NCBI RefSeq assembly: GCF_020523925.1
Contig: NZ_JAJAPW010000001.1
Coordinates: forward strand, 434,001-498,000
Reading direction: 5' to 3'
Source of the DNA: Neotamlana laminarinivorans
GTDB lineage: Bacteria; Bacteroidota; Bacteroidia; Flavobacteriales; Flavobacteriaceae
Length of the DNA stretch: 64,000 nt
The notes under the pieces were generated by a model. The model had not been told where the DNA came from, ran no database searches, and saw nothing but the letters and a program-made list of their open reading frames with translations. The position numbers were made by a program, and so were the translations under genes. Position 1 is the stretch's first letter. Each line of letters begins with the position of its first letter. Positions 1 to 64,000 of the stretch are shown here, piece by piece.

Positions 1-483
1 AATCAAGGTTTGGCAAAAAATATGGGAGAAATATTAAATCAGGTTGAAAAACCAACCGAAGCTCGTGTTCATGCTATTTATGATGAAGTTGAAAAGCACT
101 TTAAAAGCGATCAGCATTTGTTTTTTGCTAATTTATACAAAGCCATGCAAGATGCATTTCCTTTTTTCTCTTCTCGTGATGTTAGAAATATACAAAGTGC
201 CATTTCGTTGCGTTTAACCGATTTCGATTTGGAAGAAGATTGGTTTAGCAACCCCGAAATCTATTTTAAAAAGGATTACGATACCAAATTTAATATGTTA
301 CAAGAATTAATGCGTGGCAATATGAAAGGTTTAGATTTTTCTGAAATTCGACGTCAAGAAGTGGTAAGATATTTAGATAATGTAGCAACAATTGCCGATA
401 CCGATTTTAAACGAAAAGTAGATGCAAGAGTAAATCAATTAAATATTGAAACGGCAGCACGAAAAACCTTCGAAGGGTTATAG
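1..483 (+). CDS. C-terminal part of an unrecognised protein (5' truncated by window edge)
   Basis: The frame is open from base 1 to a TAG at 481-483, so this is the last ~160 residues of a longer gene. The visible part is charged and predicted helical, with no signal peptide or membrane segment, so a cytoplasmic location is likely. I recognise no motif. It heads a plus-strand run that includes a DUF6638-like gene and two membrane proteins further on, which may be functionally linked. A TTG at 10 could be read as a start, but the open frame upstream of it makes truncation more likely. The missing N-terminal part is needed for a family call. Confidence 0.6.
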   Translation, partial: NQGLAKNMGEILNQVEKPTEARVHAIYDEVEKHFKSDQHLFFANLYKAMQDAFPFFSSRDVRNIQSAISLRLTDFDLEEDWFSNPEIYFKKDYDTKFNMLQELMRGNMKGLDFSEIRRQEVVRYLDNVATIADTDFKRKVDARVNQLNIETAARKTFEGL

Positions 484-565
484 TTTAAAACACAAGATAA
501 GTGTAGTTTTATAAAAAATATAATTTAGAAATTTCTTGTAATCGTTAATGAAATTTTAATTGAAG

Positions 566-1150
566 ATGGAAGATAAATTAAGAAACATAAAAAAGAACAT
601 ATTAGCCAACGAATGGGCAACTTTGTATCGTGTAGATTACGATTATAAATTTGAAAATGGCGATTGGCGCACATTATCGCGCGAAAGTTACGATCGTGGT
701 AACGGCACGTGTATTTTGTTGTACAATAAAGCAAAAAAAACGGTAATTTTAACTAAACAATTCCGTATGCCTGCTTATGTAAATACACCGGCAGACGGTA
801 TGTCTATTGAAGTTTGCGCTGGAGCTTTAGATAAAAATGAAGAACCAGAAGTATGCATTATTCGCGAAGTAGAAGAAGAAGTTGGTTATAAAATTAATAG
901 TGCTAAAAAGGTTTTGGAGTGTTACACTTCACCTGGTGCCGTAACCGAAAAAATGTTTCTTTTTATCGCTGAATATGATGATAGTATGAAAATAAATGAT
1001 GGTGGCGGACTAGAAATTGAAAATGAAGAAATTGAAGTTCTAGAACTTCCTTTTGCAAAAGCTATTGAGATGATGCAGAATTTTGAAATTATTGATGCAA
1101 AAACAATTATGTTATTGCAGTATGCGCAAATAAATAGGTTGTTAAGTTAG
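566..1150 (+). CDS. nudK: Nudix hydrolase, GDP-mannose pyrophosphatase NudK type
   Basis: 194 residues, the usual NudK length. The Nudix box GX5EX7REUXEEXGU is complete near residues 90-113: a Gly followed by ALDKN and Glu, seven residues, then REVEEEVGY. These glutamates bind the catalytic Mg2+ ions. NudK enzymes hydrolyse GDP-mannose and related sugar nucleotides to the sugar phosphate plus GMP; the exact substrate is inferred. I chose the ATG at 566; a TTG two codons upstream (560) is in frame but less likely. It lies 82 bases after the preceding gene on the same strand. No signal peptide, so cytosolic. Confidence 0.88.
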   Translation: MEDKLRNIKKNILANEWATLYRVDYDYKFENGDWRTLSRESYDRGNGTCILLYNKAKKTVILTKQFRMPAYVNTPADGMSIEVCAGALDKNEEPEVCIIREVEEEVGYKINSAKKVLECYTSPGAVTEKMFLFIAEYDDSMKINDGGGLEIENEEIEVLELPFAKAIEMMQNFEIIDAKTIMLLQYAQINRLLS

Positions 1151-1215
1151 AGTATTGCTCTTACAAAATAAACAGAATTCTAGTTTCTATTTAAATATTA
1201 CAATATCTAAAATCA

Positions 1216-2064
1216 ATGACATATAATTTCCAAAAAACTTACATAACCATAATTTTATTTTTAGGCATGCTAAACATCTCTAGTGGGCAATCGAATTCAT
1301 ATGGAAATAATGATGAAGTAGGTAACTTTATTACAGTTAACGGAGATAAGCAATATTATGAAATATATGGTGAAGGCGAACCACTTGTGTTAATTCATGG
1401 TAACGGTGGAGATATTGCGTATATGAAACCACAGATCGAGTACTTTTCTAAAAAGTATAAAGTCATTGTCATGGATTGCAGAGGACGAGGAAAAAGTGAA
1501 CTTGGAGACGAAAGTTTAACTTATAAGCAAATAGCCAAAGATATTGTAGCTATTTTAGATCATGAGAATTTAGACTCAACGTATGTTTTAGGTAGAAGCG
1601 ATGGGGCAATTTTAGCCTTGTTATTGGCAATTCACTATCCTGAAAAAGTAAAAAAAATAGTAGCATTTTCAGCGAACCTTACACCCGATACTACGGCACT
1701 TTATCCTGTGGTATACAAGCAAATTAAGGAACGACGAAAGCATGCAGATGAAATGCTGGCAAAGAAAGACACCACTCAAAATTGGAAGGTAACACAACAA
1801 AGGGTTCGCATGATGGAATTTCAACCTAATATTACCTTAGAGGATTTGCATAAAATTAAATGTCCTGTTTTAGTGATGTCTACCGACAGAGATATGATTC
1901 GAGAAGAACATACTTTCAAAATTTACCAGAATATTGAAAAAGCTAATTTATGTTTTCTTCCTGGGGTAAATCATTTTGTATCTAAAAATGGGGCCGAATT
2001 ATTTAATCAAATTATAGAAACCTTTTTTCACAAACCATTTAAAGGTGATGAAATAAGACTTTAA
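1216..2064 (+). CDS. exported alpha/beta-fold hydrolase
   Basis: 282 residues beginning with a hydrophobic signal peptide that ends near SSGQS (about residue 26), so periplasmic or secreted. The fold markers are in order: oxyanion-hole HGNGG at 61-65, nucleophile elbow GRSDG with Ser128, acid Asp226 in the TDRDMI segment, and catalytic His253 in GVNHF. This is a complete Ser-Asp-His triad. The family includes esterases, lipases and acyl hydrolases; the substrate cannot be read from sequence. It sits between nudK and a DUF6638-like gene on the same strand, with gaps of 65 and 39 bases, so it could be co-transcribed. Confidence 0.85.
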   Translation: MTYNFQKTYITIILFLGMLNISSGQSNSYGNNDEVGNFITVNGDKQYYEIYGEGEPLVLIHGNGGDIAYMKPQIEYFSKKYKVIVMDCRGRGKSELGDESLTYKQIAKDIVAILDHENLDSTYVLGRSDGAILALLLAIHYPEKVKKIVAFSANLTPDTTALYPVVYKQIKERRKHADEMLAKKDTTQNWKVTQQRVRMMEFQPNITLEDLHKIKCPVLVMSTDRDMIREEHTFKIYQNIEKANLCFLPGVNHFVSKNGAELFNQIIETFFHKPFKGDEIRL

Positions 2065-2103
2065 AAAAAAGAATAGAATATATTTCAACGTATTTATTTA
2101 AAA

Positions 2104-3342
2104 ATGAATAAACTAAAACAAGCCAATTTATACAGAAGTGAGCTTATTCCGGTAAGCGGCAAGCTTGTAGATCGTTACAATAAGGGCTTGGTAAAACTAG
2201 GGTTTACAGAAACTAAGCTAAAAACATTTAGTATAGATGGCATAGGTTGGAGTCCGGAAATTGCTGAAGAAAAAAACGATTTAAATTATTTAAATAACGG
2301 CGAAGCAAACCCGCATGGTATTTTAATTTCGCCACAGCAAAAAGGAAAACCTGTGTATTTACCGTTTCATACCTTCGATAAAGAGGTTATGAAATATGTT
2401 TTTAGAGTTCACGGCGATAAAATTAAAGACATCACACGAGATTCGGCTTTGTGTCTCGATTTCGATCAAGGTATTGATGCTTTTTACGAGCCTTTAGATG
2501 TTTTAAAATACGATAAAATTAAGGTTCATTTTCATTTTGTTGACGACTTAAACAAAATTCAAAAAGAGCAATTAGAGCTTGTCGAAGTTTTTAAAAGAGA
2601 CAATAATTTTATAGACGAAAGTATTCATAAGAAATTATTAGCTTCCGCGAAAGCGTATGGCGATTTGCGCAATAGGAATTTAAACTTACATGTTTTAGAA
2701 CATCAAACCAATTCCTTTTACACAAGGGCATTTGGCGGCGTTTACGTTTTACGTGATTTTATTTCACCAATCGTTATTTTTGAAGATGAAAAGTGGCATA
2801 AAGAAGCCATAAAAGATACCAATTACGATGTGTTAATTTATCATATTAAACAACCAGAATTAATGGATAAATTACGCGATCACATGATTATTGAATGTAA
2901 TTTAGAAGAAGTTGTAAAAACCAAACGTTACGAGCGTATAAAATTGTTTAAAATGGCACAAGTTTTAAAGGAAACTCAGCATCCTTTATATGATATTTTA
3001 ACCAATTCAATTTTAACTAAAAGCTATTTAAATAAACTTACAATTGACGATAGAAAGCGATTAATGAGTGTAGAGCGTTATCTAGAAAAGCTAGAAGTAA
3101 GCAATCAATTTAAACGCGCCGATATTGTGGATGATGCACTTTTTGAAGCTTTGCACAAACCACATTCGTCGCTGCAAGCGTCTCACCAAGATTTAATTTG
3201 GCAATTATTGGTAAATGTGACACCAAAAGATGTTTTATTTTGGTATTGGTACGATAAACCTGCATTTTATAAAGCTTTCGAAACTTGGGACGATTCCTTT
3301 AAAGACTGGGTAATTGAAACAATTAGTAACAATATTGAATAA
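2104..3342 (+). CDS. conserved hypothetical protein, DUF6638-like
   Basis: 412 residues, soluble, without signal peptide or clear membrane segment. It has aromatic-rich stretches (YLPFHTFDKEVM, FWYWYDKPAFYKAF) and resembles the Bacteroidota-restricted family I remember as DUF6638; no biochemical role is known to me. It precedes two membrane proteins on the same strand and follows an open frame of unknown role at the window start, suggesting a membrane-associated module of unknown function. The DUF assignment is from memory and should be confirmed by a profile search. Confidence 0.6.
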   Translation: MNKLKQANLYRSELIPVSGKLVDRYNKGLVKLGFTETKLKTFSIDGIGWSPEIAEEKNDLNYLNNGEANPHGILISPQQKGKPVYLPFHTFDKEVMKYVFRVHGDKIKDITRDSALCLDFDQGIDAFYEPLDVLKYDKIKVHFHFVDDLNKIQKEQLELVEVFKRDNNFIDESIHKKLLASAKAYGDLRNRNLNLHVLEHQTNSFYTRAFGGVYVLRDFISPIVIFEDEKWHKEAIKDTNYDVLIYHIKQPELMDKLRDHMIIECNLEEVVKTKRYERIKLFKMAQVLKETQHPLYDILTNSILTKSYLNKLTIDDRKRLMSVERYLEKLEVSNQFKRADIVDDALFEALHKPHSSLQASHQDLIWQLLVNVTPKDVLFWYWYDKPAFYKAFETWDDSFKDWVIETISNNIE

Positions 3343-3402
3343 TTTAAGACAAATAAAATAAAGGTTCTGTAACAAGCTTTAGGCTTAAAACTATATAAAC
3401 CC

Positions 3403-3915
3403 ATGACACTAGAATTAATAATTTTCATCGCCTCCATTTTGTTTGGTGCATTTATTTACTGGAGAGAATCGCACAGTAATAAAGTTTACAGGTTTTTTAA
3501 TAAAATCATGTATTCTAAAGAATTACAAATGAAAACAACTGATAAAACAGGTTTTATTTATCAGCAAAAATTTTTAATACGCTTATTGTTTTTAGGTTTT
3601 TTGTTTTTAATAGGAATTGTAGTAGTGCGTTTTTTAATTCCAATTGACTTAGCCACAATTTCAATATTTGCATCCATGTTGGTTGGTACTTTAGCTGGAA
3701 CTTATTTGGCACATTTTATCTTTAAATCGTCGGAAGTTATTGAAGAGCAAACAGATTCTTTAGAAGATATAGTGCAAGACACCATTGAAAAAGGAAGGGA
3801 TTTTATAGAAGATTTAAAAACAGGAGAAAACGAAGAGGTTAAAGTCATGAAGGAAGAAGAGAAGCCAAATGAAAAAAGTGCTCGTGAACGTTTAAAAGAT
3901 AAAGGACTTCTTTAA
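3403..3915 (+). CDS. small membrane protein of unknown function
   Basis: 170 residues. One hydrophobic segment lies at residues 2-20, then two more at roughly 58-80 and 85-107. The C-terminal ~60 residues are highly charged (Glu/Lys-rich) and probably form a cytoplasmic helix or coiled coil. I recognise no domain. It lies 60 bases after the DUF6638-like gene and before a 564-residue membrane protein, so the three may act together. An intergenic repeat follows immediately downstream. Confidence 0.7.
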   Translation: MTLELIIFIASILFGAFIYWRESHSNKVYRFFNKIMYSKELQMKTTDKTGFIYQQKFLIRLLFLGFLFLIGIVVVRFLIPIDLATISIFASMLVGTLAGTYLAHFIFKSSEVIEEQTDSLEDIVQDTIEKGRDFIEDLKTGENEEVKVMKEEEKPNEKSARERLKDKGLL

Positions 3916-3918
3916 TTT

Positions 3919-3992
3919 TGTCACACTGAGCGAAGTCGAAGTGTCTTGAAAACGAAAATTAATTTAAAATAATTCCTGCCTGTTCAGGAACA
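3919..3992. repeat. flavobacterial-type intergenic palindromic repeat pair
   Basis: Two short palindromic units stand side by side between two genes. The first (3919-3949) contains CACTGAGCGAAGTCGAAGTG, with arms ACACT/AGTGT at 3923-3927 and 3940-3944. The second (3973-3990) is TTCCTG-CCTGTT-CAGGAA, a 6 bp stem and 6-base loop. I remember very similar sequences scattered between genes in many Flavobacteriaceae genomes, so these are probably copies of dispersed REP-like elements and not gene-specific regulators. Only one copy of each is present in this window. Confidence 0.55.
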
Positions 3993-4000
3993 ATAAAAAA

Positions 4001-5695
4001 ATGATAAAAAATTACTGGAAAAAAGGAACTAAGCAAAAAGTATTTACAATTTTAGGTTTACTAATTCTACTTATTGTTTTATTCGTTTTACGAGACGATT
4101 ATCAACCGGCATTATTGTTTGTACGCAAATATATTTTTGTAATTCTACTAAGTTTAATTGTGTTAATTCTAGGTTTGCGTAAGTTTAGAAACAGTTCTAG
4201 CACAGCGGGTCGCTTAGGTATTTTAGCATTAATGCTTGTATTTTTTGGAGCGCTTTATGTAGTTGGTTGGCATTTTAAAATGTACGATTACATGAAAACT
4301 TATTATGTATTTAATAATTTAAATAAAGTTGAAATTCACGAATTGCCATTAACCCAAAACGAGCGTATTCAGCCATTACGAAATGTGTTTTCTATGGCTA
4401 ACGAAAGTGTAGGCGAAACCAAAGATGTGTCGTTACCACATTTAGTTAGAATTGGAGACGATAATAAATGGACTATGGCCATTCAGCCAACCGAAAAATA
4501 CATGTGGCAAGGGATGACGGATAACACAGAAGAAGTTTTTGCAGTATCTAGTACGACGCCTTTTCCAAGATTTTCAAACGAAAATAGAATATCAGTTACT
4601 TTTTCAATTGGAGAATCGTTAAAGTTTAGCCGAAACACCTACAATGCTGTTGTGCAACGCTTCAATATTTTTCAGTTGTTTAATATGGAGCCAAGCGATA
4701 CGTATTACATGAAAAACGACACTGGAAAATGGGTGGAAGTGGTGAGTTTAATTAAATGGAAAGGCTTTTTATTTCCGTACCCAACCTTTGGTGGCGTTAT
4801 GGTTATTGATAGCGGCGAGCATGATATGAGCGATTATATTGAGCGTATTTTAATTGGAAAAGGAACCTACGTGAGTCCTGAAGAAATGAAAAATCATGAG
4901 TATTTAACACGTCAAAATACTTTAGCCGAATCGGTTTCACAATTACAGGCAGAATCTTTAAAGTTTTTAGGTGGTTTTAGCGATCCGTTACCATGGAATA
5001 TGGAAACAGCCGTTAAAATACCAGAAATGCCAAAAGACCAAAACCAACAACCTTATGTTACTGATTTTGACTTTTCGGACACAGAAACAGGTGCTTACAG
5101 TGGTTTATATCATTGGTTTGGATTAGAGCCCGTAGGCGAGGAGCGCACTAGTTTAAGCTTTAGTGTGTTTGTACCTGCCGATGGCACGGATAAGTTGTAT
5201 TATTACAATCATGCGGCCAAAAAACAAGGTTACGCAGGTGTTTCTGCAATGCCATTAAAAGTAAAAGAGTCTCGTAAAGAATACGATTGGTCGGCAAACA
5301 CGCCTGTTGAGTTTCGTCCTTATATAAAAAATATAGCAGGAAAAAAACGAATGTTTTTTATGGGTACAGTGTCCTCAATTAGCGATTCTAATTCACAACA
5401 ATTTGATGGTTCTGCAACACCAGACTTAGTTTTGGTTGATAGTGAGTACCGAGATGTTATCTGGATAGATGTTAAGCATCCAAGCCAATGGGATAAAACA
5501 GTTTACGAGCAACTTAACGAAGCTTGGAGAGCAAGTGAAGGTATTGGCTATTATTATCAAGAAAAATTTAATGATTTAGATATTGAAGCTATCAATGATT
5601 CTGTTAGTGAAATGATTCCAATAAAAGATGAAAAAACAGAATTGCTTGAAAAACTTCAAAAACAAATAGATTCATTAAAATCTGCTGGACAATAA
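4001..5695 (+). CDS. large membrane-anchored protein of unknown function
   Basis: 564 residues. Three hydrophobic segments near residues 14-31, 42-60 and 72-91 anchor the N-terminus; the remaining ~470 residues look soluble and mixed alpha/beta, ending in a short heptad-like helix (ETELLEKLQKQIDSLKSA). I recognise no catalytic motif. It is the last gene of the plus-strand group that contains the DUF6638-like gene and the small membrane protein. The 85-base gap ahead of it is filled by palindromic repeats. A scaffold or membrane-complex role is possible but is inference only. Confidence 0.7.
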   Translation: MIKNYWKKGTKQKVFTILGLLILLIVLFVLRDDYQPALLFVRKYIFVILLSLIVLILGLRKFRNSSSTAGRLGILALMLVFFGALYVVGWHFKMYDYMKTYYVFNNLNKVEIHELPLTQNERIQPLRNVFSMANESVGETKDVSLPHLVRIGDDNKWTMAIQPTEKYMWQGMTDNTEEVFAVSSTTPFPRFSNENRISVTFSIGESLKFSRNTYNAVVQRFNIFQLFNMEPSDTYYMKNDTGKWVEVVSLIKWKGFLFPYPTFGGVMVIDSGEHDMSDYIERILIGKGTYVSPEEMKNHEYLTRQNTLAESVSQLQAESLKFLGGFSDPLPWNMETAVKIPEMPKDQNQQPYVTDFDFSDTETGAYSGLYHWFGLEPVGEERTSLSFSVFVPADGTDKLYYYNHAAKKQGYAGVSAMPLKVKESRKEYDWSANTPVEFRPYIKNIAGKKRMFFMGTVSSISDSNSQQFDGSATPDLVLVDSEYRDVIWIDVKHPSQWDKTVYEQLNEAWRASEGIGYYYQEKFNDLDIEAINDSVSEMIPIKDEKTELLEKLQKQIDSLKSAGQ

Positions 5696-5760
5696 CTTAA
5701 CCTTTAAAATGAGTAACAAATAGCTTAAAATATATACCTATTAATAAATACTATTTTGTT

Positions 5761-6213
5761 ATGGGATATATGGGATTTGGAATGCAAAAATGGATTTACA
5801 ATAGAAATCCTAGAAAAAAATTATTTGAAAAACGCAGATTTCATGGTTTGGTAAACATAAACAATAATTTTAAGGAATTTTTACCAAAGAGAAAAGTTGA
5901 TGAATCTAGTCAAAATAAAATAATCTTATACTTAATAGTTTTTGTTGGTTTATTTTTTACTACTACTTCTATTTCAAACTTTATTGATTATTCAAAAAAG
6001 TTTGAAGAATATAAAATGAAACAAAAAGAAAATAATAATACCAAGGCATTTAATTTTTTAATTAAATCTGGTAAAGAAAACCTTAGTAATAATAAATTGC
6101 AAGAGGCTTATTACGATTTTAAACTTGCAGAAGAAATATTTCCAAATCATTTAACAGTCCAAAATCTTAAAAACGAAACTTTTTATATGCTTTGTGAAAA
6201 TGAAAATTATTAG
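5761..6213 (+). CDS. membrane protein with TPR-like tail, unknown function
   Basis: 150 residues. The first ~55 are strongly basic (Arg/Lys-rich), then one membrane segment at about 59-79, then a helical C-terminal part whose pattern (GKENLSNNKLQEAYYDFKLAEEIFP) resembles a tetratricopeptide repeat. The N-terminal MGYMGFGMQKW is a start I remember from other flavobacterial hypothetical proteins, which supports the gene being real. The basic side suggests an N-in topology with the TPR-like part in the periplasm. No function is known to me. Confidence 0.65.
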   Translation: MGYMGFGMQKWIYNRNPRKKLFEKRRFHGLVNINNNFKEFLPKRKVDESSQNKIILYLIVFVGLFFTTTSISNFIDYSKKFEEYKMKQKENNNTKAFNFLIKSGKENLSNNKLQEAYYDFKLAEEIFPNHLTVQNLKNETFYMLCENENY

Positions 6214-6546
6214 CTCAATTAATCAAAAAAAACTATTAAAATTTAAATAACGCTTTTTAACAAAATTTTAATTCCGTATAATTCATTGTATTTAAAAGAG
6301 TTAAATGTTTTATTTGTTTTGTTTTATTATGAGTTATTATTACTTGAAATCTAAGTTTTTATTAAAAACGTATATATTTTCAAATGAAAAAATGTATTTA
6401 TTGTTTATTTTTTAAAATAAGCAAAACGTAATAATTTAGTATAAATTTTATTCTTTTACAGAAAATATAATATAAGTTCTTATATTTTTGCGTGTTTAAC
6501 TACATATTTACATTAAAATTAATAAATAAGATTAATAACATTAATT
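6214..6546. other. gene-free AT-rich stretch with a promoter near its end
   Basis: 333 bases without a convincing gene. It is extremely AT-rich, with only one 36-codon frame that looks spurious. Near the right end TATTTTTG at 6483-6490 matches the Bacteroidetes -7 box and would place transcription of the downstream coiled-coil gene about 50 bases ahead of its ATG. I see no terminator hairpin and no RNA gene. Confidence 0.5.
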
Positions 6547-7428
6547 ATGGAAAACAAAAGTAACAAAGGACTTAAAATAGCACTTGGTGTAGCAGTAGTG
6601 TTATTTTTAGCAACAGGTTTTTATGCAATGAACTTGTATACGAAAGCCCGTGAAGAACAAAAAGAATTAGCAGAACAAAAGGAGCTAGTTATGAAAGATT
6701 TAAATGCTATGGCTATGCAATATGATGAAGCTATAGGTGAAAATGAAATTACTAATAATAATTTAATTGAGGCCAGATCTAGAATTCAAGGTTTAATAGA
6801 TTCTCTCAAAATTTCTGAAACAAACGTAAAAAGCTTATGGAGATATAAACAAAAATACGCATCTCTTCAAAAAGAAATGGATTTACTATTAGCCCAAAAT
6901 GATTCTTTACGCATTGAAAACACATATCTAGCAACATCTTTAGATAGTACACGTATTCGCCTAGAAGAACGCGCTATATTTACAGATTCGCTATTGGTTC
7001 AAAACAATGCATTAGCAGAGGTTGTGTCTAATGCTTCAGTTTTAAGCGCTGTAGATTTAAAAGCTTCTGGTGTAATTGTTAGAACTTCTGGTAAGGTTAT
7101 ACCAACAGAACGTGCTAAAAGAAGTGATAAAATTAGAGTTTGTTTTATAGTTGCAAAAAATAAATTAATTCAAGCTGGAGATCAAGAATTATATGTTCAA
7201 GTTATAGATCCAAAAGGAAATACTATTGGATTAAACGAACAAGTTACTTTTGATGAGAAAACAATTAGCTATAGTTTAATTAGTAAGTTTAATTATGAGA
7301 ATGCTAACTTAAATATATGTGAGTTTGTAAATCCTACTGATGACGCAGATTTTGAAAAAGGAAACTACACAGTTAATGTATTTAATGATAAAGATTTAGT
7401 TTCTACTTCAGAATTTAGCTTGAAATAA
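6547..7428 (+). CDS. membrane-anchored coiled-coil protein, unknown function
   Basis: 293 residues. An N-terminal anchor (about 9-28) follows a short basic stretch; residues ~30-160 form a long charged coiled coil; residues ~165-293 form a compact domain that looks beta-rich (VIVRTSGKVIPTERA, KIRVCFIVAKNK). The layout suggests an inner-membrane protein with a periplasmic rod and a C-terminal domain. I do recognise this architecture as common in Flavobacteriia but know no function. The gene has its own upstream region and is followed by a strong terminator, so it is probably a single transcription unit. Confidence 0.75.
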   Translation: MENKSNKGLKIALGVAVVLFLATGFYAMNLYTKAREEQKELAEQKELVMKDLNAMAMQYDEAIGENEITNNNLIEARSRIQGLIDSLKISETNVKSLWRYKQKYASLQKEMDLLLAQNDSLRIENTYLATSLDSTRIRLEERAIFTDSLLVQNNALAEVVSNASVLSAVDLKASGVIVRTSGKVIPTERAKRSDKIRVCFIVAKNKLIQAGDQELYVQVIDPKGNTIGLNEQVTFDEKTISYSLISKFNYENANLNICEFVNPTDDADFEKGNYTVNVFNDKDLVSTSEFSLK

Positions 7429-7450
7429 AATATATTATTAGGTTAAGAAT

Positions 7451-7484
7451 AAAAAAAGAGCAGGATAAACCTGCTCTTTTTTTA
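7451..7484. terminator. bidirectional intrinsic terminator
   Basis: An A-tract, a GAGCAGG/CCTGCTC stem with a 5-base loop, and a T-tract lie between the convergent coiled-coil gene and fumC, so it can serve both strands. Confidence 0.9.
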
Positions 7485-7501
7485 TTTGTATAAAACTTAA
7501 A

Positions 7502-8899
7502 TTATTTTAAACTACCAACCATGTCTTCTGGTTTTACCCATTCGTCATAATCTTCAGCAGTAACATAGCCTAAATTAATAGCTTCTTCTTTTAATGTAGT
7601 ACCGTTTTTATGAGCTGTATTTGCTATTTCGGCAGCTTTATAATATCCAATTTTGGTATTCAAGGCTGTAACTAGCATTAATGAGTTATTAAGTAACTTT
7701 GTAATAACTTCTTGATTAGGTTCAATGCCAGAAGCACAATTAACTTCAAAACTTTTACAAGCATCTCCAATTAATTGAGCCGATTGTAAAATGTTTGCGG
7801 CCATTACAGGTTTAAAAACATTAAGTTCATAATGCCCTTGTAACCCTCCAACAGAAATAGCAACATCGTTACCAATAACTTGAGCACAAACCATAGTAAG
7901 CGCTTCACATTGTGTAGGGTTTACTTTTCCTGGCATTATAGAACTTCCAGGCTCGTTTGCAGGAATAGTTATTTCACCAATACCACTTCTTGGTCCAGAA
8001 GCCATTAATCTAATATCGTTTGCAATTTTATTTAAAGAAACAGCAAGTTGTTTTAATGCTCCATGAGATTCTACAATAGCATCATGAGCCGCTAAAGCTT
8101 CAAATTTATTAGGTGCTGTAATAAAAGGTAGTTTTGTAAATTCTGCTATATATTCTGCTACACGTTTGCTATAACCTTTAGGTGTATTTAAACCAGTACC
8201 TACAGCTGTTCCTCCTAAAGCTAATTCACTTAAATGAGGTAAGGTGTTTTCTAAAGCTTTTAACCCATGGTTTAATTGAGCTACGTAGCCAGAAAGTTCT
8301 TGTCCAAGTGTTAACGGCGTTGCATCCATTAAATGTGTGCGTCCAATTTTAACTACATTTTTAAAAGCTTCAGACTTTTTTTGAAGTGTATCGCGTAGCT
8401 GTTTAACCCCAGGAATAGTTACTTCAACTATTTTTTTATAAGCAGCAATGTGCATTCCAGTAGGGAAGGTGTCGTTTGATGATTGTGATTTATTTACATC
8501 ATCATTAGGTTGTATGGTTTTGTCTCCTTCACCAATAACTTTACCAGCCAATTGGTGTGCTCTGTTAGCAATAACTTCATTAACATTCATGTTACTTTGC
8601 GTACCAGAACCTGTTTGCCATATCACTAAAGGGAACTGATCGTCATGTTTACCTTCTAAAATTTCGTCGCAAACATTTGCTATTAAATCTCGCTTTTCAA
8701 CAGGCAAAACACCTAATTCGCAGTTAGTATAAGCAGCCGCTTTTTTTAAGTATGCAAAACCATAAACGATTTCTAGTGGCATAGAAGCAGGAACTCCTAT
8801 TTTAAAATTGTTTCTTGAGCGTTCTGTTTGTGCACCCCAAAGTTTATCGGCAGGTACTTTAACCTCGCCCATAGTATCTTTTTCTATTCTAAAACTCAT
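7502..8899 (-). CDS. fumC: class II fumarate hydratase
   Basis: 465 residues, full length for class II fumarase. It interconverts fumarate and L-malate in the TCA cycle. The fumarase/aspartase superfamily signature [11 protein letters not shown] is intact around residue 318, with the catalytic-loop serine near 319, and the substrate-binding segments SGSQ-type [13 protein letters not shown] and [11 protein letters not shown] are present, the latter followed by the catalytic His region. The fold is iron-free and cytosolic, which distinguishes it from class I enzymes. It is monocistronic: a terminator closes the 3' side and a minus-strand -7 box (8925-8932) lies upstream. Confidence 0.97.
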
Positions 8900-8924
8900 A
8901 TTTAATGCTTTTTAATTGTAATTA

Positions 8925-8932
8925 CAAAGTTA
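8925..8932 (-). promoter_or_regulatory. -7 box for fumC
   Basis: Read on the minus strand this is TAACTTTG, a full match to TAnnTTTG, 26 bases before the fumC ATG. I see no clear TTG at the -33 position. Confidence 0.45.
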
Positions 8933-9060
8933 CAGCTTACTCTTTTTTTTATCTATTTTTTTCATGATTTTTTTAACAGAGATATAACAGTTAGAATTTT
9001 AGATATCACTTTAATTCTACTAATTTAGTAGGAGATAAAAATCATAAAAAATAAAATAAA

Positions 9061-9702
9061 ATGGCAACAATAAGATTAGGAGATGTAGCTCCAGATTTTA
9101 GTGCAAATTCTACAGAAGGAAATATAAATTTTCATGAATGGTTAGGAACTAGTTGGGGGATTTTATTCTCGCATCCATCTGATTATACACCAGTATGTAC
9201 AACAGAATTAGGAACTGTTGCGAAATATAAAGACGAGTTTGATAAACGTAATGTTAAAGTTGTTGCGTTAAGTGTTGATGGATTAGAGTCGCACGCAGGA
9301 TGGGTAAAAGATATAAATGAAACCCAAAATACAACTGTAAATTTTCCTATTATAGCAGATGAAGATAAAAAAGTTTCAGAATTATACGATATGATTCACC
9401 CGAATGAAGACAGTAAATTAACCGTAAGATCGGTTTTTGTAATTGGTGATGATAAAAAAGTGAAGCTTATTATTACTTACCCTGCATCTACGGGTAGGAA
9501 TTTTGATGAACTTTTACGTGTTATTGATTCTTTGCAGTTAACAGCATATCACAAAGTGGCTACACCTGCAAACTGGAAACATGGTGAAGATGTAGTGGTT
9601 AGTCCTTCAATTTCAACAGAAGATGCTAAAAACATTTTTACAAAAGGTGTTGAAGAAGTAAAACCCTATTTAAGAATGACACCGCAGCCAAACTTAAATT
9701 AG
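9061..9702 (+). CDS. 1-Cys peroxiredoxin (Prx6 type)
   Basis: 213 residues. The active-site motif PVCTTE places the peroxidatic cysteine at residue 46, after the HPSDYTPV segment typical of the Prx6 group. Cys46 is the only cysteine in the whole protein, so no resolving cysteine exists and an external thiol must regenerate it. The longer C-terminal domain (ending LRMTPQPNLN) also fits Prx6 and not AhpC. It reduces hydrogen and organic peroxides in the cytosol. The upstream region carries a small palindrome CTACTAATTTAGTAG, but I cannot link it to a regulator. Confidence 0.93.
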   Translation: MATIRLGDVAPDFSANSTEGNINFHEWLGTSWGILFSHPSDYTPVCTTELGTVAKYKDEFDKRNVKVVALSVDGLESHAGWVKDINETQNTTVNFPIIADEDKKVSELYDMIHPNEDSKLTVRSVFVIGDDKKVKLIITYPASTGRNFDELLRVIDSLQLTAYHKVATPANWKHGEDVVVSPSISTEDAKNIFTKGVEEVKPYLRMTPQPNLN

Positions 9703-9735
9703 TTAAAAAGTATGTTAATAAATTTTGTTTACGTA

Positions 9736-9766
9736 TTGTTTAAAAAGTAACATTACACTATCTTTG
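9736..9766 (+). promoter_or_regulatory. promoter for the 57-residue membrane protein gene
   Basis: TTG at 9736-9738 and TATCTTTG at 9759-9766 are separated by 20 bases, a close match to the Bacteroidetes -33/-7 consensus. It lies 31 bases before the small gene's ATG. Confidence 0.65.
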
Positions 9767-9797
9767 CATTAATATTATTAATATACGCAAATAAATT

Positions 9798-9971
9798 ATG
9801 TTTGATTTTGACCAATATTTAGGCTTTTTAGCATTTTTAACCATTTTAACCATTGGGTTTTGGTTAATGATATTTTTAATAACTTTTGTAATTCCTTACT
9901 GGATTGGTGGGGCTTTAATTGAAAGACTTAAAGAAATTAAAGAAGAGAAAAAAGCAAAACGCTTAGGTTAA
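9798..9971 (+). CDS. small single-span membrane protein
   Basis: 57 residues, ATG at 9798 to TAA at 9969-9971. A hydrophobic helix covers about residues 8-38 and is followed by a strongly charged tail (ERLKEIKEEKKAKRLG). It has a good promoter of its own (TTG/TATCTTTG) and a strong terminator immediately after it, which together argue for a real gene. I do not recognise a family. The basic C-terminal tail suggests a cytoplasmic C-terminus and peripheral contacts with the membrane or a partner protein. Confidence 0.72.
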   Translation: MFDFDQYLGFLAFLTILTIGFWLMIFLITFVIPYWIGGALIERLKEIKEEKKAKRLG

Positions 9972-9990
9972 TTTCAACTTAAAAAAATAA

Positions 9991-10023
9991 AAAAAAGGAA
10001 GCTAAATTTAGCTTCCTTTTTTT
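9991..10023. terminator. bidirectional intrinsic terminator
   Basis: A perfect palindrome with stem GGAAGCTAAA/TTTAGCTTCC flanked by A- and T-tracts, located between the small membrane protein gene and the convergent barrel gene. Confidence 0.9.
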
Positions 10024-10043
10024 GTTTCTATCCTTTTTTAATT

Positions 10044-12569
10044 TTATCCTTCAAAATCGAAATCTTCATCGCCACCATTGTTGCGATTATTTTCGCCACG
10101 TTCGTTATGGCTTTTTAGTTGATTAAAGCGGTAACGAAATGATACGTTAATTTGGCGTTGTCTCCATTGCATCTCTTCGTAACTTGTATATGAATCTGTG
10201 AATACAGTAGATTTTCGTATTCTACTATTAAACAAATCTCTAACGTTTAAAGATATAGTTGCATTATTATTTAACACCTCTTTACTAAAAGCTAAATCTA
10301 GAGCAAATATACCTTCATTATCACTTTGTGCATCTTGACTTGGGCCTTTATAAAATGCATTAGTTTGCCAGTCTATTTTAGCAGGTAAAGTTACTTTACT
10401 ACTAAAACGCGCAAACCAGCTTGTGTTTTTTGCACTATAATCTACATCATTAAACTCTCCATCGGTTTCAAATTGATAAAAGTTAAAACTAGAGTTTAAA
10501 CGTATCCATTTTGCTGGATTGTATAATACACCTAATTCTGCGCCTGTACGATTATTTGTTGATAAATTAACAGGTATCGTTCTAATAATATCAATACCAT
10601 CGGATGTTTGTAAGCCTGTATTTTCTTGAATTCGCTCGAAAGAATCTGTTTCGTGTTGGTAATATACCGAAGTTGTTAAGGTTAATTTTTCCCAACGTTT
10701 TAAGTATCCTAAATCGAATGCACTTGCAAAAGCAGGTCGTAAGTTTGGATTACCTTGAAATACGTTTGTTCGGCTAGATCTTGATGGAAACGGATTTATA
10801 AACCAACCACGTGGTCTGTTAATTCTTCGGTTATAACCAAATGTTATACTTTCTTCGGCATCTTCATCATTTTTCGATAAGCTATAAATAACGTTTAAAG
10901 TAGGGAATAGGCCTAAATAATTATTATCGAAAGTGGTTTGAATTGGAAAACCATATGATTCTTCTAATTCTTCTGCAGTTAATCTCGAATCTATATCACC
11001 TTTTAATTGCGTGTTTTCTAAGCGTAGGCCAAGTAAAAACGAAAATTTATTGAATTTTGTTCCGTATTGGGTATAAACTGCATTTACATTTTCGGTATAA
11101 TCAAAAACATTTGATAATGTATCGTTAACAAATAAACTACCAGAATCTAAATCTTCTTGTTCTAATAAATAATCGGTTACAGAGTTTTCAAAATTTCCAC
11201 GATATCCGGCTTCAAATCTTCCATTATCTCCAAGGGGTAACACATAGTCTACTTGAAATAAAGATTCGCTATCTTCTTCTTCTTGAGTAACGTTTTCAAT
11301 TTGAAATCCTTCTGGATCGGTTTGATAAGTGTAATTATAATCTTCATTATAAAAAGTAAGTTGATCACTTTTACCTGTTTCAATTTGTATGTCGGCAGTT
11401 AATTCATGTCCAGAATCATCGAATTTAGTAATGTAATTTAATGCAAATTGAAAATTATTACCATCTTCGGTTTCTTTTTCAATTCTCTCGGTTTGTTCAA
11501 CAAAGCTTTCGTTAATAAATCTATCACTTATATTTATTCCAGTATCTTCATCTTTTCCGTTTCTATAAAAAAATGTTCCTGTTAATGAGGTTTTATCAGA
11601 AAGGAAATATTCCATTCCTAGACTTCCATTAAAATTTTTATTAATTCGTTCTACTTCTTCATCTTCACGAACTCTGTCTATTTCATCATCTTCGGTATCA
11701 AAATAATCGGTATCACTAAAACTATTTCTTGGTGCATCAAAATAGCGGTATCCTAAGTTGGTAAACAAATTAAATTTTTCGGTTCTATAATTTAAATTTG
11801 TAGATAGGCCTAAATTATCAGGGTTTCCAAGTGTTAAATTTACAGAGCCATTAAACCCTAAAGTTTCTTGTTGACGTAAAATTATATTTAAAATACCTGC
11901 GGTTCCTTCGGCATCATATCTTGCAGAAGGTGATGTTATAACTTCTACACGTTCTATAGCTTCGGCAGGTAGTTGACTTAACACATTGGTATCTCCAAAA
12001 CCAGCCATGGCAGATGGTTTGCCATTTATTAAAATTTTTACATTTTCATTTCCGCGTAGGCTTATTGCGCCTTCAACATCTACAGAAACAGATGGTACGT
12101 TATTTAAGGCATCGCTAACTGTACCGCCTGCTGTGGTTAAATCTTTACCTATATTGTAAACTTTTTTATCAAGTTTAATTTCAACAGTTGTTTTTTCTGC
12201 TATAATTTGTACGGCATCTAATGTAGCTAAATCCAGATCCATTGCAATGGTTCCTAAATTTTCGCTTTTAGTTAGGTTTTTATCTGTGTAAGAAATAGTT
12301 TTATAAGAAATGTATTCAATAGAAATATTGTAAACACCTGGCTTAACTTCAACATTAAAATTACCGTTAATATCTGTAATGCCTCCGCTAATAATTTTGT
12401 TTTCTGCTTTACTAAAAATAGATATTGACGCGTATTCAAGAGGATCTTGAGTTTCTGCATCAATAATTTTACCTTTAAGGGTAACTTCTTTTTCGTAATT
12501 TCTTGATTGTGAGTAGTTTTTAGAAATAAATAAAAAAGGAATAATAAGAGTAATTATAAATTTGCTCAT
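10044..12569 (-). CDS. TonB-dependent-receptor-like outer-membrane beta-barrel protein
   Basis: 841 residues. A signal peptide ends near residue 21 (KNYSQS). Next is a CarboxypepD_reg-like domain (about 28-110, LKGKIIDAETQDPLEYASI), a plug domain (about 125-235, with SDALNNVPSVSVD and LRGNENVKILINGKPS), and a long barrel. It belongs to the outer-membrane beta-barrel family common in Bacteroidota and is likely to transport or bind a ligand at the outer membrane. No SusD partner is adjacent, so it is not a Sus-type glycan system. After the last strand (INVSFRYRFNQ) there is an unusual ~23-residue Asn/acidic tail. The cargo is unknown. Confidence 0.88.
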   Translation of the reverse strand: MSKFIITLIIPFLFISKNYSQSRNYEKEVTLKGKIIDAETQDPLEYASISIFSKAENKIISGGITDINGNFNVEVKPGVYNISIEYISYKTISYTDKNLTKSENLGTIAMDLDLATLDAVQIIAEKTTVEIKLDKKVYNIGKDLTTAGGTVSDALNNVPSVSVDVEGAISLRGNENVKILINGKPSAMAGFGDTNVLSQLPAEAIERVEVITSPSARYDAEGTAGILNIILRQQETLGFNGSVNLTLGNPDNLGLSTNLNYRTEKFNLFTNLGYRYFDAPRNSFSDTDYFDTEDDEIDRVREDEEVERINKNFNGSLGMEYFLSDKTSLTGTFFYRNGKDEDTGINISDRFINESFVEQTERIEKETEDGNNFQFALNYITKFDDSGHELTADIQIETGKSDQLTFYNEDYNYTYQTDPEGFQIENVTQEEEDSESLFQVDYVLPLGDNGRFEAGYRGNFENSVTDYLLEQEDLDSGSLFVNDTLSNVFDYTENVNAVYTQYGTKFNKFSFLLGLRLENTQLKGDIDSRLTAEELEESYGFPIQTTFDNNYLGLFPTLNVIYSLSKNDEDAEESITFGYNRRINRPRGWFINPFPSRSSRTNVFQGNPNLRPAFASAFDLGYLKRWEKLTLTTSVYYQHETDSFERIQENTGLQTSDGIDIIRTIPVNLSTNNRTGAELGVLYNPAKWIRLNSSFNFYQFETDGEFNDVDYSAKNTSWFARFSSKVTLPAKIDWQTNAFYKGPSQDAQSDNEGIFALDLAFSKEVLNNNATISLNVRDLFNSRIRKSTVFTDSYTSYEEMQWRQRQINVSFRYRFNQLKSHNERGENNRNNGGDEDFDFEG

Positions 12570-12600
12570 CTAAAAAATAATGTTGGTTTGTTTTAGATTG

Positions 12601-12608
12601 CAAAAATA
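12601..12608 (-). promoter_or_regulatory. -7 box for the barrel gene
   Basis: Minus-strand TATTTTTG matches TAnnTTTG and lies 31 bases upstream of the ATG. The -33 element is not obvious. Confidence 0.4.
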
Positions 12609-12662
12609 GAATATGCTTTAGGCTTTTCTGGTTAAAATTGTGTTAATACGAATTTATATAAG

Positions 12663-13004
12663 TTAAATGATTTGTTTTATAAGTTCTGGTGGCCTACCTA
12701 TTACAGCTTTATTGCCGTTTATTACTATTGGACTTTTTATTATAACAGGGTAGTGGAGCATAATTTTAATTAGCTCGTCATCATTTAAATCTAGAAACTG
12801 AAGTAATGTTTTGTATATAGTATGCCCTAGCTTAATTAAGTCGATAGGTTTACAACCTAAAATAGAAATAATTCTTCTCAATTCATTTTCGGTAACATCC
12901 AAACCGTGATGAGATATTTCGTTAATTTGATTGCAATCTGTTTCTAAAATTTTAATACATTTTTTTGCAGCTCTACATCTTGGGTGTTGGTAAATTACAA
13001 TCAT
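12663..13004 (-). CDS. ArsC-family protein, divergent paralogue
   Basis: 113 residues with the thioredoxin-like ArsC/Spx fold. The N-terminal Cys10 is kept (QHPRCRAAK). Of the three arginines that bind the oxyanion in classical glutaredoxin-dependent arsenate reductase, only the one in the C-terminal GRPPE motif remains. The position held by Arg in the neighbouring copy's LVRKNEAI is Lys (LIKLGHTI), and the RPIV motif has become SPIV. Arsenate reduction is therefore doubtful. It lies 54 bases downstream of a closely related gene, so a tandem duplication is likely. Confidence 0.8.
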   Translation of the reverse strand: MIVIYQHPRCRAAKKCIKILETDCNQINEISHHGLDVTENELRRIISILGCKPIDLIKLGHTIYKTLLQFLDLNDDELIKIMLHYPVIIKSPIVINGNKAVIGRPPELIKQII

Positions 13005-13058
13005 AACACTTGTTTTGTTTATAAGTGGTATGTTAAAAAGTATCCTTACAGTTGTTTC

Positions 13059-13400
13059 CTAAATTATAGTTGAAATATTTTCAGGTGGTCGACCAACTAC
13101 AGCTTTTTTACCATTTATTACTATTGGGCGCTCTATTAACTTAGGGAATTTTGCTAATGCCGATATAATTTCTGAATCTGATAATTCTTTATCCTTAAAG
13201 TTTTCTTTCCAAATGGCTTCGTTTTTTCTAACCAATTCTAAAGGTTTTATACCTAATAATTCAATAATTTCCTTTAATTTTTCTTCGGAAGGTGTATCTT
13301 CTAAATATTTTACAACTTTAAATTCTTTACCAGATTCTTCAAGTATTTGTAATCCTTCTCTAGATTTTCTGCAACGATTATTATGGTAAATGGTTATCAT
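13059..13400 (-). CDS. ArsC-family reductase (arsenate reductase-like)
   Basis: 113 residues, ArsC/Spx fold. The catalytic Cys10 stands in HNNRCRKSR, and the three conserved arginine positions are filled: LVRKNE, ERPIV and GRPPE. Proteins of this kind reduce arsenate with glutaredoxin, but the short ~113-residue Bacteroidota forms sit in housekeeping settings and not in ars operons, so the physiological substrate is uncertain. The start is 3 bases after the HAD phosphatase stop, so the two are co-transcribed downstream of prfB. No ars transporter or ArsR regulator is visible nearby. Confidence 0.86.
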   Translation of the reverse strand: MITIYHNNRCRKSREGLQILEESGKEFKVVKYLEDTPSEEKLKEIIELLGIKPLELVRKNEAIWKENFKDKELSDSEIISALAKFPKLIERPIVINGKKAVVGRPPENISTII

Positions 13401-13403
13401 AAA

Positions 13404-14024
13404 TTAATTAATGTTTATGTTGTAATCTTTTAATTGTTCTATTAATAATTCGGGAGATTCAAAGCGAATGCCATTAATTCCTAGTTTATTGGCAGCTTCT
13501 ATGTTGCGCAAGTTATCGTCTATAAAAATGGCGTTTTCGGCAGTAATATTATAACGTTCTAAGGTTAAATTGTAAATCTCATCGAAAGGTTTTCTTGTGT
13601 TTTCATCTCCTGAAACAACAATGCCTTCGAACCATTTTAAAAATTCGAAGCGTTGAAGAGCTATTGGAAATAATTCTGAACTCCAATTGGTTAATGCAAC
13701 TACTTTATAATTGGTGTTTTTAACAAAATAATCTAAAATTTTTACAGTGCCTTCAATCGGACCAAGTAGCATTTCTTCCCAACGACCGTAATATTGTAAA
13801 ATTTCGGTTTTGTATTCTGGGTACTTTTCAGTTAAAACTTTGTTAGCTTCTTCTATGGTTCGCCCAGCGTCTTGCTCTTCGTTCCAATCTAAAGTGCAAA
13901 TATTTTGTATAAACCATTTCGCTTTTTCAGCATCACCATTAAATACATCAGTAAATAAATGTTCTGGACTCCAGTTTACTAAAACACCACCAAGATCGAA
14001 TATTATTGCGTTTATATCTTTCAT
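13404..14024 (-). CDS. HAD-family phosphatase (YihX-like)
   Basis: 206 residues. HAD motif I is [12 protein letters not shown] with nucleophile Asp10; motif II Thr/Ser lies in VVALTNWSS; motif III Lys is in TRKPFDEIY; motif IV is [10 protein letters not shown]. The DxGG form of motif I is typical of the YihX/haloacid-dehalogenase-like group, which includes sugar-phosphate phosphatases. The substrate is unknown. Its ATG overlaps the prfB stop by four bases (ATGA at 14021-14024), indicating translational coupling with prfB. Confidence 0.88.
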
Positions 14025-15131
14025 AATTGATTATTGTCTTCTGTTTTTTGCCCCATTAGCATTAAATACGATTTTAAAAAGGCATCTATATTACCATCCA
14101 TTACAGCATCAACATTCCCAGTTTCAAAACCAGAACGAACGTCTTTTACTAGTTTATAAGGATGCATAACGTAGTTTCTAATTTGGCTACCCCATTCAAT
14201 TTTCATTTTACCAGCTTCAATATCTTCACGTTGTGCTAGTTGTTTTTGTAGCTCGATCTCATATAATTGAGATTTAAGCATTTGCATAGCTCTAGAACGG
14301 TTATCGTGTTGCGATCGGGTTTCTGAACATGAAATTTGAATACCTGTTGGTTTGTGAGTAAGTTGTACTTTTGTTTCAACCTTATTTACATTTTGACCAC
14401 CAGCGCCACTTGAACGTGCCGTTGTTATTTCAATGTCTGCAGGGTTTATTTCAATTTCAATAGTATCATCAACCAATGGGTAAACGTAAACCGAAGCAAA
14501 ACTAGTATGGCGTTTTGCATTACTATCAAAAGGAGAAATTCGCACTAAACGATGTACGCCATTTTCACCTTTTAACCAACCAAAAGCAAAATCGCCTTCA
14601 ATTTCTAAGGTTACGGTTTTAATACCAGCAACATCGCCTTCTTGAAAGTTGAGTTCTTTTACTTTAAAACCGCTTTTTTCGGCATACATTAAATACATGC
14701 GCATTAGCATACTTGCCCAGTCGCAACTTTCTGTACCGCCAGCACCAGCAGTTATTTGTAAAACGGCACTTAAGCTATCGCCTTCATCAGAAAGCATATT
14801 TTTAAACTCTAGTTTTTCAATAGTTTCTAGAGCTTTTTGGTAGCGTGTTTCAACATCTTCGGCAGTAGCTTCGTCTTCTTTGTAAAATTCGTAAATTACC
14901 TCTAAATCTTCAACTAAGGTTTTGGAGGTTTCGTAGTCTTTCACCCAACTTTTCTTTTCACGAAGTGATTTCATAACCAATTCGGCTTGCTTCGAATCGT
15001 TCCAAAAATTAGGATCGAAGGTTTGTTCTTCTTCGTTTTGTATTTCTATAAGTTTGGCTTCTATGTCAAAGATAGTGCCTAAGTTTGTCAAGGCGGGTAT
15101 TAAGATCTTTTACTTGATCGAGTGTAATCAT
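14021..15131 (-). CDS. prfB: peptide chain release factor 2, expressed through a programmed +1 frameshift
   Basis: RF2 ends translation at UGA and UAA. The domains are complete: the SPF stop-codon recognition tripeptide (RISPFDSN) and the GGQ peptidyl-tRNA hydrolysis motif (GAGGQNVNK). The gene starts at ATG 15131 and encodes 21 residues ending LDKLRHYL, then meets an in-frame TGA at 15068-15066 in the context CTT TGA C. A +1 shift gives Asp and continues in frame (DIEAKLIEI) to 14021, total ~369 residues. The AGG codon two codons before CTT sits where E. coli has its stimulatory Shine-Dalgarno. RF2 shortage thus promotes its own synthesis. It is first in an operon with the HAD and ArsC genes. 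Confidence 0.95.
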
Positions 15132-15266
15132 TTTAAAATATTTTAGGCGAAATTAATATAAATATAGTTTTTTATAAAAGGATTATTTAATAATCTCATA
15201 AATATATATATGCCATTGTTTTAATAAGAGATATTGCATAAATTTAAAATCTTATATATCCAATTT

Positions 15267-17660
15267 ATGAAACAGCTTTCCTTTTTACTTTTTGTCTTTT
15301 TTCTGCCTTTTTATATCTTTTCTCAAAGCATAAACTTAGATGAAACTAAAGCTTACAATGGGTATTTTAATTTTTATTACAACGAGGATACTGATAAAAT
15401 TTATTTAGAAGTTAAAACCTTAAATGAACCTTTTTTATATGTTAACTCGTTAGCTACAGGAGTTGGATCTAACGATATTGGATTAGATAGAGGCCAATTA
15501 GGAGATGAACGTGTAGTTGAGTTTAAAAAAGCAGGTAATAAATTGTTATTAATTCAGCCAAATTTAAAATTTAGAGGCATTACAGATAATGAATTGGAAA
15601 AGAAAAGTATTGAGGAAGCCTTTGCTAAGTCTGTACTTTATGGTTTTAAAATTGTTAAAACTACTAATAAATCTTATATAATTGACATAACTTCTTTTCT
15701 ATTGCAAGATGCACATGGTGTAGCAAACCGATTAAAGTCGCAAGGAAATTATAAGTTAGATGTTAGCAAAAGTGCTTTAGCTTTAGAGCGCACAAGAGCT
15801 TTTCCTAATAACATTGAATTTGAAGCGATGCTAACCTTTAAAGGAGATGCTAAAGGTAAATATATAAAAAGTGTGGTTCCTACAGCATCTTTAGTTAGTG
15901 TAATTCAACACCATAGTTTTATTAAATTACCAGATAATGACTATAAAAAACGTGAGTTTGATGTAAGGAGCGGGGCAATTTCAATTTCGTATTTAGATTA
16001 TGCAACACCTGTACAAGAGCCAATTAATAAGCGTTATATAATAAGACATAGGTTAGAAAAGAAAAAACCAAATTCTGCAATTTCTGAAGCTAAAGAACCT
16101 ATAATTTATTATTTAGATTCAGGAACTCCAGAACCAATAAAATCTGCGCTTTTAGAAGGTGCAAGTTGGTGGAATGAAGCTTTTGAAGCTATCGGGTTTA
16201 AAAATGCATTTCAAGTAAAAATGTTACCAGAAGGAGCAGACCCTATGGATTGCAGATACAACGTTATTCAATGGGTACATCGTGCTACAAGAGGATGGAG
16301 TTACGGCGCGAGTGTTGTAGACCCAAGAACAGGAGAAATTATTAAAGGACATGTAAGTTTAGGGAGCTTAAGAATTCGTCAAGATTTTTTAATTGCGCAA
16401 GCGTTGTCTAATAAACCTTTTGCAGAACGCGATGATAATTATGAAGCTATGCTAAATATGGCTCTTGCCAGAATTAGACAATTAAGTGCGCACGAAGTAG
16501 GGCATACACTTGGTTTTGCTCACAATTTTGCAGCTAGTACTAATAATAAAGCTTCAGTTATGGATTATCCGCATCCAAGTTTTACCTTAAAAAATGGAAA
16601 CATTGATTTTAGTAATGCATATGCAAAAGGTATTGGTGAATGGGATAAAGTTACCACAGCGTATAGTTATTCTGAATTTTCAAATAAAACTAATGAAAAA
16701 GAGGCTTTAAATACTATTTTAACCCAAGCAACAAATAAGAATTTACAATTTATATCAGATTATGATGCGCGCGCCAAAGGTGGAGCTCATGCTTTTGCAC
16801 ATTTATGGGATAATGGAAAAACTATTGTAGATGAATTAAATAATATTTTGAATATTAGAGAAACTGCAATTAAAAACTTTTCTAAAGACAACATACGTGC
16901 TAATGAGCCTTATAGCCTTCTTGAAGATGTTTTTGTACCATTATATTTTTTACACAGATACCAAACCGAAGCTACAACAAAAATAATAGGGGGCTTAAAT
17001 TATAATTATGCTACAAAAAACGATAACCAATTAATTGTTGAAACAATTGATTATAGCAAACAAAAAGAAGCGTTAAATGTTTTATTAAAAACTATTGATG
17101 CCGAAGTACTAGCAATTCCTAAAGATAAATTAGGTTTGTTCCCACCAAGAGCTTTCCGTTATAACAGAACTAGAGAATCTTTTAAAAGTAGAACAGGAGT
17201 GGCTTTTGATGCATTAAGTGCCTCGGCTACAGCTAGCGAATTTACTTTAGGGTTTTTATTGCATCCAGAAAGAGTTAACAGGTTAATTCAGCAAAAAAGT
17301 TTAAATAGTTCGCAATTAGGATTACAAGAAGTTTTAAATGCCATAACAGAAAATACATTTTATAAAAACCACAATAGTAGCTATTTAACAGAGGTACAAC
17401 AAATGATTAATTTAAATTATTTAGAACAACTTTTTAATTTAGCAAACAATGAAGCCTGCTTTTTTCAAGTAAAAGCTATTGTAAATAATACGCTAGATGA
17501 ATTGTATCAGGAATTAGGAAGCGATATTTATGCCAAAGAATACAAACGTTTAATAGAACAATTTAAAAAGAATCCTGAGTTGTTTAAAGAAGATAAAGCA
17601 CCTAAAATTCCTGATGGATCTCCCATAGGAACAGATGCTTGCAACTATCAAGAATATTAA
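15267..17660 (+). CDS. exported zinc-dependent metalloprotease (DUF5117-type)
   Basis: 797 residues. The ATG at 15267 gives a clean signal peptide (MKQLSFLLFVFFLPFYIFSQS); an in-frame TTG at 15234 would bury it and is rejected. The metzincin-type zinc site HEVGHTLGFAH covers His409, Glu410, His413 and His419, with Met in the VMDYPHP turn shortly after. The surrounding sequence resembles the large Bacteroidota metalloproteases annotated with DUF5117/DUF5118 domains. It probably acts in the periplasm or at the cell surface; the substrate is unknown. No type IX secretion C-terminal domain is apparent. Confidence 0.87.
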   Translation: MKQLSFLLFVFFLPFYIFSQSINLDETKAYNGYFNFYYNEDTDKIYLEVKTLNEPFLYVNSLATGVGSNDIGLDRGQLGDERVVEFKKAGNKLLLIQPNLKFRGITDNELEKKSIEEAFAKSVLYGFKIVKTTNKSYIIDITSFLLQDAHGVANRLKSQGNYKLDVSKSALALERTRAFPNNIEFEAMLTFKGDAKGKYIKSVVPTASLVSVIQHHSFIKLPDNDYKKREFDVRSGAISISYLDYATPVQEPINKRYIIRHRLEKKKPNSAISEAKEPIIYYLDSGTPEPIKSALLEGASWWNEAFEAIGFKNAFQVKMLPEGADPMDCRYNVIQWVHRATRGWSYGASVVDPRTGEIIKGHVSLGSLRIRQDFLIAQALSNKPFAERDDNYEAMLNMALARIRQLSAHEVGHTLGFAHNFAASTNNKASVMDYPHPSFTLKNGNIDFSNAYAKGIGEWDKVTTAYSYSEFSNKTNEKEALNTILTQATNKNLQFISDYDARAKGGAHAFAHLWDNGKTIVDELNNILNIRETAIKNFSKDNIRANEPYSLLEDVFVPLYFLHRYQTEATTKIIGGLNYNYATKNDNQLIVETIDYSKQKEALNVLLKTIDAEVLAIPKDKLGLFPPRAFRYNRTRESFKSRTGVAFDALSASATASEFTLGFLLHPERVNRLIQQKSLNSSQLGLQEVLNAITENTFYKNHNSSYLTEVQQMINLNYLEQLFNLANNEACFFQVKAIVNNTLDELYQELGSDIYAKEYKRLIEQFKKNPELFKEDKAPKIPDGSPIGTDACNYQEY

Positions 17661-17666
17661 TAATAG

Positions 17667-18431
17667 TTATTGTTGCTGTTGCGAATATTGATTGAGTTTT
17701 TCATCAGGTAAATTATAAAATATTGCAGCAATACAATCTGTTTCATTTATTCCATCAGCAACTTTTATATATTGATAATTTATTAAGCAATTATTTATAA
17801 TATCAAAACCAATCCAGCCAATATTATAAATATAACATTCTACCCAATTATGCCATTGAGATATGTGTTTTCTGGACATTAAATAACCAGAAACAAACCT
17901 AGTAGGAACTTGATTTAACTTTGAGAAATAACAGAATTTATCGAGTTTGTTTTCTAATTGTTTAGATTGATTTACATATTTCATTAAAACTTTCAAGTTT
18001 TTAAAAATGGAAAGTTTATTATTAAAGACAAAAAATGTTGCAGAATTGTAATTAATTGAAGAACCAGGGTTTAAATACACATCATAGGTGTTTTTTATAA
18101 CTTTTGTGATTGCTTTTGAACTATTAAAAAACAGCTTTAATTTATTTAAAAAACTGTTTTTTAGCGATTTAACAAAATTAACTTCAACAATAAATTTAGA
18201 ATCAAATTTTATAAAACCAATCATTTTTTTTGGCTTAACGGTAATTATCCTGTAGTTAAAATTATTGTTTTGTTCATCTATAATTGCAGGGATATTCGTG
18301 CGGTAATTACTTGAAATTAATTTTTGTGAATTGTTATTTGTAGGCGTTACTAAAAACAGCCAAGTAGCACTTGTAACAGGCTGCTTGAATTTTTTTGTAT
18401 AAGAGTATGTTATGGTGTAAAGCTTTTTCAC
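17667..18431 (-). CDS. transglutaminase-like protein lacking the expected catalytic Cys
   Basis: 254 residues with the Bact_transglu_N layout at the start (LYTITYSYTKKFKQPVTSATW) and a transglutaminase-like core (VPTRFVSGYL, then WHNWVECY and GWIGFDIIN). The His (HNW) and Asp (GFD) of the triad are present. The usual GVCxDFAH segment, 17 residues before the conserved Pro, aligns with KQLENKLD, which has Leu in place of the nucleophilic Cys; the only nearby Cys is eight residues later. It is the last gene of the ATP-grasp/alpha-E operon, where transglutaminase-like proteins are standard partners. It may be catalytically dead or use another mechanism. Confidence 0.8.
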   Translation of the reverse strand: MKKLYTITYSYTKKFKQPVTSATWLFLVTPTNNNSQKLISSNYRTNIPAIIDEQNNNFNYRIITVKPKKMIGFIKFDSKFIVEVNFVKSLKNSFLNKLKLFFNSSKAITKVIKNTYDVYLNPGSSINYNSATFFVFNNKLSIFKNLKVLMKYVNQSKQLENKLDKFCYFSKLNQVPTRFVSGYLMSRKHISQWHNWVECYIYNIGWIGFDIINNCLINYQYIKVADGINETDCIAAIFYNLPDEKLNQYSQQQQ

Positions 18432-18442
18432 ACCTAGTAGTT

Positions 18443-19387
18443 TTAGTAATTAAAATATTCTTCTTCTAATTTAGAACTTATATTCATCAAACATTTTAGC
18501 GTATCATCTATAAATATACCTACGTTACTTTGTATTTCATTAATAGTTTTAAACTCGTAGTCCGCACGCATTTTACCAATTAAAAATGCGGCAGAATTAA
18601 CTGTTTTTACTTTACTGGCATCTAAATTACATATGTGTAAGTAAGTTTGATTTAAACTATTCATTACCGAACGTGGGCAATTAGGGTTTAAAATTAAAAA
18701 ATTTAGCGTATTTAGCTGTGCTGGAGATTTTCTATACAAACTACGCATCATATCATATGACTCTGCACATTTAAGTAAAGTAGTCCATTCGTAACTGTTT
18801 CTAATAGGTTTAGAATAGCTACTTATAGCTTTTTCGGCATCAAATAATTTTGTTTGAATAATTCTTGTTATTTGCGTAGCGCGTTCTATATTAATGCCTA
18901 ACATAATTAAAGCAAAAATATCGTTATGCAACAAAGTACCCCGTATTTTACCACGCAAAATAGCAGTGTTTTCGGTAACGCTGGTAGTAAAATCATAAAG
19001 CCCGTTTTTAACAAATCTATCTTTAGGATAATTCATAACAAAATGATAGAATTTATTTATAGCCTCGTAAAACTCTGTAGATATTAAATCGCGGGCGTTA
19101 CTGGCATTTTGTCGAGCTATTTTTATGCAACTTAAAATAGAATACAATTTTTCTGGATTTAGGCCTACATTATAAAGCACTTCTTCTTCTACTAATGTGC
19201 TTTGGTCCTCTACACGATCGTCTACCATTCCGTAAATAGAATTTAGTACAAATGGTCTAGACTGCGATAAAATATTTGGCGCATCAAGCGAAGAAAAATA
19301 GTTAACATTTAAAAATCGTGCAGTATGTTCGGCACGTTCAATATAGCGTCCCATCCAGAACAAATCGTTTGCAACTCTTGCTAGCAT
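18443..19387 (-). CDS. alpha-E domain protein (COG2307)
   Basis: 314 residues, nearly all helical, opening with MLARVANDLFWMGRYIERAEH, the hallmark start of alpha-E proteins. These occur next to circularly permuted ATP-grasp ligases and transglutaminase-like proteins in many bacteria; the trio is predicted from comparative genomics to make or attach peptide-like modifications. The biochemical role of alpha-E is not established. Its start lies 10 bases after the ATP-grasp stop and it ends 11 bases before the transglutaminase-like gene, so one operon is near certain. Confidence 0.92.
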   Translation of the reverse strand: MLARVANDLFWMGRYIERAEHTARFLNVNYFSSLDAPNILSQSRPFVLNSIYGMVDDRVEDQSTLVEEEVLYNVGLNPEKLYSILSCIKIARQNASNARDLISTEFYEAINKFYHFVMNYPKDRFVKNGLYDFTTSVTENTAILRGKIRGTLLHNDIFALIMLGINIERATQITRIIQTKLFDAEKAISSYSKPIRNSYEWTTLLKCAESYDMMRSLYRKSPAQLNTLNFLILNPNCPRSVMNSLNQTYLHICNLDASKVKTVNSAAFLIGKMRADYEFKTINEIQSNVGIFIDDTLKCLMNISSKLEEEYFNY

Positions 19388-19397
19388 ATAATTTTGT

Positions 19398-20855
19398 TTA
19401 TTTTTTTAGTACCCAAGTATCTTTAGATCCGCCACCTTGAGACGAATTCACTATTAAATTTCCTTTTTTTAGCGCCACTCTAGTTAAGCCTCCTTTTAGC
19501 ACAAATTCTTGGTCTTGCCCTAACAAGGTGTATGTTCTTAAATCTACATGGCGTTGCTCGAAAGAAGAGGTATCTTCAATATAAGTGGCATGAACAGAAA
19601 GTGACATAATAGGTTGTGCTATATATTTTCTTGGGTTTTCTTTAATTACAATTTTTACTTTTTCTATTTCGTCTTTAGTAAGTTTACTTCCTATAGAAAT
19701 ACCATAACCTCCAGCTTCATCAACAGGTTTTATTACGAGTTTATCAATATTTTCTAGAATATATTTTAAATCGTCTGGCTTGCTACAGTGGTATGTATGT
19801 ACATTGTTTAAAATAGGTTCTTCTTTTAAGTAATACCTTATAATTTCTGGCATGTATGTATATATGGCCTTATCGTCTGCAACACCAGTTCCTGGGGCAT
19901 TTGCTAAAGTTACATTACCATTTATATAGGCTGAAAATAAACCTTTTACACCTAAAACAGAATCTTTATTAAAAACATCAGGATCTATAAAATCATCATC
20001 AATTCTTCTGTATATAACATCAACACGCTTTGGGCCGTAAATTGTTTTCATGTAAACAAAATCGTTTTCTACAAATAAATCACGTCCTTCAACAAGTTCA
20101 ATACCACTAGTTTTTGCTAAAAATTGATGCTCGTAATAAGCTGAATTGTATACACCAGGCGTTAAAATAACACAGGTAGGTGAATCTACGTTTTGTGGTT
20201 TTACAGATTCGAGCATTTCTAGTAAGTTTTCAGAATAATCTGTAACGTTATGTATTTCATAATGATTAAATACGCCAAATAAAGCGCGCTTTAAAGCGTT
20301 ACGATTACCAACAACGTAGCTAACCCCTGATGGACAACGAATGTTATCTTCTAATACATAATATTTTCCATCACTATGTTTTATTAAATCTGTTCCAGAT
20401 ATATGATTATAAATTTTATTTGGTGGCGAAAAATTCATCATTTGCTTAAGATAATTTCCAGACGAATTAATTAATTCAATCGGAACAATGCCGTCGCGAA
20501 TAATATTTTTATTATGATAAATATCCCATAAAAATGTATTTAAAGCTTTACAACGTTGTAAAACACCAGTTTCAATAGTTTCCCACTCTTTCGCTTCAAT
20601 AATTCTTGGAAATAAATCAAAAGGAAATATTTTTTCTTGTGCTTGATCATCGCTGTAAACTTGAAAAGTAATACCTTGATTAAAAAAAGCAGCTTTAGCT
20701 TTTTCATTTAAAGAAGCAAAATCTTGTATAGAATGATTTCTATATAAATCGAAAATTTTTTGATAAGTTGGCCTTACATTTTTATTTACATCAAAAATTT
20801 CATCATATAAATTATTATTATTTTGATAAGAAGAGAAAATAGGATTTGTATTCAT
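19398..20855 (-). CDS. circularly permuted type 2 ATP-grasp protein (COG2308)
   Basis: 485 residues from the ATG at 20855 (MNTNPIFSSYQ); an in-frame TTG at 20882 would add nine residues. ATP-grasp features appear in permuted order: EDNIRCPSGVSYVV, VYRRIDDDFIDPDVF, and the nucleotide-binding VIKPVDEAGGYGISIGS. The family is predicted to form amide bonds between an acyl-phosphate and an amine, as in other amidoligases. It leads the three-gene operon with alpha-E and the transglutaminase-like gene. The ancestral proteasome-like Anbu subunit, often found with this trio, is not in the window. Confidence 0.92.
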   Translation of the reverse strand: MNTNPIFSSYQNNNNLYDEIFDVNKNVRPTYQKIFDLYRNHSIQDFASLNEKAKAAFFNQGITFQVYSDDQAQEKIFPFDLFPRIIEAKEWETIETGVLQRCKALNTFLWDIYHNKNIIRDGIVPIELINSSGNYLKQMMNFSPPNKIYNHISGTDLIKHSDGKYYVLEDNIRCPSGVSYVVGNRNALKRALFGVFNHYEIHNVTDYSENLLEMLESVKPQNVDSPTCVILTPGVYNSAYYEHQFLAKTSGIELVEGRDLFVENDFVYMKTIYGPKRVDVIYRRIDDDFIDPDVFNKDSVLGVKGLFSAYINGNVTLANAPGTGVADDKAIYTYMPEIIRYYLKEEPILNNVHTYHCSKPDDLKYILENIDKLVIKPVDEAGGYGISIGSKLTKDEIEKVKIVIKENPRKYIAQPIMSLSVHATYIEDTSSFEQRHVDLRTYTLLGQDQEFVLKGGLTRVALKKGNLIVNSSQGGGSKDTWVLKK

Positions 20856-21067
20856 TGACTTTATATGATTTATTTTTACCAATTTACATAATTATTACAA
20901 TTTAACTTATGATAATAATTTATTAATATTTAGCGTTTGTTAATAAAATATTATTTTTCATTGTTGAATTTTACTATAATCGTAATATTGAATTAATTTA
21001 ATATAAGATTTTTGGATTTTAATTAAAATAAATAAACTAATAAATAATTGATTAATAATATATTAAA

Positions 21068-22087
21068 GTGATAGATTTAAGGAGCGATACAGTTACAAAG
21101 CCAACAAAAGAAATGTTGGAAGCTATGATGCGTGCAAAAGTAGGTGACGATGTTTTTCGGGAAGATACCACGGTTAATTTGTTAGAAGAACACATAGCTA
21201 AAATGTTTAATAAAGATATGGCTTTGTTTTTCCCTAGCGGCACCATGGCCAACCAAACTGCAATAAAACTACATACGCAACCTGGAGATCAAATAATTTG
21301 CGATAAATACTCTCATATTTTTAACTATGAATCTGGAGGAGTATCATTTAACAGTGGTGTGTCTTGTAATTTATTAGATGTGAACAATGGTTTTTTTACA
21401 GCAAAAGATGTTGAAAACGCTATTAACCCAAGTGCTTATTATTATAGTAAAACCAGTTTGGTAGAAATTGAAAACACAGCAAATAGGCGAGGAGGTTCTT
21501 GTTGGGATTTTAATGAAATAAAAAAGATAAAAGCAGTTTGCACTAAAAATAATTTAGGTTTTCATTTAGATGGCGCACGTTTATGGAATGCTTTAGTAGC
21601 TAAAAAAGAAACAACCGAACAATATGGAGAAGTTTTCGATACAATTTCAGTGTGCTTAAGTAAAGGTTTAGGTTGCCCAATTGGTTCCGTTTTAGTTGGT
21701 GATGCCAAAATTATGGAAAATGCTATTAGAGTTCGAAAAATATTTGGAGGAAACATGCGGCAAGCAGGATATTTAGCTGCTGCAGGAATTTATGCTTTAA
21801 ACAATCATGTAGAGCGATTAGCGCAAGATCATGAAAAAGCAAAAAATATTGCAGACGTGTTATCTAAATTATCAATTATAAAATCTGTTGAGCCTACCGA
21901 AACTAATATTGTAATTTTTGAATTAAATGCAGGTGTTTCAGAAAACGAATTCGTAAAAAAATTAGCTGCTAAAAATATACATATTATAAGTATGGGCGGA
22001 AACAAACTTCGTATGGTTACACATTTAGATTATACCGACGCTATGCACGAAAAAGTTTTATTAACCTTAAATAAAATGTTTAGCTAA
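21068..22087 (+). CDS. ltaE: low-specificity L-threonine aldolase
   Basis: 339 residues, PLP-dependent aspartate-aminotransferase fold. It cleaves L-threonine and L-allo-threonine to glycine and acetaldehyde. The start MIDLRSDTVTKPT is a hallmark of the family, and the PLP-binding lysine is Lys199 in SVCLSKGLGCPIGS. The HLDGARLWNA segment carries the Asp that holds the pyridine ring. The start codon is GTG at 21068; no in-frame ATG lies close enough to keep the conserved start. It is divergent from the ATP-grasp operon across a 212-base AT-rich gap and ends at a strong terminator. Confidence 0.93.
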   Translation: MIDLRSDTVTKPTKEMLEAMMRAKVGDDVFREDTTVNLLEEHIAKMFNKDMALFFPSGTMANQTAIKLHTQPGDQIICDKYSHIFNYESGGVSFNSGVSCNLLDVNNGFFTAKDVENAINPSAYYYSKTSLVEIENTANRRGGSCWDFNEIKKIKAVCTKNNLGFHLDGARLWNALVAKKETTEQYGEVFDTISVCLSKGLGCPIGSVLVGDAKIMENAIRVRKIFGGNMRQAGYLAAAGIYALNNHVERLAQDHEKAKNIADVLSKLSIIKSVEPTETNIVIFELNAGVSENEFVKKLAAKNIHIISMGGNKLRMVTHLDYTDAMHEKVLLTLNKMFS

Positions 22088-22106
22088 TACCTTAAAATAA
22101 TTCTAA

Positions 22107-22143
22107 AAAAAAAGAGCCTTCAATTAAAAGGCTCTTTTTTTTT
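22107..22143. terminator. bidirectional intrinsic terminator
   Basis: AAAGAGCCTT and AAGGCTCTTT form a 10 bp stem around a 7-base loop, flanked by A- and T-tracts, between the convergent threonine aldolase and YbaB genes. Confidence 0.9.
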
Positions 22144-22160
22144 ATTTAAAACGCTTAGTT

Positions 22161-22484
22161 TTATTTAAATAAATCCATACCAGGTATATTCGGCATGCCT
22201 TGTTTAGCTACAGCAGCAAGTTCAGTTTCATTAATTTTTGTTGCTTTTTCAATCGCTTTATTTAAGGTTAAAATTAAATAATCTTCAAGTTCTTCTTTAT
22301 CTTGAATTAAAGCATCATCAATTTCAATAGATTTAATAGATCTATTTGCTGTTAAAGTTATTTTTAATTTACCATCATTACTGGACTCATCAACCAAAAC
22401 AGTATCTAAACGCTTTTTAGTATCTTCTACTTTTTGCTGGGTTTCTTTAAGTTTTCCCATCATATTCATCATATCTCCAAACAT
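22161..22484 (-). CDS. YbaB/EbfC-family nucleoid-associated protein
   Basis: 107 residues, the normal length. It starts [19 protein letters not shown], with the Met-rich helix typical of YbaB, followed by the central strand region ([16 protein letters not shown]) and a C-terminal helix ending [12 protein letters not shown]. These proteins form dimers that bind DNA with little sequence specificity. In many bacteria ybaB lies beside dnaX and recR; that arrangement is absent here. Monocistronic and convergent with threonine aldolase. Confidence 0.93.
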
Positions 22485-22531
22485 GTCGCTTTTAATTTTA
22501 ATATTACAGTTACAAAACTATTTAATTTTTC

Positions 22532-22539
22532 TATTTTTG
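22532..22539 (+). promoter_or_regulatory. -7 box for the S9 peptidase gene
   Basis: TATTTTTG matches TAnnTTTG and lies 29 bases upstream of the TTG start codon. No good -33 TTG is seen. Confidence 0.4.
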
Positions 22540-22568
22540 AGGGCTAAAATTTTAAGATTTATTTCCTT

Positions 22569-24629
22569 TTGAAAAAAGATATACAAGCCCCAGTAGCAAA
22601 ACAAATAGCCAAGACTTTACAAATTCATAACGACAGTAGAGTTGACAATTATTATTGGCTGAACGAAAGAGAAAACCCAGAGGTTGTTAGTTATTTAAAT
22701 GCCGAAAACGATTATACCAAAAGTATGATGGCGCATACCGAAGAGTTTCAAAAACAATTGTTTGAAGAAATGAAAGGTAGAATTAAAGAAGACGACACCT
22801 CTGTGCCATACAAACTTAATGGTTATTGGTATGTTACACGATTTGAAACAGGAAAAGATTATCCTATTTACTTACGAAAAAAGGAAACACTAGAGGCTCC
22901 AGAAGAAATAATCTTCGATTGTAATATTTTAGCTAAAGATCATTCGTATTTTAATTTAGGAAGTATTGCCATTAGTCCAGATAATAAAATGGCTGCATTT
23001 TCAACAGATACGGTTAGCCGAAGGCAATATAATATTCAAATAAAAAATTTAGAAACCGGAGAGATTCTTGAAGATAAAATTATAAACACAACAGGACGAG
23101 CTACTTGGGCAAACGACAATAAAACATTGTTTTATAGCAGAAAAGATGAAGTTACCTTGCGCTCGCACAAAATTTTTAAGCATAGATTAGGAGAAAGTGT
23201 GGAGCAAGACAAGGAAGTGTTTTTTGAAACCGATGAAACCTTCAATACATTTGTTTACAAAACAAAATCGAAAAAGTATATTGTAATTGGCTCTTCCAGT
23301 ACGTTAACTACCGAATACCGTATTTTAAATGCCGACACACCTGATGGAGATTTTAAAATTTTCCAAGAGCGCACACAGGATTTAGAGTACTCTATTGCGC
23401 ATTATAAAAATAGTTTCTACATTATTTCTAATGCAAACGGCGCACAAAACTTTAAGTTATCTAAAACAAACGAAGACAATACAGAACTAGAACATTGGGA
23501 AGATGTTTTACCACATCGAGCAGAGGTTTTAATTGAAGATATAGAAATTTTCAAAGACTATTTAGTAGTTAACGAGCGCGAAAATGGATTAAATAAACTA
23601 CGTATTATAAGCTGGAATGGCGATGAAGATTATTATCTGCCGTTCAACTCAGAAACCTATACAACATATATTGGAAATAACCCAGATTTTAATAGTAACG
23701 AACTGCGTTATGCATATAACTCGTTAACTTCACCAAGTTCTGTAATAGATTATAATTTTAAAACTAAAACTAGTGAAATTAAAAAAGAGCAAGAGGTTTT
23801 AGGAGGGCAGTTTAAAAAAGAAAATTATGAATCTAAACGTATTTGGGCTACAGCCAGAGATGGTGTAAAAGTTCCAATGTCTTTGGTTTACAAAAAAGGA
23901 ATAAAGTTAGATGGCAACAATCCGCTTTTACAATATGCATACGGTTCATATGGCTCAACTATCGATCCTTCTTTTTCAAGCATCCGTTTAAGTCTGCTAG
24001 ATCGTGGATTCATTTATGCTATTGCGCATATTCGTGGCGGCGAATATTTAGGTCGCCATTGGTACGAAAACGGTAAATTATTAACTAAAAAAAATACGTT
24101 TACAGATTTTATAGATTGTTCAAAGCATTTAATAGAACAAAAATATACTTCAGAAAAACATTTATATGCTTACGGAGGTTCTGCGGGTGGCTTACTTATG
24201 GGAGCTGTAATTAATATGAATCCAGAATTATATAATGGTGTGTTAGCAGCCGTACCTTTTGTAGATGTAGTTACTACAATGTTAGATGACACTATTCCAC
24301 TAACCACAGGTGAGTACGACGAATGGGGAAACCCAAATAATGCAGAATATTATTTTTATATGAAGTCTTATTCGCCGTACGACAATGTGCAATCTAAAGC
24401 GTACCCAAATATGCTAGTAACAACTGGTTTACACGATTCGCAAGTGCAATACTGGGAGCCAGCTAAGTGGGTGGCTAAACTAAGGGAGTTAAAAACCGAT
24501 AACAATAAATTACTTTTACATACCGATATGGATGCTGGACATGGTGGGGCATCAGGACGGTTTGAAAGTCTAAAAGAAGTGGCTTTAGAGTATGCTTTTT
24601 TATTAGATTTAGAAGGAATTCATGGCTGA
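22569..24629 (+). CDS. S9 serine peptidase, oligopeptidase B-like
   Basis: 686 residues, the usual oligopeptidase B length. An N-terminal beta-propeller (about 1-400) precedes the alpha/beta hydrolase domain. The triad is complete: Ser538 in GGSAGG, Asp623 in GLHDSQVQYWE, and His658 in DAGHGG. No signal peptide, so cytosolic. Oligopeptidase B cleaves short peptides after basic residues; the subgroup is inferred from the ARDGVKVPMSLVYKKG and HIRGGEYLGRHWYE segments. The start is TTG at 22569: an in-frame stop lies 24 bases upstream and no suitable ATG exists before residue ~55. Confidence 0.92.
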   Translation: MKKDIQAPVAKQIAKTLQIHNDSRVDNYYWLNERENPEVVSYLNAENDYTKSMMAHTEEFQKQLFEEMKGRIKEDDTSVPYKLNGYWYVTRFETGKDYPIYLRKKETLEAPEEIIFDCNILAKDHSYFNLGSIAISPDNKMAAFSTDTVSRRQYNIQIKNLETGEILEDKIINTTGRATWANDNKTLFYSRKDEVTLRSHKIFKHRLGESVEQDKEVFFETDETFNTFVYKTKSKKYIVIGSSSTLTTEYRILNADTPDGDFKIFQERTQDLEYSIAHYKNSFYIISNANGAQNFKLSKTNEDNTELEHWEDVLPHRAEVLIEDIEIFKDYLVVNERENGLNKLRIISWNGDEDYYLPFNSETYTTYIGNNPDFNSNELRYAYNSLTSPSSVIDYNFKTKTSEIKKEQEVLGGQFKKENYESKRIWATARDGVKVPMSLVYKKGIKLDGNNPLLQYAYGSYGSTIDPSFSSIRLSLLDRGFIYAIAHIRGGEYLGRHWYENGKLLTKKNTFTDFIDCSKHLIEQKYTSEKHLYAYGGSAGGLLMGAVINMNPELYNGVLAAVPFVDVVTTMLDDTIPLTTGEYDEWGNPNNAEYYFYMKSYSPYDNVQSKAYPNMLVTTGLHDSQVQYWEPAKWVAKLRELKTDNNKLLLHTDMDAGHGGASGRFESLKEVALEYAFLLDLEGIHG

Positions 24630-24644
24630 TAAAAAAAAAAGTCA

Positions 24645-24652
24645 TACTTTTG
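24645..24652 (+). promoter_or_regulatory. -7 box for the CBS-like PLP enzyme gene
   Basis: TACTTTTG matches TAnnTTTG, 56 bases ahead of the ATG at 24709. The -33 element is weak. Confidence 0.4.
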
Positions 24653-24708
24653 TTTAGTTATAAGCTACTTTTCATAGACTTATTTTAAGTAGCTTAAAAT
24701 TAACTTTT

Positions 24709-25749
24709 ATGAAAAACAGAAATCAAGTATTTGATAATGTATTAGATTTAGTAGGCAATACACCACTTGTAAGGCTAAATCGAATTACTTCGGAATTTGA
24801 AGGAGATTTTTATGCTAAAATAGAATCTTTTAATCCTGGTCAATCATCAAAAGACAGAATTGCACTTTATATTATTGAAGAAGCAGAACGTAAAGGCATA
24901 CTTTCTCCTGGAGATACAATTATTGAAACTACATCAGGTAATACAGGTTTTAGTATTGCTATGGTAAGTATAATTAAAGGTTATGAGTGTATTTTAGCTG
25001 TTAGTTCAAAATCTTCTGCAGATAAAATAGATATGCTTAAAACCATGGGAGCAAAGGTTTATGTTTGTCCTGCGCATGTAAGTGCAGACGACCCAAGATC
25101 TTATTACCAAGTAGCAAAGCGTTTACATGAAGAGCGCAAGGGTTCTGTTTACATTAACCAATACTTTAACCAATTAAATATTGAAGCGCATTATCAATCC
25201 ACAGGCCCAGAAATATGGAAGCAAACCGGTGGTGAAATAACACATTTGGTAGCATGTAGCGGAACTGGAGGAACTATTTCTGGAACTGCACGATTTTTAA
25301 AAGAGCAAAATCCTAATATTAAGGTAATAGGTGTTGACGCTTTTGGTTCTGTAATAAAAAAATATCATGAAACTCGCGAGTTTGATGAAAAAGAAATTTA
25401 TCCTTACAGAATTGAAGGTTTAGGTAAAAATTTAATACCAGCAGCCACAGATTTTGATGTTATTGACGAGTTTGTTAAAGTTACTGACGAAGAAAGCGCT
25501 CACACTGCTAGACAAATTGCTAAAACCGAAGGTATATTTGCTGGATACACATCAGGAGCAGTAATGCAAGCCATTAAGCAGTTAGGAGAAGAAGGACGTT
25601 TTACAAAATCAGACAAAGTTGTAGTTATATTTCCAGATCATGGTTCTAGATACATGAGCAAAGTTTATAGCGAAAAGTGGATGAACGACCAAGGCTTTTT
25701 CGATAGTGTTAATGAGGTTTCAACCCAAAAAATTGAATATATAAAATAA
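24709..25749 (+). CDS. CBS/cysteine-synthase-family PLP enzyme, candidate cysteate synthase
   Basis: 346 residues, fold type II PLP enzyme without CBS pair domains. The PLP lysine is Lys48 in NPGQSSKDR, the substrate loop is TTSGNTG at 74-80, and the phosphate cup is SGTGGT. A generic label would be cysteine or cystathionine beta-synthase. Its neighbour is a serine-palmitoyltransferase-like enzyme; in sulfonolipid-producing Bacteroidota a CBS-like cysteate synthase makes L-cysteate (from O-phosphoserine and sulfite) for such an acyltransferase. That pairing suggests this role, but motifs alone cannot separate it from cysteine synthase. A terminator follows, so the two genes may be separately transcribed. 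Confidence 0.8.
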
Positions 25750-25767
25750 AATATTACAAGCAATAAT

Positions 25768-25806
25768 AAAAAAGGTGTTTTACATAGGTGTAGAACACCT
25801 TTTTTT
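25768..25806 (+). terminator. intrinsic terminator
   Basis: AAAGGTGTT and AACACCTTT form a 9 bp stem with a 14-base loop, followed by a T-tract, 20 bases after the CBS-like gene. Confidence 0.75.
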
Positions 25807-25861
25807 AGTTGTTTTTTTAATAATTGAACATTAAAAATTATGTTCAATCCTATAAAATACT

Positions 25862-25869
25862 TAATTTTG
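25862..25869 (+). promoter_or_regulatory. -7 box for the serine-palmitoyltransferase-like gene
   Basis: TAATTTTG fits TAnnTTTG between the terminator and the gene. It implies a 5' untranslated region of about 100 bases. No strong -33 TTG is seen. Confidence 0.35.
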
Positions 25870-25974
25870 CCACCACTAAATAAAAACGGCTTTTCTCAAA
25901 ACTACACAAACTGTGTTTATATATTTTTTGAAACGTTTTAGTTATAACTTTTTAATAGCCATAAGAATTTTTAA

Positions 25975-27237
25975 ATGAAAGATTTATTTGATAAAATTTA
26001 TAGAGATAAAGGACCTTTAGGAAAATGGGCATCTCATGCTGAAGGATATTTTGTATTTCCTAAATTAGAAGGAGAAATTTCTAACAGAATGAAATTTCAA
26101 GGAAAAGAAGTTATAACTTGGAGTATTAACGATTATTTAGGTTTAGCCAATCATCCTGAAGTAAGAAAGGTTGATGCTGAAGCTGGTGCTAAATATGGTT
26201 CGGCCTACCCAATGGGAGCTAGAATGATGTCTGGTCATACAGAATTACACGAACAACTTCAAAACGAATTAGCAGCATTTGTTAAAAAAGAAGCCGCTTA
26301 TTTATTAAATTTTGGTTACCAAGGCATGGTTTCTACTATCGATGCTTTAGTATCTAAAAATGATATTATTGTTTACGATGTAGATGCTCACGCATGTATA
26401 ATTGATGGTGTGCGTTTACACCATGGTAAACGTTTTACATATAAGCACAACGATGTTGAAAGTTTAGAAAAAAACTTAGAGCGTGCTACTAAAATGGCAG
26501 AACAAACGGGTGGAGGAATTTTAGTAATTTCTGAAGGTGTTTTTGGAATGCGAGGAGAGCAAGGTCGTTTAAAAGAAATTGTTGAGCTTAAAAAGAAGTT
26601 TAACTTTAGGTTATTTGTTGATGACGCTCATGGTTTTGGGACTTTAGGTGCAACTGGCGCAGGTGCAGGCGAGGAGCAAGGTGTTCAAGATGATATTGAT
26701 GTATACTTTGCTACATTTGCAAAATCTATGGCAAGTACAGGTGCTTTTATTGCGGCCGATCAAGAAATTATCGATTATTTAAAGTATAACCTACGTTCGC
26801 AAATGTTTGCAAAGTCACTACAAATGCAATTAGTTGTTGGTGCTTTAAAACGTTTAGATATGTTGCGTACAATGCCTGAGTTAAAACAAAACTTATGGAC
26901 TATTGTTGATGCGTTACAATCTGGATTAAAAAAACGTGGCTTCGATATTGGTACAACACAAAGTTGTGTAACTCCTGTTTATTTAAAAGGAAGTATTCCT
27001 GAGGCTATGGCACTTGTAAAAGATTTACGTGAAAATTATGGGGTTTTCTGTTCTATTGTGGTTTACCCAGTAATACCTAAAGGATTAATTTTATTAAGAA
27101 TGATTCCTACAGCTACACATACTTTACAAGATGTAGAAGAAACACTTAATGCTTTTGATGCTATTAGAGAACGATTAGATAACGGAACTTACAAAAGATT
27201 GTCTGCTGCTGTTATGGCAGAAATGGAAGATAAATAG
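25975..27237 (+). CDS. alpha-oxoamine synthase family (SPT-like), candidate cysteate fatty-acyltransferase
   Basis: 420 residues, the length of bacterial serine palmitoyltransferase. Family marks include DYLGLANHPEV, the cofactor-stacking His region (VDAHACIIDG), DDAHGFGTLG with the PLP-pairing Asp, and the PLP lysine Lys250 in TFAKSMAST. Alpha-oxoamine synthases condense an amino acid with an acyl thioester. In gliding flavobacteria a homologue condenses L-cysteate with a fatty acyl group, the first committed step to capnine, the base of sulfonolipids. The adjacent CBS-like enzyme favours that role over serine palmitoyltransferase or KBL. The 3-keto reductase that would follow is not in the window. 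Confidence 0.83.
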   Translation: MKDLFDKIYRDKGPLGKWASHAEGYFVFPKLEGEISNRMKFQGKEVITWSINDYLGLANHPEVRKVDAEAGAKYGSAYPMGARMMSGHTELHEQLQNELAAFVKKEAAYLLNFGYQGMVSTIDALVSKNDIIVYDVDAHACIIDGVRLHHGKRFTYKHNDVESLEKNLERATKMAEQTGGGILVISEGVFGMRGEQGRLKEIVELKKKFNFRLFVDDAHGFGTLGATGAGAGEEQGVQDDIDVYFATFAKSMASTGAFIAADQEIIDYLKYNLRSQMFAKSLQMQLVVGALKRLDMLRTMPELKQNLWTIVDALQSGLKKRGFDIGTTQSCVTPVYLKGSIPEAMALVKDLRENYGVFCSIVVYPVIPKGLILLRMIPTATHTLQDVEETLNAFDAIRERLDNGTYKRLSAAVMAEMEDK

Positions 27238-27257
27238 TTTATAAAAGATTAAAACTT

Positions 27258-27291
27258 AAAAAACCGATTCTATTAAAGAATCGGTTTTTTT
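27258..27291. terminator. bidirectional intrinsic terminator
   Basis: AAACCGATTC and GAATCGGTTT form a 10 bp stem with a 7-base loop, flanked by A- and T-tracts, between the convergent SPT-like and GNAT genes. Confidence 0.9.
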
Positions 27292-27293
27292 GT

Positions 27294-28418
27294 TTATAGT
27301 AACTTTTTATAAGTTTTTCTACGTTTAGTAATTTTTGGATTAAAATTTTTCCAAATATTTTGAATAGCAATATTGTCTTCCAACTCTGGAGTACGATGGC
27401 AATTTTTTATTCCTCGTTTTTTAAATATTGGGTAATACTCACTAAATAAAATGCCATGAACACCTTTGTTTTGGTAATCTTCACGAATACCTATTAAATA
27501 AAAAACAACATCTTTACTATGTTTTTTTGCATGTAAAATATGTGTAAAACCTAACGGGAATAACTTTCCGTTGGCTTTTTGTAATGCTTCAGAAAAATTA
27601 GGCATTACTATTGAAAACCCTACTAAATCATCATTTGCATCAACTACAAATTTAATATACTCAGGGTTTATAAAACTGATAAATTTCTTTTTAAAATATT
27701 CTTTTTGTACATCGTTAATAGCTACAAATGACGATAATTTAGCGTAAGTTTGGTTAAATAAATCAAACATTTTATCGACATAAGGCATAACATCTTCAGT
27801 TTTTGTGAAATTTAAAGCCTTTAATTTGTAACGCCTTTTAATTAAAGATTGAATTTTTGTAAAATCATCTGGATTTACATCATCAAAAGAAAAAATACTT
27901 TCTCTATAAGATTTCTCTTCTGTATAGTTTTCAGCCTCATAATGTTTTATATAATATGGGTAGTTATACCAAGTAACCATGCTAGAGATGGTTTCAAAAC
28001 CCTCACTCATTACTCCAACTTTATCTAAGTTAGAAAATCCTACGGGGCCTTCTGTGTATTCTAGGTTGTTAGCTTTTCCTATTTCTTCAACTTTTTTTAA
28101 TAAAGCTGAAGAAACTTCCAAATCATCAATAAAATCAAACCAACCAAAACGCATTTTTTTTTGGTTAAGTTCTTTAATTTCTTTCCAATTAATAATGGCT
28201 GCAACACGACCTACAACTTCGTTGTTTTTGTATGCTAAAAATAATCTGGCTTCTGCGTCAAGAAATACAGGATTTATTTTAGTGTCAAAAGATTTCATTT
28301 CTTCACTAATAATAGGAGGGACCCAATATTTTGAGTTTTTGTATAGTTTAAATGGAAATTTTACAAATGTTTTTAAATCCTTTTTAGATTTTACTTCTTT
28401 AAGTGTAATTGTACTCAT
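27294..28418 (-). CDS. large GNAT-superfamily acyltransferase, candidate N-acyltransferase of sulfonolipid synthesis
   Basis: 374 residues. The opening (FVKFPFKLYKNSKYWVPP followed by ARLFLAYKNNEVVGRVAAI) is typical of a family of ~380-residue proteins with a GNAT fold; a second GNAT-like acyl-CoA-binding segment is YLIGIREDYQNKGVHGILF near the C-terminus. As I recall, the Caulobacter ceramide synthase acyltransferase belongs to this general type. Next to a candidate cysteate fatty-acyltransferase, a role in N-acylating capnine is a reasonable inference, not proven. It is transcribed with the outer-membrane protein upstream (gap 24 bases). Confidence 0.75.
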   Translation of the reverse strand: MSTITLKEVKSKKDLKTFVKFPFKLYKNSKYWVPPIISEEMKSFDTKINPVFLDAEARLFLAYKNNEVVGRVAAIINWKEIKELNQKKMRFGWFDFIDDLEVSSALLKKVEEIGKANNLEYTEGPVGFSNLDKVGVMSEGFETISSMVTWYNYPYYIKHYEAENYTEEKSYRESIFSFDDVNPDDFTKIQSLIKRRYKLKALNFTKTEDVMPYVDKMFDLFNQTYAKLSSFVAINDVQKEYFKKKFISFINPEYIKFVVDANDDLVGFSIVMPNFSEALQKANGKLFPLGFTHILHAKKHSKDVVFYLIGIREDYQNKGVHGILFSEYYPIFKKRGIKNCHRTPELEDNIAIQNIWKNFNPKITKRRKTYKKLL

Positions 28419-28442
28419 ATAAATGATTGACGTTATATATAA

Positions 28443-29447
28443 TTAAAAATCAATTTCCTTTTTTTGATTTCGTTTAATAACGTTTTCTTGGTTGTTGTTA
28501 TCTTTATTTTTCTTGTTTTTAACTTTTTTACCGCGTTTCGCTACATCTTTTTTAGAATTTCCATTATCAATTTCTTTATCCTTATGAAAATCAAGTCTAT
28601 AAGATGCGCCAATGGTAGCATTAAAAACAGAGGGGGTGTCTTTAAAATTTGTTGTTACTGCTGCATCAATTTGAAAATCTTTTCCTAATAAATATGCAGC
28701 ACCACCTCTTAATAAGTTATCGGCATAAAAATCGCTTTTTATGCCTTGTGTTTCAGCAAAAATAACCCATTTTGGATTAAATGAATGTGTCAATGTTAAT
28801 ATGTATTGAAAATCAGATTGGTCTGTGCCAATTCTATCCTTTATAAAATTCATTACAAAAACCCATCCGCCAGAAAAATTGTGCTGTGTTGCTATCATAA
28901 TTTTTGGGCTAACACCTTCTACGCCTGCTGTAACATATGGGTTATCTTCAAGATCATAGTTAGCTCCTAAATAAACAGCAACTGCAGGTATTAAAGATTT
29001 CCATTTAAATCTGTTATTAGCTTTCCAGCTGTAAAGGTTTGGTTTTTCTTCTCCAGCATGTTTATAAGGGTCGTAAACCAAATATTTAGCTCCTAATGCT
29101 AAAAATTTAAAATTTCCTCGTTTATCATCAACAGCAAATTCAGAATCAAAAGTTTTTGTATCGCGCTGAAATGTGCCTTCTATATTAATTTCTAATGGCT
29201 CCCATAACAGTCCGTAACGAGCAGCAAAATCAACACCCCAACCTGATACTGAATAAGATGGCGATGGTTCACGTTCTTCTTTAACCATATAAGGACCTAC
29301 TTCAAATTGCGCAACATTTGTTCCTACAGAAAAAGCGCTTCTAGAAACACCTGGGCGATTAGAATTTATAACATCTGTGTATTGGCCATAACTTAATGTG
29401 CTACAACAAATAAATAAGGCTGCTAATAAAGTTTTGTTTAAGTTCAT
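28443..29447 (-). CDS. outer-membrane transporter-like barrel with a lysine-rich tail
   Basis: 334 residues with a signal peptide ending near SYGQ (residue 22). The start of the mature protein (INSNRPGVSRSAF, AQFEVGPYM) and the alternating strands resemble the Phenol_MetA_deg-type putative transporters of PF13557. The barrel seems to end near residue 290 (ATIGASYRLDF); the last ~40 residues are Lys/Asn-rich and disordered, unusual for an outer-membrane protein. It is first in a two-gene operon with the GNAT acyltransferase, so a link to lipid handling is conceivable. No substrate is known. Confidence 0.75.
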   Translation of the reverse strand: MNLNKTLLAALFICCSTLSYGQYTDVINSNRPGVSRSAFSVGTNVAQFEVGPYMVKEEREPSPSYSVSGWGVDFAARYGLLWEPLEINIEGTFQRDTKTFDSEFAVDDKRGNFKFLALGAKYLVYDPYKHAGEEKPNLYSWKANNRFKWKSLIPAVAVYLGANYDLEDNPYVTAGVEGVSPKIMIATQHNFSGGWVFVMNFIKDRIGTDQSDFQYILTLTHSFNPKWVIFAETQGIKSDFYADNLLRGGAAYLLGKDFQIDAAVTTNFKDTPSVFNATIGASYRLDFHKDKEIDNGNSKKDVAKRGKKVKNKKNKDNNNQENVIKRNQKKEIDF

Positions 29448-29554
29448 AATTAAATTGGGGTTGTTTATTGATGCATTTTACAATACGAGTTTCAAATATA
29501 GAGATTTTATAAATTTTTTATCATTATTCAACGTTTTTTAAATGTATAGAATTG

Positions 29555-29562
29555 TATTTTTG
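29555..29562 (+). promoter_or_regulatory. -7 box for the DUF4834 gene
   Basis: TATTTTTG matches TAnnTTTG and lies 17 bases before the ATG at 29579. It argues against the in-frame TTG at 29552 as start, which would be upstream of the transcription start. Confidence 0.5.
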
Positions 29563-29578
29563 TGAAAAAATTATTTCT

Positions 29579-29857
29579 ATGCAATACGCATCGGCAGTTG
29601 GTTTAGTAAGAACAATTTTAATTATTCTATTAATTTATTTTGGAATAAAAATATTGTCACGATTATTTACGCCTTTTTTTCTGAAATTTGTTGCAAAAAA
29701 AGCTGAAGAACGTTTTGGAGGACAATTTTCTCAGTTTCAACAACAAAAGAAACAAAACCCTAAGAAAGAAGGAGAAGTTACTATTGATAAAATGCCAAAA
29801 CCTAAATCTTCAAATAAAAAAGTTGGTGAATACGTCGACTTCGAGGAAATTGATTAA
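29579..29857 (+). CDS. DUF4834 family small membrane protein
   Basis: 92 residues from the ATG at 29579. One membrane helix covers about residues 8-30 (VRTILIILLIYFGIKIL), followed by a basic, low-complexity tail that ends in the acidic VGEYVDFEEID. This pattern fits the Bacteroidota DUF4834 family, which I recall as lying next to YfhO genes. Function unknown. It is 28 bases upstream of the YfhO gene and may be the first gene of that operon. Confidence 0.8.
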   Translation: MQYASAVGLVRTILIILLIYFGIKILSRLFTPFFLKFVAKKAEERFGGQFSQFQQQKKQNPKKEGEVTIDKMPKPKSSNKKVGEYVDFEEID

Positions 29858-29885
29858 TTTTCACATTCATACATAACCTATTTAA

Positions 29886-32321
29886 ATGAATTTTTCTTTT
29901 AAAAAATTACTGCCTCATCTATTAATAATTTCTGGTTTTGTGGTAGTTGCTTTAGCTTATTTTAACCCTGTTTTGCAAGGTAAGACTATATACCAAAACG
30001 ACATTGTTCAGTTTATTGGTATGAGCAAACAACAAAAAGATTACAAAGTAAAAACAGGAGAGGAAACATATTGGACAAACAGTGCGTTTGGTGGCATGCC
30101 AACATATCAATTAGGAGCAAAATACCCACACAATTACATTAAAAAGTTAGATTTAATCTTGCGTTTTTTACCGCGTCCTGCCGACTACCTGTTTTTGTAT
30201 TTACTTAGTTTTTATGTGCTATTATTGGTTTTAAAAGTAGATTTTAAATTAGCAGCCTTGGGCGCTCTAGCTTTTGGGTTTTCAACATATTTAATAATTA
30301 TTTTAGGTGTTGGTCATAATAGTAAAGCACATGCAATTGCTTATATGCCACTAGTTTTAAGTGGTATTTTGTTAGTTTTTCAAAAGAAATATATTGGTGG
30401 TTTTTTACTAACTACAATAGCTATGGGGTTAGAACTGGTTTCTAACCATTTCCAGATGACTTATTACTTAATGTTTTTGGTAATTATTCTTGGTATAGTG
30501 TATTTTATTGATGCCTTTAAAAAGAAAACTTTACCACATTTTTTTAAGTCTGTGGCAATTTTATTTGGGGCTGTTGCTTTATCAATAGCATTAAATGCAA
30601 CAAATATTTTGGCAACACAAGAATATGTAAAAGAAAGTAAACGTGGTAAAAGTGAATTAACAGTAAATGTAGATGGGTCAGATAAAGAAACTACATCTGG
30701 GTTAACTAAAGATTATATAACACAATTTAGTTATGGTTTAGCCGAAACTTTTAATTTGTTTATTCCACGTTTTATGGGTGGTGGCAATGGAGAAAATTTA
30801 GGTAAAGATTCTGCTACTTATGAAGCTGTTAGAAAATTAGGAGCATCTACAACTGAAGCTGCAGAGTTTGCAAAAAGCGCACCAATGTATTGGGGCGATC
30901 AACCCATTGTTGAAGCTCCGGCGTATATTGGCGCTGTGGTGATCTTCTTATTTGTGTTTGCCTTGTTTTTGGTAAAAGGACGGTTAAAATGGTGGCTTGT
31001 TAGTGGTGCAATATTTTCTCTTTTGCTCTCATACGGGAAAAACTTAGGATTTTTAACCAATTTCTTTATCGATTATGTGCCGCTTTATAATAAGTTTAGA
31101 GCTGTAACTTCAATTCAAGTTATTTTAGAATTATGCGTACCTGCATTAGCTATATTTGGTTTGGTGCGTTTGTTTAATAATTTTGAGAAAGATGAAGAAA
31201 AACTAAAAGCATTAAAATATGCTACCGCAATTACAGGTGGTATAGCGCTTATATTTTTATTATTTAAGTCATCGTTGTTTGATTTTGTTGGTGTTAACGA
31301 TGGTTATTATCGCCAAAGTTACGGGCAAGATTTTGTTGATGCTTTAAAAACAGATAGAAAATCCATATTTACAACAGATACTTTACGAAGTTTAGTATTA
31401 GTTATAATTGCGGCGGGCTCTATCTTATGGTATTTAAAAAACAAATTAAAAGAAAAATGGGTAATTACTATTTTTGCTGTATTAATATTATTTGATTTAG
31501 TAGGGGTTGACAGACGCTATGTTAATAACAATGATTTTGTATCGAGTATCGCAATGAACAAACCGTTTGATGCAAACCCAATTGATAAAGAAATATTAAA
31601 AGATAAATCGCATTTTAAGGTTTTCGATTTAGTTTCAGGCCCCTCAAAACCTTCTTATTTTCACAATTCATTAAATGGTTATAATGCTGCAGAATTAAGG
31701 AGATACAGTGAGGTTTTCGATTGGTACGTATCGCAAAATAACATGAACGTGCTTAATATGTTAAACACAAAATATATTATAGCGCAAGATCAAGAAGGAA
31801 ATATGTTTCCTTATAAAAATGATGATGCCAATGGAAATGCTTGGTTTATTAGTAAACTAACACAAGTCCCTTCTGCTAATGTAGAAATTAAATTGTTAGA
31901 TAGTTTAAATAATAAGCAGGAAGCTATTTATTCTAGTCAAGAACAATTGGCTAGTGCTAAAAAAACATATTTAGTTGATTCTCTGTCAACAATACGTTTA
32001 AAAGAAGTAAAGCCTAATTATTTAAAATACGAAAGCAATAATACTAACAATGGTTTTGCTGTATTTTCAGAAATTTACTACCCACATGGTTGGAAAACGT
32101 TTATTGACGGTAAAGAAGTTAATCATGCAAGAGTAGATTATATTCTAAGAGGAATGCATATTCCGAAAGGAAAACATATAATAGAGTTTAAATTTGATCC
32201 TGAAGTTGTAAAAACAGGAAGTAAAATTACTTTAGCAAGTTCTATTTTATTAGTTTTATTAATAATTGGTGGATTATTATTTACATTAAAAACAGCAAAA
32301 AATAATGACAAAACAGCTTAA
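29886..32321 (+). CDS. YfhO family integral membrane protein
   Basis: 811 residues. A dozen or more membrane helices run from residue ~10 to ~560, followed by a periplasmic domain (about 570-780) and a last helix near 785-805. The layout matches the YfhO family, large GT-C-like proteins; the Gram-positive members glycosylate teichoic acids or lipids. Here it is likely a membrane glycosyltransferase using a polyprenyl-linked sugar, acting on an unknown envelope glycan. It overlaps the next gene by 17 bases and leads a putative operon with a GT4 glycosyltransferase and a flippase. Confidence 0.85.
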   Translation: MNFSFKKLLPHLLIISGFVVVALAYFNPVLQGKTIYQNDIVQFIGMSKQQKDYKVKTGEETYWTNSAFGGMPTYQLGAKYPHNYIKKLDLILRFLPRPADYLFLYLLSFYVLLLVLKVDFKLAALGALAFGFSTYLIIILGVGHNSKAHAIAYMPLVLSGILLVFQKKYIGGFLLTTIAMGLELVSNHFQMTYYLMFLVIILGIVYFIDAFKKKTLPHFFKSVAILFGAVALSIALNATNILATQEYVKESKRGKSELTVNVDGSDKETTSGLTKDYITQFSYGLAETFNLFIPRFMGGGNGENLGKDSATYEAVRKLGASTTEAAEFAKSAPMYWGDQPIVEAPAYIGAVVIFLFVFALFLVKGRLKWWLVSGAIFSLLLSYGKNLGFLTNFFIDYVPLYNKFRAVTSIQVILELCVPALAIFGLVRLFNNFEKDEEKLKALKYATAITGGIALIFLLFKSSLFDFVGVNDGYYRQSYGQDFVDALKTDRKSIFTTDTLRSLVLVIIAAGSILWYLKNKLKEKWVITIFAVLILFDLVGVDRRYVNNNDFVSSIAMNKPFDANPIDKEILKDKSHFKVFDLVSGPSKPSYFHNSLNGYNAAELRRYSEVFDWYVSQNNMNVLNMLNTKYIIAQDQEGNMFPYKNDDANGNAWFISKLTQVPSANVEIKLLDSLNNKQEAIYSSQEQLASAKKTYLVDSLSTIRLKEVKPNYLKYESNNTNNGFAVFSEIYYPHGWKTFIDGKEVNHARVDYILRGMHIPKGKHIIEFKFDPEVVKTGSKITLASSILLVLLIIGGLLFTLKTAKNNDKTA

Positions 32322-32712
32322 AACTATAAAAATTATTCACTTAGCCATAAGTCTTGGTGTTATTTTAGCTTATATAATTTTAGGAGATAAAACATATTTT
32401 ACAAATTTTGAAACTCCAAAGGTAAATTCAGACTCATTTATTTTTATGACTATACCGTTAGCGGCCTATTTTATAGCTAATTTTTTATATAAATCTCAAA
32501 TTAAAAAAAATGACAAAACACTTAGCTTAGATCGAAAATTTGCTATTTACCATACGGCAACAATAATGCGATTAGCGGTTTTAGAAGGTGGTGCTTTTTT
32601 AATTTTAATTTTAAAGCCTGAATTGATTCTATTTGGAATACTTATAATTCTTTACATTATTTTTATTAGACCAACTGAAGATCAGTTTAAACGAGATTTT
32701 AATATTAGGTAG
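32305..32712 (+). CDS. small four-helix membrane protein
   Basis: 135 residues with four hydrophobic helices at about 8-28, 46-66, 84-102 and 106-124 and a short charged end. The ATG lies inside the 3' end of the YfhO gene, so translation is probably coupled. I recognise no family. Its location between YfhO and a glycosyltransferase suggests a supporting role in the same envelope pathway. Confidence 0.72.
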   Translation: MTKQLKTIKIIHLAISLGVILAYIILGDKTYFTNFETPKVNSDSFIFMTIPLAAYFIANFLYKSQIKKNDKTLSLDRKFAIYHTATIMRLAVLEGGAFLILILKPELILFGILIILYIIFIRPTEDQFKRDFNIR

Positions 32713-32728
32713 GCTTTAATATTTATTA

Positions 32729-34009
32729 ATGAGCAATAAAAAAGTTCTTATTATAGCCTATTATTGGCCTCCAGCAGGTGGCCCTGGTGTACAACGTTGG
32801 TTAAAATTTGCAAAATACTTGCCGGAATTTAATATAGAGCCTATAGTTTATGTTCCTGAAAATCCAAATTATCCTATAATTGATGAAAGTTTAGTTGCTG
32901 AAGTGCCTAAAGATATAACTGTATTAAAACAGCCAATAAAAGAACCATATACAATTGCAAAATTCTTTTCTAAAAATAAATCTAAAATCATTAGTAAAGG
33001 AATAATTAATGATGATAAAAGTCAAAGTTTTATAGAAAAATTATTGCTTTTTATTCGTGGTAATTTTTTTATTCCAGATGCTAGAAAAAAATGGATAAAA
33101 CCCTCATTTTTATTTATTAAGAACTATTTACTTAAAGAGAAAATAGAAACTATAATAACAACCGGTCCGCCACATAGTTTACACTTAATAGGTTTAAAAT
33201 TAAAACAAGAACTTAATATAAATTGGATTTCAGATTTTCGAGATCCTTGGACAACAATAGGCTATCATAAGCAACTTAATTTGTTGAAATCTTCTGCTAA
33301 AAAACATAAATATTTAGAGCATAAAGTTTTAAATACAGCCGATAAAATAATTGTTACGAGTTTTACTACTAAAAAAGAATTTCAGTCTATTACTAAAAAA
33401 CCTATTAAAGTAATTACTAACGGTTATGATGATGAAAAGATAGATTCTGTAAATTTAGATTCTAAATTTACAATAGCACATATTGGCTCATTACTATCCA
33501 AAAGAAACCCTGAAATATTATGGAAAGTATTAAGTGATTTAGTAGATAAAAACAATGTATTTGCAAAAGATTTACAACTTAATTTTGTTGGCTTATTAAG
33601 TGATAGTGTGTCTGATTCTTTAAGTAAATTTAATTTAAGTAAATTTATAAATAACATAGGTTATGTTTCGCACAATGAGTCAATTATCTATCAAAGAAAA
33701 TCGCAAATTCTTTTGTTAATTGAAATAGATTCTGAAGACACAAAAAGCATTGTTCCAGGAAAGCTTTTTGAATACATGGTTGCTAATAGACCTATTATAG
33801 CTATTGGACCCAAAAAATGGGACGTGGAAAAAATAATTTCGCAAACCAACACTGGTAAATACTTTAGCTATAATGATTACGACTCATTAAAAAAAACTAT
33901 CTTAGAATATTATAGTGCTTTTAAAAACCAACAGTTAAGTATACAGCCAATAGGTTTACAAAAATATCACAGAAAAGCACTTACCAAAGAATTAGCGCGT
34001 TTACTGTAA
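32729..34009 (+). CDS. glycosyltransferase, GT4-type
   Basis: 426 residues. The N-terminus (IIAYYWPPAGGPGVQRWLKFAKYL) is the nucleotide-sugar-side start common in GT4 enzymes of Bacteroidota, followed by TTGPPHSLHLIG. The C-terminal donor-binding half has LFEYMVANRPIIAIGP in place of the usual EX7E motif region. It transfers a sugar from a nucleotide donor, probably to a lipid-linked glycan; donor and acceptor cannot be read. Its TAA overlaps the next ATG by one base, so it is translated together with the flippase. Confidence 0.87.
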   Translation: MSNKKVLIIAYYWPPAGGPGVQRWLKFAKYLPEFNIEPIVYVPENPNYPIIDESLVAEVPKDITVLKQPIKEPYTIAKFFSKNKSKIISKGIINDDKSQSFIEKLLLFIRGNFFIPDARKKWIKPSFLFIKNYLLKEKIETIITTGPPHSLHLIGLKLKQELNINWISDFRDPWTTIGYHKQLNLLKSSAKKHKYLEHKVLNTADKIIVTSFTTKKEFQSITKKPIKVITNGYDDEKIDSVNLDSKFTIAHIGSLLSKRNPEILWKVLSDLVDKNNVFAKDLQLNFVGLLSDSVSDSLSKFNLSKFINNIGYVSHNESIIYQRKSQILLLIEIDSEDTKSIVPGKLFEYMVANRPIIAIGPKKWDVEKIISQTNTGKYFSYNDYDSLKKTILEYYSAFKNQQLSIQPIGLQKYHRKALTKELARLL

Positions 34010-35472
34010 TGGGAGTTGTAGCAAATCAATCGTTTAAAAATATTATTTTAACCTACTTAGGGTTTTTAATAGGAGGGATAAACACTTTGTTTTTATATAC
34101 TCAGTTTTTAAGCACTCAGCAATATGGCATGGTTAATTACATGCTATCGCTTGCAACCGTTTTAACACCGCTAATGGCTTTTGGGGTTCATAATACACTT
34201 ATAAAGTTTTATTCTTCATTCAAAACAAGATCTACACAAAACAGCTTTTTAACTTTAATGCTTTTTTTACCTTTAGTTATAGTAGTTCCTGTTGTAGCAA
34301 TTACATATTTATTTAACGAAACCATAAGTGATTTTCTGGCTGTTAAAAATGAAATTATCAAAGACTACATTTGGCACACTTGTGCTATAGCTATAGCTTT
34401 AGGGTATTTTGAAATCTTTTTTGCCTGGATAAAAGTACAAATGAAAACTGTTTTTGGAACTTTTATGAAAGAAGTTTTTCATAGAGCAGGAGCGATGCTT
34501 TTACTAATATTATTATATTTTAAAGTGGTTAATTTAGACCAGTTCATGATTGGTTTAGTATGCGTATATGTTTCAAAAATGCTCGTAATGAAAATTTACG
34601 CTTTTAGTGTTAAATTTCCAAAAATCACTTTTAAAAAGCTAAATAACTTAATTCCCATTTTAAAATATTCTGTATTAATAATAATTGCGGGTTCTGTTGC
34701 AACTGTTCTTTTAGATATAGATAAGGTAATGATGGGAAGTTATATAAAAATTAAAAATATAGCTTATTACAGTGTTGCTGTATACATAGCTGCTGTAATT
34801 GCTGTGCCACAGCGCGCAATGCATCAAATATTAATGCCACTTTCGGCTAAGTATTTAAATGAAAAGAATTACACTTCACTTAAAAATTTATATCAAAAAA
34901 GCTCGCTTAATTTATTTATAGTTAGTGGTTTTGTGTTTTTGTTAATTGTTCTAAACATTAATGAGCTTTATGAAATAATGCCTAATTCTAATCAATATCA
35001 CACAGGCTTATTTGTATTAATAATAGTTAGTATTTCAAAGCTTTACGATGCCCTTTTAGGCAGCAACAATGCCATTTTATTTAATAGTGATTACTACAGA
35101 GTAGTTTTAACATTTGGCGTAATTTTAGTTACCATTATGATTTTATTAAATATGCTATTCATTCCTAAATTTGGTATAAACGGGGCTGCAATAGCAACAT
35201 TTATAGCTGTGTTTCTGTATAATACAGCTAAAATTATATTTGTTTATAAAAAATTTAAAATATTACCGTTTTCAAAATTTACATTAAAAATAATGTTACT
35301 AATATCAGCTTTTGTATTAGCATTTTATTTTTGGGAGTTTCCGTTTAATCCAATAATAAATATAGCGTGTAAAACTTTTATTGTTTTTATATTATATGTT
35401 TTAATTATTTATAAATTGAATTTTTCAAAAGACATAACAACTGTTTTAAAGCGCTATTTAAAACTTAAGTAA
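34009..35472 (+). CDS. Wzx-type polysaccharide flippase
   Basis: 487 residues with about 14 hydrophobic segments spread evenly over the length and almost no soluble loops, the signature of the MATE/MurJ-like oligosaccharide flippases (Wzx). It would move an undecaprenyl-linked oligosaccharide across the inner membrane. It is the last gene of the operon with the GT4 glycosyltransferase and YfhO. I see no Wzy polymerase in the window; a separate polysaccharide region lies at 50.9-57.4 kb. Confidence 0.87.
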   Translation: MGVVANQSFKNIILTYLGFLIGGINTLFLYTQFLSTQQYGMVNYMLSLATVLTPLMAFGVHNTLIKFYSSFKTRSTQNSFLTLMLFLPLVIVVPVVAITYLFNETISDFLAVKNEIIKDYIWHTCAIAIALGYFEIFFAWIKVQMKTVFGTFMKEVFHRAGAMLLLILLYFKVVNLDQFMIGLVCVYVSKMLVMKIYAFSVKFPKITFKKLNNLIPILKYSVLIIIAGSVATVLLDIDKVMMGSYIKIKNIAYYSVAVYIAAVIAVPQRAMHQILMPLSAKYLNEKNYTSLKNLYQKSSLNLFIVSGFVFLLIVLNINELYEIMPNSNQYHTGLFVLIIVSISKLYDALLGSNNAILFNSDYYRVVLTFGVILVTIMILLNMLFIPKFGINGAAIATFIAVFLYNTAKIIFVYKKFKILPFSKFTLKIMLLISAFVLAFYFWEFPFNPIINIACKTFIVFILYVLIIYKLNFSKDITTVLKRYLKLK

Positions 35473-35494
35473 TAATAGTTATATATAACAGAAA

Positions 35495-35533
35495 ACCTAC
35501 CGAAGCTGCTTTGAGGCAAACTTATCGATAGGT
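35495..35533. other. imperfect inverted repeat between convergent genes
   Basis: ACCTACCGA (35495-35503) and TCGATAGGT (35525-35533) can pair with one mismatch around a 21-base loop that itself holds TTTG...CAAA. It lies between the flippase and a convergent secreted-protein gene. There is no T-tract, so a classic terminator is uncertain. Confidence 0.4.
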
Positions 35534-35557
35534 CTTCCAAACTAACCAACCAAAATT

Positions 35558-36718
35558 TTAAGATCTTCTTCTGCTTGAAGTCGATTTTGTATTATTTCTA
35601 GAGTTCCCTGTGTTTTTTCTTACCGACGAACTTCTATTTTGTGTGCTTTTATTTACAGAACGAGAAGCGGTTGATTTTGTTGCAGTTCTAGAATTATTTC
35701 TAGTATTTGAGCTTCTGATATAATTACGATTATTTGTGCTATTTGGTTTTTGCGAAACCGAATTATTGCCTCTAGTTACCGCTCTAGAATTAGCTCCGTT
35801 TCTGTTATTGTTTGATTTAGTGATAGTTCTAGTTGTTCTTGTAGTAACATTACCATTATTATTTGTTCTAGTTACAGTTCTACTATTTCTTACAACATTA
35901 TTGTTTCGGTTATTGGCATTTCTATTTACTGTTGTATTTCTTCTTGTAACAGTTGTATTATTTCGTGCTATAACATTTCTGTTTCTGTTTGCTTTTGTAT
36001 TAATTTTAGTAATGTTTCTGTTACTTCGGTTCGCGGTAGCATAATTTCTATGTCTAACAATAGCATTACCTCTTCTTGTTGCAACAGCTGTTCTTGGTCT
36101 AAAATTGTTATAAAAAGGTCTGTTATAAACATATCTAACTGGGTTATAAAACTGTCTGTAAGGTCTGTTATAAACTACACAGAAATTTCTTGATGGCACA
36201 ACATAAAACCTGTGCCATGGTCTAAAAACATAACTCCTGTTGTATACGTTTATAAAACCTGAATAATGCGTAAATGTGTTATAGTTATTATAGTGAACAT
36301 ACAGACCGCCTACGCGAGATACATAACCGAAATTATTGTAATATAAATTTATGTTTCCTATTTGGCTAACACGCCCATAATAATCATAATAAACTGGTGT
36401 GTTTTCTATTTGAATAATAGCTCCATATTCATCATATTGCACATAGGCATTATAATCATGCCCAGCGTTAAAGCTCACATTTACATTAGGAGAACCTATT
36501 GATACACTAAAACGGGGGTTATTATGAATTATATTAAAATCGAATTGACCATCACGAAAAACCGAAAATTCAATACCGTTTTCAACAAAAATGATAGAGT
36601 TTGCATAACCATCATAAATTGAAGAATTAGTACTATTTATTTTTGTATTGGTTGTAGCTGCATTAACAGTAAATCCAGACAGGATTAAGGCTGTTATTAA
36701 AAATATAAACTTTCTCAT
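35558..36718 (-). CDS. secreted protein with strand repeats and an Arg/Asn-rich tail
   Basis: 386 residues with a signal peptide (MRKFIFLITALILSGFTVNA). Residues ~40-165 hold repeated units of the form YYDYYGRVSQIGNINLYYNNFG and YVSRVGGLYVHYNNY that probably form beta strands. From ~225 to the end the sequence is low complexity, rich in Arg, Asn, Thr and Ser (for example RTITKSNNNRNG), hence highly basic and disordered. A paralogue lacking the long tail lies at 37611-38108. The promoter region contains a good sigma-54 site. Envelope location and binding to an acidic polymer are inferred; function is unknown. Confidence 0.78.
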   Translation of the reverse strand: MRKFIFLITALILSGFTVNAATTNTKINSTNSSIYDGYANSIIFVENGIEFSVFRDGQFDFNIIHNNPRFSVSIGSPNVNVSFNAGHDYNAYVQYDEYGAIIQIENTPVYYDYYGRVSQIGNINLYYNNFGYVSRVGGLYVHYNNYNTFTHYSGFINVYNRSYVFRPWHRFYVVPSRNFCVVYNRPYRQFYNPVRYVYNRPFYNNFRPRTAVATRRGNAIVRHRNYATANRSNRNITKINTKANRNRNVIARNNTTVTRRNTTVNRNANNRNNNVVRNSRTVTRTNNNGNVTTRTTRTITKSNNNRNGANSRAVTRGNNSVSQKPNSTNNRNYIRSSNTRNNSRTATKSTASRSVNKSTQNRSSSVRKNTGNSRNNTKSTSSRRRS

Positions 36719-36754
36719 AATTGTTTGTTTTTAATATGTTACACATTGTTATAA

Positions 36755-36770
36755 ACAAACAGCGTGCCAA
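36755..36770 (-). promoter_or_regulatory. sigma-54-type promoter (-24/-12)
   Basis: On the minus strand the sequence is TTGGCACG-CTGT-TTGT, matching the RpoN consensus TTGGCACG-N4-TTGC except for the last base. It lies 37 bases upstream of the ATG at 36718, the right distance for transcription to start about 12 bases downstream. The paralogous gene has an equivalent element. Confidence 0.62.
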
Positions 36771-36936
36771 AAACAAAATATCATATTTAAACAACTGTAT
36801 TTTAGTGTTTTAAATTATTTTAAAAAGTGACTTTTAATATTCTAAGGCATTAATTGGTAGTTTGTAATAAATGTTACTAATTTTATTTAGCTTTCTAATT
36901 AATTTTGAAGTAATCAAAAAATGAATAAAAAAGAAG

Positions 36937-37548
36937 ATGAAAGACTTTTGGGATAACAGATACAATAACAAAGAGTTTGCTTATGGTGAAAAACCAAACT
37001 TATATTTTAAAAAACAATTAGAAAAATTAGAGCCAGGTAAAATATTATTTCCTGCAGAAGGAGAAGGAAGAAATGCTGTTTATGCTGCAAAATTAGGACA
37101 TGAAGTTTCAGCTTTTGACATAAGTGAATCTGGCAAAACTAAAGCTGAAATTTTAGCTAATTCAAACAACGTTAAATTAAATTACACTATAGGGGAGTTG
37201 CCAAATTTAAATTACAAAAATGAAGCTTTTGATGCCATTGTTTGTATTTACACACACTTTCCTGCAAATATTAAAAATGATTATTTTAATTTAATTGAAA
37301 AAAAATTAAAAAAAGGAGGGTTTATTATTTTTGAAGGATTTAGTAAAAATAATTTAAAGTTAAAGGAAGCTGATCCAGATGTTGGTGGCCCATCAAATAT
37401 AGAGGTATTATTTTCTATAGAAGAAATTAACACTTATTTTAAAAACTATGAAATTATTGAATTAAAAGAAGAAATAATTTTATTAAACGAAGGTTTATAC
37501 CATAAAGGCAAAGGCTCTGTAGTAAGGTTTTTTGGAAGAAAAAAATAA
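36937..37548 (+). CDS. class I SAM-dependent methyltransferase, TehB-like
   Basis: 203 residues. It opens FWDNRYNNKEFAYGEKPN, typical of tellurite-resistance/thiopurine-type methyltransferases; the SAM-binding motif I is ILFPAEGEGRNAVYAA (Glu in place of the usual GxGxG core but matching this subgroup), and the acidic post-I residue is in VSAFDIS. Candidate substrates are small thiol or metalloid compounds. The ATG at 36937 is preceded by another ATG in a different frame. It sits between the two sigma-54-linked secreted-protein genes but on the opposite strand. Confidence 0.85.
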   Translation: MKDFWDNRYNNKEFAYGEKPNLYFKKQLEKLEPGKILFPAEGEGRNAVYAAKLGHEVSAFDISESGKTKAEILANSNNVKLNYTIGELPNLNYKNEAFDAIVCIYTHFPANIKNDYFNLIEKKLKKGGFIIFEGFSKNNLKLKEADPDVGGPSNIEVLFSIEEINTYFKNYEIIELKEEIILLNEGLYHKGKGSVVRFFGRKK

Positions 37549-37576
37549 ATCCCGAAGTTATAAACACTTCGGGATT
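37547..37576. terminator. bidirectional intrinsic terminator
   Basis: AAATCCCGAAGT and ACTTCGGGATTT form a perfect 12 bp stem with a 6-base loop, between the methyltransferase gene and the convergent secreted-protein gene. Confidence 0.85.
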
Positions 37577-37610
37577 TACTCAACTTTTAACTAACTAATT
37601 TAAACCAAGA

Positions 37611-38108
37611 TTATCTTCTGTTTTTTTTCGTTGTTTTTACAACAGTAGTAGTTTTAACAACTTTTGTTTTTGTTGCTTTACTATTGGCTCTTATAACACC
37701 TTTTTTAGTAATAACTTTACCATTTTTGTTATAGTTTACGTGTAAACCTCCAATTTTAGATACAATGGCGTTGTTATAGCTTATGTTTATTGAGCCTGCT
37801 CTAGTAATATTTCCAAACCTGTCGTAATTAATATTCACAGTGCCTATTCGGGTAATTTTCCCTGTTCTATCTTTAATAACCGCATTGGTACGTCTGTTAT
37901 TTGTGTAATTTACTTTACTTGTATAATTAAAATTACCATTTGGGTAAATGTAAAACTCTACGCCGCCTTCAATAAAAATTATAGGTTCAGCATTTTTATA
38001 CGTAGTAATGATAGTTTTGTTTTTATTTAAATTATTATTGTTTGGCGTTTTAGCAAATGCTGTTGCTCCAATTAATAACCCTGCGAATACTACTGCTAAT
38101 TTTTTCAT
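37611..38108 (-). CDS. secreted protein with strand repeats (paralogue of 35558-36718)
   Basis: 165 residues from the ATG at 38108, giving a signal peptide MKKLAVVFAGLLIGATAFA; ATG codons at 38117 and 38150 would only lengthen it. The mature part has repeated units such as GKITRIGTVNINYDRFG and SKIGGLHVNYNKNG, matching the N-terminal domain of the larger paralogue, and ends in a Lys/Thr-rich basic tail. A sigma-54-type promoter element lies upstream, as for the paralogue. Function unknown. Confidence 0.78.
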   Translation of the reverse strand: MKKLAVVFAGLLIGATAFAKTPNNNNLNKNKTIITTYKNAEPIIFIEGGVEFYIYPNGNFNYTSKVNYTNNRRTNAVIKDRTGKITRIGTVNINYDRFGNITRAGSINISYNNAIVSKIGGLHVNYNKNGKVITKKGVIRANSKATKTKVVKTTTVVKTTKKNRR

Positions 38109-38203
38109 AATGTTCATTTTTAAATTAATATTATCCGAAAATTTAATCACTCATTTTTTTAGTTTGTTTTTAGCTTTTCGGCTTCGCTATTGTTTTTAAG
38201 TAC

Positions 38204-38219
38204 TCAATTTGCGTGCCAA
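38204..38219 (-). promoter_or_regulatory. sigma-54-type promoter (-24/-12)
   Basis: Minus strand TTGGCACG-CAAA-TTGA matches the RpoN consensus apart from the final base. It implies a leader of roughly 85 bases before the ATG at 38108. The 8-base TTGGCACG core is shared with the paralogue's promoter. Confidence 0.6.
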
Positions 38220-38307
38220 AATAGTAACATTTTGTTTTTCAAATATTTGAATCTTGTGTTTTTAAAAATTGTTTTCTTATTTTTAAACATCAATCAAAAA
38301 AAGATAA

Positions 38308-39384
38308 ATGGGTCAACTTTTAGAAGTTTGTAAAAATTGTGATAAAACGTATTACTCCAAATATAGATTTTGTCCGCATTGTGGGCAGCAAACAAAAGAT
38401 AAGTTAACGGTAGGTGTTTTATTCGCAAATACTATAAAAAATTACTTCTCGGTTGATGCCCGATTTTTTAAAAGTTTTTTTCCTTTACTTTTTAAACCCG
38501 GATTTTTAGCTAGGAAATTTGTAGAAGGTAAGCGTTTACTTTTTTTACATCCAGCACAAATGTATTTATTTATAACTGTGGTGTTTTTCTTTTTGTTTTC
38601 TTTTGTTCAAAAAAAACAAGCAGATAATTTAAATAAAGAGTTAGCCAAAACTATAAAAAACAGAAATGATGAGGCTTTGCCTATTAATGTAAAGGACTCG
38701 TTGCTTATCGAAAAATCTAAAATAGAAGATTCTTTAGCCTTAGCACAAGTTAAAACTGCTTTAACAAAAACAAGAAGATATACTAATTTATCTGAAGCTG
38801 AAATAGATTCGATAACCAACGTATCACAACAGCGTAAAGGTGATTTTAGTTTCGATGAACAAAAAATAGACTCTTTAATAGTAGCTGATGCTTCCGATGA
38901 AGATATTTATAAAGCCATGGGAATGGACAACGACTCCAATTGGTTTGCTAAACGGATGTATAGGCAAATATTAAAATTTTATAAGTCTAGACAAGGCGGA
39001 AGTGTTTTAGAAGCTTTTTACGATACTATACCAATTGCGATGTTTTTTTTGTTACCTATTTTTGCTTTAATTTTAAAGTTGTTATATTATAAAAAAGGTG
39101 TATTTGCTAACCACTTGGTATTCTGCTTTTATTTTTTCGCATATTTATTTACGGTTTTTAGTTTTTTAATAGCTATAAACTATTTAATATCTATTCCTGC
39201 AAAGTTTAATTTTTTAATTGCTTTATCTACATTTATTTATTTCATAATCGCATTAAAAAACTTTTATAAACAAGGCTGGTTTATAAGTTTTTTTAAAGGA
39301 GGAATAACGTCGTTTGTGTTTTTACTAATAGTTGCACCATTTACAGCGTCAATTTTAGGATTTATTGCATTTTTCTTCTATTAA
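38308..39384 (+). CDS. DUF3667 membrane protein with N-terminal zinc ribbon
   Basis: 358 residues. A CxxC...CxxC zinc ribbon (CKNCDKTYYSKYRFCPHCG) opens the protein, followed by the DUF3667-type segment (FFKSFFPLLFKPGFLARKFVEGKR), one membrane helix (~85-105), a charged middle region, and four to five C-terminal helices. The family is common in Bacteroidota and has no assigned function. The gene is monocistronic and faces a minus-strand membrane-protein gene with a 1-base gap at the 3' end. Confidence 0.85.
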   Translation: MGQLLEVCKNCDKTYYSKYRFCPHCGQQTKDKLTVGVLFANTIKNYFSVDARFFKSFFPLLFKPGFLARKFVEGKRLLFLHPAQMYLFITVVFFFLFSFVQKKQADNLNKELAKTIKNRNDEALPINVKDSLLIEKSKIEDSLALAQVKTALTKTRRYTNLSEAEIDSITNVSQQRKGDFSFDEQKIDSLIVADASDEDIYKAMGMDNDSNWFAKRMYRQILKFYKSRQGGSVLEAFYDTIPIAMFFLLPIFALILKLLYYKKGVFANHLVFCFYFFAYLFTVFSFLIAINYLISIPAKFNFLIALSTFIYFIIALKNFYKQGWFISFFKGGITSFVFLLIVAPFTASILGFIAFFFY

Positions 39385-39385
39385 C

Positions 39386-39961
39386 TTAATTGTTGCGAGA
39401 TTCTGCATGCCAAATAGGAACGTTTAAAAACTTGCTTAAAATATAAGCATCGTTTATAACCGATTTTAAATTTCCATGATCAACAACATTAAGCCTTGAG
39501 GCATCACTTAAAACTAAATTCAATTCAAAACTTCCGTAAGTAGAGTTTTTACCTCGCACTGTTTCACCTAAAATTTGTATGGCTATTATTTTATTAAGTG
39601 GTGTTGAACTTGACGATGCAAAAGATTTATAATAAATATTTTTAGTTTTATTAAATACACGTGGTTTTAGCATACCAACCAATATGCTACCTCCTGCAAA
39701 ACTAAATATTAAACCAAATAGTATTAAAAACCAATTGATGTTTTTAAAACTTTTATTTATAAATGTAGGTTTAATAGCTATAAATAAAACAATTAAACCT
39801 ATTATTAAAAAGAGTAAGCAAAACAATACACCTCCAATAGTTGCTACATATTTTATACTATTTCCAGATGATTTTAATTTATGAGTTTTAAAGCTAGCGC
39901 CACCATACTTTAGTGGTTGTACAGAAGTTGTTTTTTTAATTTCTTCAATAGTTTGCGCCAT
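39386..39961 (-). CDS. two-helix membrane protein of unknown function
   Basis: 191 residues with membrane helices at about 40-64 and 76-96, and a C-terminal cytoplasmic region of ~90 residues with beta character (IIAIQILGETVRGKNSTYGSFELNLVLSD). I recall no family with certainty. It starts 4 bases after the uvrA stop and so is probably co-transcribed with uvrA, although a DNA-repair role is not suggested by its sequence. Confidence 0.72.
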   Translation of the reverse strand: MAQTIEEIKKTTSVQPLKYGGASFKTHKLKSSGNSIKYVATIGGVLFCLLFLIIGLIVLFIAIKPTFINKSFKNINWFLILFGLIFSFAGGSILVGMLKPRVFNKTKNIYYKSFASSSSTPLNKIIAIQILGETVRGKNSTYGSFELNLVLSDASRLNVVDHGNLKSVINDAYILSKFLNVPIWHAESRNN

Positions 39962-39965
39962 ACAA

Positions 39966-42749
39966 CTACAGTTTATCCGCTAAATATTTAGCAGTTTCAG
40001 AAGTTTTAGATTTAATAACTTCCTCAGGTGTTCCAGTAGCAACCAAATTACCACCATTTTCGCCGCCTTCTGGACCTAAATCAATTATATAATCGGCACA
40101 CTTAATTAAATCTAAATTGTGTTCAACAACAATAATTGAATGACCATTTTCTATCAAGGCATTAAACGATTTTAAAAGCTTTTGTATATCGTGAAAATGC
40201 AGACCTGTAGTAGGTTCATCAAAAATAAATAATGTGTTGTTTTTATTGCTTCCTTTTCCTAAAAAGGAAGCTAGTTTTATACGTTGGGCTTCGCCTCCAG
40301 AAAGGGTAGAAGAGCTTTGACCTAAAGTAACATAACCTAAACCTACATCTTGTAGCGGTTTTAATTTTTTTATGATTTTAGCTTGTTTCGTTTCTTCAAA
40401 AAAAGCAATAGCATCATCAATGGTTAAATTTAAGATATCGTCTATATTTTTATCATGAAACGTAACCTCTAAAACTTCTTTTTTAAAGCGTTTACCTTTA
40501 CAAGTTTCACATTGTAAATGCACATCTGCCATAAATTGCATTTCAATGGTTACTTCACCTTCTCCCTTGCAAGTTTCACAACGTCCGCCATCTACATTAA
40601 AACTAAAATGCTTTGGTTGGTAATTACGGATGGCACTAAGTTTTTGTTTTGCAAATAACGATCGTATGTCGTCGTAAGCCTTAACGTAAGTGACAGGGTT
40701 TGATCTAGAGGAACGACCAATTGGGTTTTGATCTACAAATTCAATATGTTTCACATTACTAAAGTTCCCTTTTAATTCTGAAAACTGACCTGGTTTATCA
40801 CTAAAATCTGTTAATTTCTTTTGTAAAGCAGGAAACAGTATTTTTTTAATTAATGTACTTTTTCCGCTCCCTGAAACTCCTGTAATAACAGTTAGCATAT
40901 TTAAAGGGAAATTTACATTTATATTTTTTAAATTATTTTCTCGAGCACCAATAATTTCTACATTGTATTTAGATGTTCTACGCGTTTTAGGCACCTCAAT
41001 TTTTAAATTTTCATTTAAATATTTCGCCGTTAAAGACTCGGAATTTAAAATGGCATTATAATCGCCTTCGGCTACCACATTTCCACCTAAAGTTCCAGCT
41101 TCTGGACCTATATCAATTATGCTATCGGCGGCTTTCATAATATCTTCATCATGCTCTACAACTATAACTGTATTTCCTAAATCGCGAAGTTGTTTTAAAA
41201 CAATAATAAGTCGCTCGGTATCTTTAGGATGCAACCCTATACTGGGCTCATCTAAAATATACATGGAACCAACTAAACTACTACCTAAAGATGTTGCTAG
41301 ATTTATTCGCTGACTTTCGCCACCAGATAACGTATTAGATTTTCTATTTAACGTTAAATAATTTAAACCAACATTAGATAAAAATGTTAGTCTGCTATTT
41401 ATTTCCTTTAAAAGTCTATTTGCTATTTTTGTGTCATAATCATTCAACTCCAATTGGCTAAAAAAGTTAGCTAATTTGTTTAATGGTAGTTCTACTAAAT
41501 CTAATAGGGTAGCACCACCAACTTTAACGTAATTGGCTTCCTCTCGCAAACGTTTGCCATTACAAGCTTTACACTTTGTTTTTCCGCGGTAACGCGAAAG
41601 CATTACACGATTTTGTATTTTATAAGCTTTAGATTCTAACTCTTCAAAAAAGCTATTTAATCCTTCAAAATATTTATTTCCATCCCAAACCAACTGCTTT
41701 TGAGCGTCGGTTAGTTCAAAATATGGCTTGTGTATAGGAAAATCGAATTTATGTGAATTATTTACTAATTGGTCTTTGTACCAACTCATACTATCTCCAC
41801 GCCAAGGAAAAATTGCATTTTCGTAAACAGATAAGGCTGTATTTGGTATTACTAAATCTTCATCTATACCAATAATATCGCCGTAACCTTCACATTTTGG
41901 GCAAGCACCATAAGGATTGTTAAAGCTAAACAAATGCACGTTAGGTTCTAAAAAACTTATGCCATCTAATTCAAATTTATTACTAAAATGACGTTGATTA
42001 TCATTGCTTAAAGTTTCAATTATGCATTCGCCTTTACCTTCAAAAAAAGCAGTTTGTACAGCATCTGCTAATCTGTTATAAAAATCTTCATCGGTTTTTG
42101 TTACAATTCTATCTACAACAAGTAAAACTTTATCGTTACCGGTTATTTGGTTAGTTTCATCAATTCTTAAAACCTCGTTATTTACTTTAACTCTGGCGTA
42201 ACCTTGTTGGTTTAAAACCTTTAATTTATCGTGAATACTTCTGCCTTCTTCTAAGTAAATAGGGGCTAAGAGGAGCATTTTTTCTCTTTCAGCAAATGTT
42301 TTTACATAATTTACAACATCTGTAACTGTATCTTTTTTAACTTCTTGACCAGAAATTGGAGAGTAAGTTTTACCTATTCTAGCAAATAATAATTTTAAAT
42401 AATCGTAAATTTCTGTGGTTGTACCAACTGTAGATCGTGGGTTAGTAGAATTTACTTTTTGTTCTATAGCAATGGCAGGAGCAATACCCTTAATGTAATC
42501 TACTTTTGGTTTATTTAATCGTCCTAAAAATTGTCGAGCATAACTAGATAAACTTTCTACGTAGCGCCTTTGTCCTTCTGCATATAATGTATCGAAAGCT
42601 AAACTAGATTTTCCAGAGCCAGATAAACCTGTAATAACAACAAGTTTGTTTCTAGGAATAACAACATCTATGTTTTTTAAATTATGAAGTTTAGCGCCTT
42701 TAATTATTATATTTTCTTTCGGATTTATGTCTGAAATATTCGTGCTCAT
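39966..42749 (-). CDS. uvrA: UvrABC excinuclease subunit A
   Basis: 927 residues, a full-length UvrA. Two ABC ATPase modules are present: Walker [10 protein letters not shown] (41-49) and GVSGSGKST (~625), signatures LSGGESQRI and LSGGEAQRI, and Walker B regions YILDEPS and FIFDEPT. Zinc-binding cysteine pairs CPKC, CKAC, CETC and CETC are intact. UvrA dimers recognise bulky DNA lesions and load UvrB for nucleotide excision repair. A minus-strand -7 box (42772-42779) lies upstream; I see no LexA-like palindrome. Confidence 0.98.
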
Positions 42750-42771
42750 AGAAAAATTTAAGAGTAAATAA

Positions 42772-42779
42772 CAAAGATA
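42772..42779 (-). promoter_or_regulatory. -7 box for uvrA
   Basis: Minus-strand TATCTTTG is an exact TAnnTTTG match 23 bases upstream of the uvrA ATG; the -33 element is not clear. Confidence 0.45.
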
Positions 42780-42926
42780 AGGTTATGTAATTATTCTTTT
42801 TTAATTATTGCTACTTAATTAACATTTTGAATATTTTAAAATTCAAAATAAATACCATGAAAAGTGTATTTTAAAGGATTAAAAACATGTTTATATAATA
42901 TTATGACGTAAAAAAATGTGTTAATT

Positions 42927-42959
42927 TTTGTTTTTTAGGAACGATTGTTGTTATATTTG
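42927..42959 (+). promoter_or_regulatory. promoter for the ECF sigma factor gene
   Basis: TTTG at 42927-42930 and TATATTTG at 42952-42959 are 21 bases apart, a near-perfect Bacteroidetes housekeeping promoter. It leaves a leader of ~100 bases before the ATG at 43068. It lies in the 318-base divergent gap between uvrA and the sigma gene, which holds nothing else but the uvrA -7 box and a leader hairpin. Confidence 0.65.
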
Positions 42960-43031
42960 GCATTATAAAGCAATAAAAACTAAACACTTGCCTATAGAAT
43001 AACATTACTTTTTTAACATTTTAACCCCAAC

Positions 43032-43058
43032 CAAAGAAATTCTTAAAAATTTTCTTTG
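43032..43058 (+). promoter_or_regulatory. leader hairpin just upstream of the sigma-factor start codon
   Basis: CAAAGAAATT (43032-43041) can pair with AATTTTCTTTG (43048-43058), with one bulged base and a 6-base loop. The structure ends nine bases before the ATG at 43068, so it could affect ribosome access. No riboswitch class is recognised. Confidence 0.4.
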
Positions 43059-43067
43059 AAAAAAGTA

Positions 43068-43658
43068 ATGACTATGCAAAAGCAATTAATTTCAGACGCT
43101 ACTTTGGTAAGTAGCTATATAAGAGGTGAGGAGAGTGCACTTGAAACTTTAATTATAAGGCACAAACAAAAAATTTACAGTTTTATTTATTCCAAAGTTT
43201 ACGATAAAGATGTCGCTGAAGATATTTTTCAAGACACTTTTATTAAAGTTATTAAAACTTTAAAAAAGGGATCGTATAACGAAGAAGGTAAGTTTTTACC
43301 TTGGGTTATGCGTATATCTCACAACTTAGTTATCGATTTTTTTAGGAAAAATAACCGTATGCCAAAATTTGATAACTCTGGCGATTTTAGCATTTTTTCT
43401 GTTTTAAGCGATTCTAGCCTTAATGCTGAAAAAACTATAATTAAAGATCAAGTTGAAAACGATGTTAGAAGATTAGTTGAAGAACTACCACAAGACCAAA
43501 AAGAGGTTTTATTGATGCGTATATACAAAGACATGAGCTTTAAAGAGATATCCGATAAAACAGGAGTTAGCATAAATACAGCTTTAGGAAGAATGCGTTA
43601 TGCCTTAATTAATTTAAGAAAAATAATAGAAAAGCATAACATAGTTTTAACCAACTAA
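43068..43658 (+). CDS. ECF-type RNA polymerase sigma factor (SigW-like)
   Basis: 196 residues. Region 2 with the -10 recognition helix (VAEDIFQDTFIKVIK) and region 4 with the helix-turn-helix (MSFKEISDKTGVSINTALGRMRYAL) are complete; there is no region 3 or 1.1, as expected for group 4 sigma factors. I chose the ATG at 43068 over the in-frame TTG at 43056 and the ATG at 43074. No membrane anti-sigma factor follows; a 46-residue protein does. It resembles the stand-alone sigma factors conserved in flavobacteria, so control may be transcriptional or by the leader hairpin. Confidence 0.9.
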   Translation: MTMQKQLISDATLVSSYIRGEESALETLIIRHKQKIYSFIYSKVYDKDVAEDIFQDTFIKVIKTLKKGSYNEEGKFLPWVMRISHNLVIDFFRKNNRMPKFDNSGDFSIFSVLSDSSLNAEKTIIKDQVENDVRRLVEELPQDQKEVLLMRIYKDMSFKEISDKTGVSINTALGRMRYALINLRKIIEKHNIVLTN

Positions 43659-43713
43659 ACAATAAAGTAATTTTTGCTGCGTTATTTTTTTTATAAATCA
43701 TTAATAAAATAAA

Positions 43714-43854
43714 ATGGCAAAACTTTACTCTGAAAAAAAACCTTTAAATGAAATGGAGCCCCGTGAAGAAACCATTAAATTTCTTCTAAATTACTCTAAG
43801 GCTTTAAGTGTTATAAATTATAAAAAAATGAAGTTTGAAGCGCTTCTAAATTAA
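43714..43854 (+). CDS. 46-residue protein downstream of the ECF sigma factor
   Basis: ATG at 43714, TAA at 43852-43854. The sequence is soluble, helical and charged (KPLNEMEPREETIKFLLNYSKAL), ending FEALLN. It lies 55 bases after the sigma gene on the same strand and just before the operon terminator, so it is likely co-transcribed. I have an impression of short proteins like this behind the same sigma factor in other flavobacteria. A small regulator of the sigma factor is an inference only. Confidence 0.65.
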   Translation: MAKLYSEKKPLNEMEPREETIKFLLNYSKALSVINYKKMKFEALLN

Positions 43855-43857
43855 ATT

Positions 43858-43884
43858 AAAAGTCCTGTTCTTCAGGACTTTTTT
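43858..43884. terminator. bidirectional terminator overlapping the nth stop
   Basis: AAAAGTCCTG and CAGGACTTTT form a 10 bp stem around a 5-base loop, with a T-tract. The nth stop codon (43872-43874) lies inside it. Confidence 0.88.
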
Positions 43885-44531
43885 GATTTATAATAACCAT
43901 CTAACACAGTTTTTCTGCCAATAGTTTTTGTAATTATATCTTTATCTAAATTCCAACCACGTGCAGGCGAATATTCGCGACCATACCAGATTATTTGAAG
44001 ATGTAAGTCATTCCAAAGCTCTTCTGGAAATAAGCGTTTTGCATCTTTTTCGGTTTGTACCACATTTTTACCATTACTTAAATTCCAACGATACATTAAT
44101 CTATGAATATGAGTATCTACCGGAAAAGCAGGTATACCAAAGGCTTGAGACAAAACTACAGCTGCTGTTTTATGCCCAACGGCAGGTAAAGCTTCAAGTG
44201 CTTCATATGTTTTTGGAACTTCACCATTATATTTTTCAATTAAAATTTTAGATAAACCATGTATGCCTTTACTTTTCATGGGCGATAAACCTACAGGTTT
44301 TATTATTTCTCTAATTTCTTCAACAGTAAGTTTAACCATATCAAAAGGGTTATCGGCACGTTCAAATAAAAGTGGTGTTATTTGATTTACACGAACATCT
44401 GTACTTTGCGCAGACATTAATACTGCAATTAATAGAGTATAAGGATCTTTATGATCTAACGGAATTGGTATTTCTGGATATAATTTGTATAGTGTATTTA
44501 TAACAAAATTAACCTTTTCTTTCTTTGTCAT
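43872..44531 (-). CDS. nth: endonuclease III without an iron-sulfur cluster
   Basis: 219 residues from the ATG at 44531 (MTKKEKVNFV). The helix-hairpin-helix LPAVGHKTA supplies the catalytic Lys and VDTHIHRL the catalytic Asp, so it should be a bifunctional DNA glycosylase/AP lyase for oxidised pyrimidines in base excision repair. The C-terminal [4Fe-4S] loop (Cys-X6-Cys-X2-Cys-X5-Cys in E. coli) is replaced by a cysteine-free stretch with GREYSPARGWNLDKD. The protein contains no cysteine at all. Its promoter overlaps that of the divergent bcp. Confidence 0.92.
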   Translation of the reverse strand: MTKKEKVNFVINTLYKLYPEIPIPLDHKDPYTLLIAVLMSAQSTDVRVNQITPLLFERADNPFDMVKLTVEEIREIIKPVGLSPMKSKGIHGLSKILIEKYNGEVPKTYEALEALPAVGHKTAAVVLSQAFGIPAFPVDTHIHRLMYRWNLSNGKNVVQTEKDAKRLFPEELWNDLHLQIIWYGREYSPARGWNLDKDIITKTIGRKTVLDGYYKSKKS

Positions 44532-44537
44532 TAATCG

Positions 44538-44545
44538 TATTTTTG
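44538..44545 (+). promoter_or_regulatory. -7 box for bcp
   Basis: TATTTTTG matches TAnnTTTG, 20 bases before the bcp ATG. It lies only 7 bases from the opposing nth -7 box. Confidence 0.5.
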
Positions 44546-44552
44546 TTAAAAA

Positions 44553-44583
44553 CAAAATTAAGCTTATGAATACATTAAAACAA
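44553..44583 (-). promoter_or_regulatory. promoter for nth
   Basis: Minus-strand TAATTTTG (44560-44553) with TTG at 44583-44581, 20 bases apart. The -33 element falls inside the bcp coding region. Confidence 0.5.
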
Positions 44584-45018
44584 GGTGATAGTGTTCCAAA
44601 TTTTTCTGTTAAAGATGAAACTGGAAATTTAATATCACTAAATGATTACAAAGGAAAAAAATTGATAGTATTTTTCTATCCAAAAGCAAGCACCCCAGGA
44701 TGTACAGCAGAAGCTTGTAATTTAAGAGATAACTATAAAGAGTTACAAGAAGCTGGTTACGAATTATTAGGGGTTAGTGCAGATAGCGAGAAAAGACAAA
44801 GTAATTTTAAAAATAAATATGAATTTCCTTTTCCGCTTTTAGCAGATGAAGATAAAGAGGTAATTAATGCTTTTGGAGTTTGGGGGCCTAAAAAATTTAT
44901 GGGAAAAGAATATGATGGTATTCATCGTAAAACATTTATTGTTGATGAAAATGGTATTGTGGAACGCGTTATTGATAAAGTAAAAACTAAAGATCACGCA
45001 GCACAAATTTTGGAATAA
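44566..45018 (+). CDS. bcp: thioredoxin-dependent thiol peroxidase (Bcp/PrxQ)
   Basis: 150 residues from the ATG at 44566 (MNTLKQGDSVP); a longer frame upstream would overlap the nth coding sequence and promoter. The atypical 2-Cys motif PGCTAEAC gives peroxidatic Cys46 and resolving Cys51, the CX4C spacing of PrxQ. It reduces peroxides using thioredoxin. It is divergent from nth, a DNA-repair enzyme for oxidised bases, a sensible pairing for oxidative stress. Confidence 0.95.
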   Translation: MNTLKQGDSVPNFSVKDETGNLISLNDYKGKKLIVFFYPKASTPGCTAEACNLRDNYKELQEAGYELLGVSADSEKRQSNFKNKYEFPFPLLADEDKEVINAFGVWGPKKFMGKEYDGIHRKTFIVDENGIVERVIDKVKTKDHAAQILE

Positions 45019-45046
45019 AAAAAAGAGGCTTTTAAAGCCTCTTTTT
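45017..45046. terminator. bidirectional intrinsic terminator
   Basis: AAAGAGGCT and AGCCTCTTT around a 5-base loop with A- and T-tracts, between bcp and the convergent unknown gene. Confidence 0.88.
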
Positions 45047-45050
45047 AGTT

Positions 45051-46517
45051 TTATTTTAATCGTTTTCTACTTAACGTTAGTGGTTTTCTTGTATAACCAA
45101 ACAATCTGTAATCTTTAATTAATTCTGCAGTGCCTTCGGGAACCATATCTTCCCAACCAGTTTCTCCATTGGTAATCATTTTTAATATTTCTCTAGAAAA
45201 AATATTCATAATACTGGTGTCATACTCTTCAATATCAATAACTTTTCCGTTATATTTAAAAAACTTATAAAGCTCTTTCATTCTTGGATGAACTTTTAAA
45301 TTCTCACTATTTATTAGCTCTCCTGTATCTGGATCGAGCATAGGATATAGGTAAACTTTTAAATCTTTAAAGAATAGCTTACCAAAAGCTTCTAATATTC
45401 CTCCACTTATATGACGATAATATTTTTCATCAAAAGTTTCAACCATATTACTAACTCCCATAACTAAGCCCATTCTGGCTTTTGTGTAATTAGAGAAATA
45501 TTCAACAACTTTGTAATACTCTTGGAAATTTGAAATCATTACAGAGTGCCCAAGCGAACATAATAAATCGGCTCTGTCTATAAAATCTTGTTCATCAATT
45601 TCGCCTTCAGCTCTAAGGTTAGATAATGTTATTTCAAAAACAACTTCAGTTTTGTCTTTCTCAACTTTATTTTCGTTTATAAACATTTCGTATGATTTCT
45701 CGTACATTGCCATGTTTACCTTAGTTACCGGCCTAAAACTACCGCGAAGTGCTAAAATATTTTTCTTGTAAAACACTTTAGCTGGTAAAACATTGGTGCC
45801 ATCTGGACCAAACATTACAGCATCAGTCATACCGTTTTTAACAAGCTGTAAACTCATTAATCTGTTATCTACATTCTTAAAAACCGGACCAGAAAAGTTT
45901 ATGGTATCTATTTCTACTTGATCTTTATGTAAATGGTCGTATAAATAACGTAGTAACTTTTTAGGCTCATTATACTTATAGAAAGCACCATAAATTAAAT
46001 TGGTTCCTAAAACACCAAGAGTTTCTTGCTGTAATCTTGCATCAGTTTCTTTAAAACGAACGTGCAAAATAATTTCGTTATAATCGCCAGTTGCTTCAAC
46101 TTGATACCTAATACCAACCCAACCATGTCCTTTAAATTGCTTTGCAAAATCTATGGTTGCCACAGTGTTGGCGTAAGTAAAAAATATTTTATTTGGGTTT
46201 TTATCTCTAACCAGCCTTTCTTCAATTAAATTCATTTCATGGGCTAGCATTTTTCGTAACCTGGCTTCAGTAACGTAACGCCCATCTGCTTCAGCTCCAT
46301 AAATGGCATCACTAAAATCTTTATCGTAAGCAGACATAGCTTTGGCAATAGTACCAGAAGCACCACCGGCTCTAAAAAAATGTCTACAGGTTTCTTGTCC
46401 AGCTCCAATTTCTGCAAAGGTTCCGTAAATATTTTCGTTTAAATTAATGCGAAGTGCTTTCGATTTTAGAGAAGGTATATTATCGAATTCTTTATCTCCT
46501 TTTATGGTAATTTCCAT
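45051..46517 (-). CDS. conserved cytosolic protein of unknown function (~488 residues)
   Basis: 488 residues, no signal peptide or membrane helix. Conserved-looking blocks include EIGAGQETCRHFFRAGG, SDAIYGAEADGRYV and LVMGVSNMVETFDEKYY. I recall close relatives in many bacteria labelled either TonB-dependent receptor or nicotinate-nucleotide adenylyltransferase; neither label fits, since there is no signal peptide, plug or barrel and no nucleotidyltransferase HxGH motif. It has a good promoter (46548-46577) and its own terminator, so it is a single-gene unit. The function is open. Confidence 0.8.
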   Translation of the reverse strand: MEITIKGDKEFDNIPSLKSKALRINLNENIYGTFAEIGAGQETCRHFFRAGGASGTIAKAMSAYDKDFSDAIYGAEADGRYVTEARLRKMLAHEMNLIEERLVRDKNPNKIFFTYANTVATIDFAKQFKGHGWVGIRYQVEATGDYNEIILHVRFKETDARLQQETLGVLGTNLIYGAFYKYNEPKKLLRYLYDHLHKDQVEIDTINFSGPVFKNVDNRLMSLQLVKNGMTDAVMFGPDGTNVLPAKVFYKKNILALRGSFRPVTKVNMAMYEKSYEMFINENKVEKDKTEVVFEITLSNLRAEGEIDEQDFIDRADLLCSLGHSVMISNFQEYYKVVEYFSNYTKARMGLVMGVSNMVETFDEKYYRHISGGILEAFGKLFFKDLKVYLYPMLDPDTGELINSENLKVHPRMKELYKFFKYNGKVIDIEEYDTSIMNIFSREILKMITNGETGWEDMVPEGTAELIKDYRLFGYTRKPLTLSRKRLK

Positions 46518-46547
46518 ATTAAATTTTTAGCTTATCTGTGTTTCTCA

Positions 46548-46577
46548 CAAAGGTATTAAATAAGTAAAGCAAACAAA
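46548..46577 (-). promoter_or_regulatory. promoter for the conserved unknown gene
   Basis: Minus-strand TACCTTTG (46555-46548) and TTTG (46577-46574) are 18 bases apart, a good Bacteroidetes promoter 31 bases before the ATG. Confidence 0.6.
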
Positions 46578-46587
46578 AAAATAAGTT

Positions 46588-46595
46588 TATTTTTG
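46588..46595 (+). promoter_or_regulatory. -7 box for the MBL-fold hydrolase gene
   Basis: TATTTTTG matches TAnnTTTG and lies 20 bases before the TTG start at 46616. Confidence 0.45.
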
Positions 46596-46615
46596 TATCA
46601 AACTTTTATATTACA

Positions 46616-47377
46616 TTGAAAATTACATTTCTTGGTACTGGCACCTCACAAGGTATTCCTATTATTGGAAGCAAACATCCCGTTTGTTTAAGTAAAAACA
46701 AAAAGGACAAACGATTAAGAGTTTCTGTTTTAGTAGAATGGGAAAATTATAGTTATGTAATAGATTGTGGGCCAGATTTTAGATACCAAATGCTAAGAAG
46801 TGGATGTACTAAGCTAGATGGCATAGTGTTTACACACGAGCATTCTGACCATGTTTTGGGGTTAGATGATATTAGACCTTTTTACTTCATGCATGGCGAT
46901 TTACCAATTTACGCACATTCCAGAGTTTTAAATGAGTTGAAAAAAAGATTTAATTATATTTTTGAAACTAAAAATAAATACCCTGGCGCACCAACGGTAA
47001 TAGAGCATGAAATAAAAAATGAACCATTTAAGTTAAAAAACATTGAAGTTATGCCCATTAATGGTTTACATGGTAAACTTCAAGTTTTTGGCTATAAGTT
47101 TCAAAATTTTGCTTACTTAACAGATATGAAAACGGTTGCTGATGAAGAAATAGAAAAAATTAAAAATGTAGATGTTTTAGTGGTTAATGCATTACGTGAA
47201 AAGCCACATCATTCTCATTTTAATTTGGAAGAAGCATTAGTTTTTATAAAAAAGGTAAGCCCCAAAAAAGCTTATCTTACGCACATTAGCCATTTATTAG
47301 GTTTTCATGATGAAGTTGAAAAAACATTACCAGAAAATGTATTTTTAGCCTATGATGGCTTAGAATTATTTATATAA
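46616..47377 (+). CDS. MBL-fold metallohydrolase, PhnP/phosphodiesterase-like
   Basis: 253 residues. The metallo-beta-lactamase metal motif THEHSDH gives His74, His76, Asp78 and His79; further ligands are in GLHGK, YLTDMKT and LTHISH. The opening MKITFLGTGTSQGIPIIGS with a Cys/His patch is typical of PhnP-like phosphoribosyl cyclic phosphodiesterases and related nucleases. The substrate is uncertain. The start is TTG at 46616; no ATG lies near. The downstream small membrane protein follows after 17 bases. Confidence 0.9.
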   Translation: MKITFLGTGTSQGIPIIGSKHPVCLSKNKKDKRLRVSVLVEWENYSYVIDCGPDFRYQMLRSGCTKLDGIVFTHEHSDHVLGLDDIRPFYFMHGDLPIYAHSRVLNELKKRFNYIFETKNKYPGAPTVIEHEIKNEPFKLKNIEVMPINGLHGKLQVFGYKFQNFAYLTDMKTVADEEIEKIKNVDVLVVNALREKPHHSHFNLEEALVFIKKVSPKKAYLTHISHLLGFHDEVEKTLPENVFLAYDGLELFI

Positions 47378-47394
47378 AAAATTAAGAAAAGAAT

Positions 47395-47895
47395 ATGAAA
47401 CAAAGAATTTTTATGTACTTGTTTGTTTTTGCAGTACTACTTATAATATTTCAATATGTAAATGCTAAACGAGTTTTTGAAGGTTTAAACAAACAAAATG
47501 AAAGCTACAAAGTACAAGTTGAAAAATATAAGGATTCCGTTGTAAAACTTCATCATAAAATAAAGAATAACACTTATTTTAGTTTAGAAAATAATGAAGA
47601 TGCTTTAAGTTATTTTGAGGCAGATGGCTACAAGGTTTCAGAATTACTACCTTATATAAAAGACAAATTATATGAAACAAACGAAGTTTCGGGCGAGCAC
47701 CCTTTGGTGCCTTATGTATCTGGAGAAAACCGAAAAATTTTAATTAATACCGTTAAATTTTTAAACCATAAATGGTTAATTGCTAACTTCTCTGATGGGG
47801 AGCTATGGGGAGAAATTTTAGTTAGCTATTTTGTTAATGAAGACAAAACTATAGATTTTGAGTTATCTGAGTCGTTCTTATACCCAAATTATTAA
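47395..47895 (+). CDS. membrane-anchored small protein, unknown function
   Basis: 166 residues. An N-terminal hydrophobic helix (about 5-23) serves as anchor or uncleaved signal; a short coiled coil (~30-60) and a compact C-terminal domain (YVSGENRKILINTVKFLNHKWLIANFSDGELWGEILVSYFV) follow. I recall similar flavobacterial proteins mislabelled as hydrolases next to this MBL-fold gene; no function is known. It is co-directional with the MBL gene, 17 bases apart, and converges on a lipoprotein gene. Confidence 0.75.
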   Translation: MKQRIFMYLFVFAVLLIIFQYVNAKRVFEGLNKQNESYKVQVEKYKDSVVKLHHKIKNNTYFSLENNEDALSYFEADGYKVSELLPYIKDKLYETNEVSGEHPLVPYVSGENRKILINTVKFLNHKWLIANFSDGELWGEILVSYFVNEDKTIDFELSESFLYPNY

Positions 47896-47899
47896 CAAG

Positions 47900-48268
47900 T
47901 TAATTTATTTTATAAGCAATACCTTTTTGTTTCTTAGTTTCACCAACATAAGAATACTCAAAAGTATAAGAAGAATCCGTTGTAGTTAAGATTTTTAAAT
48001 GAATATCTTTTCTTTCAGCTCTATTTTTAGGGTTTATTGTTTTGAAAATAACCTCACAATCATTAATCCAACGCAAGCTAGAAGAATCCTTTTTGCCATT
48101 ATATGTTTCTACTTGAATGTTTTTAGCTCTATTAAAAGTAGACTTGTAAAGCTCATCATTAATAATAACTTCGCTATAAAATTTACCTGTTTTAAAATCT
48201 TTACAATTTCTAGTAGTGGTATAACAACCGAAAAAGCAAAAAAACAAACCCCAAATAATTGACTTCAT
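47900..48268 (-). CDS. small lipoprotein of unknown function
   Basis: 122 residues with a type II signal peptide; the lipobox FFGC places the lipidated cysteine at residue 15. The conserved-looking core includes RNCKDFKTGKF, SSLRWINDCEV and a run near NPKNRAERKDIHLKILTTTDSSYTFEYSYVG. I recall flavobacterial relatives in databases labelled DNA topoisomerase IV, which is clearly wrong for a 122-residue lipoprotein. Probably anchored in the inner leaflet of the outer membrane. Function unknown. Confidence 0.78.
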   Translation of the reverse strand: MKSIIWGLFFCFFGCYTTTRNCKDFKTGKFYSEVIINDELYKSTFNRAKNIQVETYNGKKDSSSLRWINDCEVIFKTINPKNRAERKDIHLKILTTTDSSYTFEYSYVGETKKQKGIAYKIN

Positions 48269-48303
48269 ATAATTTTTTAAAACAAAAATAACAAGATTAT
48301 TTA

Positions 48304-48717
48304 TTAATTATTGTAGTTTTCAAAAGTTCCGTCTGAGTAAAATATAACTATACGATTAATACGCTTGTTATTTATTTTATTTAGATTAGGTTGATCCGTT
48401 TTTATTTCAGCTTCTTTTTCATCAAATCTCGTAGAAAATAAATCATTATTTTGCTCAACATTTTGAATATTTAATTCTTTAGAAATTGTTTTTTTAGGGA
48501 ATTCTCCTTTACCGTTAAATAACCAATACAAATCAACTTCAGGGTAGTTGTCAAAAATTTTTAAAACAAAATCTAAACTAGGTTTATTTCTTCCTGATAA
48601 TATATGCGAAATACTAGAACGCTGAACTCCTATTTTTTGCGCAAAAGAAGAAGCTGATTCACCGTAATAATCAATAATTATTTGAAGTCTTTTAATAAAA
48701 TCAATACTGTTTACCAT
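48304..48717 (-). CDS. XRE-family transcriptional regulator
   Basis: 137 residues from the ATG at 48717. Residues ~3-65 form a Cro/CI-type helix-turn-helix (SASSFAQKIGVQRSSISHILSGRNKPSLDFVLKI), followed by a segment DLYWLFNGKGEFP common in Bacteroidota XRE proteins. The rest is a linker and a short C-terminal strand pair (RIVIFYSDGTFENY). Its promoter contains the palindrome TTACAAATGTAA plus a near copy, and the same palindrome recurs at the divergent peptidase gene. It is therefore likely to repress itself and that gene. Confidence 0.88.
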   Translation of the reverse strand: MVNSIDFIKRLQIIIDYYGESASSFAQKIGVQRSSISHILSGRNKPSLDFVLKIFDNYPEVDLYWLFNGKGEFPKKTISKELNIQNVEQNNDLFSTRFDEKEAEIKTDQPNLNKINNKRINRIVIFYSDGTFENYNN

Positions 48718-48745
48718 TGTGAACAATGTTTAAAAATTACAAATG

Positions 48746-48757
48746 TTACAAATGTAA
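48746..48757. promoter_or_regulatory. predicted operator at the XRE gene promoter
   Basis: TTACA-AA-TGTAA is a perfect palindrome. An adjoining near copy (TTACAAATGTTA) starts at 48737. On the minus strand it contains TACATTTG, a -7 box, so a bound protein would block transcription of the regulator. Confidence 0.6.
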
Positions 48758-48912
48758 ATATAAGCATTTTAATTATGTATACAAGTTTTACATCAACAAA
48801 TAAATTGTAATTTTAAGTTTAAGTAAATGCATTTAAAATACTGAAAAACATATATTTAAGTGTTTGTTATTGAAAATAGTTATTAATGTAACATATTTAT
48901 CTCGAGACATGT

Positions 48913-48924
48913 TTACATTTGTAT
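48913..48924. promoter_or_regulatory. predicted operator 1 at the M14 peptidase promoter
   Basis: TTACATTTGTAT, one mismatch from the palindrome TTACAnnTGTAA, in the longer shared context GTTTACATTTGTA. It is 34 bases before the next copy. Confidence 0.55.
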
Positions 48925-48946
48925 AACATCAGACAATTTCTTTTGT

Positions 48947-48958
48947 TTACATTTGTAA
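48947..48958. promoter_or_regulatory. predicted operator 2 at the M14 peptidase promoter
   Basis: TTACATTTGTAA, a perfect palindrome in the context TTGTTTACATTTGTAA. It is 24 bases upstream of copy 3, and its TTTG could serve as the -33 element for the -7 box in copy 3. Confidence 0.6.
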
Positions 48959-48970
48959 TAATTATATTGT

Positions 48971-48982
48971 TTACATTTGTAA
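48971..48982. promoter_or_regulatory. predicted operator 3 and -7 box for the M14 peptidase
   Basis: TTACATTTGTAA, a perfect palindrome that embeds TACATTTG (TAnnTTTG) at 48972-48979. It ends 14 bases before the ATG at 48997. Confidence 0.62.
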
Positions 48983-48996
48983 CTCAATTAATAAAT

Positions 48997-50139
48997 ATGA
49001 AAATAACACATATACAATCAGCATTTAAAAATAATATAGAACACAGCCTAAAACATAGATACATTACCAATGGTGATATAGAACCTTTATTAAATAATAT
49101 AGGAAGTATGGTTAAGGTTGAAGTTATAGGTAAGTCGGTTTTAAACGATAATATTTATGGATTAAAATTAGGTAAAGGAAACAAGCGTATTTTAATGTGG
49201 TCTCAAATGCATGGTAATGAATCTACAACTACCAAGGCCATTTTCGATTTAATAAACACATTAAAAAATGAAACAGAGCTAAATTATATTTTAGAAGCTT
49301 GTACATTATATATTATACCAATACTAAATCCAGATGGTGCAAAAGCTTACACAAGAGTTAATGCTAATCAGGTTGATTTAAACCGAGATGCTCAAAACCA
49401 AACTCAACCAGAAAGCCAACACTTAAAAAACATATTCAATAATTTCAAACCAGATTATTGTTTTAATTTACATGGACAACGTACTATTTTCGGAGCAGGA
49501 AAAACTAATAAATCTGCCACAATATCATTTTTAGCACCTGCCCAAGATGAAAACTGTACAGTTACCGCTAACCGAAAAATAGCTATGGAAATAATTTCTG
49601 TTATGAATAATAGCTTACAGAAAATAATCCCAAATCAAGTCGGTGTTTACGATGACGCTTTTAATATTAATTGTGTCGGAGATACATTTCAAAGTGAAAA
49701 TGTGCCTACTATTTTATTTGAGGCTGGACACTATAAAAATGACTATGCAAGAGATAAAACTCGTGAGTTTATTTATATTTCTTATCTATCTGCATTAAGC
49801 TATATTTCAAAAAATAATGTTACCGGAAATTTTGCAGATGATTATTTTAATATACCAGAAAATGAAAAGTGTTTTTTTGATGTAATAATAAGAAATGCTA
49901 AAATTAATAATGAAATTTTAGATGTAGCTATTCAATATCAAGAACAATTAATAGATAATCAAGTTTTATTTATTCCAAAAGTTGAAAAAATTGAGAAGAT
50001 ATTAAATTATAATTCTCATAATGAGATAGATGCAAAAGATGGTAATGTAACAGATGAAAATGATAATACCATAAAAATAGGTAGCGAAAACGTTTTAGTT
50101 ATGAAAAATAATGTGAAATTATCATTAAATTTAAAATAA
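48997..50139 (+). CDS. M14-family zinc carboxypeptidase
   Basis: 380 residues from the ATG at 48997. A longer in-frame reading from 48919 would translate the operator repeats and is rejected. Zinc ligands are His72 and Glu75 (MHGNES) and His159 (NLHGQ); Arg120 and Asn129-Arg130 (VDLNRD) bind the substrate carboxylate; Glu242 in ILFEAGHY is the general base. There is no signal peptide, so it acts in the cytosol on peptides or an acylated amino acid. It is divergent from an XRE regulator with shared operator palindromes, so it is probably repressed until an inducer appears. Confidence 0.9.
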   Translation: MKITHIQSAFKNNIEHSLKHRYITNGDIEPLLNNIGSMVKVEVIGKSVLNDNIYGLKLGKGNKRILMWSQMHGNESTTTKAIFDLINTLKNETELNYILEACTLYIIPILNPDGAKAYTRVNANQVDLNRDAQNQTQPESQHLKNIFNNFKPDYCFNLHGQRTIFGAGKTNKSATISFLAPAQDENCTVTANRKIAMEIISVMNNSLQKIIPNQVGVYDDAFNINCVGDTFQSENVPTILFEAGHYKNDYARDKTREFIYISYLSALSYISKNNVTGNFADDYFNIPENEKCFFDVIIRNAKINNEILDVAIQYQEQLIDNQVLFIPKVEKIEKILNYNSHNEIDAKDGNVTDENDNTIKIGSENVLVMKNNVKLSLNLK

Positions 50140-50209
50140 AACGTATTATTTATGTGTTTTTTTTAATAAAAATGTATTAATTTTACATCTTATTTAAGAT
50201 ATAGTTAAT

Positions 50210-50689
50210 ATGGGGAAAATAAAATTAGACGAAATCGATCATCAAATTCTTGATATGTTAATTGATAACACAAGAATTCCATTTACAGACATTGCCAAAA
50301 AATTATTAATTTCTGCAGGAACGGTTCATGTTCGAGTAAAGAAAATGGAAGAATCAGGAATTATAAAGGGGTCTTCATTAAGTTTAGATTACAAGAAATT
50401 AGGTTATTCATTTATAGCCTATGTAGGAGTGTATTTAAATAATACATCTCAAACTAAATTTGTCTTAGAACGTATTAATGAAATTCCTTATGTAACTGTA
50501 GCTCATATAACCACAGGCAAGTTTAATATTTTTTGTAAAATAAGAGCAAGAAGTACGGAACATGCTAAAGAAGTTATATTTTTATTAGATGATATTGAAG
50601 GTGTTTATAGAACAGAAACTATGATTTCTTTAGAAGAAAGTATAAACGATAAAAAACGTTTAATGCACTCTATATTCAATGATTTATAA
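50210..50689 (+). CDS. Lrp/AsnC-family transcriptional regulator
   Basis: 159 residues: an N-terminal winged helix-turn-helix (residues ~5-60, LDEIDHQILDMLIDNTRIPFTDIAKKL) and a C-terminal RAM ligand-binding domain (~70-150, FIAYVGVYLNNTSQ, VAHITTGKFNIFCKI). Such proteins respond to amino acids. It is monocistronic, ahead of a terminator. Its target is unknown; the M14 peptidase upstream and proline dehydrogenase at 52.9 kb are possible because both affect amino-acid supply, but I see no shared site. Confidence 0.93.
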   Translation: MGKIKLDEIDHQILDMLIDNTRIPFTDIAKKLLISAGTVHVRVKKMEESGIIKGSSLSLDYKKLGYSFIAYVGVYLNNTSQTKFVLERINEIPYVTVAHITTGKFNIFCKIRARSTEHAKEVIFLLDDIEGVYRTETMISLEESINDKKRLMHSIFNDL

Positions 50690-50708
50690 AAATCAATACA
50701 TATAAAAT

Positions 50709-50739
50709 TAAAAAGCTCTCGTACTGAGAGCTTTTTTTT
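50709..50739 (+). terminator. intrinsic terminator
   Basis: AAAAGCTCTC and GAGAGCTTTT form a 10 bp stem around a 5-base loop with a long T-tract, 20 bases after the Lrp-family gene. Confidence 0.9.
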
Positions 50740-50856
50740 ATCGATAATGTAGATAACGGGTATTAATTGGTAATTTAAAGATTTTTTTTGATGAATTAAT
50801 ATTGAAAAAAGATATTTACAATTGAAATTAAAGCCCTTTTTACAAAACAACTTATA

Positions 50857-51630
50857 ATGAATAAACTTAATCGAATCTATAAATCATATCTAATCCTATT
50901 TTCTATAGTATTATCATTTAGTTCATGTGTAACTAAGCAAGAAGTGGTCTATTTTCAAAATGCTAAAGATTTTGAAACTATGGTTGATACTGATACTTTT
51001 GAAGCTAAGTTGAAAATTGGTGATATTGTAAGCATATATATTTCTACGTTAAATCCAGCTTTAGCACAACCCTACAATATAATTATGGAAACGGGTGCAG
51101 CTGGAGAAGCAGTAAATTATATAATTGATATAGATGGTAATATAGATTATCCCGTATTGGGTAAAATTAAATTGGTCGGGCTAACCACTGAGGAAGCAAA
51201 AGAATTATTTAAGAAAAAATTTAAAGAAGGGAATTTATTAAAAGATCCGGTAGTAATTATTAGAATTTTAAACTATAGAATTACAGTTGCTGGTGCTGTT
51301 AATTCTCCTGGCGTATACCCGATAGAAAATGAGCGTGTTACAATTTTAGAAGCCTTAGGAATGGCTGGAGACCTTACAATAAAAGGTAAGCGAGAAAATG
51401 TTATGGTTATAAGAGATCAAAACGGAACAAAAACAGTCTCACGCATAGATTTAACAAGTAAAGAAGTGTTTAATTCGCCTGTATTTTATTTAACTCAAAA
51501 CGACTACGTCTACGTTGAACCAAACAACTCTGCTGTGAGTGGAGCCTCAGGAGACTCCAGGATTAGTACAATTATAACAATAACATCTTTCTTGTTAACT
51601 ACAGCATTAATATTTGTTACAAGAAATTAA
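50857..51630 (+). CDS. Wza-like polysaccharide export lipoprotein
   Basis: 257 residues with a lipoprotein signal (lipobox SFSSC, Cys24). The poly-export domain starts near YKIGDIVSIYIS-type sequence (LKIGDIVSIYIST) and is followed by two SLBB-like repeats (YRITVAGAVNSPGVYPIENERVTILEA). One hydrophobic helix ends the protein (TIITITSFLLTTALIFV), as in OtnA/Wza forms that reach the outer membrane. It would form the export channel for a capsule or exopolysaccharide. The usual Wzc tyrosine kinase does not follow; aroB lies opposite after a terminator. Confidence 0.92.
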   Translation: MNKLNRIYKSYLILFSIVLSFSSCVTKQEVVYFQNAKDFETMVDTDTFEAKLKIGDIVSIYISTLNPALAQPYNIIMETGAAGEAVNYIIDIDGNIDYPVLGKIKLVGLTTEEAKELFKKKFKEGNLLKDPVVIIRILNYRITVAGAVNSPGVYPIENERVTILEALGMAGDLTIKGKRENVMVIRDQNGTKTVSRIDLTSKEVFNSPVFYLTQNDYVYVEPNNSAVSGASGDSRISTIITITSFLLTTALIFVTRN

Positions 51631-51663
51631 ATAACGTATTATTTCATAATAACATTCATAGAA

Positions 51664-51697
51664 AAAAAGCCACTAAATTAAAATTTAGTGGCTTTTT
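51664..51697. terminator. bidirectional intrinsic terminator
   Basis: AAAAAGCCACTAAATT pairs with AATTTAGTGGCTTTTT around a 2-base loop, between the export lipoprotein gene and the convergent aroB. Confidence 0.9.
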
Positions 51698-51712
51698 AAA
51701 ATATAAATTTTT

Positions 51713-52780
51713 TTAGCTCGCATAGTAATTAAAAGCATCTAAAATAACACTTTCTTCTACAATACAATCAATTTTTGGTTTTCCTATAGCTTCCAATAAT
51801 ACGAAGTTAATGTTGCCGTGACTATTCTTTTTATCATATTTAAGTAGTTCCAATATAGGTTTTATATCCTGATTTTCAATTACAACTTCTCCGTAGTAAC
51901 TAATAAATAGTTTTTTTATAAAATCTCTTTCCGGTTTTGGGAAATTGGTGAGTTCACTAGATATATAAGCTGCTAAAATCATGCCTATAACAATAGCTTC
52001 ACCATGAAGCAATGTCTTTTTATTTTCGTTACCTAAAAAATAAGTTTCAATTGCATGGCCCAGTGTATGACCAAAATTTAATGTTTTTCGTAATCCGTTT
52101 TCTCTAGGGTCTTCAGTTACAACATTACGTTTAATAATTACCGATTCGTAAATCAACTCATCTAAATCATCCAATGAAAGTTTGGATAAATCAGTAAATT
52201 TATTCCAATAATTCACATCACTTATCAATCCATGCTTTAGCATTTCAGCTAAGCCAGAACGCATTTGGTTAGTAGGTAAAGTATCTAAAAAATTAGTATC
52301 TATCAATACTAAATCAGGGCTATCTATAACCCCAATTTGATTCTTTAAATGACCTAAATCAACTCCTGTTTTACCGCCAACAGAGGCATCAACCATTGAT
52401 AGTAGTGTGGTTGGTATATTTACATATGCTATACCACGCTTAAATGTACAGGCTACAAAACCACCTAAATCTGTAATAACGCCACCACCAACATTAATCA
52501 TTAAGCTTTTTCTATCAGCATCTAAATCCGATAAAGTATTCCATACTCCAACACAAGTGTCAATTGTTTTATTAATTTCACCAGATTCAATTTCAATAAT
52601 TTCAATGGTAATTGAAGTTTCTAAATTTTCTAATAAAATAGGTAAACACAATTCATGTGTATTTTCATCAACTAAAATAAATATTTTAGAAAAATCACTT
52701 TCTTCAATATGCTTATTTAGAGAAGTATAGCAGTTTTTATTAAAATGTATTATGCTATTATTTGCGGTAATTGAATCCAT
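51713..52780 (-). CDS. aroB: 3-dehydroquinate synthase
   Basis: 355 residues. It converts DAHP to 3-dehydroquinate, the second step of the shikimate pathway. NAD-binding glycine motif GGGVITDLGGFVACTFKRGI, the loop TTLLSMVDASVGGKTGVD, and metal ligands in LAEMLKHG (Glu), FGHTLGHAIE and LLHGEAIVIGM (His) are complete. It is divergent from proline dehydrogenase across 96 bases. Cytosolic. Confidence 0.96.
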   Translation of the reverse strand: MDSITANNSIIHFNKNCYTSLNKHIEESDFSKIFILVDENTHELCLPILLENLETSITIEIIEIESGEINKTIDTCVGVWNTLSDLDADRKSLMINVGGGVITDLGGFVACTFKRGIAYVNIPTTLLSMVDASVGGKTGVDLGHLKNQIGVIDSPDLVLIDTNFLDTLPTNQMRSGLAEMLKHGLISDVNYWNKFTDLSKLSLDDLDELIYESVIIKRNVVTEDPRENGLRKTLNFGHTLGHAIETYFLGNENKKTLLHGEAIVIGMILAAYISSELTNFPKPERDFIKKLFISYYGEVVIENQDIKPILELLKYDKKNSHGNINFVLLEAIGKPKIDCIVEESVILDAFNYYAS

Positions 52781-52876
52781 TAAAATGAAATTTTTTTTTG
52801 AGGATGTGAAATTAAGGAGATTTTATAAAAAAAGATAACATCGGTATAATTATCTTTATCAAAATTTTTTCAAAAA

Positions 52877-54049
52877 ATGAACACCAATTTAATTTTTGAT
52901 AACACAGAAGTGGCTTTTGCCTTAAAAAATGATTCTGAATTAGAGCGCGCTTATTTTTTATTCAAAATGATATCAATTGAACCTTTAGTAAAAATAGGAA
53001 CTGCCGCTACAAATTTTGCACTAAAGGCACATTTACCTATTGAAGGATTAATTAGATCTACGGTTTTTGATCATTTTTGCGGAGGTGTAAATGAGGAAGA
53101 TTGCTTACCTGTAATAGAAAAAATGTACACTAAGGGAGTAAGTTCAGTATTAGATTATTCAGTTGAAGGCAAAGAAAATGAAAAAGAATTTGACGCTGCT
53201 AAAAACAAAATAATAAAAATTATAGAATTTGGCAAAGACAACAAAGCTATGCCTATTGCGGTTTTTAAGCCTACCGGATTTGGACGATTTCATTTATATC
53301 AAAAAATAGGAGAAGGAAAAACTTTAACCATAGAAGAAAGCAAAGAATGGGAAAGGGTAGTGCAACGCTTTGATGAAGTTTGCTTGAAAGCAAAAGAAGC
53401 AAATGTAACCGTTTTAATTGATGCGGAAGAGAGTTGGATGCAAGATGCGGCCGATAATTTAGTTACCAATATGATGGAAAAGTACAATACTGAAAAGCCA
53501 ATTGTATTTAACACTGTACAAATGTACAGGCATGATAGGTTAGCTTTTCTTGAAGAAGAATTAAAAAAATCTAAATTAGGAAATTATTTTCTTGGTTATA
53601 AGTTAGTGCGTGGTGCGTATATGGAAAAAGAAAATGATAGAGCAGAACAAAAAAGATATAAAACACCTATATGTGAAAGCAAATTTGCTACAGATCAAAA
53701 TTTTAATGATGGTTTAAAGTTTATAATGAAAAATTTAAAGACTATTAGTTTGTTTGCAGGAACACACAATGAGGACAGTTCATATTTATTAATGCGACTA
53801 ATGGCTGAAAATAATATAGAAAACAACGACCCAAGGATTTGGTTTGGTCAATTATACGGTATGAGCGACCATATTAGTTTTAACCTAGCTGCACAAGGTT
53901 ATAATGTGGCAAAATATGTTCCTTTTGGTCCTGTAAAAGATGTTATGCCTTATTTAATAAGACGTGCTGAAGAAAACACATCGGTTGCTGGACAGACAGG
54001 ACGTGAGTTAGCGCTTTTAGCAAAAGAAAAACGACGCAGAAAGACTTAA
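52877..54049 (+). CDS. proline dehydrogenase (monofunctional)
   Basis: 390 residues. It oxidises proline to 1-pyrroline-5-carboxylate with FAD. The PRODH barrel motifs are present: DYSVEGKE, FKPTGFGR, LIDAEESWMQ, the FAD/proline-binding YKLVRGAYMEKE, AGTHNED, and the closing QLYGMSDHISFNLA followed by KYVPFGPVKDVMPYLIRRAEENT. No P5C dehydrogenase domain is fused, unlike PutA of Proteobacteria, so P5C must be oxidised by a separate enzyme. It faces aroB divergently and converges on the CapD-like gene with a 3-base gap. Confidence 0.95.
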   Translation: MNTNLIFDNTEVAFALKNDSELERAYFLFKMISIEPLVKIGTAATNFALKAHLPIEGLIRSTVFDHFCGGVNEEDCLPVIEKMYTKGVSSVLDYSVEGKENEKEFDAAKNKIIKIIEFGKDNKAMPIAVFKPTGFGRFHLYQKIGEGKTLTIEESKEWERVVQRFDEVCLKAKEANVTVLIDAEESWMQDAADNLVTNMMEKYNTEKPIVFNTVQMYRHDRLAFLEEELKKSKLGNYFLGYKLVRGAYMEKENDRAEQKRYKTPICESKFATDQNFNDGLKFIMKNLKTISLFAGTHNEDSSYLLMRLMAENNIENNDPRIWFGQLYGMSDHISFNLAAQGYNVAKYVPFGPVKDVMPYLIRRAEENTSVAGQTGRELALLAKEKRRRKT

Positions 54050-54052
54050 AAT

Positions 54053-55108
54053 TTAAAGAGAGTTTTTTAAAATAGTTTTTATTTCTTGACTACTTAAATC
54101 TCTACTTATGTTTTCTAGTTTTAAAAAATTTATTGAATTTATAATTTTATTTGAATTTTCAACTATAAATATATCTGTGTTTGGTGTAGCTACTAGTTTT
54201 TCAGAATTACTAATTATTTCTTCTTTTAATTTTTCACCTGGTCTTAAACCAATATAGTTAATAGGGTAATTATCATTTAAATTATGTAAAAAAAGGATTC
54301 GCTGTGCCAAATCGATTATTTTTATTGGTTCTCCCATATTAAAAGTAAAAGTATTACTCGACTTATGGATTTTAGTAATTTTTAAAATTAAATTACAGGC
54401 CTTTTCTTTATTGATAAAATATCTTGAGATATTGGGGTCGGTTATGGTTATAGGTTCTTTGTTTAAAATTTGTTTATTAAACAAAGGTATTACAGACCCA
54501 TTAGAGCCTAATACATTACCAAATCGTGTAATTAAGAATGTAGTTTTAAATTGTTTTTCTAAAAATTTTAAATAGCGTTCTGCTATTAATTTGGTTAAAC
54601 CCATGATACTTATAGGGTTAACTGCTTTGTCTGTAGAGATGAAAATGAATTTTTTTACATTAAATGTAATCGACATATCTGCTAGATATTTTGTGCCAAA
54701 TATATTCAGTTTTATGGCTTCTAGCGGATTGTGTTCCATTAACGGAACATGTTTATAAGCAGCTGCATGAAGGATTATTGTTGGCTTATAATTTATAAAT
54801 AAATGTTCTAAAGATGTTTTTTCTGTAATATTTAAAACAAAAAACTCAACATTTTTTAATTGTTTACTTTCTAAATCCTTTATAAGTTCGTAAAGCGGTG
54901 ATTCGGCTATATCAATAAGAATTAATTTTTTGAAAGTTGAATGAATCAACTGTTTAGCTAATGTGCTTCCTATTGAACCAGCAGCTCCAGTTATTATTAT
55001 GATGTCATCAGAAAAATCATGAGTAATTAAATTTTGCTTCAATTTACTTGAAAACATGTTTGAATTTAGTAATAAATTATCAATACGATCTGAAGTACTG
55101 CTGTTCAT
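54053..55108 (-). CDS. CapD/FlaA1-like nucleotide-sugar dehydratase or epimerase (SDR)
   Basis: 351 residues without the N-terminal membrane domain of WbpM-type proteins. The NAD(P) motif is TGAAGSIGSTL; AAAYKHVPLMEHNP is the substrate loop. The active-site motif is MGLTK (Met-x3-Lys) in place of Tyr-x3-Lys, as in the FlaA1/WbpM UDP-GlcNAc inverting 4,6-dehydratases. It therefore probably makes a UDP-4-keto-6-deoxyhexose for surface glycan assembly. It is the last gene of the ald - DUF4258-like - sugar transferase operon. Confidence 0.88.
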   Translation of the reverse strand: MNSSTSDRIDNLLLNSNMFSSKLKQNLITHDFSDDIIIITGAAGSIGSTLAKQLIHSTFKKLILIDIAESPLYELIKDLESKQLKNVEFFVLNITEKTSLEHLFINYKPTIILHAAAYKHVPLMEHNPLEAIKLNIFGTKYLADMSITFNVKKFIFISTDKAVNPISIMGLTKLIAERYLKFLEKQFKTTFLITRFGNVLGSNGSVIPLFNKQILNKEPITITDPNISRYFINKEKACNLILKITKIHKSSNTFTFNMGEPIKIIDLAQRILFLHNLNDNYPINYIGLRPGEKLKEEIISNSEKLVATPNTDIFIVENSNKIINSINFLKLENISRDLSSQEIKTILKNSL

Positions 55109-55174
55109 AAAGTGCGATTCTAAATTCTGTTTAAATAATTTATTTTTAATGCTTTACAAGTAAGATTTAAATAT

Positions 55175-55765
55175 TTACTTTAAGAATAAAAATATAGTTT
55201 TAATAATAATTTTTACATCTAAAGTTAAACTTTTCGATTTTATATAAAGTTTATTAAGTTCTATTTTATTTGGCAAAATTGTATTTAAGTAAAATGCTTC
55301 AGGATTTTCTGCAGTTTTTAGCAATTCATCTTCATCTTTATATTTCAAAGAAGCTAGACCTGTAAGACCGGGTTTAATTTTTAAAACTTCAAAATAGTTT
55401 GGCTGATACTTATTTACAAAATAGCGTAATTCTGGCCTGGGTCCTACAAAGCTCATATCACCTTTTAATATGTTAAATAATTGTGGTAGTTCATCTAATT
55501 TAAATTTACGCAAATAGTAACCTGCTTTGGTAATTCTAGAGTCGTTGTTACCAAGAGTTAAGTTTGATTTTTTTTTGAAAGTAACATACATTGTCCTGTA
55601 TTTGTAAAGCACAAAATCAATGTTGTTTTTACCAACGCGATTTTGTTTAAATATTATTGGTCCTTTTGAATCTAATTTTACAATTATGGCAATGAAAACA
55701 AGGTATGGAAATAATAAAATAAGTCCTGCTATTGAAAAAAAAATATCAAAACAGCGTTTTATCAT
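55175..55765 (-). CDS. polyprenyl-phosphate sugar phosphotransferase (PglC/WbaP catalytic domain)
   Basis: 196 residues. A single N-terminal re-entrant membrane helix (about 8-30) precedes the catalytic domain with KLDSKGPIIFKQNRVG, LYKYRTM, KFKLDELPQLFNIL and SFVGPRPEL, all characteristic of the small monotopic phosphoglycosyl transferases. It attaches the first sugar phosphate to undecaprenyl phosphate and so starts glycan synthesis. Its ATG overlaps the stop of the upstream gene by four bases. Confidence 0.93.
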   Translation of the reverse strand: MIKRCFDIFFSIAGLILLFPYLVFIAIIVKLDSKGPIIFKQNRVGKNNIDFVLYKYRTMYVTFKKKSNLTLGNNDSRITKAGYYLRKFKLDELPQLFNILKGDMSFVGPRPELRYFVNKYQPNYFEVLKIKPGLTGLASLKYKDEDELLKTAENPEAFYLNTILPNKIELNKLYIKSKSLTLDVKIIIKTIFLFLK

Positions 55766-56139
55766 TCTTTTAATATTTTCAAAGTTTTAACTGTTGCAAT
55801 ACTATCGCAGTTTTCAATGGTTAATGCAATGTTTTTAGAATTTAAAACATTTTCTAAGTAATAAATAGCACAAGGTTTTTTCTGGGTTTCACTTTTTGAA
55901 AAATTTATATCTCCGTGTTTTATAATGCTATTAACTTTAGCTGTGTCTAAACTATTTATATTTAAAATTGAATATACTTCGCTAGAGTAAACTATTTTTT
56001 TAGAGTTAATATTTTTAATAACTCTTGCTTCTGGACCATAACTACAAGAGGTTTTTTTTCCGCTTAAAAAAAAAGCTAAAACAATTAATCCTATTGAAAA
56101 ACCGCCAAGATAATACCCGAGTCTGTGTATAAACTTCAT
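55762..56139 (-). CDS. DUF4258-like membrane-anchored protein
   Basis: 125 residues. A hydrophobic segment (about 8-25, YYLGGFSIGLIVLAFFL) anchors it; the rest is periplasmic or cytosolic and has the small alpha/beta look of DUF4258 (ARVIKNINSKKIVYS, INFSKSETQKKPCAIYYLE). The opening MKFIHRLGYYLGGFSIG is one I recall from flavobacterial genes near alanine dehydrogenase. Function unknown. It lies between ald and a sugar transferase and is translationally coupled to the latter. Confidence 0.72.
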   Translation of the reverse strand: MKFIHRLGYYLGGFSIGLIVLAFFLSGKKTSCSYGPEARVIKNINSKKIVYSSEVYSILNINSLDTAKVNSIIKHGDINFSKSETQKKPCAIYYLENVLNSKNIALTIENCDSIATVKTLKILKE

Positions 56140-56173
56140 TTATTTTGTATTCAAAAAAAGTAATAGTCGGCAA

Positions 56174-57373
56174 TTAAAAAATGAGCAAGTTAACATCACT
56201 GCAATCTAAATCAAACCAATCAGCTACCGATTTACTAGTTAAAATTCCGTGGTAAAAATACAACCCATTTTTTAAACCTCTATCAAATCTTAATGAATTT
56301 TCAAGTCCACCATCTTCTCCTATTTTTAAAAGGTAAGGTGTAAAAATGTTACTAATTGAAATTGAAGATGTTCTGGGGTATCTTGCCGGAATATTTGGCA
56401 CACAGTAATGCACTACATCGTGACGCAAAAATGTAGGTTTGTCATGGTTTGTTACTTCGCTAGTTTCAAAACAACCTCCCATATCTATACTTACATCAAT
56501 AATAATACTACCTTTTTTCATGGATTGCACCATTTGGTCTGTAACCAAAATAGGTGAACGATTAGTGCCTCTAACAGCACCAATGACTACATCACAACGT
56601 TTTAAAGCTTTAGCTAAATTTTTTGGTTGAATAGTAGAAGTAAATATTGGACGACCTAAATGAGCTTGAAGACGTCTTAATTTAGTAAGTGAATTATCAA
56701 AAACTTTAACATTTGCACCTAAACCTAAAGCACTTCTAGAAGCGAATTCACCAACGGTGCCGCCTCCAAGTATAACAACTTGTATAGGGGGCACTCCACT
56801 AATATTGCCAAACATAAGTCCGTTTCCATTTTTAGGATCTGAAAGTAACTCGGCTGCAATAAGTACAGAAGCTGTTCCGGCAATTTCACTTAAAGAGCGC
56901 ACAGCTGGATAATTACCATCATCATCTCTAATAAATTCAAACGCTAATGCTGTTACACGTTTAGCTGCAAGAGCTTCAAAATATTTTTTACTTTGTGTTT
57001 TTATTTGAAGTGCTGAAATTAGTATAGTTTGCGGATTAATAAGCTTAATTTGATCTAGGGTAGGAGGTTCTACTTTTAAAATCATAGGACATGAAAATAC
57101 TTTAGCAGTATCTTGTGTAACTTCAGCTCCAGCTTCACTATAATCTTTATCACTAAAATTAGCATTTTCTCCAGCACCAGATTCAATTAAAACTCTATGG
57201 CCATTACTAACTAATGCATAAACTGCATCTGGAGTTAAACAAACTCTTTTTTCTTGAAAAGCTGTTTCTTTAGGTATTCCTATAAATAAATCTCCTTTTT
57301 TCTTAAAAATTTCCAGCTTTTCTTCTTGAGGTATAAGCTGTTGTTTAGTGAAAGGTGATAAGGGGTTTGACAT
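56174..57373 (-). CDS. ald: alanine dehydrogenase
   Basis: 399 residues. It interconverts L-alanine and pyruvate with NAD. The N-terminal substrate-binding domain (GIPKETAFQEKRVCLTPDAV) and the Rossmann motif VVILGGGTVGEFASRSALGLGANV are intact; DVVIGAVRG and SIIIDVSIDMGGCFETS mark the rest of the fold. It is about 20 residues longer at the N-terminus than the Bacillus enzyme, as usual in Bacteroidota. It heads a minus-strand run with a DUF4258-like gene and two sugar genes. Confidence 0.95.
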   Translation of the reverse strand: MSNPLSPFTKQQLIPQEEKLEIFKKKGDLFIGIPKETAFQEKRVCLTPDAVYALVSNGHRVLIESGAGENANFSDKDYSEAGAEVTQDTAKVFSCPMILKVEPPTLDQIKLINPQTILISALQIKTQSKKYFEALAAKRVTALAFEFIRDDDGNYPAVRSLSEIAGTASVLIAAELLSDPKNGNGLMFGNISGVPPIQVVILGGGTVGEFASRSALGLGANVKVFDNSLTKLRRLQAHLGRPIFTSTIQPKNLAKALKRCDVVIGAVRGTNRSPILVTDQMVQSMKKGSIIIDVSIDMGGCFETSEVTNHDKPTFLRHDVVHYCVPNIPARYPRTSSISISNIFTPYLLKIGEDGGLENSLRFDRGLKNGLYFYHGILTSKSVADWFDLDCSDVNLLIF

Positions 57374-57688
57374 ATTTAGTTTATTAAAAAAATTAAATTA
57401 CAAATATTTTTTTTATTGGATAATATTTGCAGTGAAATTTTAGAATTATTTTAAAATAACTTAAAGTAATTTCTCTAAACATAAATTTTACATAGTTTTA
57501 AACTTGCCTTAATTTTAAGTTTAAATTATAAATTTTACTATTGTAGTATATTACTTAAATAATATTGTGGATAAACCGTAAATTCTCAATTATTACATTG
57601 TGTAAGTTTGTTTCTACAATAAAAAAGTTAATTTCGTATTAATTAATCAATCCTTTGCATTAATAAATTAACTATTGTACAATATTTA
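57374..57688. other. divergent intergenic region
   Basis: 315 AT-rich bases between ald and the divergent barrel gene, presumably holding both promoters. I find no exact TAnnTTTG box. ATTGTAG (57540) and CTACAAT (57613) could pair over a long gap, too far apart to be convincing. No RNA gene seen. Confidence 0.45.
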
Positions 57689-60115
57689 ATGATAAAAATA
57701 CGAATTACCCTCCTGTTTGTTTTTTGTTCTATTTTCTGTTTTTCACAAAATATCAAAATACACGGAGTTATAAAAGATGAAAATAAGCTACCAATAGCTT
57801 ATGCAAATGTTGTTTTACTTGACACAGAAAATAAAAAACCTGTAAAAGGAACAATATCTAATGAAAATGGTGAATTTTTCGTTGAAAAAATAGATAAAGA
57901 TAAATACATTTTAAAGATTACTTATTTAGGTTTTGAAGAATACTCGAACGAGTTAGAAATAACTAAAAACATTAATCTAAAAACTATTACTTTAAAAGAA
58001 AATATTGAAAAACTTGATGGCGTTACAGTTGTTAGTAAACGGCCAACTGTAACAAGAAAAGTAGATAGGTTAGTATTTAATGTTGAAAATTCTACACTTT
58101 CAAACAACAATGTTTTTGATGTTTTAAAGCAAACCCCTGGAGTTTGGGTTAGTGATAATAAAATTACCATAAAAAATAATACTCCTATTGTTTACATAAA
58201 CGACAGACGAGTTTATTTAAGTGACAATGAAATTGTACAATTGCTTGAGGGTACATCTGCAACTGTTGTAAAATCTATAGAAGTTATTACAAATCCTCCA
58301 GCAAAATATGATGCAGAGGGTAGCTCTGTATTAAACATAGTAACAAGTAAAAATTTAATTACTGGATATCATGGCAGTGTTTTTGGTAATTACAAACAAG
58401 GTTTTAAGTATCCTAAGTTTTCATATGGTACAAGCCATTTTTTTAAAACTAAAAAATTAAACACCTATTTAAATTTTAGTGATAGCCCAAGAAAAGATTT
58501 TCGTAACCAATATGAAAATGTTAATTTTTTAGATAATAACGAAATAGAAACTAGTTGGACTACAGATTATAACCGAGTTCGTGAAAGTGCTTTGAAAACA
58601 ATTAATAGCAATATTGATTATGATTTAAACGAGAAAAGCAATATTGGTTTAACAACAAATATTCTTTATCAGCCAAGAAGAACAGGACAATTAGACATAA
58701 ATTCTTCAACAGAAGTTTTTAATAATTCTATGGAATTAGACTCCATTTTTAACACCTTTAACAATTCTGTTAATGAAAAAACTAATTTAGGATTTACTTT
58801 AAATTATTCAAGAAAATTAAAAAAAGAAGGAGAAAAGCTAACAGCAAATGCACATTATACATATTATGATTATGCCGATTTTCAAGATGTTACTACTGGA
58901 TATTTTTTTCCTGACGAAACCGTTTCTTTTAGAAACAATCAATTCCAGACATACTCAGACCAAAATACTCAAATTTTTACGGGACAATTTGATTATGAAT
59001 TACCCCTTGAACACGGAAACTTTGAAAGCGGTGCAAAAGTTTCATATATAAATTCTGAGAGTGTATTAAATCAATACTTTTTTGAAAATGATGAAGCACA
59101 AATAGATACTAATAATTCTGATGTGTTTTTATATGATGAAATTAATTATGCTGGATATTTTAGTTGGTCTAGAGACTGGACCAATTGGAACTTAAAATTA
59201 GGTTTAAGAGCAGAGTATACTGATCTAACAGGTGAGTCAGTTGTGAGTGATGAAATTAATAATAATGATTATTTAAGGTTATTTCCGTCATTTTATTTAT
59301 TACATAGTTTAAATGATAATAATCAATTATATTTTAGTTATAATAGAAGAATTTACAGGCCAAATTACAATCAACTAAACCCTTTTCGCCTATACTTAAC
59401 AGATAATAGTTATTCTGTTGGTAACCCCGATTTAAGTATTGAAATAGATGATTCGTTTGTTTTTGGGTACACATTAAAAAACACCTATACTTTTGAAGTT
59501 TACTACAGGTATGAGAATAATCCTGTTTATCAATTAACACTTCAAGACAGTGAGAACAATCAAATACAAAATATTTATACAAATATTGATAATGGAGTTT
59601 CTTATGGTTTAGATTTTACAACTTACACCTCTATTACTAATGGTTGGGATTTATATTGGTTATCATCATTATTTAATTACAAAACAACTTATAATTACAT
59701 TAGTAATGAAAACTTGGTTGAAACCGATAATTGGGGTTTATATTTAGTTGTTGCTAATTATTTTTCCTTTTTAAAAGACAAAAGCTTAACTCTAGATGTT
59801 GTGTATAGTTACATACCTCGCATAGTTGATGGTGTATCTATAATAAGTGATCGTGCTGGACTAGATATTAGTTTAAGAAAAACATTTTTTGATGATAAAG
59901 CTTCTTTAAGTATTGGAGTAACAGACGTGTTTAACACGCAAAATTTCACACAAACTACTAAGTTTATAGATCAAGACTATTATTTAGATTCTACTATGGA
60001 AAACAGAATGTTTGTTTTTGGTTTTAATTATAAGTTTGGTAATTATAAACTTAAAACTAACAAAAAGGATATTGAAGTTGATGAAAGAGATCGCTTAGGG
60101 TTTAATCAAAAATAA
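57689..60115 (+). CDS. TonB-dependent-receptor-like outer-membrane beta-barrel protein
   Basis: 808 residues. A signal peptide ends near CFSQ (residue ~20). A CarboxypepD_reg domain (IKIHGVIKDENKLPIAYANVVLL, residues ~22-105) is followed by a plug-like domain (VFDVLKQTPGVWVSD, IVYINDRRVYL) and a long barrel. Overall architecture equals that of the barrel at 10.0-12.6 kb, though the two are clearly different in sequence. Ligand unknown; no SusD gene is adjacent. The 3' end overlaps the convergent membrane-protein gene by 10 bases. Confidence 0.88.
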   Translation: MIKIRITLLFVFCSIFCFSQNIKIHGVIKDENKLPIAYANVVLLDTENKKPVKGTISNENGEFFVEKIDKDKYILKITYLGFEEYSNELEITKNINLKTITLKENIEKLDGVTVVSKRPTVTRKVDRLVFNVENSTLSNNNVFDVLKQTPGVWVSDNKITIKNNTPIVYINDRRVYLSDNEIVQLLEGTSATVVKSIEVITNPPAKYDAEGSSVLNIVTSKNLITGYHGSVFGNYKQGFKYPKFSYGTSHFFKTKKLNTYLNFSDSPRKDFRNQYENVNFLDNNEIETSWTTDYNRVRESALKTINSNIDYDLNEKSNIGLTTNILYQPRRTGQLDINSSTEVFNNSMELDSIFNTFNNSVNEKTNLGFTLNYSRKLKKEGEKLTANAHYTYYDYADFQDVTTGYFFPDETVSFRNNQFQTYSDQNTQIFTGQFDYELPLEHGNFESGAKVSYINSESVLNQYFFENDEAQIDTNNSDVFLYDEINYAGYFSWSRDWTNWNLKLGLRAEYTDLTGESVVSDEINNNDYLRLFPSFYLLHSLNDNNQLYFSYNRRIYRPNYNQLNPFRLYLTDNSYSVGNPDLSIEIDDSFVFGYTLKNTYTFEVYYRYENNPVYQLTLQDSENNQIQNIYTNIDNGVSYGLDFTTYTSITNGWDLYWLSSLFNYKTTYNYISNENLVETDNWGLYLVVANYFSFLKDKSLTLDVVYSYIPRIVDGVSIISDRAGLDISLRKTFFDDKASLSIGVTDVFNTQNFTQTTKFIDQDYYLDSTMENRMFVFGFNYKFGNYKLKTNKKDIEVDERDRLGFNQK

Positions 60116-60651
60116 TTTTTTATTTTTCCCCAGAAAGTTTTCGGTTTTGAGGTTAGTTCGAATTCTAAGTCCTCAATAGATTTATCCATATCTATTATCT
60201 CATCAAACATTTTTGCTCTTATTAGGTATATAGATGGTATTATTACTGCCATAACAGGCATCATATAGATAAGTTGAAACTCATCAAAATATTTTTGATC
60301 ATCATTAAACAATACCATAATTTGGTATAGATACATAATAATAGGCACCAATAAGGCATGATACCACCAATGCTTATTAGTAAAAAACCAAATAAGCAAT
60401 AAAAATAAAGGAATGGCTTTGGTTGCAAAAATCCACATAACAATATTTGCATTACTCCAATGTTTACTGTCATAAGTAAACAAAAAAGTGTTCCAAACTT
60501 GTGTGTTTGGAACACTTTCATATAAATTAAATAAGAAAGGCGTAATTGCTATTAATGTAGCTATAACACTCCCTTTAATTAATGATTTTCTTTTAACCTG
60601 CAGATGGTATAGGGAAAGGTTTCTTTTCAATTTTTGCTGTTTGTTCTGCAT
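60106..60651 (-). CDS. four-helix membrane protein of unknown function
   Basis: 181 residues from the ATG at 60651; helices lie at about 25-45, 68-88, 95-112 and 125-145, with a charged C-terminal tail. I recognise no family. The start overlaps the small exported-peptide gene (60593-60736) by 59 bases in another frame; a TTG at 60630 is a possible alternative start. The two genes are probably coupled. Confidence 0.65.
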   Translation of the reverse strand: MQNKQQKLKRNLSLYHLQVKRKSLIKGSVIATLIAITPFLFNLYESVPNTQVWNTFLFTYDSKHWSNANIVMWIFATKAIPLFLLLIWFFTNKHWWYHALLVPIIMYLYQIMVLFNDDQKYFDEFQLIYMMPVMAVIIPSIYLIRAKMFDEIIDMDKSIEDLEFELTSKPKTFWGKIKNYF

Positions 60652-60736
60652 TGTTGTTATACTCGTTAGCAGCTTGAGCTAAAAATAACGCTCCTCCGAA
60701 AATTGCGATTGCAACTAAATACTTTTTTGTTTTCAT
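60593..60736 (-). CDS. small exported peptide (47 residues)
   Basis: ATG at 60736, TAA at 60595-60593. The first ~22 residues (MKTKKYLVAIAIFGGALFLA) form a good signal peptide, likely cut after AQA, leaving a mature peptide of about 25 residues that ends KKPFPIPSAG. A minus-strand TAAGTTTG -7 box lies at 60765-60772. It overlaps the start of the downstream membrane protein. I do not recognise a family. Confidence 0.6.
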   Translation of the reverse strand: MKTKKYLVAIAIFGGALFLAQAANEYNNNAEQTAKIEKKPFPIPSAG

Positions 60737-60764
60737 TGTTATAAGGGATTAATTAAATATATCC

Positions 60765-60772
60765 CAAACTTA
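60765..60772 (-). promoter_or_regulatory. -7 box for the small peptide gene
   Basis: Minus-strand TAAGTTTG matches TAnnTTTG, 29 bases before the ATG at 60736. The -33 element is not evident. Confidence 0.4.
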
Positions 60773-60904
60773 AAACAAGATGTATTTAAAAATTATACGG
60801 AAAAGTTAAAGAAATGTTAAATAATGTTGTTTGTAATAAAATTCTGTGTGGCTTTCCCGTAAAACTTAAATAGAGGCTTATTTAGTGTTATTTTCTCTCA
60901 TACT

Positions 60905-61312
60905 TCAGTTAGTTAATTTTAGTTTTCTCTCTAATTTTTGATTTGTTTTAATTTCAATTTGGTCATAATCATCTATTAAAATTGGTAAGGCAATATTTGG
61001 CCATTCTATAAAAACCCAATTGTTATTACTAACATAATCTTCAAAACCAAAATCATATAATTCTTCTTCATTATTAATACGATATAAATCAAAATGAAAA
61101 ATTTTATCACTTTTTAAATTATACTCATTAACAATAGAAAATGTTGGACTACTAACTTCATCTGAACTTCCTAAAATCTTTACTAAAGTTTTTATTAAAG
61201 TAGTTTTACCAACACCTAAATCTCCATAAAATAAAATGGTTTTACTTTTAAAGCTTTTAATAAGTTTTAATGCAACCTGTTCTATTTCATTTAGTTTATA
61301 ATTTATTTCCAA
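60905..61312 (-). CDS. tsaE: tRNA N6-threonylcarbamoyladenosine synthesis ATPase
   Basis: 135 residues, the family's usual length. Walker A is GDLGVGKTT and the conserved SSPTFSIVNEY and FHFDLYRI segments follow; FIEWPNIALPIL is the Walker B/tail region. TsaE works with TsaB and TsaD in making t6A37 in ANN-decoding tRNAs. It is downstream of porX on the same strand, 95 bases apart; this neighbourhood is, as I recall, shared by other Bacteroidota. Confidence 0.95.
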   Translation of the reverse strand: MEINYKLNEIEQVALKLIKSFKSKTILFYGDLGVGKTTLIKTLVKILGSSDEVSSPTFSIVNEYNLKSDKIFHFDLYRINNEEELYDFGFEDYVSNNNWVFIEWPNIALPILIDDYDQIEIKTNQKLERKLKLTN

Positions 61313-61407
61313 TTTTTTTAATATAAATACTTAACAATTATAATTAAATTATTACATAAATCCTAAAAAAACATGCTTTTAATCGATTTTTTTTAACATT
61401 TGAAGGA

Positions 61408-62955
61408 TTATTTAGGAGAAAACACAATAAATGGTATAATCATTTCTTCAAGAGAAACGCCACCATGCTGGTATGTATTTCTATAATAACTTACATAATG
61501 ATTATAGTTGTTTGGATAAGCAAAAAACAAATCATTTTTGGCAAAAATAAAGGAGCTACTCATATTTATGGATGGCAAGAACAGTTCATTTGGGTTTTTA
61601 GCAACTAAGACATCTTTGTTATCGTAAGTTAAACTTCTTCCTGTTTTGTATCTTAAGTTTAAGCTTGTGTCTTTATCTCCGATAACCTTCGATGCATTTT
61701 TTACATTAATTGTACCATGATCTGTAGTTAAAATTAGTTTAAAGCCCATACGTTGTGCTTGCTGAATCATATCTAGAAGAGGTGAGTTTTTAAACCAGCT
61801 TAAAGTTAGTGATCTATATGCTTTATCGTTAGATGCAAGTTCTTTAACTACTTCCATTTCTGTTTTAGAATGGGATAGCATATCAACAAAATTGTAAACT
61901 ATTACTGTTAAATCATTATCTTTTAAAGACTTAAAGTTATCAGCTAATTTTTTACCTGTTTTTAAATTGGTAATTTTATGATATTCATAATTTAAATGAC
62001 TTAAACCAAGGCGTTTAATTTGAGTTTCAAGAAAATCAGCTTCATGTAAATTTTTACCACCTTCGTCTGTGTCATTTTTCCAAAACTGAGGGTATAGTTT
62101 CTCCATTTCACTCGGCATTAGCCCAGAAAAAATAGCATTTCTTGCATACTGTGTTGCTGTTGGCAAAATGCTAAAAAAAGCTTCTTCACTTTCTTTTTTG
62201 AAGTAATTATTAATTACAGGTTCGAAAACTTTCCATTGGTCGTAACGTAAGTTATCAATAACTACCAATATTGTTGGTTGTTCTTTACCTATTTGAGGCA
62301 CTACTTTTTCTTTAAATAAAGTATGCGACATAATTGGTGAATCAGCATCTCTTGTAAACCAATTTGCATAATTTTTATCTATAAATTTCCCAAATTGAGA
62401 GTTGGCTTCAACTTTTTGCGACTCTAAAATTTCAAACATACTGGCATCTTCAATGTCTTCAAGTTGTATTTCCCAATAAATAAGTTTTTGGTAAAGGTTT
62501 ACCCAGTCTTCATAAGTGTTTACCATGGCTAAATCCATAGCTATTTTTCTAAATTCTTGCTGGTAATTTGATGTTGTTTTTTCGTTTACCAATCTAGAAT
62601 GATCTAAATTCTTCTTTAAACTTAATAATATTTGATTGGGGTTTACTGGTTTAATTAGGTAATCTGCTATTTTATTACCTATAGCTTCTTCCATTATGTA
62701 TTCTTCTTCACTTTTGGTAATCATTACCACCGGAAGTGTGTCTTTTTTCTCTTTAATTTCATTAAGCGTTTCTAACCCTGTTAAACCAGGCATGTTTTCA
62801 TCTAAAAAAACAATATCAAAATTTGCTTCATCTAAAATATCAATGGCTTCAGTACCACTTTTACAAGTGCTAACTTTGTAATTCTTTTTCTCTAGAAATA
62901 ATATGTGGGGCTTAAGTAAATCTATTTCATCATCTACCCAAAGTATATTTATCAT
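61408..62955 (-). CDS. porX: PorX-type response regulator with PglZ domain
   Basis: 515 residues. The CheY-like receiver (1-120) has the acidic Asp8-Asp9-Glu10, phospho-acceptor Asp52 (FLDENMPG) and Lys near 102 (LIKPVNP). A helical linker leads to a PglZ/alkaline-phosphatase-like domain (~200-515) with metal-site segments VVIDNLRYDQW, FVDMLSHSK and TTDHGTI. PorX with the kinase PorY controls type IX secretion in Porphyromonas; the PglZ domain hydrolyses nucleotides or small phosphates. No porY lies in the window. It is divergent from an HD-domain gene. Confidence 0.95.
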   Translation of the reverse strand: MINILWVDDEIDLLKPHILFLEKKNYKVSTCKSGTEAIDILDEANFDIVFLDENMPGLTGLETLNEIKEKKDTLPVVMITKSEEEYIMEEAIGNKIADYLIKPVNPNQILLSLKKNLDHSRLVNEKTTSNYQQEFRKIAMDLAMVNTYEDWVNLYQKLIYWEIQLEDIEDASMFEILESQKVEANSQFGKFIDKNYANWFTRDADSPIMSHTLFKEKVVPQIGKEQPTILVVIDNLRYDQWKVFEPVINNYFKKESEEAFFSILPTATQYARNAIFSGLMPSEMEKLYPQFWKNDTDEGGKNLHEADFLETQIKRLGLSHLNYEYHKITNLKTGKKLADNFKSLKDNDLTVIVYNFVDMLSHSKTEMEVVKELASNDKAYRSLTLSWFKNSPLLDMIQQAQRMGFKLILTTDHGTINVKNASKVIGDKDTSLNLRYKTGRSLTYDNKDVLVAKNPNELFLPSINMSSSFIFAKNDLFFAYPNNYNHYVSYYRNTYQHGGVSLEEMIIPFIVFSPK

Positions 62956-62995
62956 AATGTTTAGTTGTAATTTATGCCCGTTACAGAGCTATTCT

Positions 62996-63003
62996 TATAT
63001 TTG
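62996..63003 (+). promoter_or_regulatory. -7 box for the HD-domain gene
   Basis: TATATTTG matches TAnnTTTG, 22 bases before the TTG start. No TTG at a suitable -33 position. Confidence 0.45.
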
Positions 63004-63025
63004 TATATATCTAAAAAATTAAAGT

Positions 63026-64000
63026 TTGAACAAACTTAAAATATTAAACGATCCAATTTACGGATTTATTACTATACCAAATTCGCTAATTTTCGATTTA
63101 ATTCAACACAAATACTTTCAGCGACTTCGCCGCATTACACAAATGGGCATGTCCTATTTAGTTTATCCAGGTGCACACCATACTAGGTTTCATCACGCTA
63201 TAGGTTGTATGCATTTAATGCAACAGGCAGTAAATGTGCTTCGTTTTAAAGGAGTTAGCATATCAAATAACGAAGAAACAGCGCTTTACTGCGCTATTTT
63301 ACTCCATGATATTGGGCATGGGCCATTTTCTCATGCTATGGAACATAGCATTGTAAATGATGTATCTCATGAAGAAATCTCACTTATTTTCATGGAGCGT
63401 CTAAACGAAGAATTTAACGGAAGTTTAACGCTAGCTATAGAGGTTTTTAAAGGAAATTACGAACGTAAGTTTTTATGCCAGTTAATTTCGGGACAAATTG
63501 ATATGGATCGCGCAGATTATTTAAAACGGGATAGCTTTTACACAGGTGTAGCCGAAGGAAACATAAATAGTGAGCGCTTAATAACCATGCTAAATGTTGT
63601 TGAAGATAATCTGGTTGTTGAAGAAAAAGGTATTTACAGTGTAGAAAAATTTATAATTGCACGCCGTTTAATGTATTGGCAAGTTTATTTACATAAAACC
63701 AGTTTAGTTGCCGAACAATTATTAATTAGGGTTTTAAAACGAGCAAAAGAGTTGAACGATGAAGGTGTAGAAATTAATGCCAGCGAATCTGTTATGTTTT
63801 TTCTAAATAATAAAATCACTTTAAACGATTTTAATAATGAAACTATTGAAGTTTTTTCAAGATTAGATGATTATGATATTGTTTCAGCAATGAAACAATG
63901 GCAATACCATCACGATTTTGTACTTAGTTCTTTGTGTGGTATGATAATTAACAGGCATCTGCTTAAAATAAAAGTAAAAAAGAAACCTATAAAGGCTTCC
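63026..64000 (+). CDS. HD-domain phosphohydrolase, SAMHD1/dGTPase-like (3' truncated)
   Basis: The frame is open for 325 codons to the window edge with no stop. The start is TTG at 63026 (MNKLKILNDPIYGFITIP). The HD metal motif is complete: His51-His52 (GAHHTRFHH), His94-Asp95 (LLHDIGHGPFSH) and Asp161 (IDMDRADYLKRD). The opening DPIYGFI and ITQMGMSYLVYPGA are typical of SAMHD1/YdhJ-like proteins, which hydrolyse dNTPs to nucleosides; the flavobacterial substrate is not established. It is divergent from porX. The C-terminal part is missing. Confidence 0.92.
   Translation, partial: MNKLKILNDPIYGFITIPNSLIFDLIQHKYFQRLRRITQMGMSYLVYPGAHHTRFHHAIGCMHLMQQAVNVLRFKGVSISNNEETALYCAILLHDIGHGPFSHAMEHSIVNDVSHEEISLIFMERLNEEFNGSLTLAIEVFKGNYERKFLCQLISGQIDMDRADYLKRDSFYTGVAEGNINSERLITMLNVVEDNLVVEEKGIYSVEKFIIARRLMYWQVYLHKTSLVAEQLLIRVLKRAKELNDEGVEINASESVMFFLNNKITLNDFNNETIEVFSRLDDYDIVSAMKQWQYHHDFVLSSLCGMIINRHLLKIKVKKKPIKAS

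Follow-up and report, generated by a model that had tools for sequence, protein, structure and literature searches.

A probable sulfonolipid locus in Neotamlana laminarinivorans with a ceramide-synthase-like GNAT protein as candidate N-acyltransferase

Overview of the locus

We analysed a 64,000 nucleotide window of the genome of Neotamlana laminarinivorans, a member of the Flavobacteriaceae (contig NZ_JAJAPW010000001.1, positions 434,001 to 498,000) and found that four genes at window positions 24,709 to 29,447 are likely to constitute a sulfonolipid locus, in which a ceramide-synthase-like GNAT acyltransferase is predicted to N-acylate capnine or 3-ketocapnine, next to a probably co-transcribed barrel protein with no biosynthetic role. 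All four open reading frames of a preliminary description of this DNA were confirmed in place. Two of them, capA and capB, form an already known pair that starts sulfonolipid (capnine) synthesis; the new element is the GNAT gene, whose family and occurrence make its product a strong candidate for attaching the second fatty chain. The protein would attach a further acyl chain at the amino group of its substrate, either capnine or, ahead of reduction, 3-ketocapnine, giving an N-acyl sulfonolipid as product; we infer this substrate, the donor of the acyl chain and the sequence of the two final steps.

According to papers citing the original work, the CapA-CapB capnine pathway was reportedly described by Vences-Guzman in 2021 and by Liu and Hou in 2022. 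It is also treated by Radka (2022). Enzymes for the first three steps of sulfonolipid synthesis have been published (PMC10191378, PMC11211663), and the literature that we searched gave no enzyme for the N-acylation that yields the finished sulfonolipid. These lipids have been tied to gliding, to rosettes in choanoflagellates and to inflammation (PMC11211663), and in F. johnsoniae they count among the dominant lipids of the outer membrane (PMC12045153). A single candidate gene that tracks CapB through most of the Flavobacteriales makes the N-acylation step testable, and would allow free capnine to be separated genetically from the finished lipid.

Identity of CapA and CapB

The first gene (24,709 to 25,749, plus strand, 346 aa) was identified computationally as capA, encoding a cysteate synthase, with a score of 649.2 bits against the NCBIfam equivalog NF053679 CysteaSynCapA (cut-off 600). 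Enzymes of this type convert phosphoserine to cysteate. PALP (270 bits) was the sole Pfam domain above cut-off and there was no CBS domain, in keeping with the preliminary description of a CBS-like PLP enzyme lacking CBS domains directly before a serine-palmitoyltransferase-like gene. The nearest solved chain was 9k2p at 508 bits, as against 271 bits for the highest-scoring chain labelled cystathionine beta-synthase; these scores argue against a cysteine or cystathionine synthase, as does a result below cut-off for every such model shown, and the grouping with cysteine synthases that would have spoken against the proposal was not seen.

The second gene (25,975 to 27,237, plus strand, 420 aa) is by computation a CapB/SulA cysteate fatty acyltransferase. 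It carries an Aminotran_1_2 domain (136 bits) and matched solved chains 28eh, named 'Cysteate-C-fatty acyltransferase', at 716 bits and 7u7h at 576 bits, compared with 244 bits for serine palmitoyltransferase. We take 7u7h to be SulA with a 20-residue tag, and the mapping of Lys281 to K280 of the window CapB rests on that. Lys281 is given as unique to SulA in PMC9304779. The residue at this position was lysine in 75 of 75 CapB-type sequences, K280 of the window protein being the diagnostic lysine, and alanine in 18 of 18 of the serine palmitoyltransferase type. A tree placed the 75 CapB-type sequences in a clade (support 0.97) apart from Kbl, BioF and serine palmitoyltransferase, the labels having been assigned beforehand by best score to sequences that included no named characterised CapB. 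The same tree, together with a score of 300.6 bits against the serine palmitoyltransferase model NF047600 (cut-off 640), rules out serine palmitoyltransferase, Kbl or BioF as the identity of the second gene; a grouping with KBL or serine palmitoyltransferase had been named in advance as evidence against the assignment. The earlier proposal of a pair that makes cysteate and condenses it is thus borne out at the sequence level by equivalog score, solved chains, tree and K280.

The window pair therefore resembles the known capnine pathway in CapA, by a curated model, and in CapB, by solved chains, tree and diagnostic lysine, and differs from it in two respects. Firstly, capA and capB are parted by a terminator-like hairpin with a T tract (25,768 to 25,805, plus strand, 17 pairs), so that the genes are adjacent and perhaps not on one transcript. 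Secondly, a linked reductase was looked for in the window genome and none was found. A genome search that used a single reductase, taken from a capA-reductase-capB locus, as query returned 17 short-chain reductase matches, none of them inside the window, in agreement with the preliminary description, which had noted that the ketoreductase is absent from the window. When the best 8 of the 17 were compared with reductases beside capB in other genomes, the best pairs were 28–38% identical with no single favourite, and we have named no CapC for the window genome from among these eight.

The GNAT protein is a relative of bacterial ceramide synthases

The GNAT gene (27,294 to 28,418, minus strand, 374 aa) converges on capB across a 56-nt gap that holds a second terminator-like hairpin (27,258 to 27,290, both strands, 14 pairs), and it thus belongs with the barrel gene to a separate unit. 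The hairpin scan gave 6 terminator-like sites, compared with a mean of 2.7 in shuffled sequence. Pfam PF00583 matched residues 38–104 at 23.7 bits, barely above the cut-off of 20.7; NCBIfam held no model for this protein, and neither Pfam nor NCBIfam held one for E. coli YghO. The window GNAT is nevertheless, by computation, a full-length homologue of YghO, with a BLASTP E-value of 3e-33 across 369 positions and a profile-search E-value of 5.6e-43. CC_1154, the Caulobacter ceramide synthase, and yghO (ECD_02850) are given as one gene, aca, in PMC9386255, so that CC_1154 is linked to the window protein via YghO only. In the BL21 record yghO adjoins genes for an acyl-AMP ligase, an epimerase, an ACP and spt. 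A search of solved structures with the GNAT profile returned weak matches only (best E 0.0066), mostly to small acetyltransferases, and a search of the GNAT and barrel proteins against anti-phage models gave no match.

In a tree of this superfamily the window GNAT fell in what we call subfamily I (support 0.998) with YghO outside it; a clade uniting YghO with the subfamily II set had support of 0.49. The earlier assignment to the Caulobacter ceramide-synthesis type therefore holds at the level of the superfamily, through YghO, and gives way below it to a separate subfamily; the synthase that co-occurs with the window GNAT is CapB, its genome having no serine palmitoyltransferase match. Subfamily II comprises GNATs of the same superfamily found beside serine palmitoyltransferase in other Bacteroidota, which score higher with YghO than with the window GNAT and have the first-step synthase as immediate neighbour in 13 of 20 examined loci; their expected products are serine-based lipids. 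Somewhat less firmly than the reading of the locus as a whole, we favour a division in which the GNAT is the last sulfonolipid enzyme, the Flavobacteriales subfamily serving cysteate lipids and the second subfamily, beside serine palmitoyltransferase, serving serine lipids in other Bacteroidota.

Co-occurrence with CapB and breadth of the subfamily

The GNAT gene co-occurs with CapB. Among 294 Flavobacteriales genomes, a GNAT match at E ≤ 1e-40 was present in 192 of the 214 with CapB and in 0 of the 80 without. Accepting any GNAT match gave 201 genomes with both genes, 13 with CapB only (G111, G469, G034, G512, G540, G049, G352, G373, G381, G395, G426, G429 and G435), 3 with weak GNAT matches only (G351, G385 and G415; E 1e-16 to 1e-23) and 77 with neither, the 1e-40 cut removing 12 weak matches, 9 of them from CapB genomes. 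These counts came from comparison by eye of the GNAT and CapB match listings and agree with tallies of 204 and 214 of 294; the labels 'Flavobacteriaceae' (family f1) and 'Flavobacteriales' for surveyed genomes were inferred from named relatives. Of the 80 CapB-less genomes 20 were listed, and 6 of these are reduced genomes of ≤0.6 Mb. In a set of 60 genomes that includes the window genome, with CapB defined as at least 58% identity in the match listing, the GNAT was found in 48 of the 52 with CapB and in none of the 8 without. Sulfonolipid-free relatives carrying all four genes would have counted against the proposal; among these eight the GNAT was absent throughout and the barrel gene occurred once. 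In locus L063 of G034, capB and the barrel gene are kept and the GNAT alone is missing between them.

The window genome itself has one GNAT match, and its only alpha-oxoamine synthase at E ≤ 1e-60 is CapB, with no serine palmitoyltransferase match, which makes capnine or 3-ketocapnine the likely substrate. The subfamily as a whole is wider than the CapB genomes. Members occur in other Bacteroidota without CapB and on one Chloroflexota and one Vescimonas (Clostridia) plasmid, where a search of those plasmids alone gave no serine palmitoyltransferase model match; strict specificity of the subfamily for sulfonolipids is therefore rejected. Outside Flavobacteriaceae, 38 of 41 examined subfamily loci adjoin neither CapB nor serine palmitoyltransferase. 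Loci of the surveyed genomes were hand-picked from match listings and are not a random sample. Two subfamily members (L097 and L141) lie in serine palmitoyltransferase-GNAT-epimerase operons, a point of likeness to the ceramide synthases; the synthase of L141 scores above the NF047600 cut-off (673 against 640) and that of L097 falls short (545). Two GNATs of G072 (L154 and L192) were missed by the gene caller and stand outside all counts. The suggestion that the GNAT is a candidate for N-acylation is thus upheld by family and CapB co-occurrence, with the substrate inferred and the subfamily reaching beyond CapB genomes.

This breadth is what lends some weight to the idea that the GNAT acylates another amine lipid or envelope molecule and tracks CapB through a shared envelope type rather than a shared pathway, an explanation that we consider unlikely and that nonetheless survives best among the alternatives. 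The CapB-less Bacteroidota and plasmid members fit it, some of the former (e.g. G105 and G279) having a second GNAT beside serine palmitoyltransferase, as do loci L151, L155 and L157, all from a single family, in which a FabZ-like gene lies near the GNAT, accompanied in L151 by a ketoacyl synthase and ACP. Against it stand the complete lack of close GNAT relatives in the 80 CapB-less Flavobacteriales at E ≤ 1e-40, the retention of YfhO, an unrelated neighbour from the GNAT's own block, in 6 of the 8 CapB-less genomes of the 60-genome set, and the fact that in F. johnsoniae the acylation of ornithine lipids is already assigned to an enzyme, Fjoh_0833 (PMC12045153).

N-acylation of capnine or 3-ketocapnine was also weighed against inherited gene order or shared ancestry alone, with the GNAT as a housekeeping enzyme. 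Two conserved blocks, GNAT-barrel-DUF4834-YfhO and POP-CapA-CapB, can be separated, and the Fisher tests of co-occurrence ignore shared ancestry, both of which leave room for this explanation. We judge it improbable, since the link between GNAT and CapB persists in genomes where the two genes stand apart and in another family (f5) where the GNAT has different neighbours, and since YfhO, itself part of the GNAT block, fails to track CapB.

The barrel protein

The barrel gene (28,443 to 29,447, minus strand, 334 aa) is the upstream gene of the GNAT unit and encodes an outer-membrane barrel-type protein matching PF13557 (Phenol_MetA_deg) at 101.6 bits, above cut-off; this clade of PF13557 proteins is not tied to the sulfonolipid pathway. 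Outside Flavobacteriaceae only 2 of 15 GNAT genomes in the 60-genome set had a barrel match, both weak, and G005 has the barrel with GNAT and CapB both absent, so that barrel presence does not track the pathway and a part in it was rejected. The same observations make it very improbable that the GNAT and the barrel act together as an outer-membrane unit of their own, for acylation and transport, with no relation to capnine, a view to which only their close adjacency lends itself. The two genes lie on the same strand 24 nt apart, near the median gap of 26.5 nt in named relatives, where the barrel adjoins the GNAT in 76 of 80 loci, compared with 38 of 80 for CapB. Neighbourhood conservation, proposed earlier as a check, is accordingly borne out for the gene pair and not for the barrel as a pathway component, and spacing and adjacency fit the earlier claim of co-transcription: the barrel is probably transcribed with the GNAT and is probably not a biosynthetic enzyme.

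Arrangement of the locus and identity of CapA and CapB

All four genes named in the preliminary description were present as open reading frames in the window: capA (24709-25749) and capB (25975-27237) run rightward, and a GNAT gene (27294-28418) and an outer-membrane barrel gene (28443-29447) run leftward on one strand with a spacing of 24 nt. A terminator-like hairpin lies between capA and capB, and a second, detected on both strands, fills the 56 nt convergent gap between capB and the end of the GNAT gene. CapA scored 649 bits against the NCBI cysteate synthase model (cut-off 600); as a candidate cysteine or cystathionine synthase it fell under the cut-off of every such model among the 25 of 44 families listed. 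The nearest solved chain to CapB was 28eh ('Cysteate-C-fatty acyltransferase', 716 bits), and 7u7h, which we take to be Alistipes SulA, scored 576 bits versus 244 bits for serine palmitoyltransferase. We placed 95 alpha-oxoamine synthases, E. coli Kbl among them, in a tree with E. coli BioF as the root, and assigned CapB and serine palmitoyltransferase labels from the best score; the 75 CapB-labelled sequences formed a single clade (support 0.97) separate from the 18 labelled as serine palmitoyltransferases. Lys281, described as unique to SulA in the accessible part of PMC9304779, corresponds to K280 of the window CapB, provided that 7u7h carries a 20-residue tag, and this position is Lys in 75/75 CapB-labelled and Ala in 18/18 serine palmitoyltransferase-labelled sequences. 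The proposed pairing of a cysteate-making with a cysteate-acylating PLP enzyme was borne out by equivalog score, clade and K280. The window capAB is the ordinary, known pair; CapA, CapB and CapC are already published (accessible parts of PMC10191378, PMC12927429 and PMC11211663). No CapB model was among the NCBIfam families listed for capB, the best being serine palmitoyltransferase at less than half its cut-off; CapB proteins may thus carry wrong names in annotation.

The GNAT protein as a candidate N-acyltransferase

The GNAT protein matched E. coli K-12 YghO over nearly its full length (BLASTP E 3e-33, 23% identity; profile comparison E 5.6e-43), and G70, G124, P125, G140 and N349, among others, are common to the window's subfamily (I), to subfamily II, which is closer in score to YghO, and to YghO itself. 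Caulobacter CC_1154 and E. coli BL21 yghO are equated in the accessible part of PMC9386255 as an acyl-CoA N-acyltransferase gene needed for dihydroceramide, and the likeness to Caulobacter ceramide synthesis first suggested for this GNAT holds at superfamily level by way of YghO. In the BL21 record the neighbours of yghO are acyl-AMP ligase, epimerase, ACP and spt genes.

The window genome contains a single GNAT match of the YghO/CerS superfamily and no alpha-oxoamine synthase beyond CapB at E <= 1e-60, the next synthase match (170 bits) lying within the Kbl-like range; capnine is thus its sole predicted long-chain base, and the main argument for the GNAT substrate is this elimination. In Caulobacter both Spt and bCerS are cytoplasmic proteins, with bCerS peripherally attached to the inner membrane, and it is disputed whether acylation or reduction comes first (accessible parts of PMC11087976 and PMC11324152); by analogy, the GNAT would draw on a cytoplasmic acyl thioester to acylate the amine of 3-ketocapnine or capnine. 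Capnine N-acylation is described without a gene in the accessible parts of PMC10191378 and PMC9304779, neither 'N-acyl' nor 'acylation' occurs in that of PMC11211663, and no gene was assigned to the step in the titles or abstract openings of the literature matches listed, which does not prove its absence from print. For the missing final step of sulfonolipid synthesis we regard the GNAT as a strong and testable candidate, in support of the original reading of the locus, in which it likewise stood as a candidate.

Co-occurrence of the GNAT with CapB

Among 60 genomes, the window's own included, true CapB was found in 52 and the GNAT in 48; none of the eight CapB-less genomes carried the GNAT (0/8), so that sulfonolipid-free relatives with the same four genes, which the preliminary description had named as refuting its reading, did not appear in this set. 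Four CapB genomes had no GNAT (G010, G034, G049 and the 88% complete G041). The control gene YfhO, from the same conserved block as the GNAT, was present in 57/60 genomes and in 6/8 of the CapB-less ones. Of 294 Flavobacteriales genomes, 214 carried CapB and 204 gave a GNAT match (both 201, CapB only 13, GNAT only 3, neither 77). The three GNAT-only matches were weak (E 1e-16 to 1e-23), and at E <= 1e-40 the GNAT was present in 192 of the 214 CapB genomes and 0/80 of the others. Fisher tests on this co-occurrence were extreme, with related genomes counted as independent, and six of the 20 CapB-less Flavobacteriales listed are strongly reduced genomes. In a second family (f5) the GNAT has different neighbours, resembling nuoA and nuoB by eye, which argues that its link to CapB is not just inherited gene order.

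Gene neighbourhoods

The barrel (PF13557, 102 bits) adjoins the GNAT in 76 of 80 named loci. It occurs in 38/60 genomes, 36 of them from f1 (Flavobacteriaceae, judging from named relatives), is present without CapB or GNAT in genome G005, and outside f1 matched in 2/15 GNAT genomes of this set, both weakly. We count the barrel as a linked gene and not as part of the pathway. CapB adjoins the GNAT in 38 of the 80 loci, lies inside the fetched stretch in 63 and was unseen in 17, some stretches being short. At L246:8193-8672 and 16 further named loci, the GNAT and capB are separated by a gene encoding 151-182 aa on the capB strand; four read besides that of L246 are mutually similar and lipoprotein-like, and the L246 gene had no Pfam match.

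Among fetched loci, subfamily I lies next to CapB in 26/41 from Flavobacteriaceae; of 41 from elsewhere, one adjoins CapB, two adjoin serine palmitoyltransferase and 38 neither. In loci L097 (genome G048) and L141 (G091), both subfamily I, serine palmitoyltransferase, GNAT and epimerase-type genes form a tight operon, the L141 synthase passing the curated serine palmitoyltransferase model (673 bits, cut-off 640) and that of L097 scoring below it (545 bits). Subfamily II lies next to serine palmitoyltransferase in 13/20 loci (L163, L164, L166-L170, L172-L175, L177 and L193, from other Bacteroidota), and in every one of these 13 the fetched stretch also holds an epimerase-type gene; the three genes are reportedly not close together in sphingolipid-producing Bacteroidota (work cited in the accessible part of PMC11334938). 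In subfamily III a short-chain reductase is adjacent in 4/11 loci. Some members of each subfamily thus lie beside a synthase or reductase suited to long-chain-base lipids. One of the thirteen subfamily II loci, L173, also carries a myo-inositol-phosphate synthase gene.

Evidence against a sulfonolipid-only role

Subfamily I also occurs in other Bacteroidota without CapB, mostly away from any synthase; these are probably Bacteroidales, since Phocaeicola and Prevotella records fall in the subfamily. Further members are carried on plasmids of a Chloroflexota (L202) and a Vescimonas (L203), and on these plasmids, which alone were searched, the serine palmitoyltransferase model had no match; to our knowledge neither group is known for such lipids. 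At L151 the subfamily I GNAT has a FabZ-like gene, a ketoacyl synthase and an ACP as neighbours, with a glycosyltransferase also there; a FabZ-like gene is likewise near the GNAT at L155 and L157, and an SDR adjoins it at L157. Such surroundings fit an acyl-ACP donor and indicate no acceptor. The GNAT profile matched 286/296 Bacteroidota genomes. The ten others comprised five also without a synthase match (G060, G065, G070, G074 and G335) and five with one (G111, G099, G122, G082 and G272), and the GNAT occurred without a synthase match in G137 and G350 and with only a weak one in G125; the synthase thresholds of this survey may let Kbl in, so we place little weight on these patterns.

The 13 Flavobacteriales genomes with CapB and no GNAT match bear on the same question. 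In G034 only 73 nt (L063:7840-7912) separate capB from the barrel, the GNAT being gone and capA, capB, the barrel and flanking genes kept. Either free capnine is made in CapB genomes of this kind or another enzyme is used, and the G034 locus offers a natural setting in which to look for free capnine.

Reductases near capA and capB

At nine loci a short-chain reductase lies between capA and capB (L062, L067, L072, L073 and L081), beside capB (L070), or, as another type, in one of these positions or within two genes of capB (L066, L077 and L183). We consider these candidate linked 3-ketocapnine reductases; no adjacency of that kind was reported for the two species studied in the accessible part of PMC11211663. 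At two loci from two families, a cupin_8-type protein of about 287 aa, perhaps a hydroxylase, is encoded with the reductase between capA and capB (L062:9566-10429, assigned by Pfam, and L073:4402-5268, assigned by eye).
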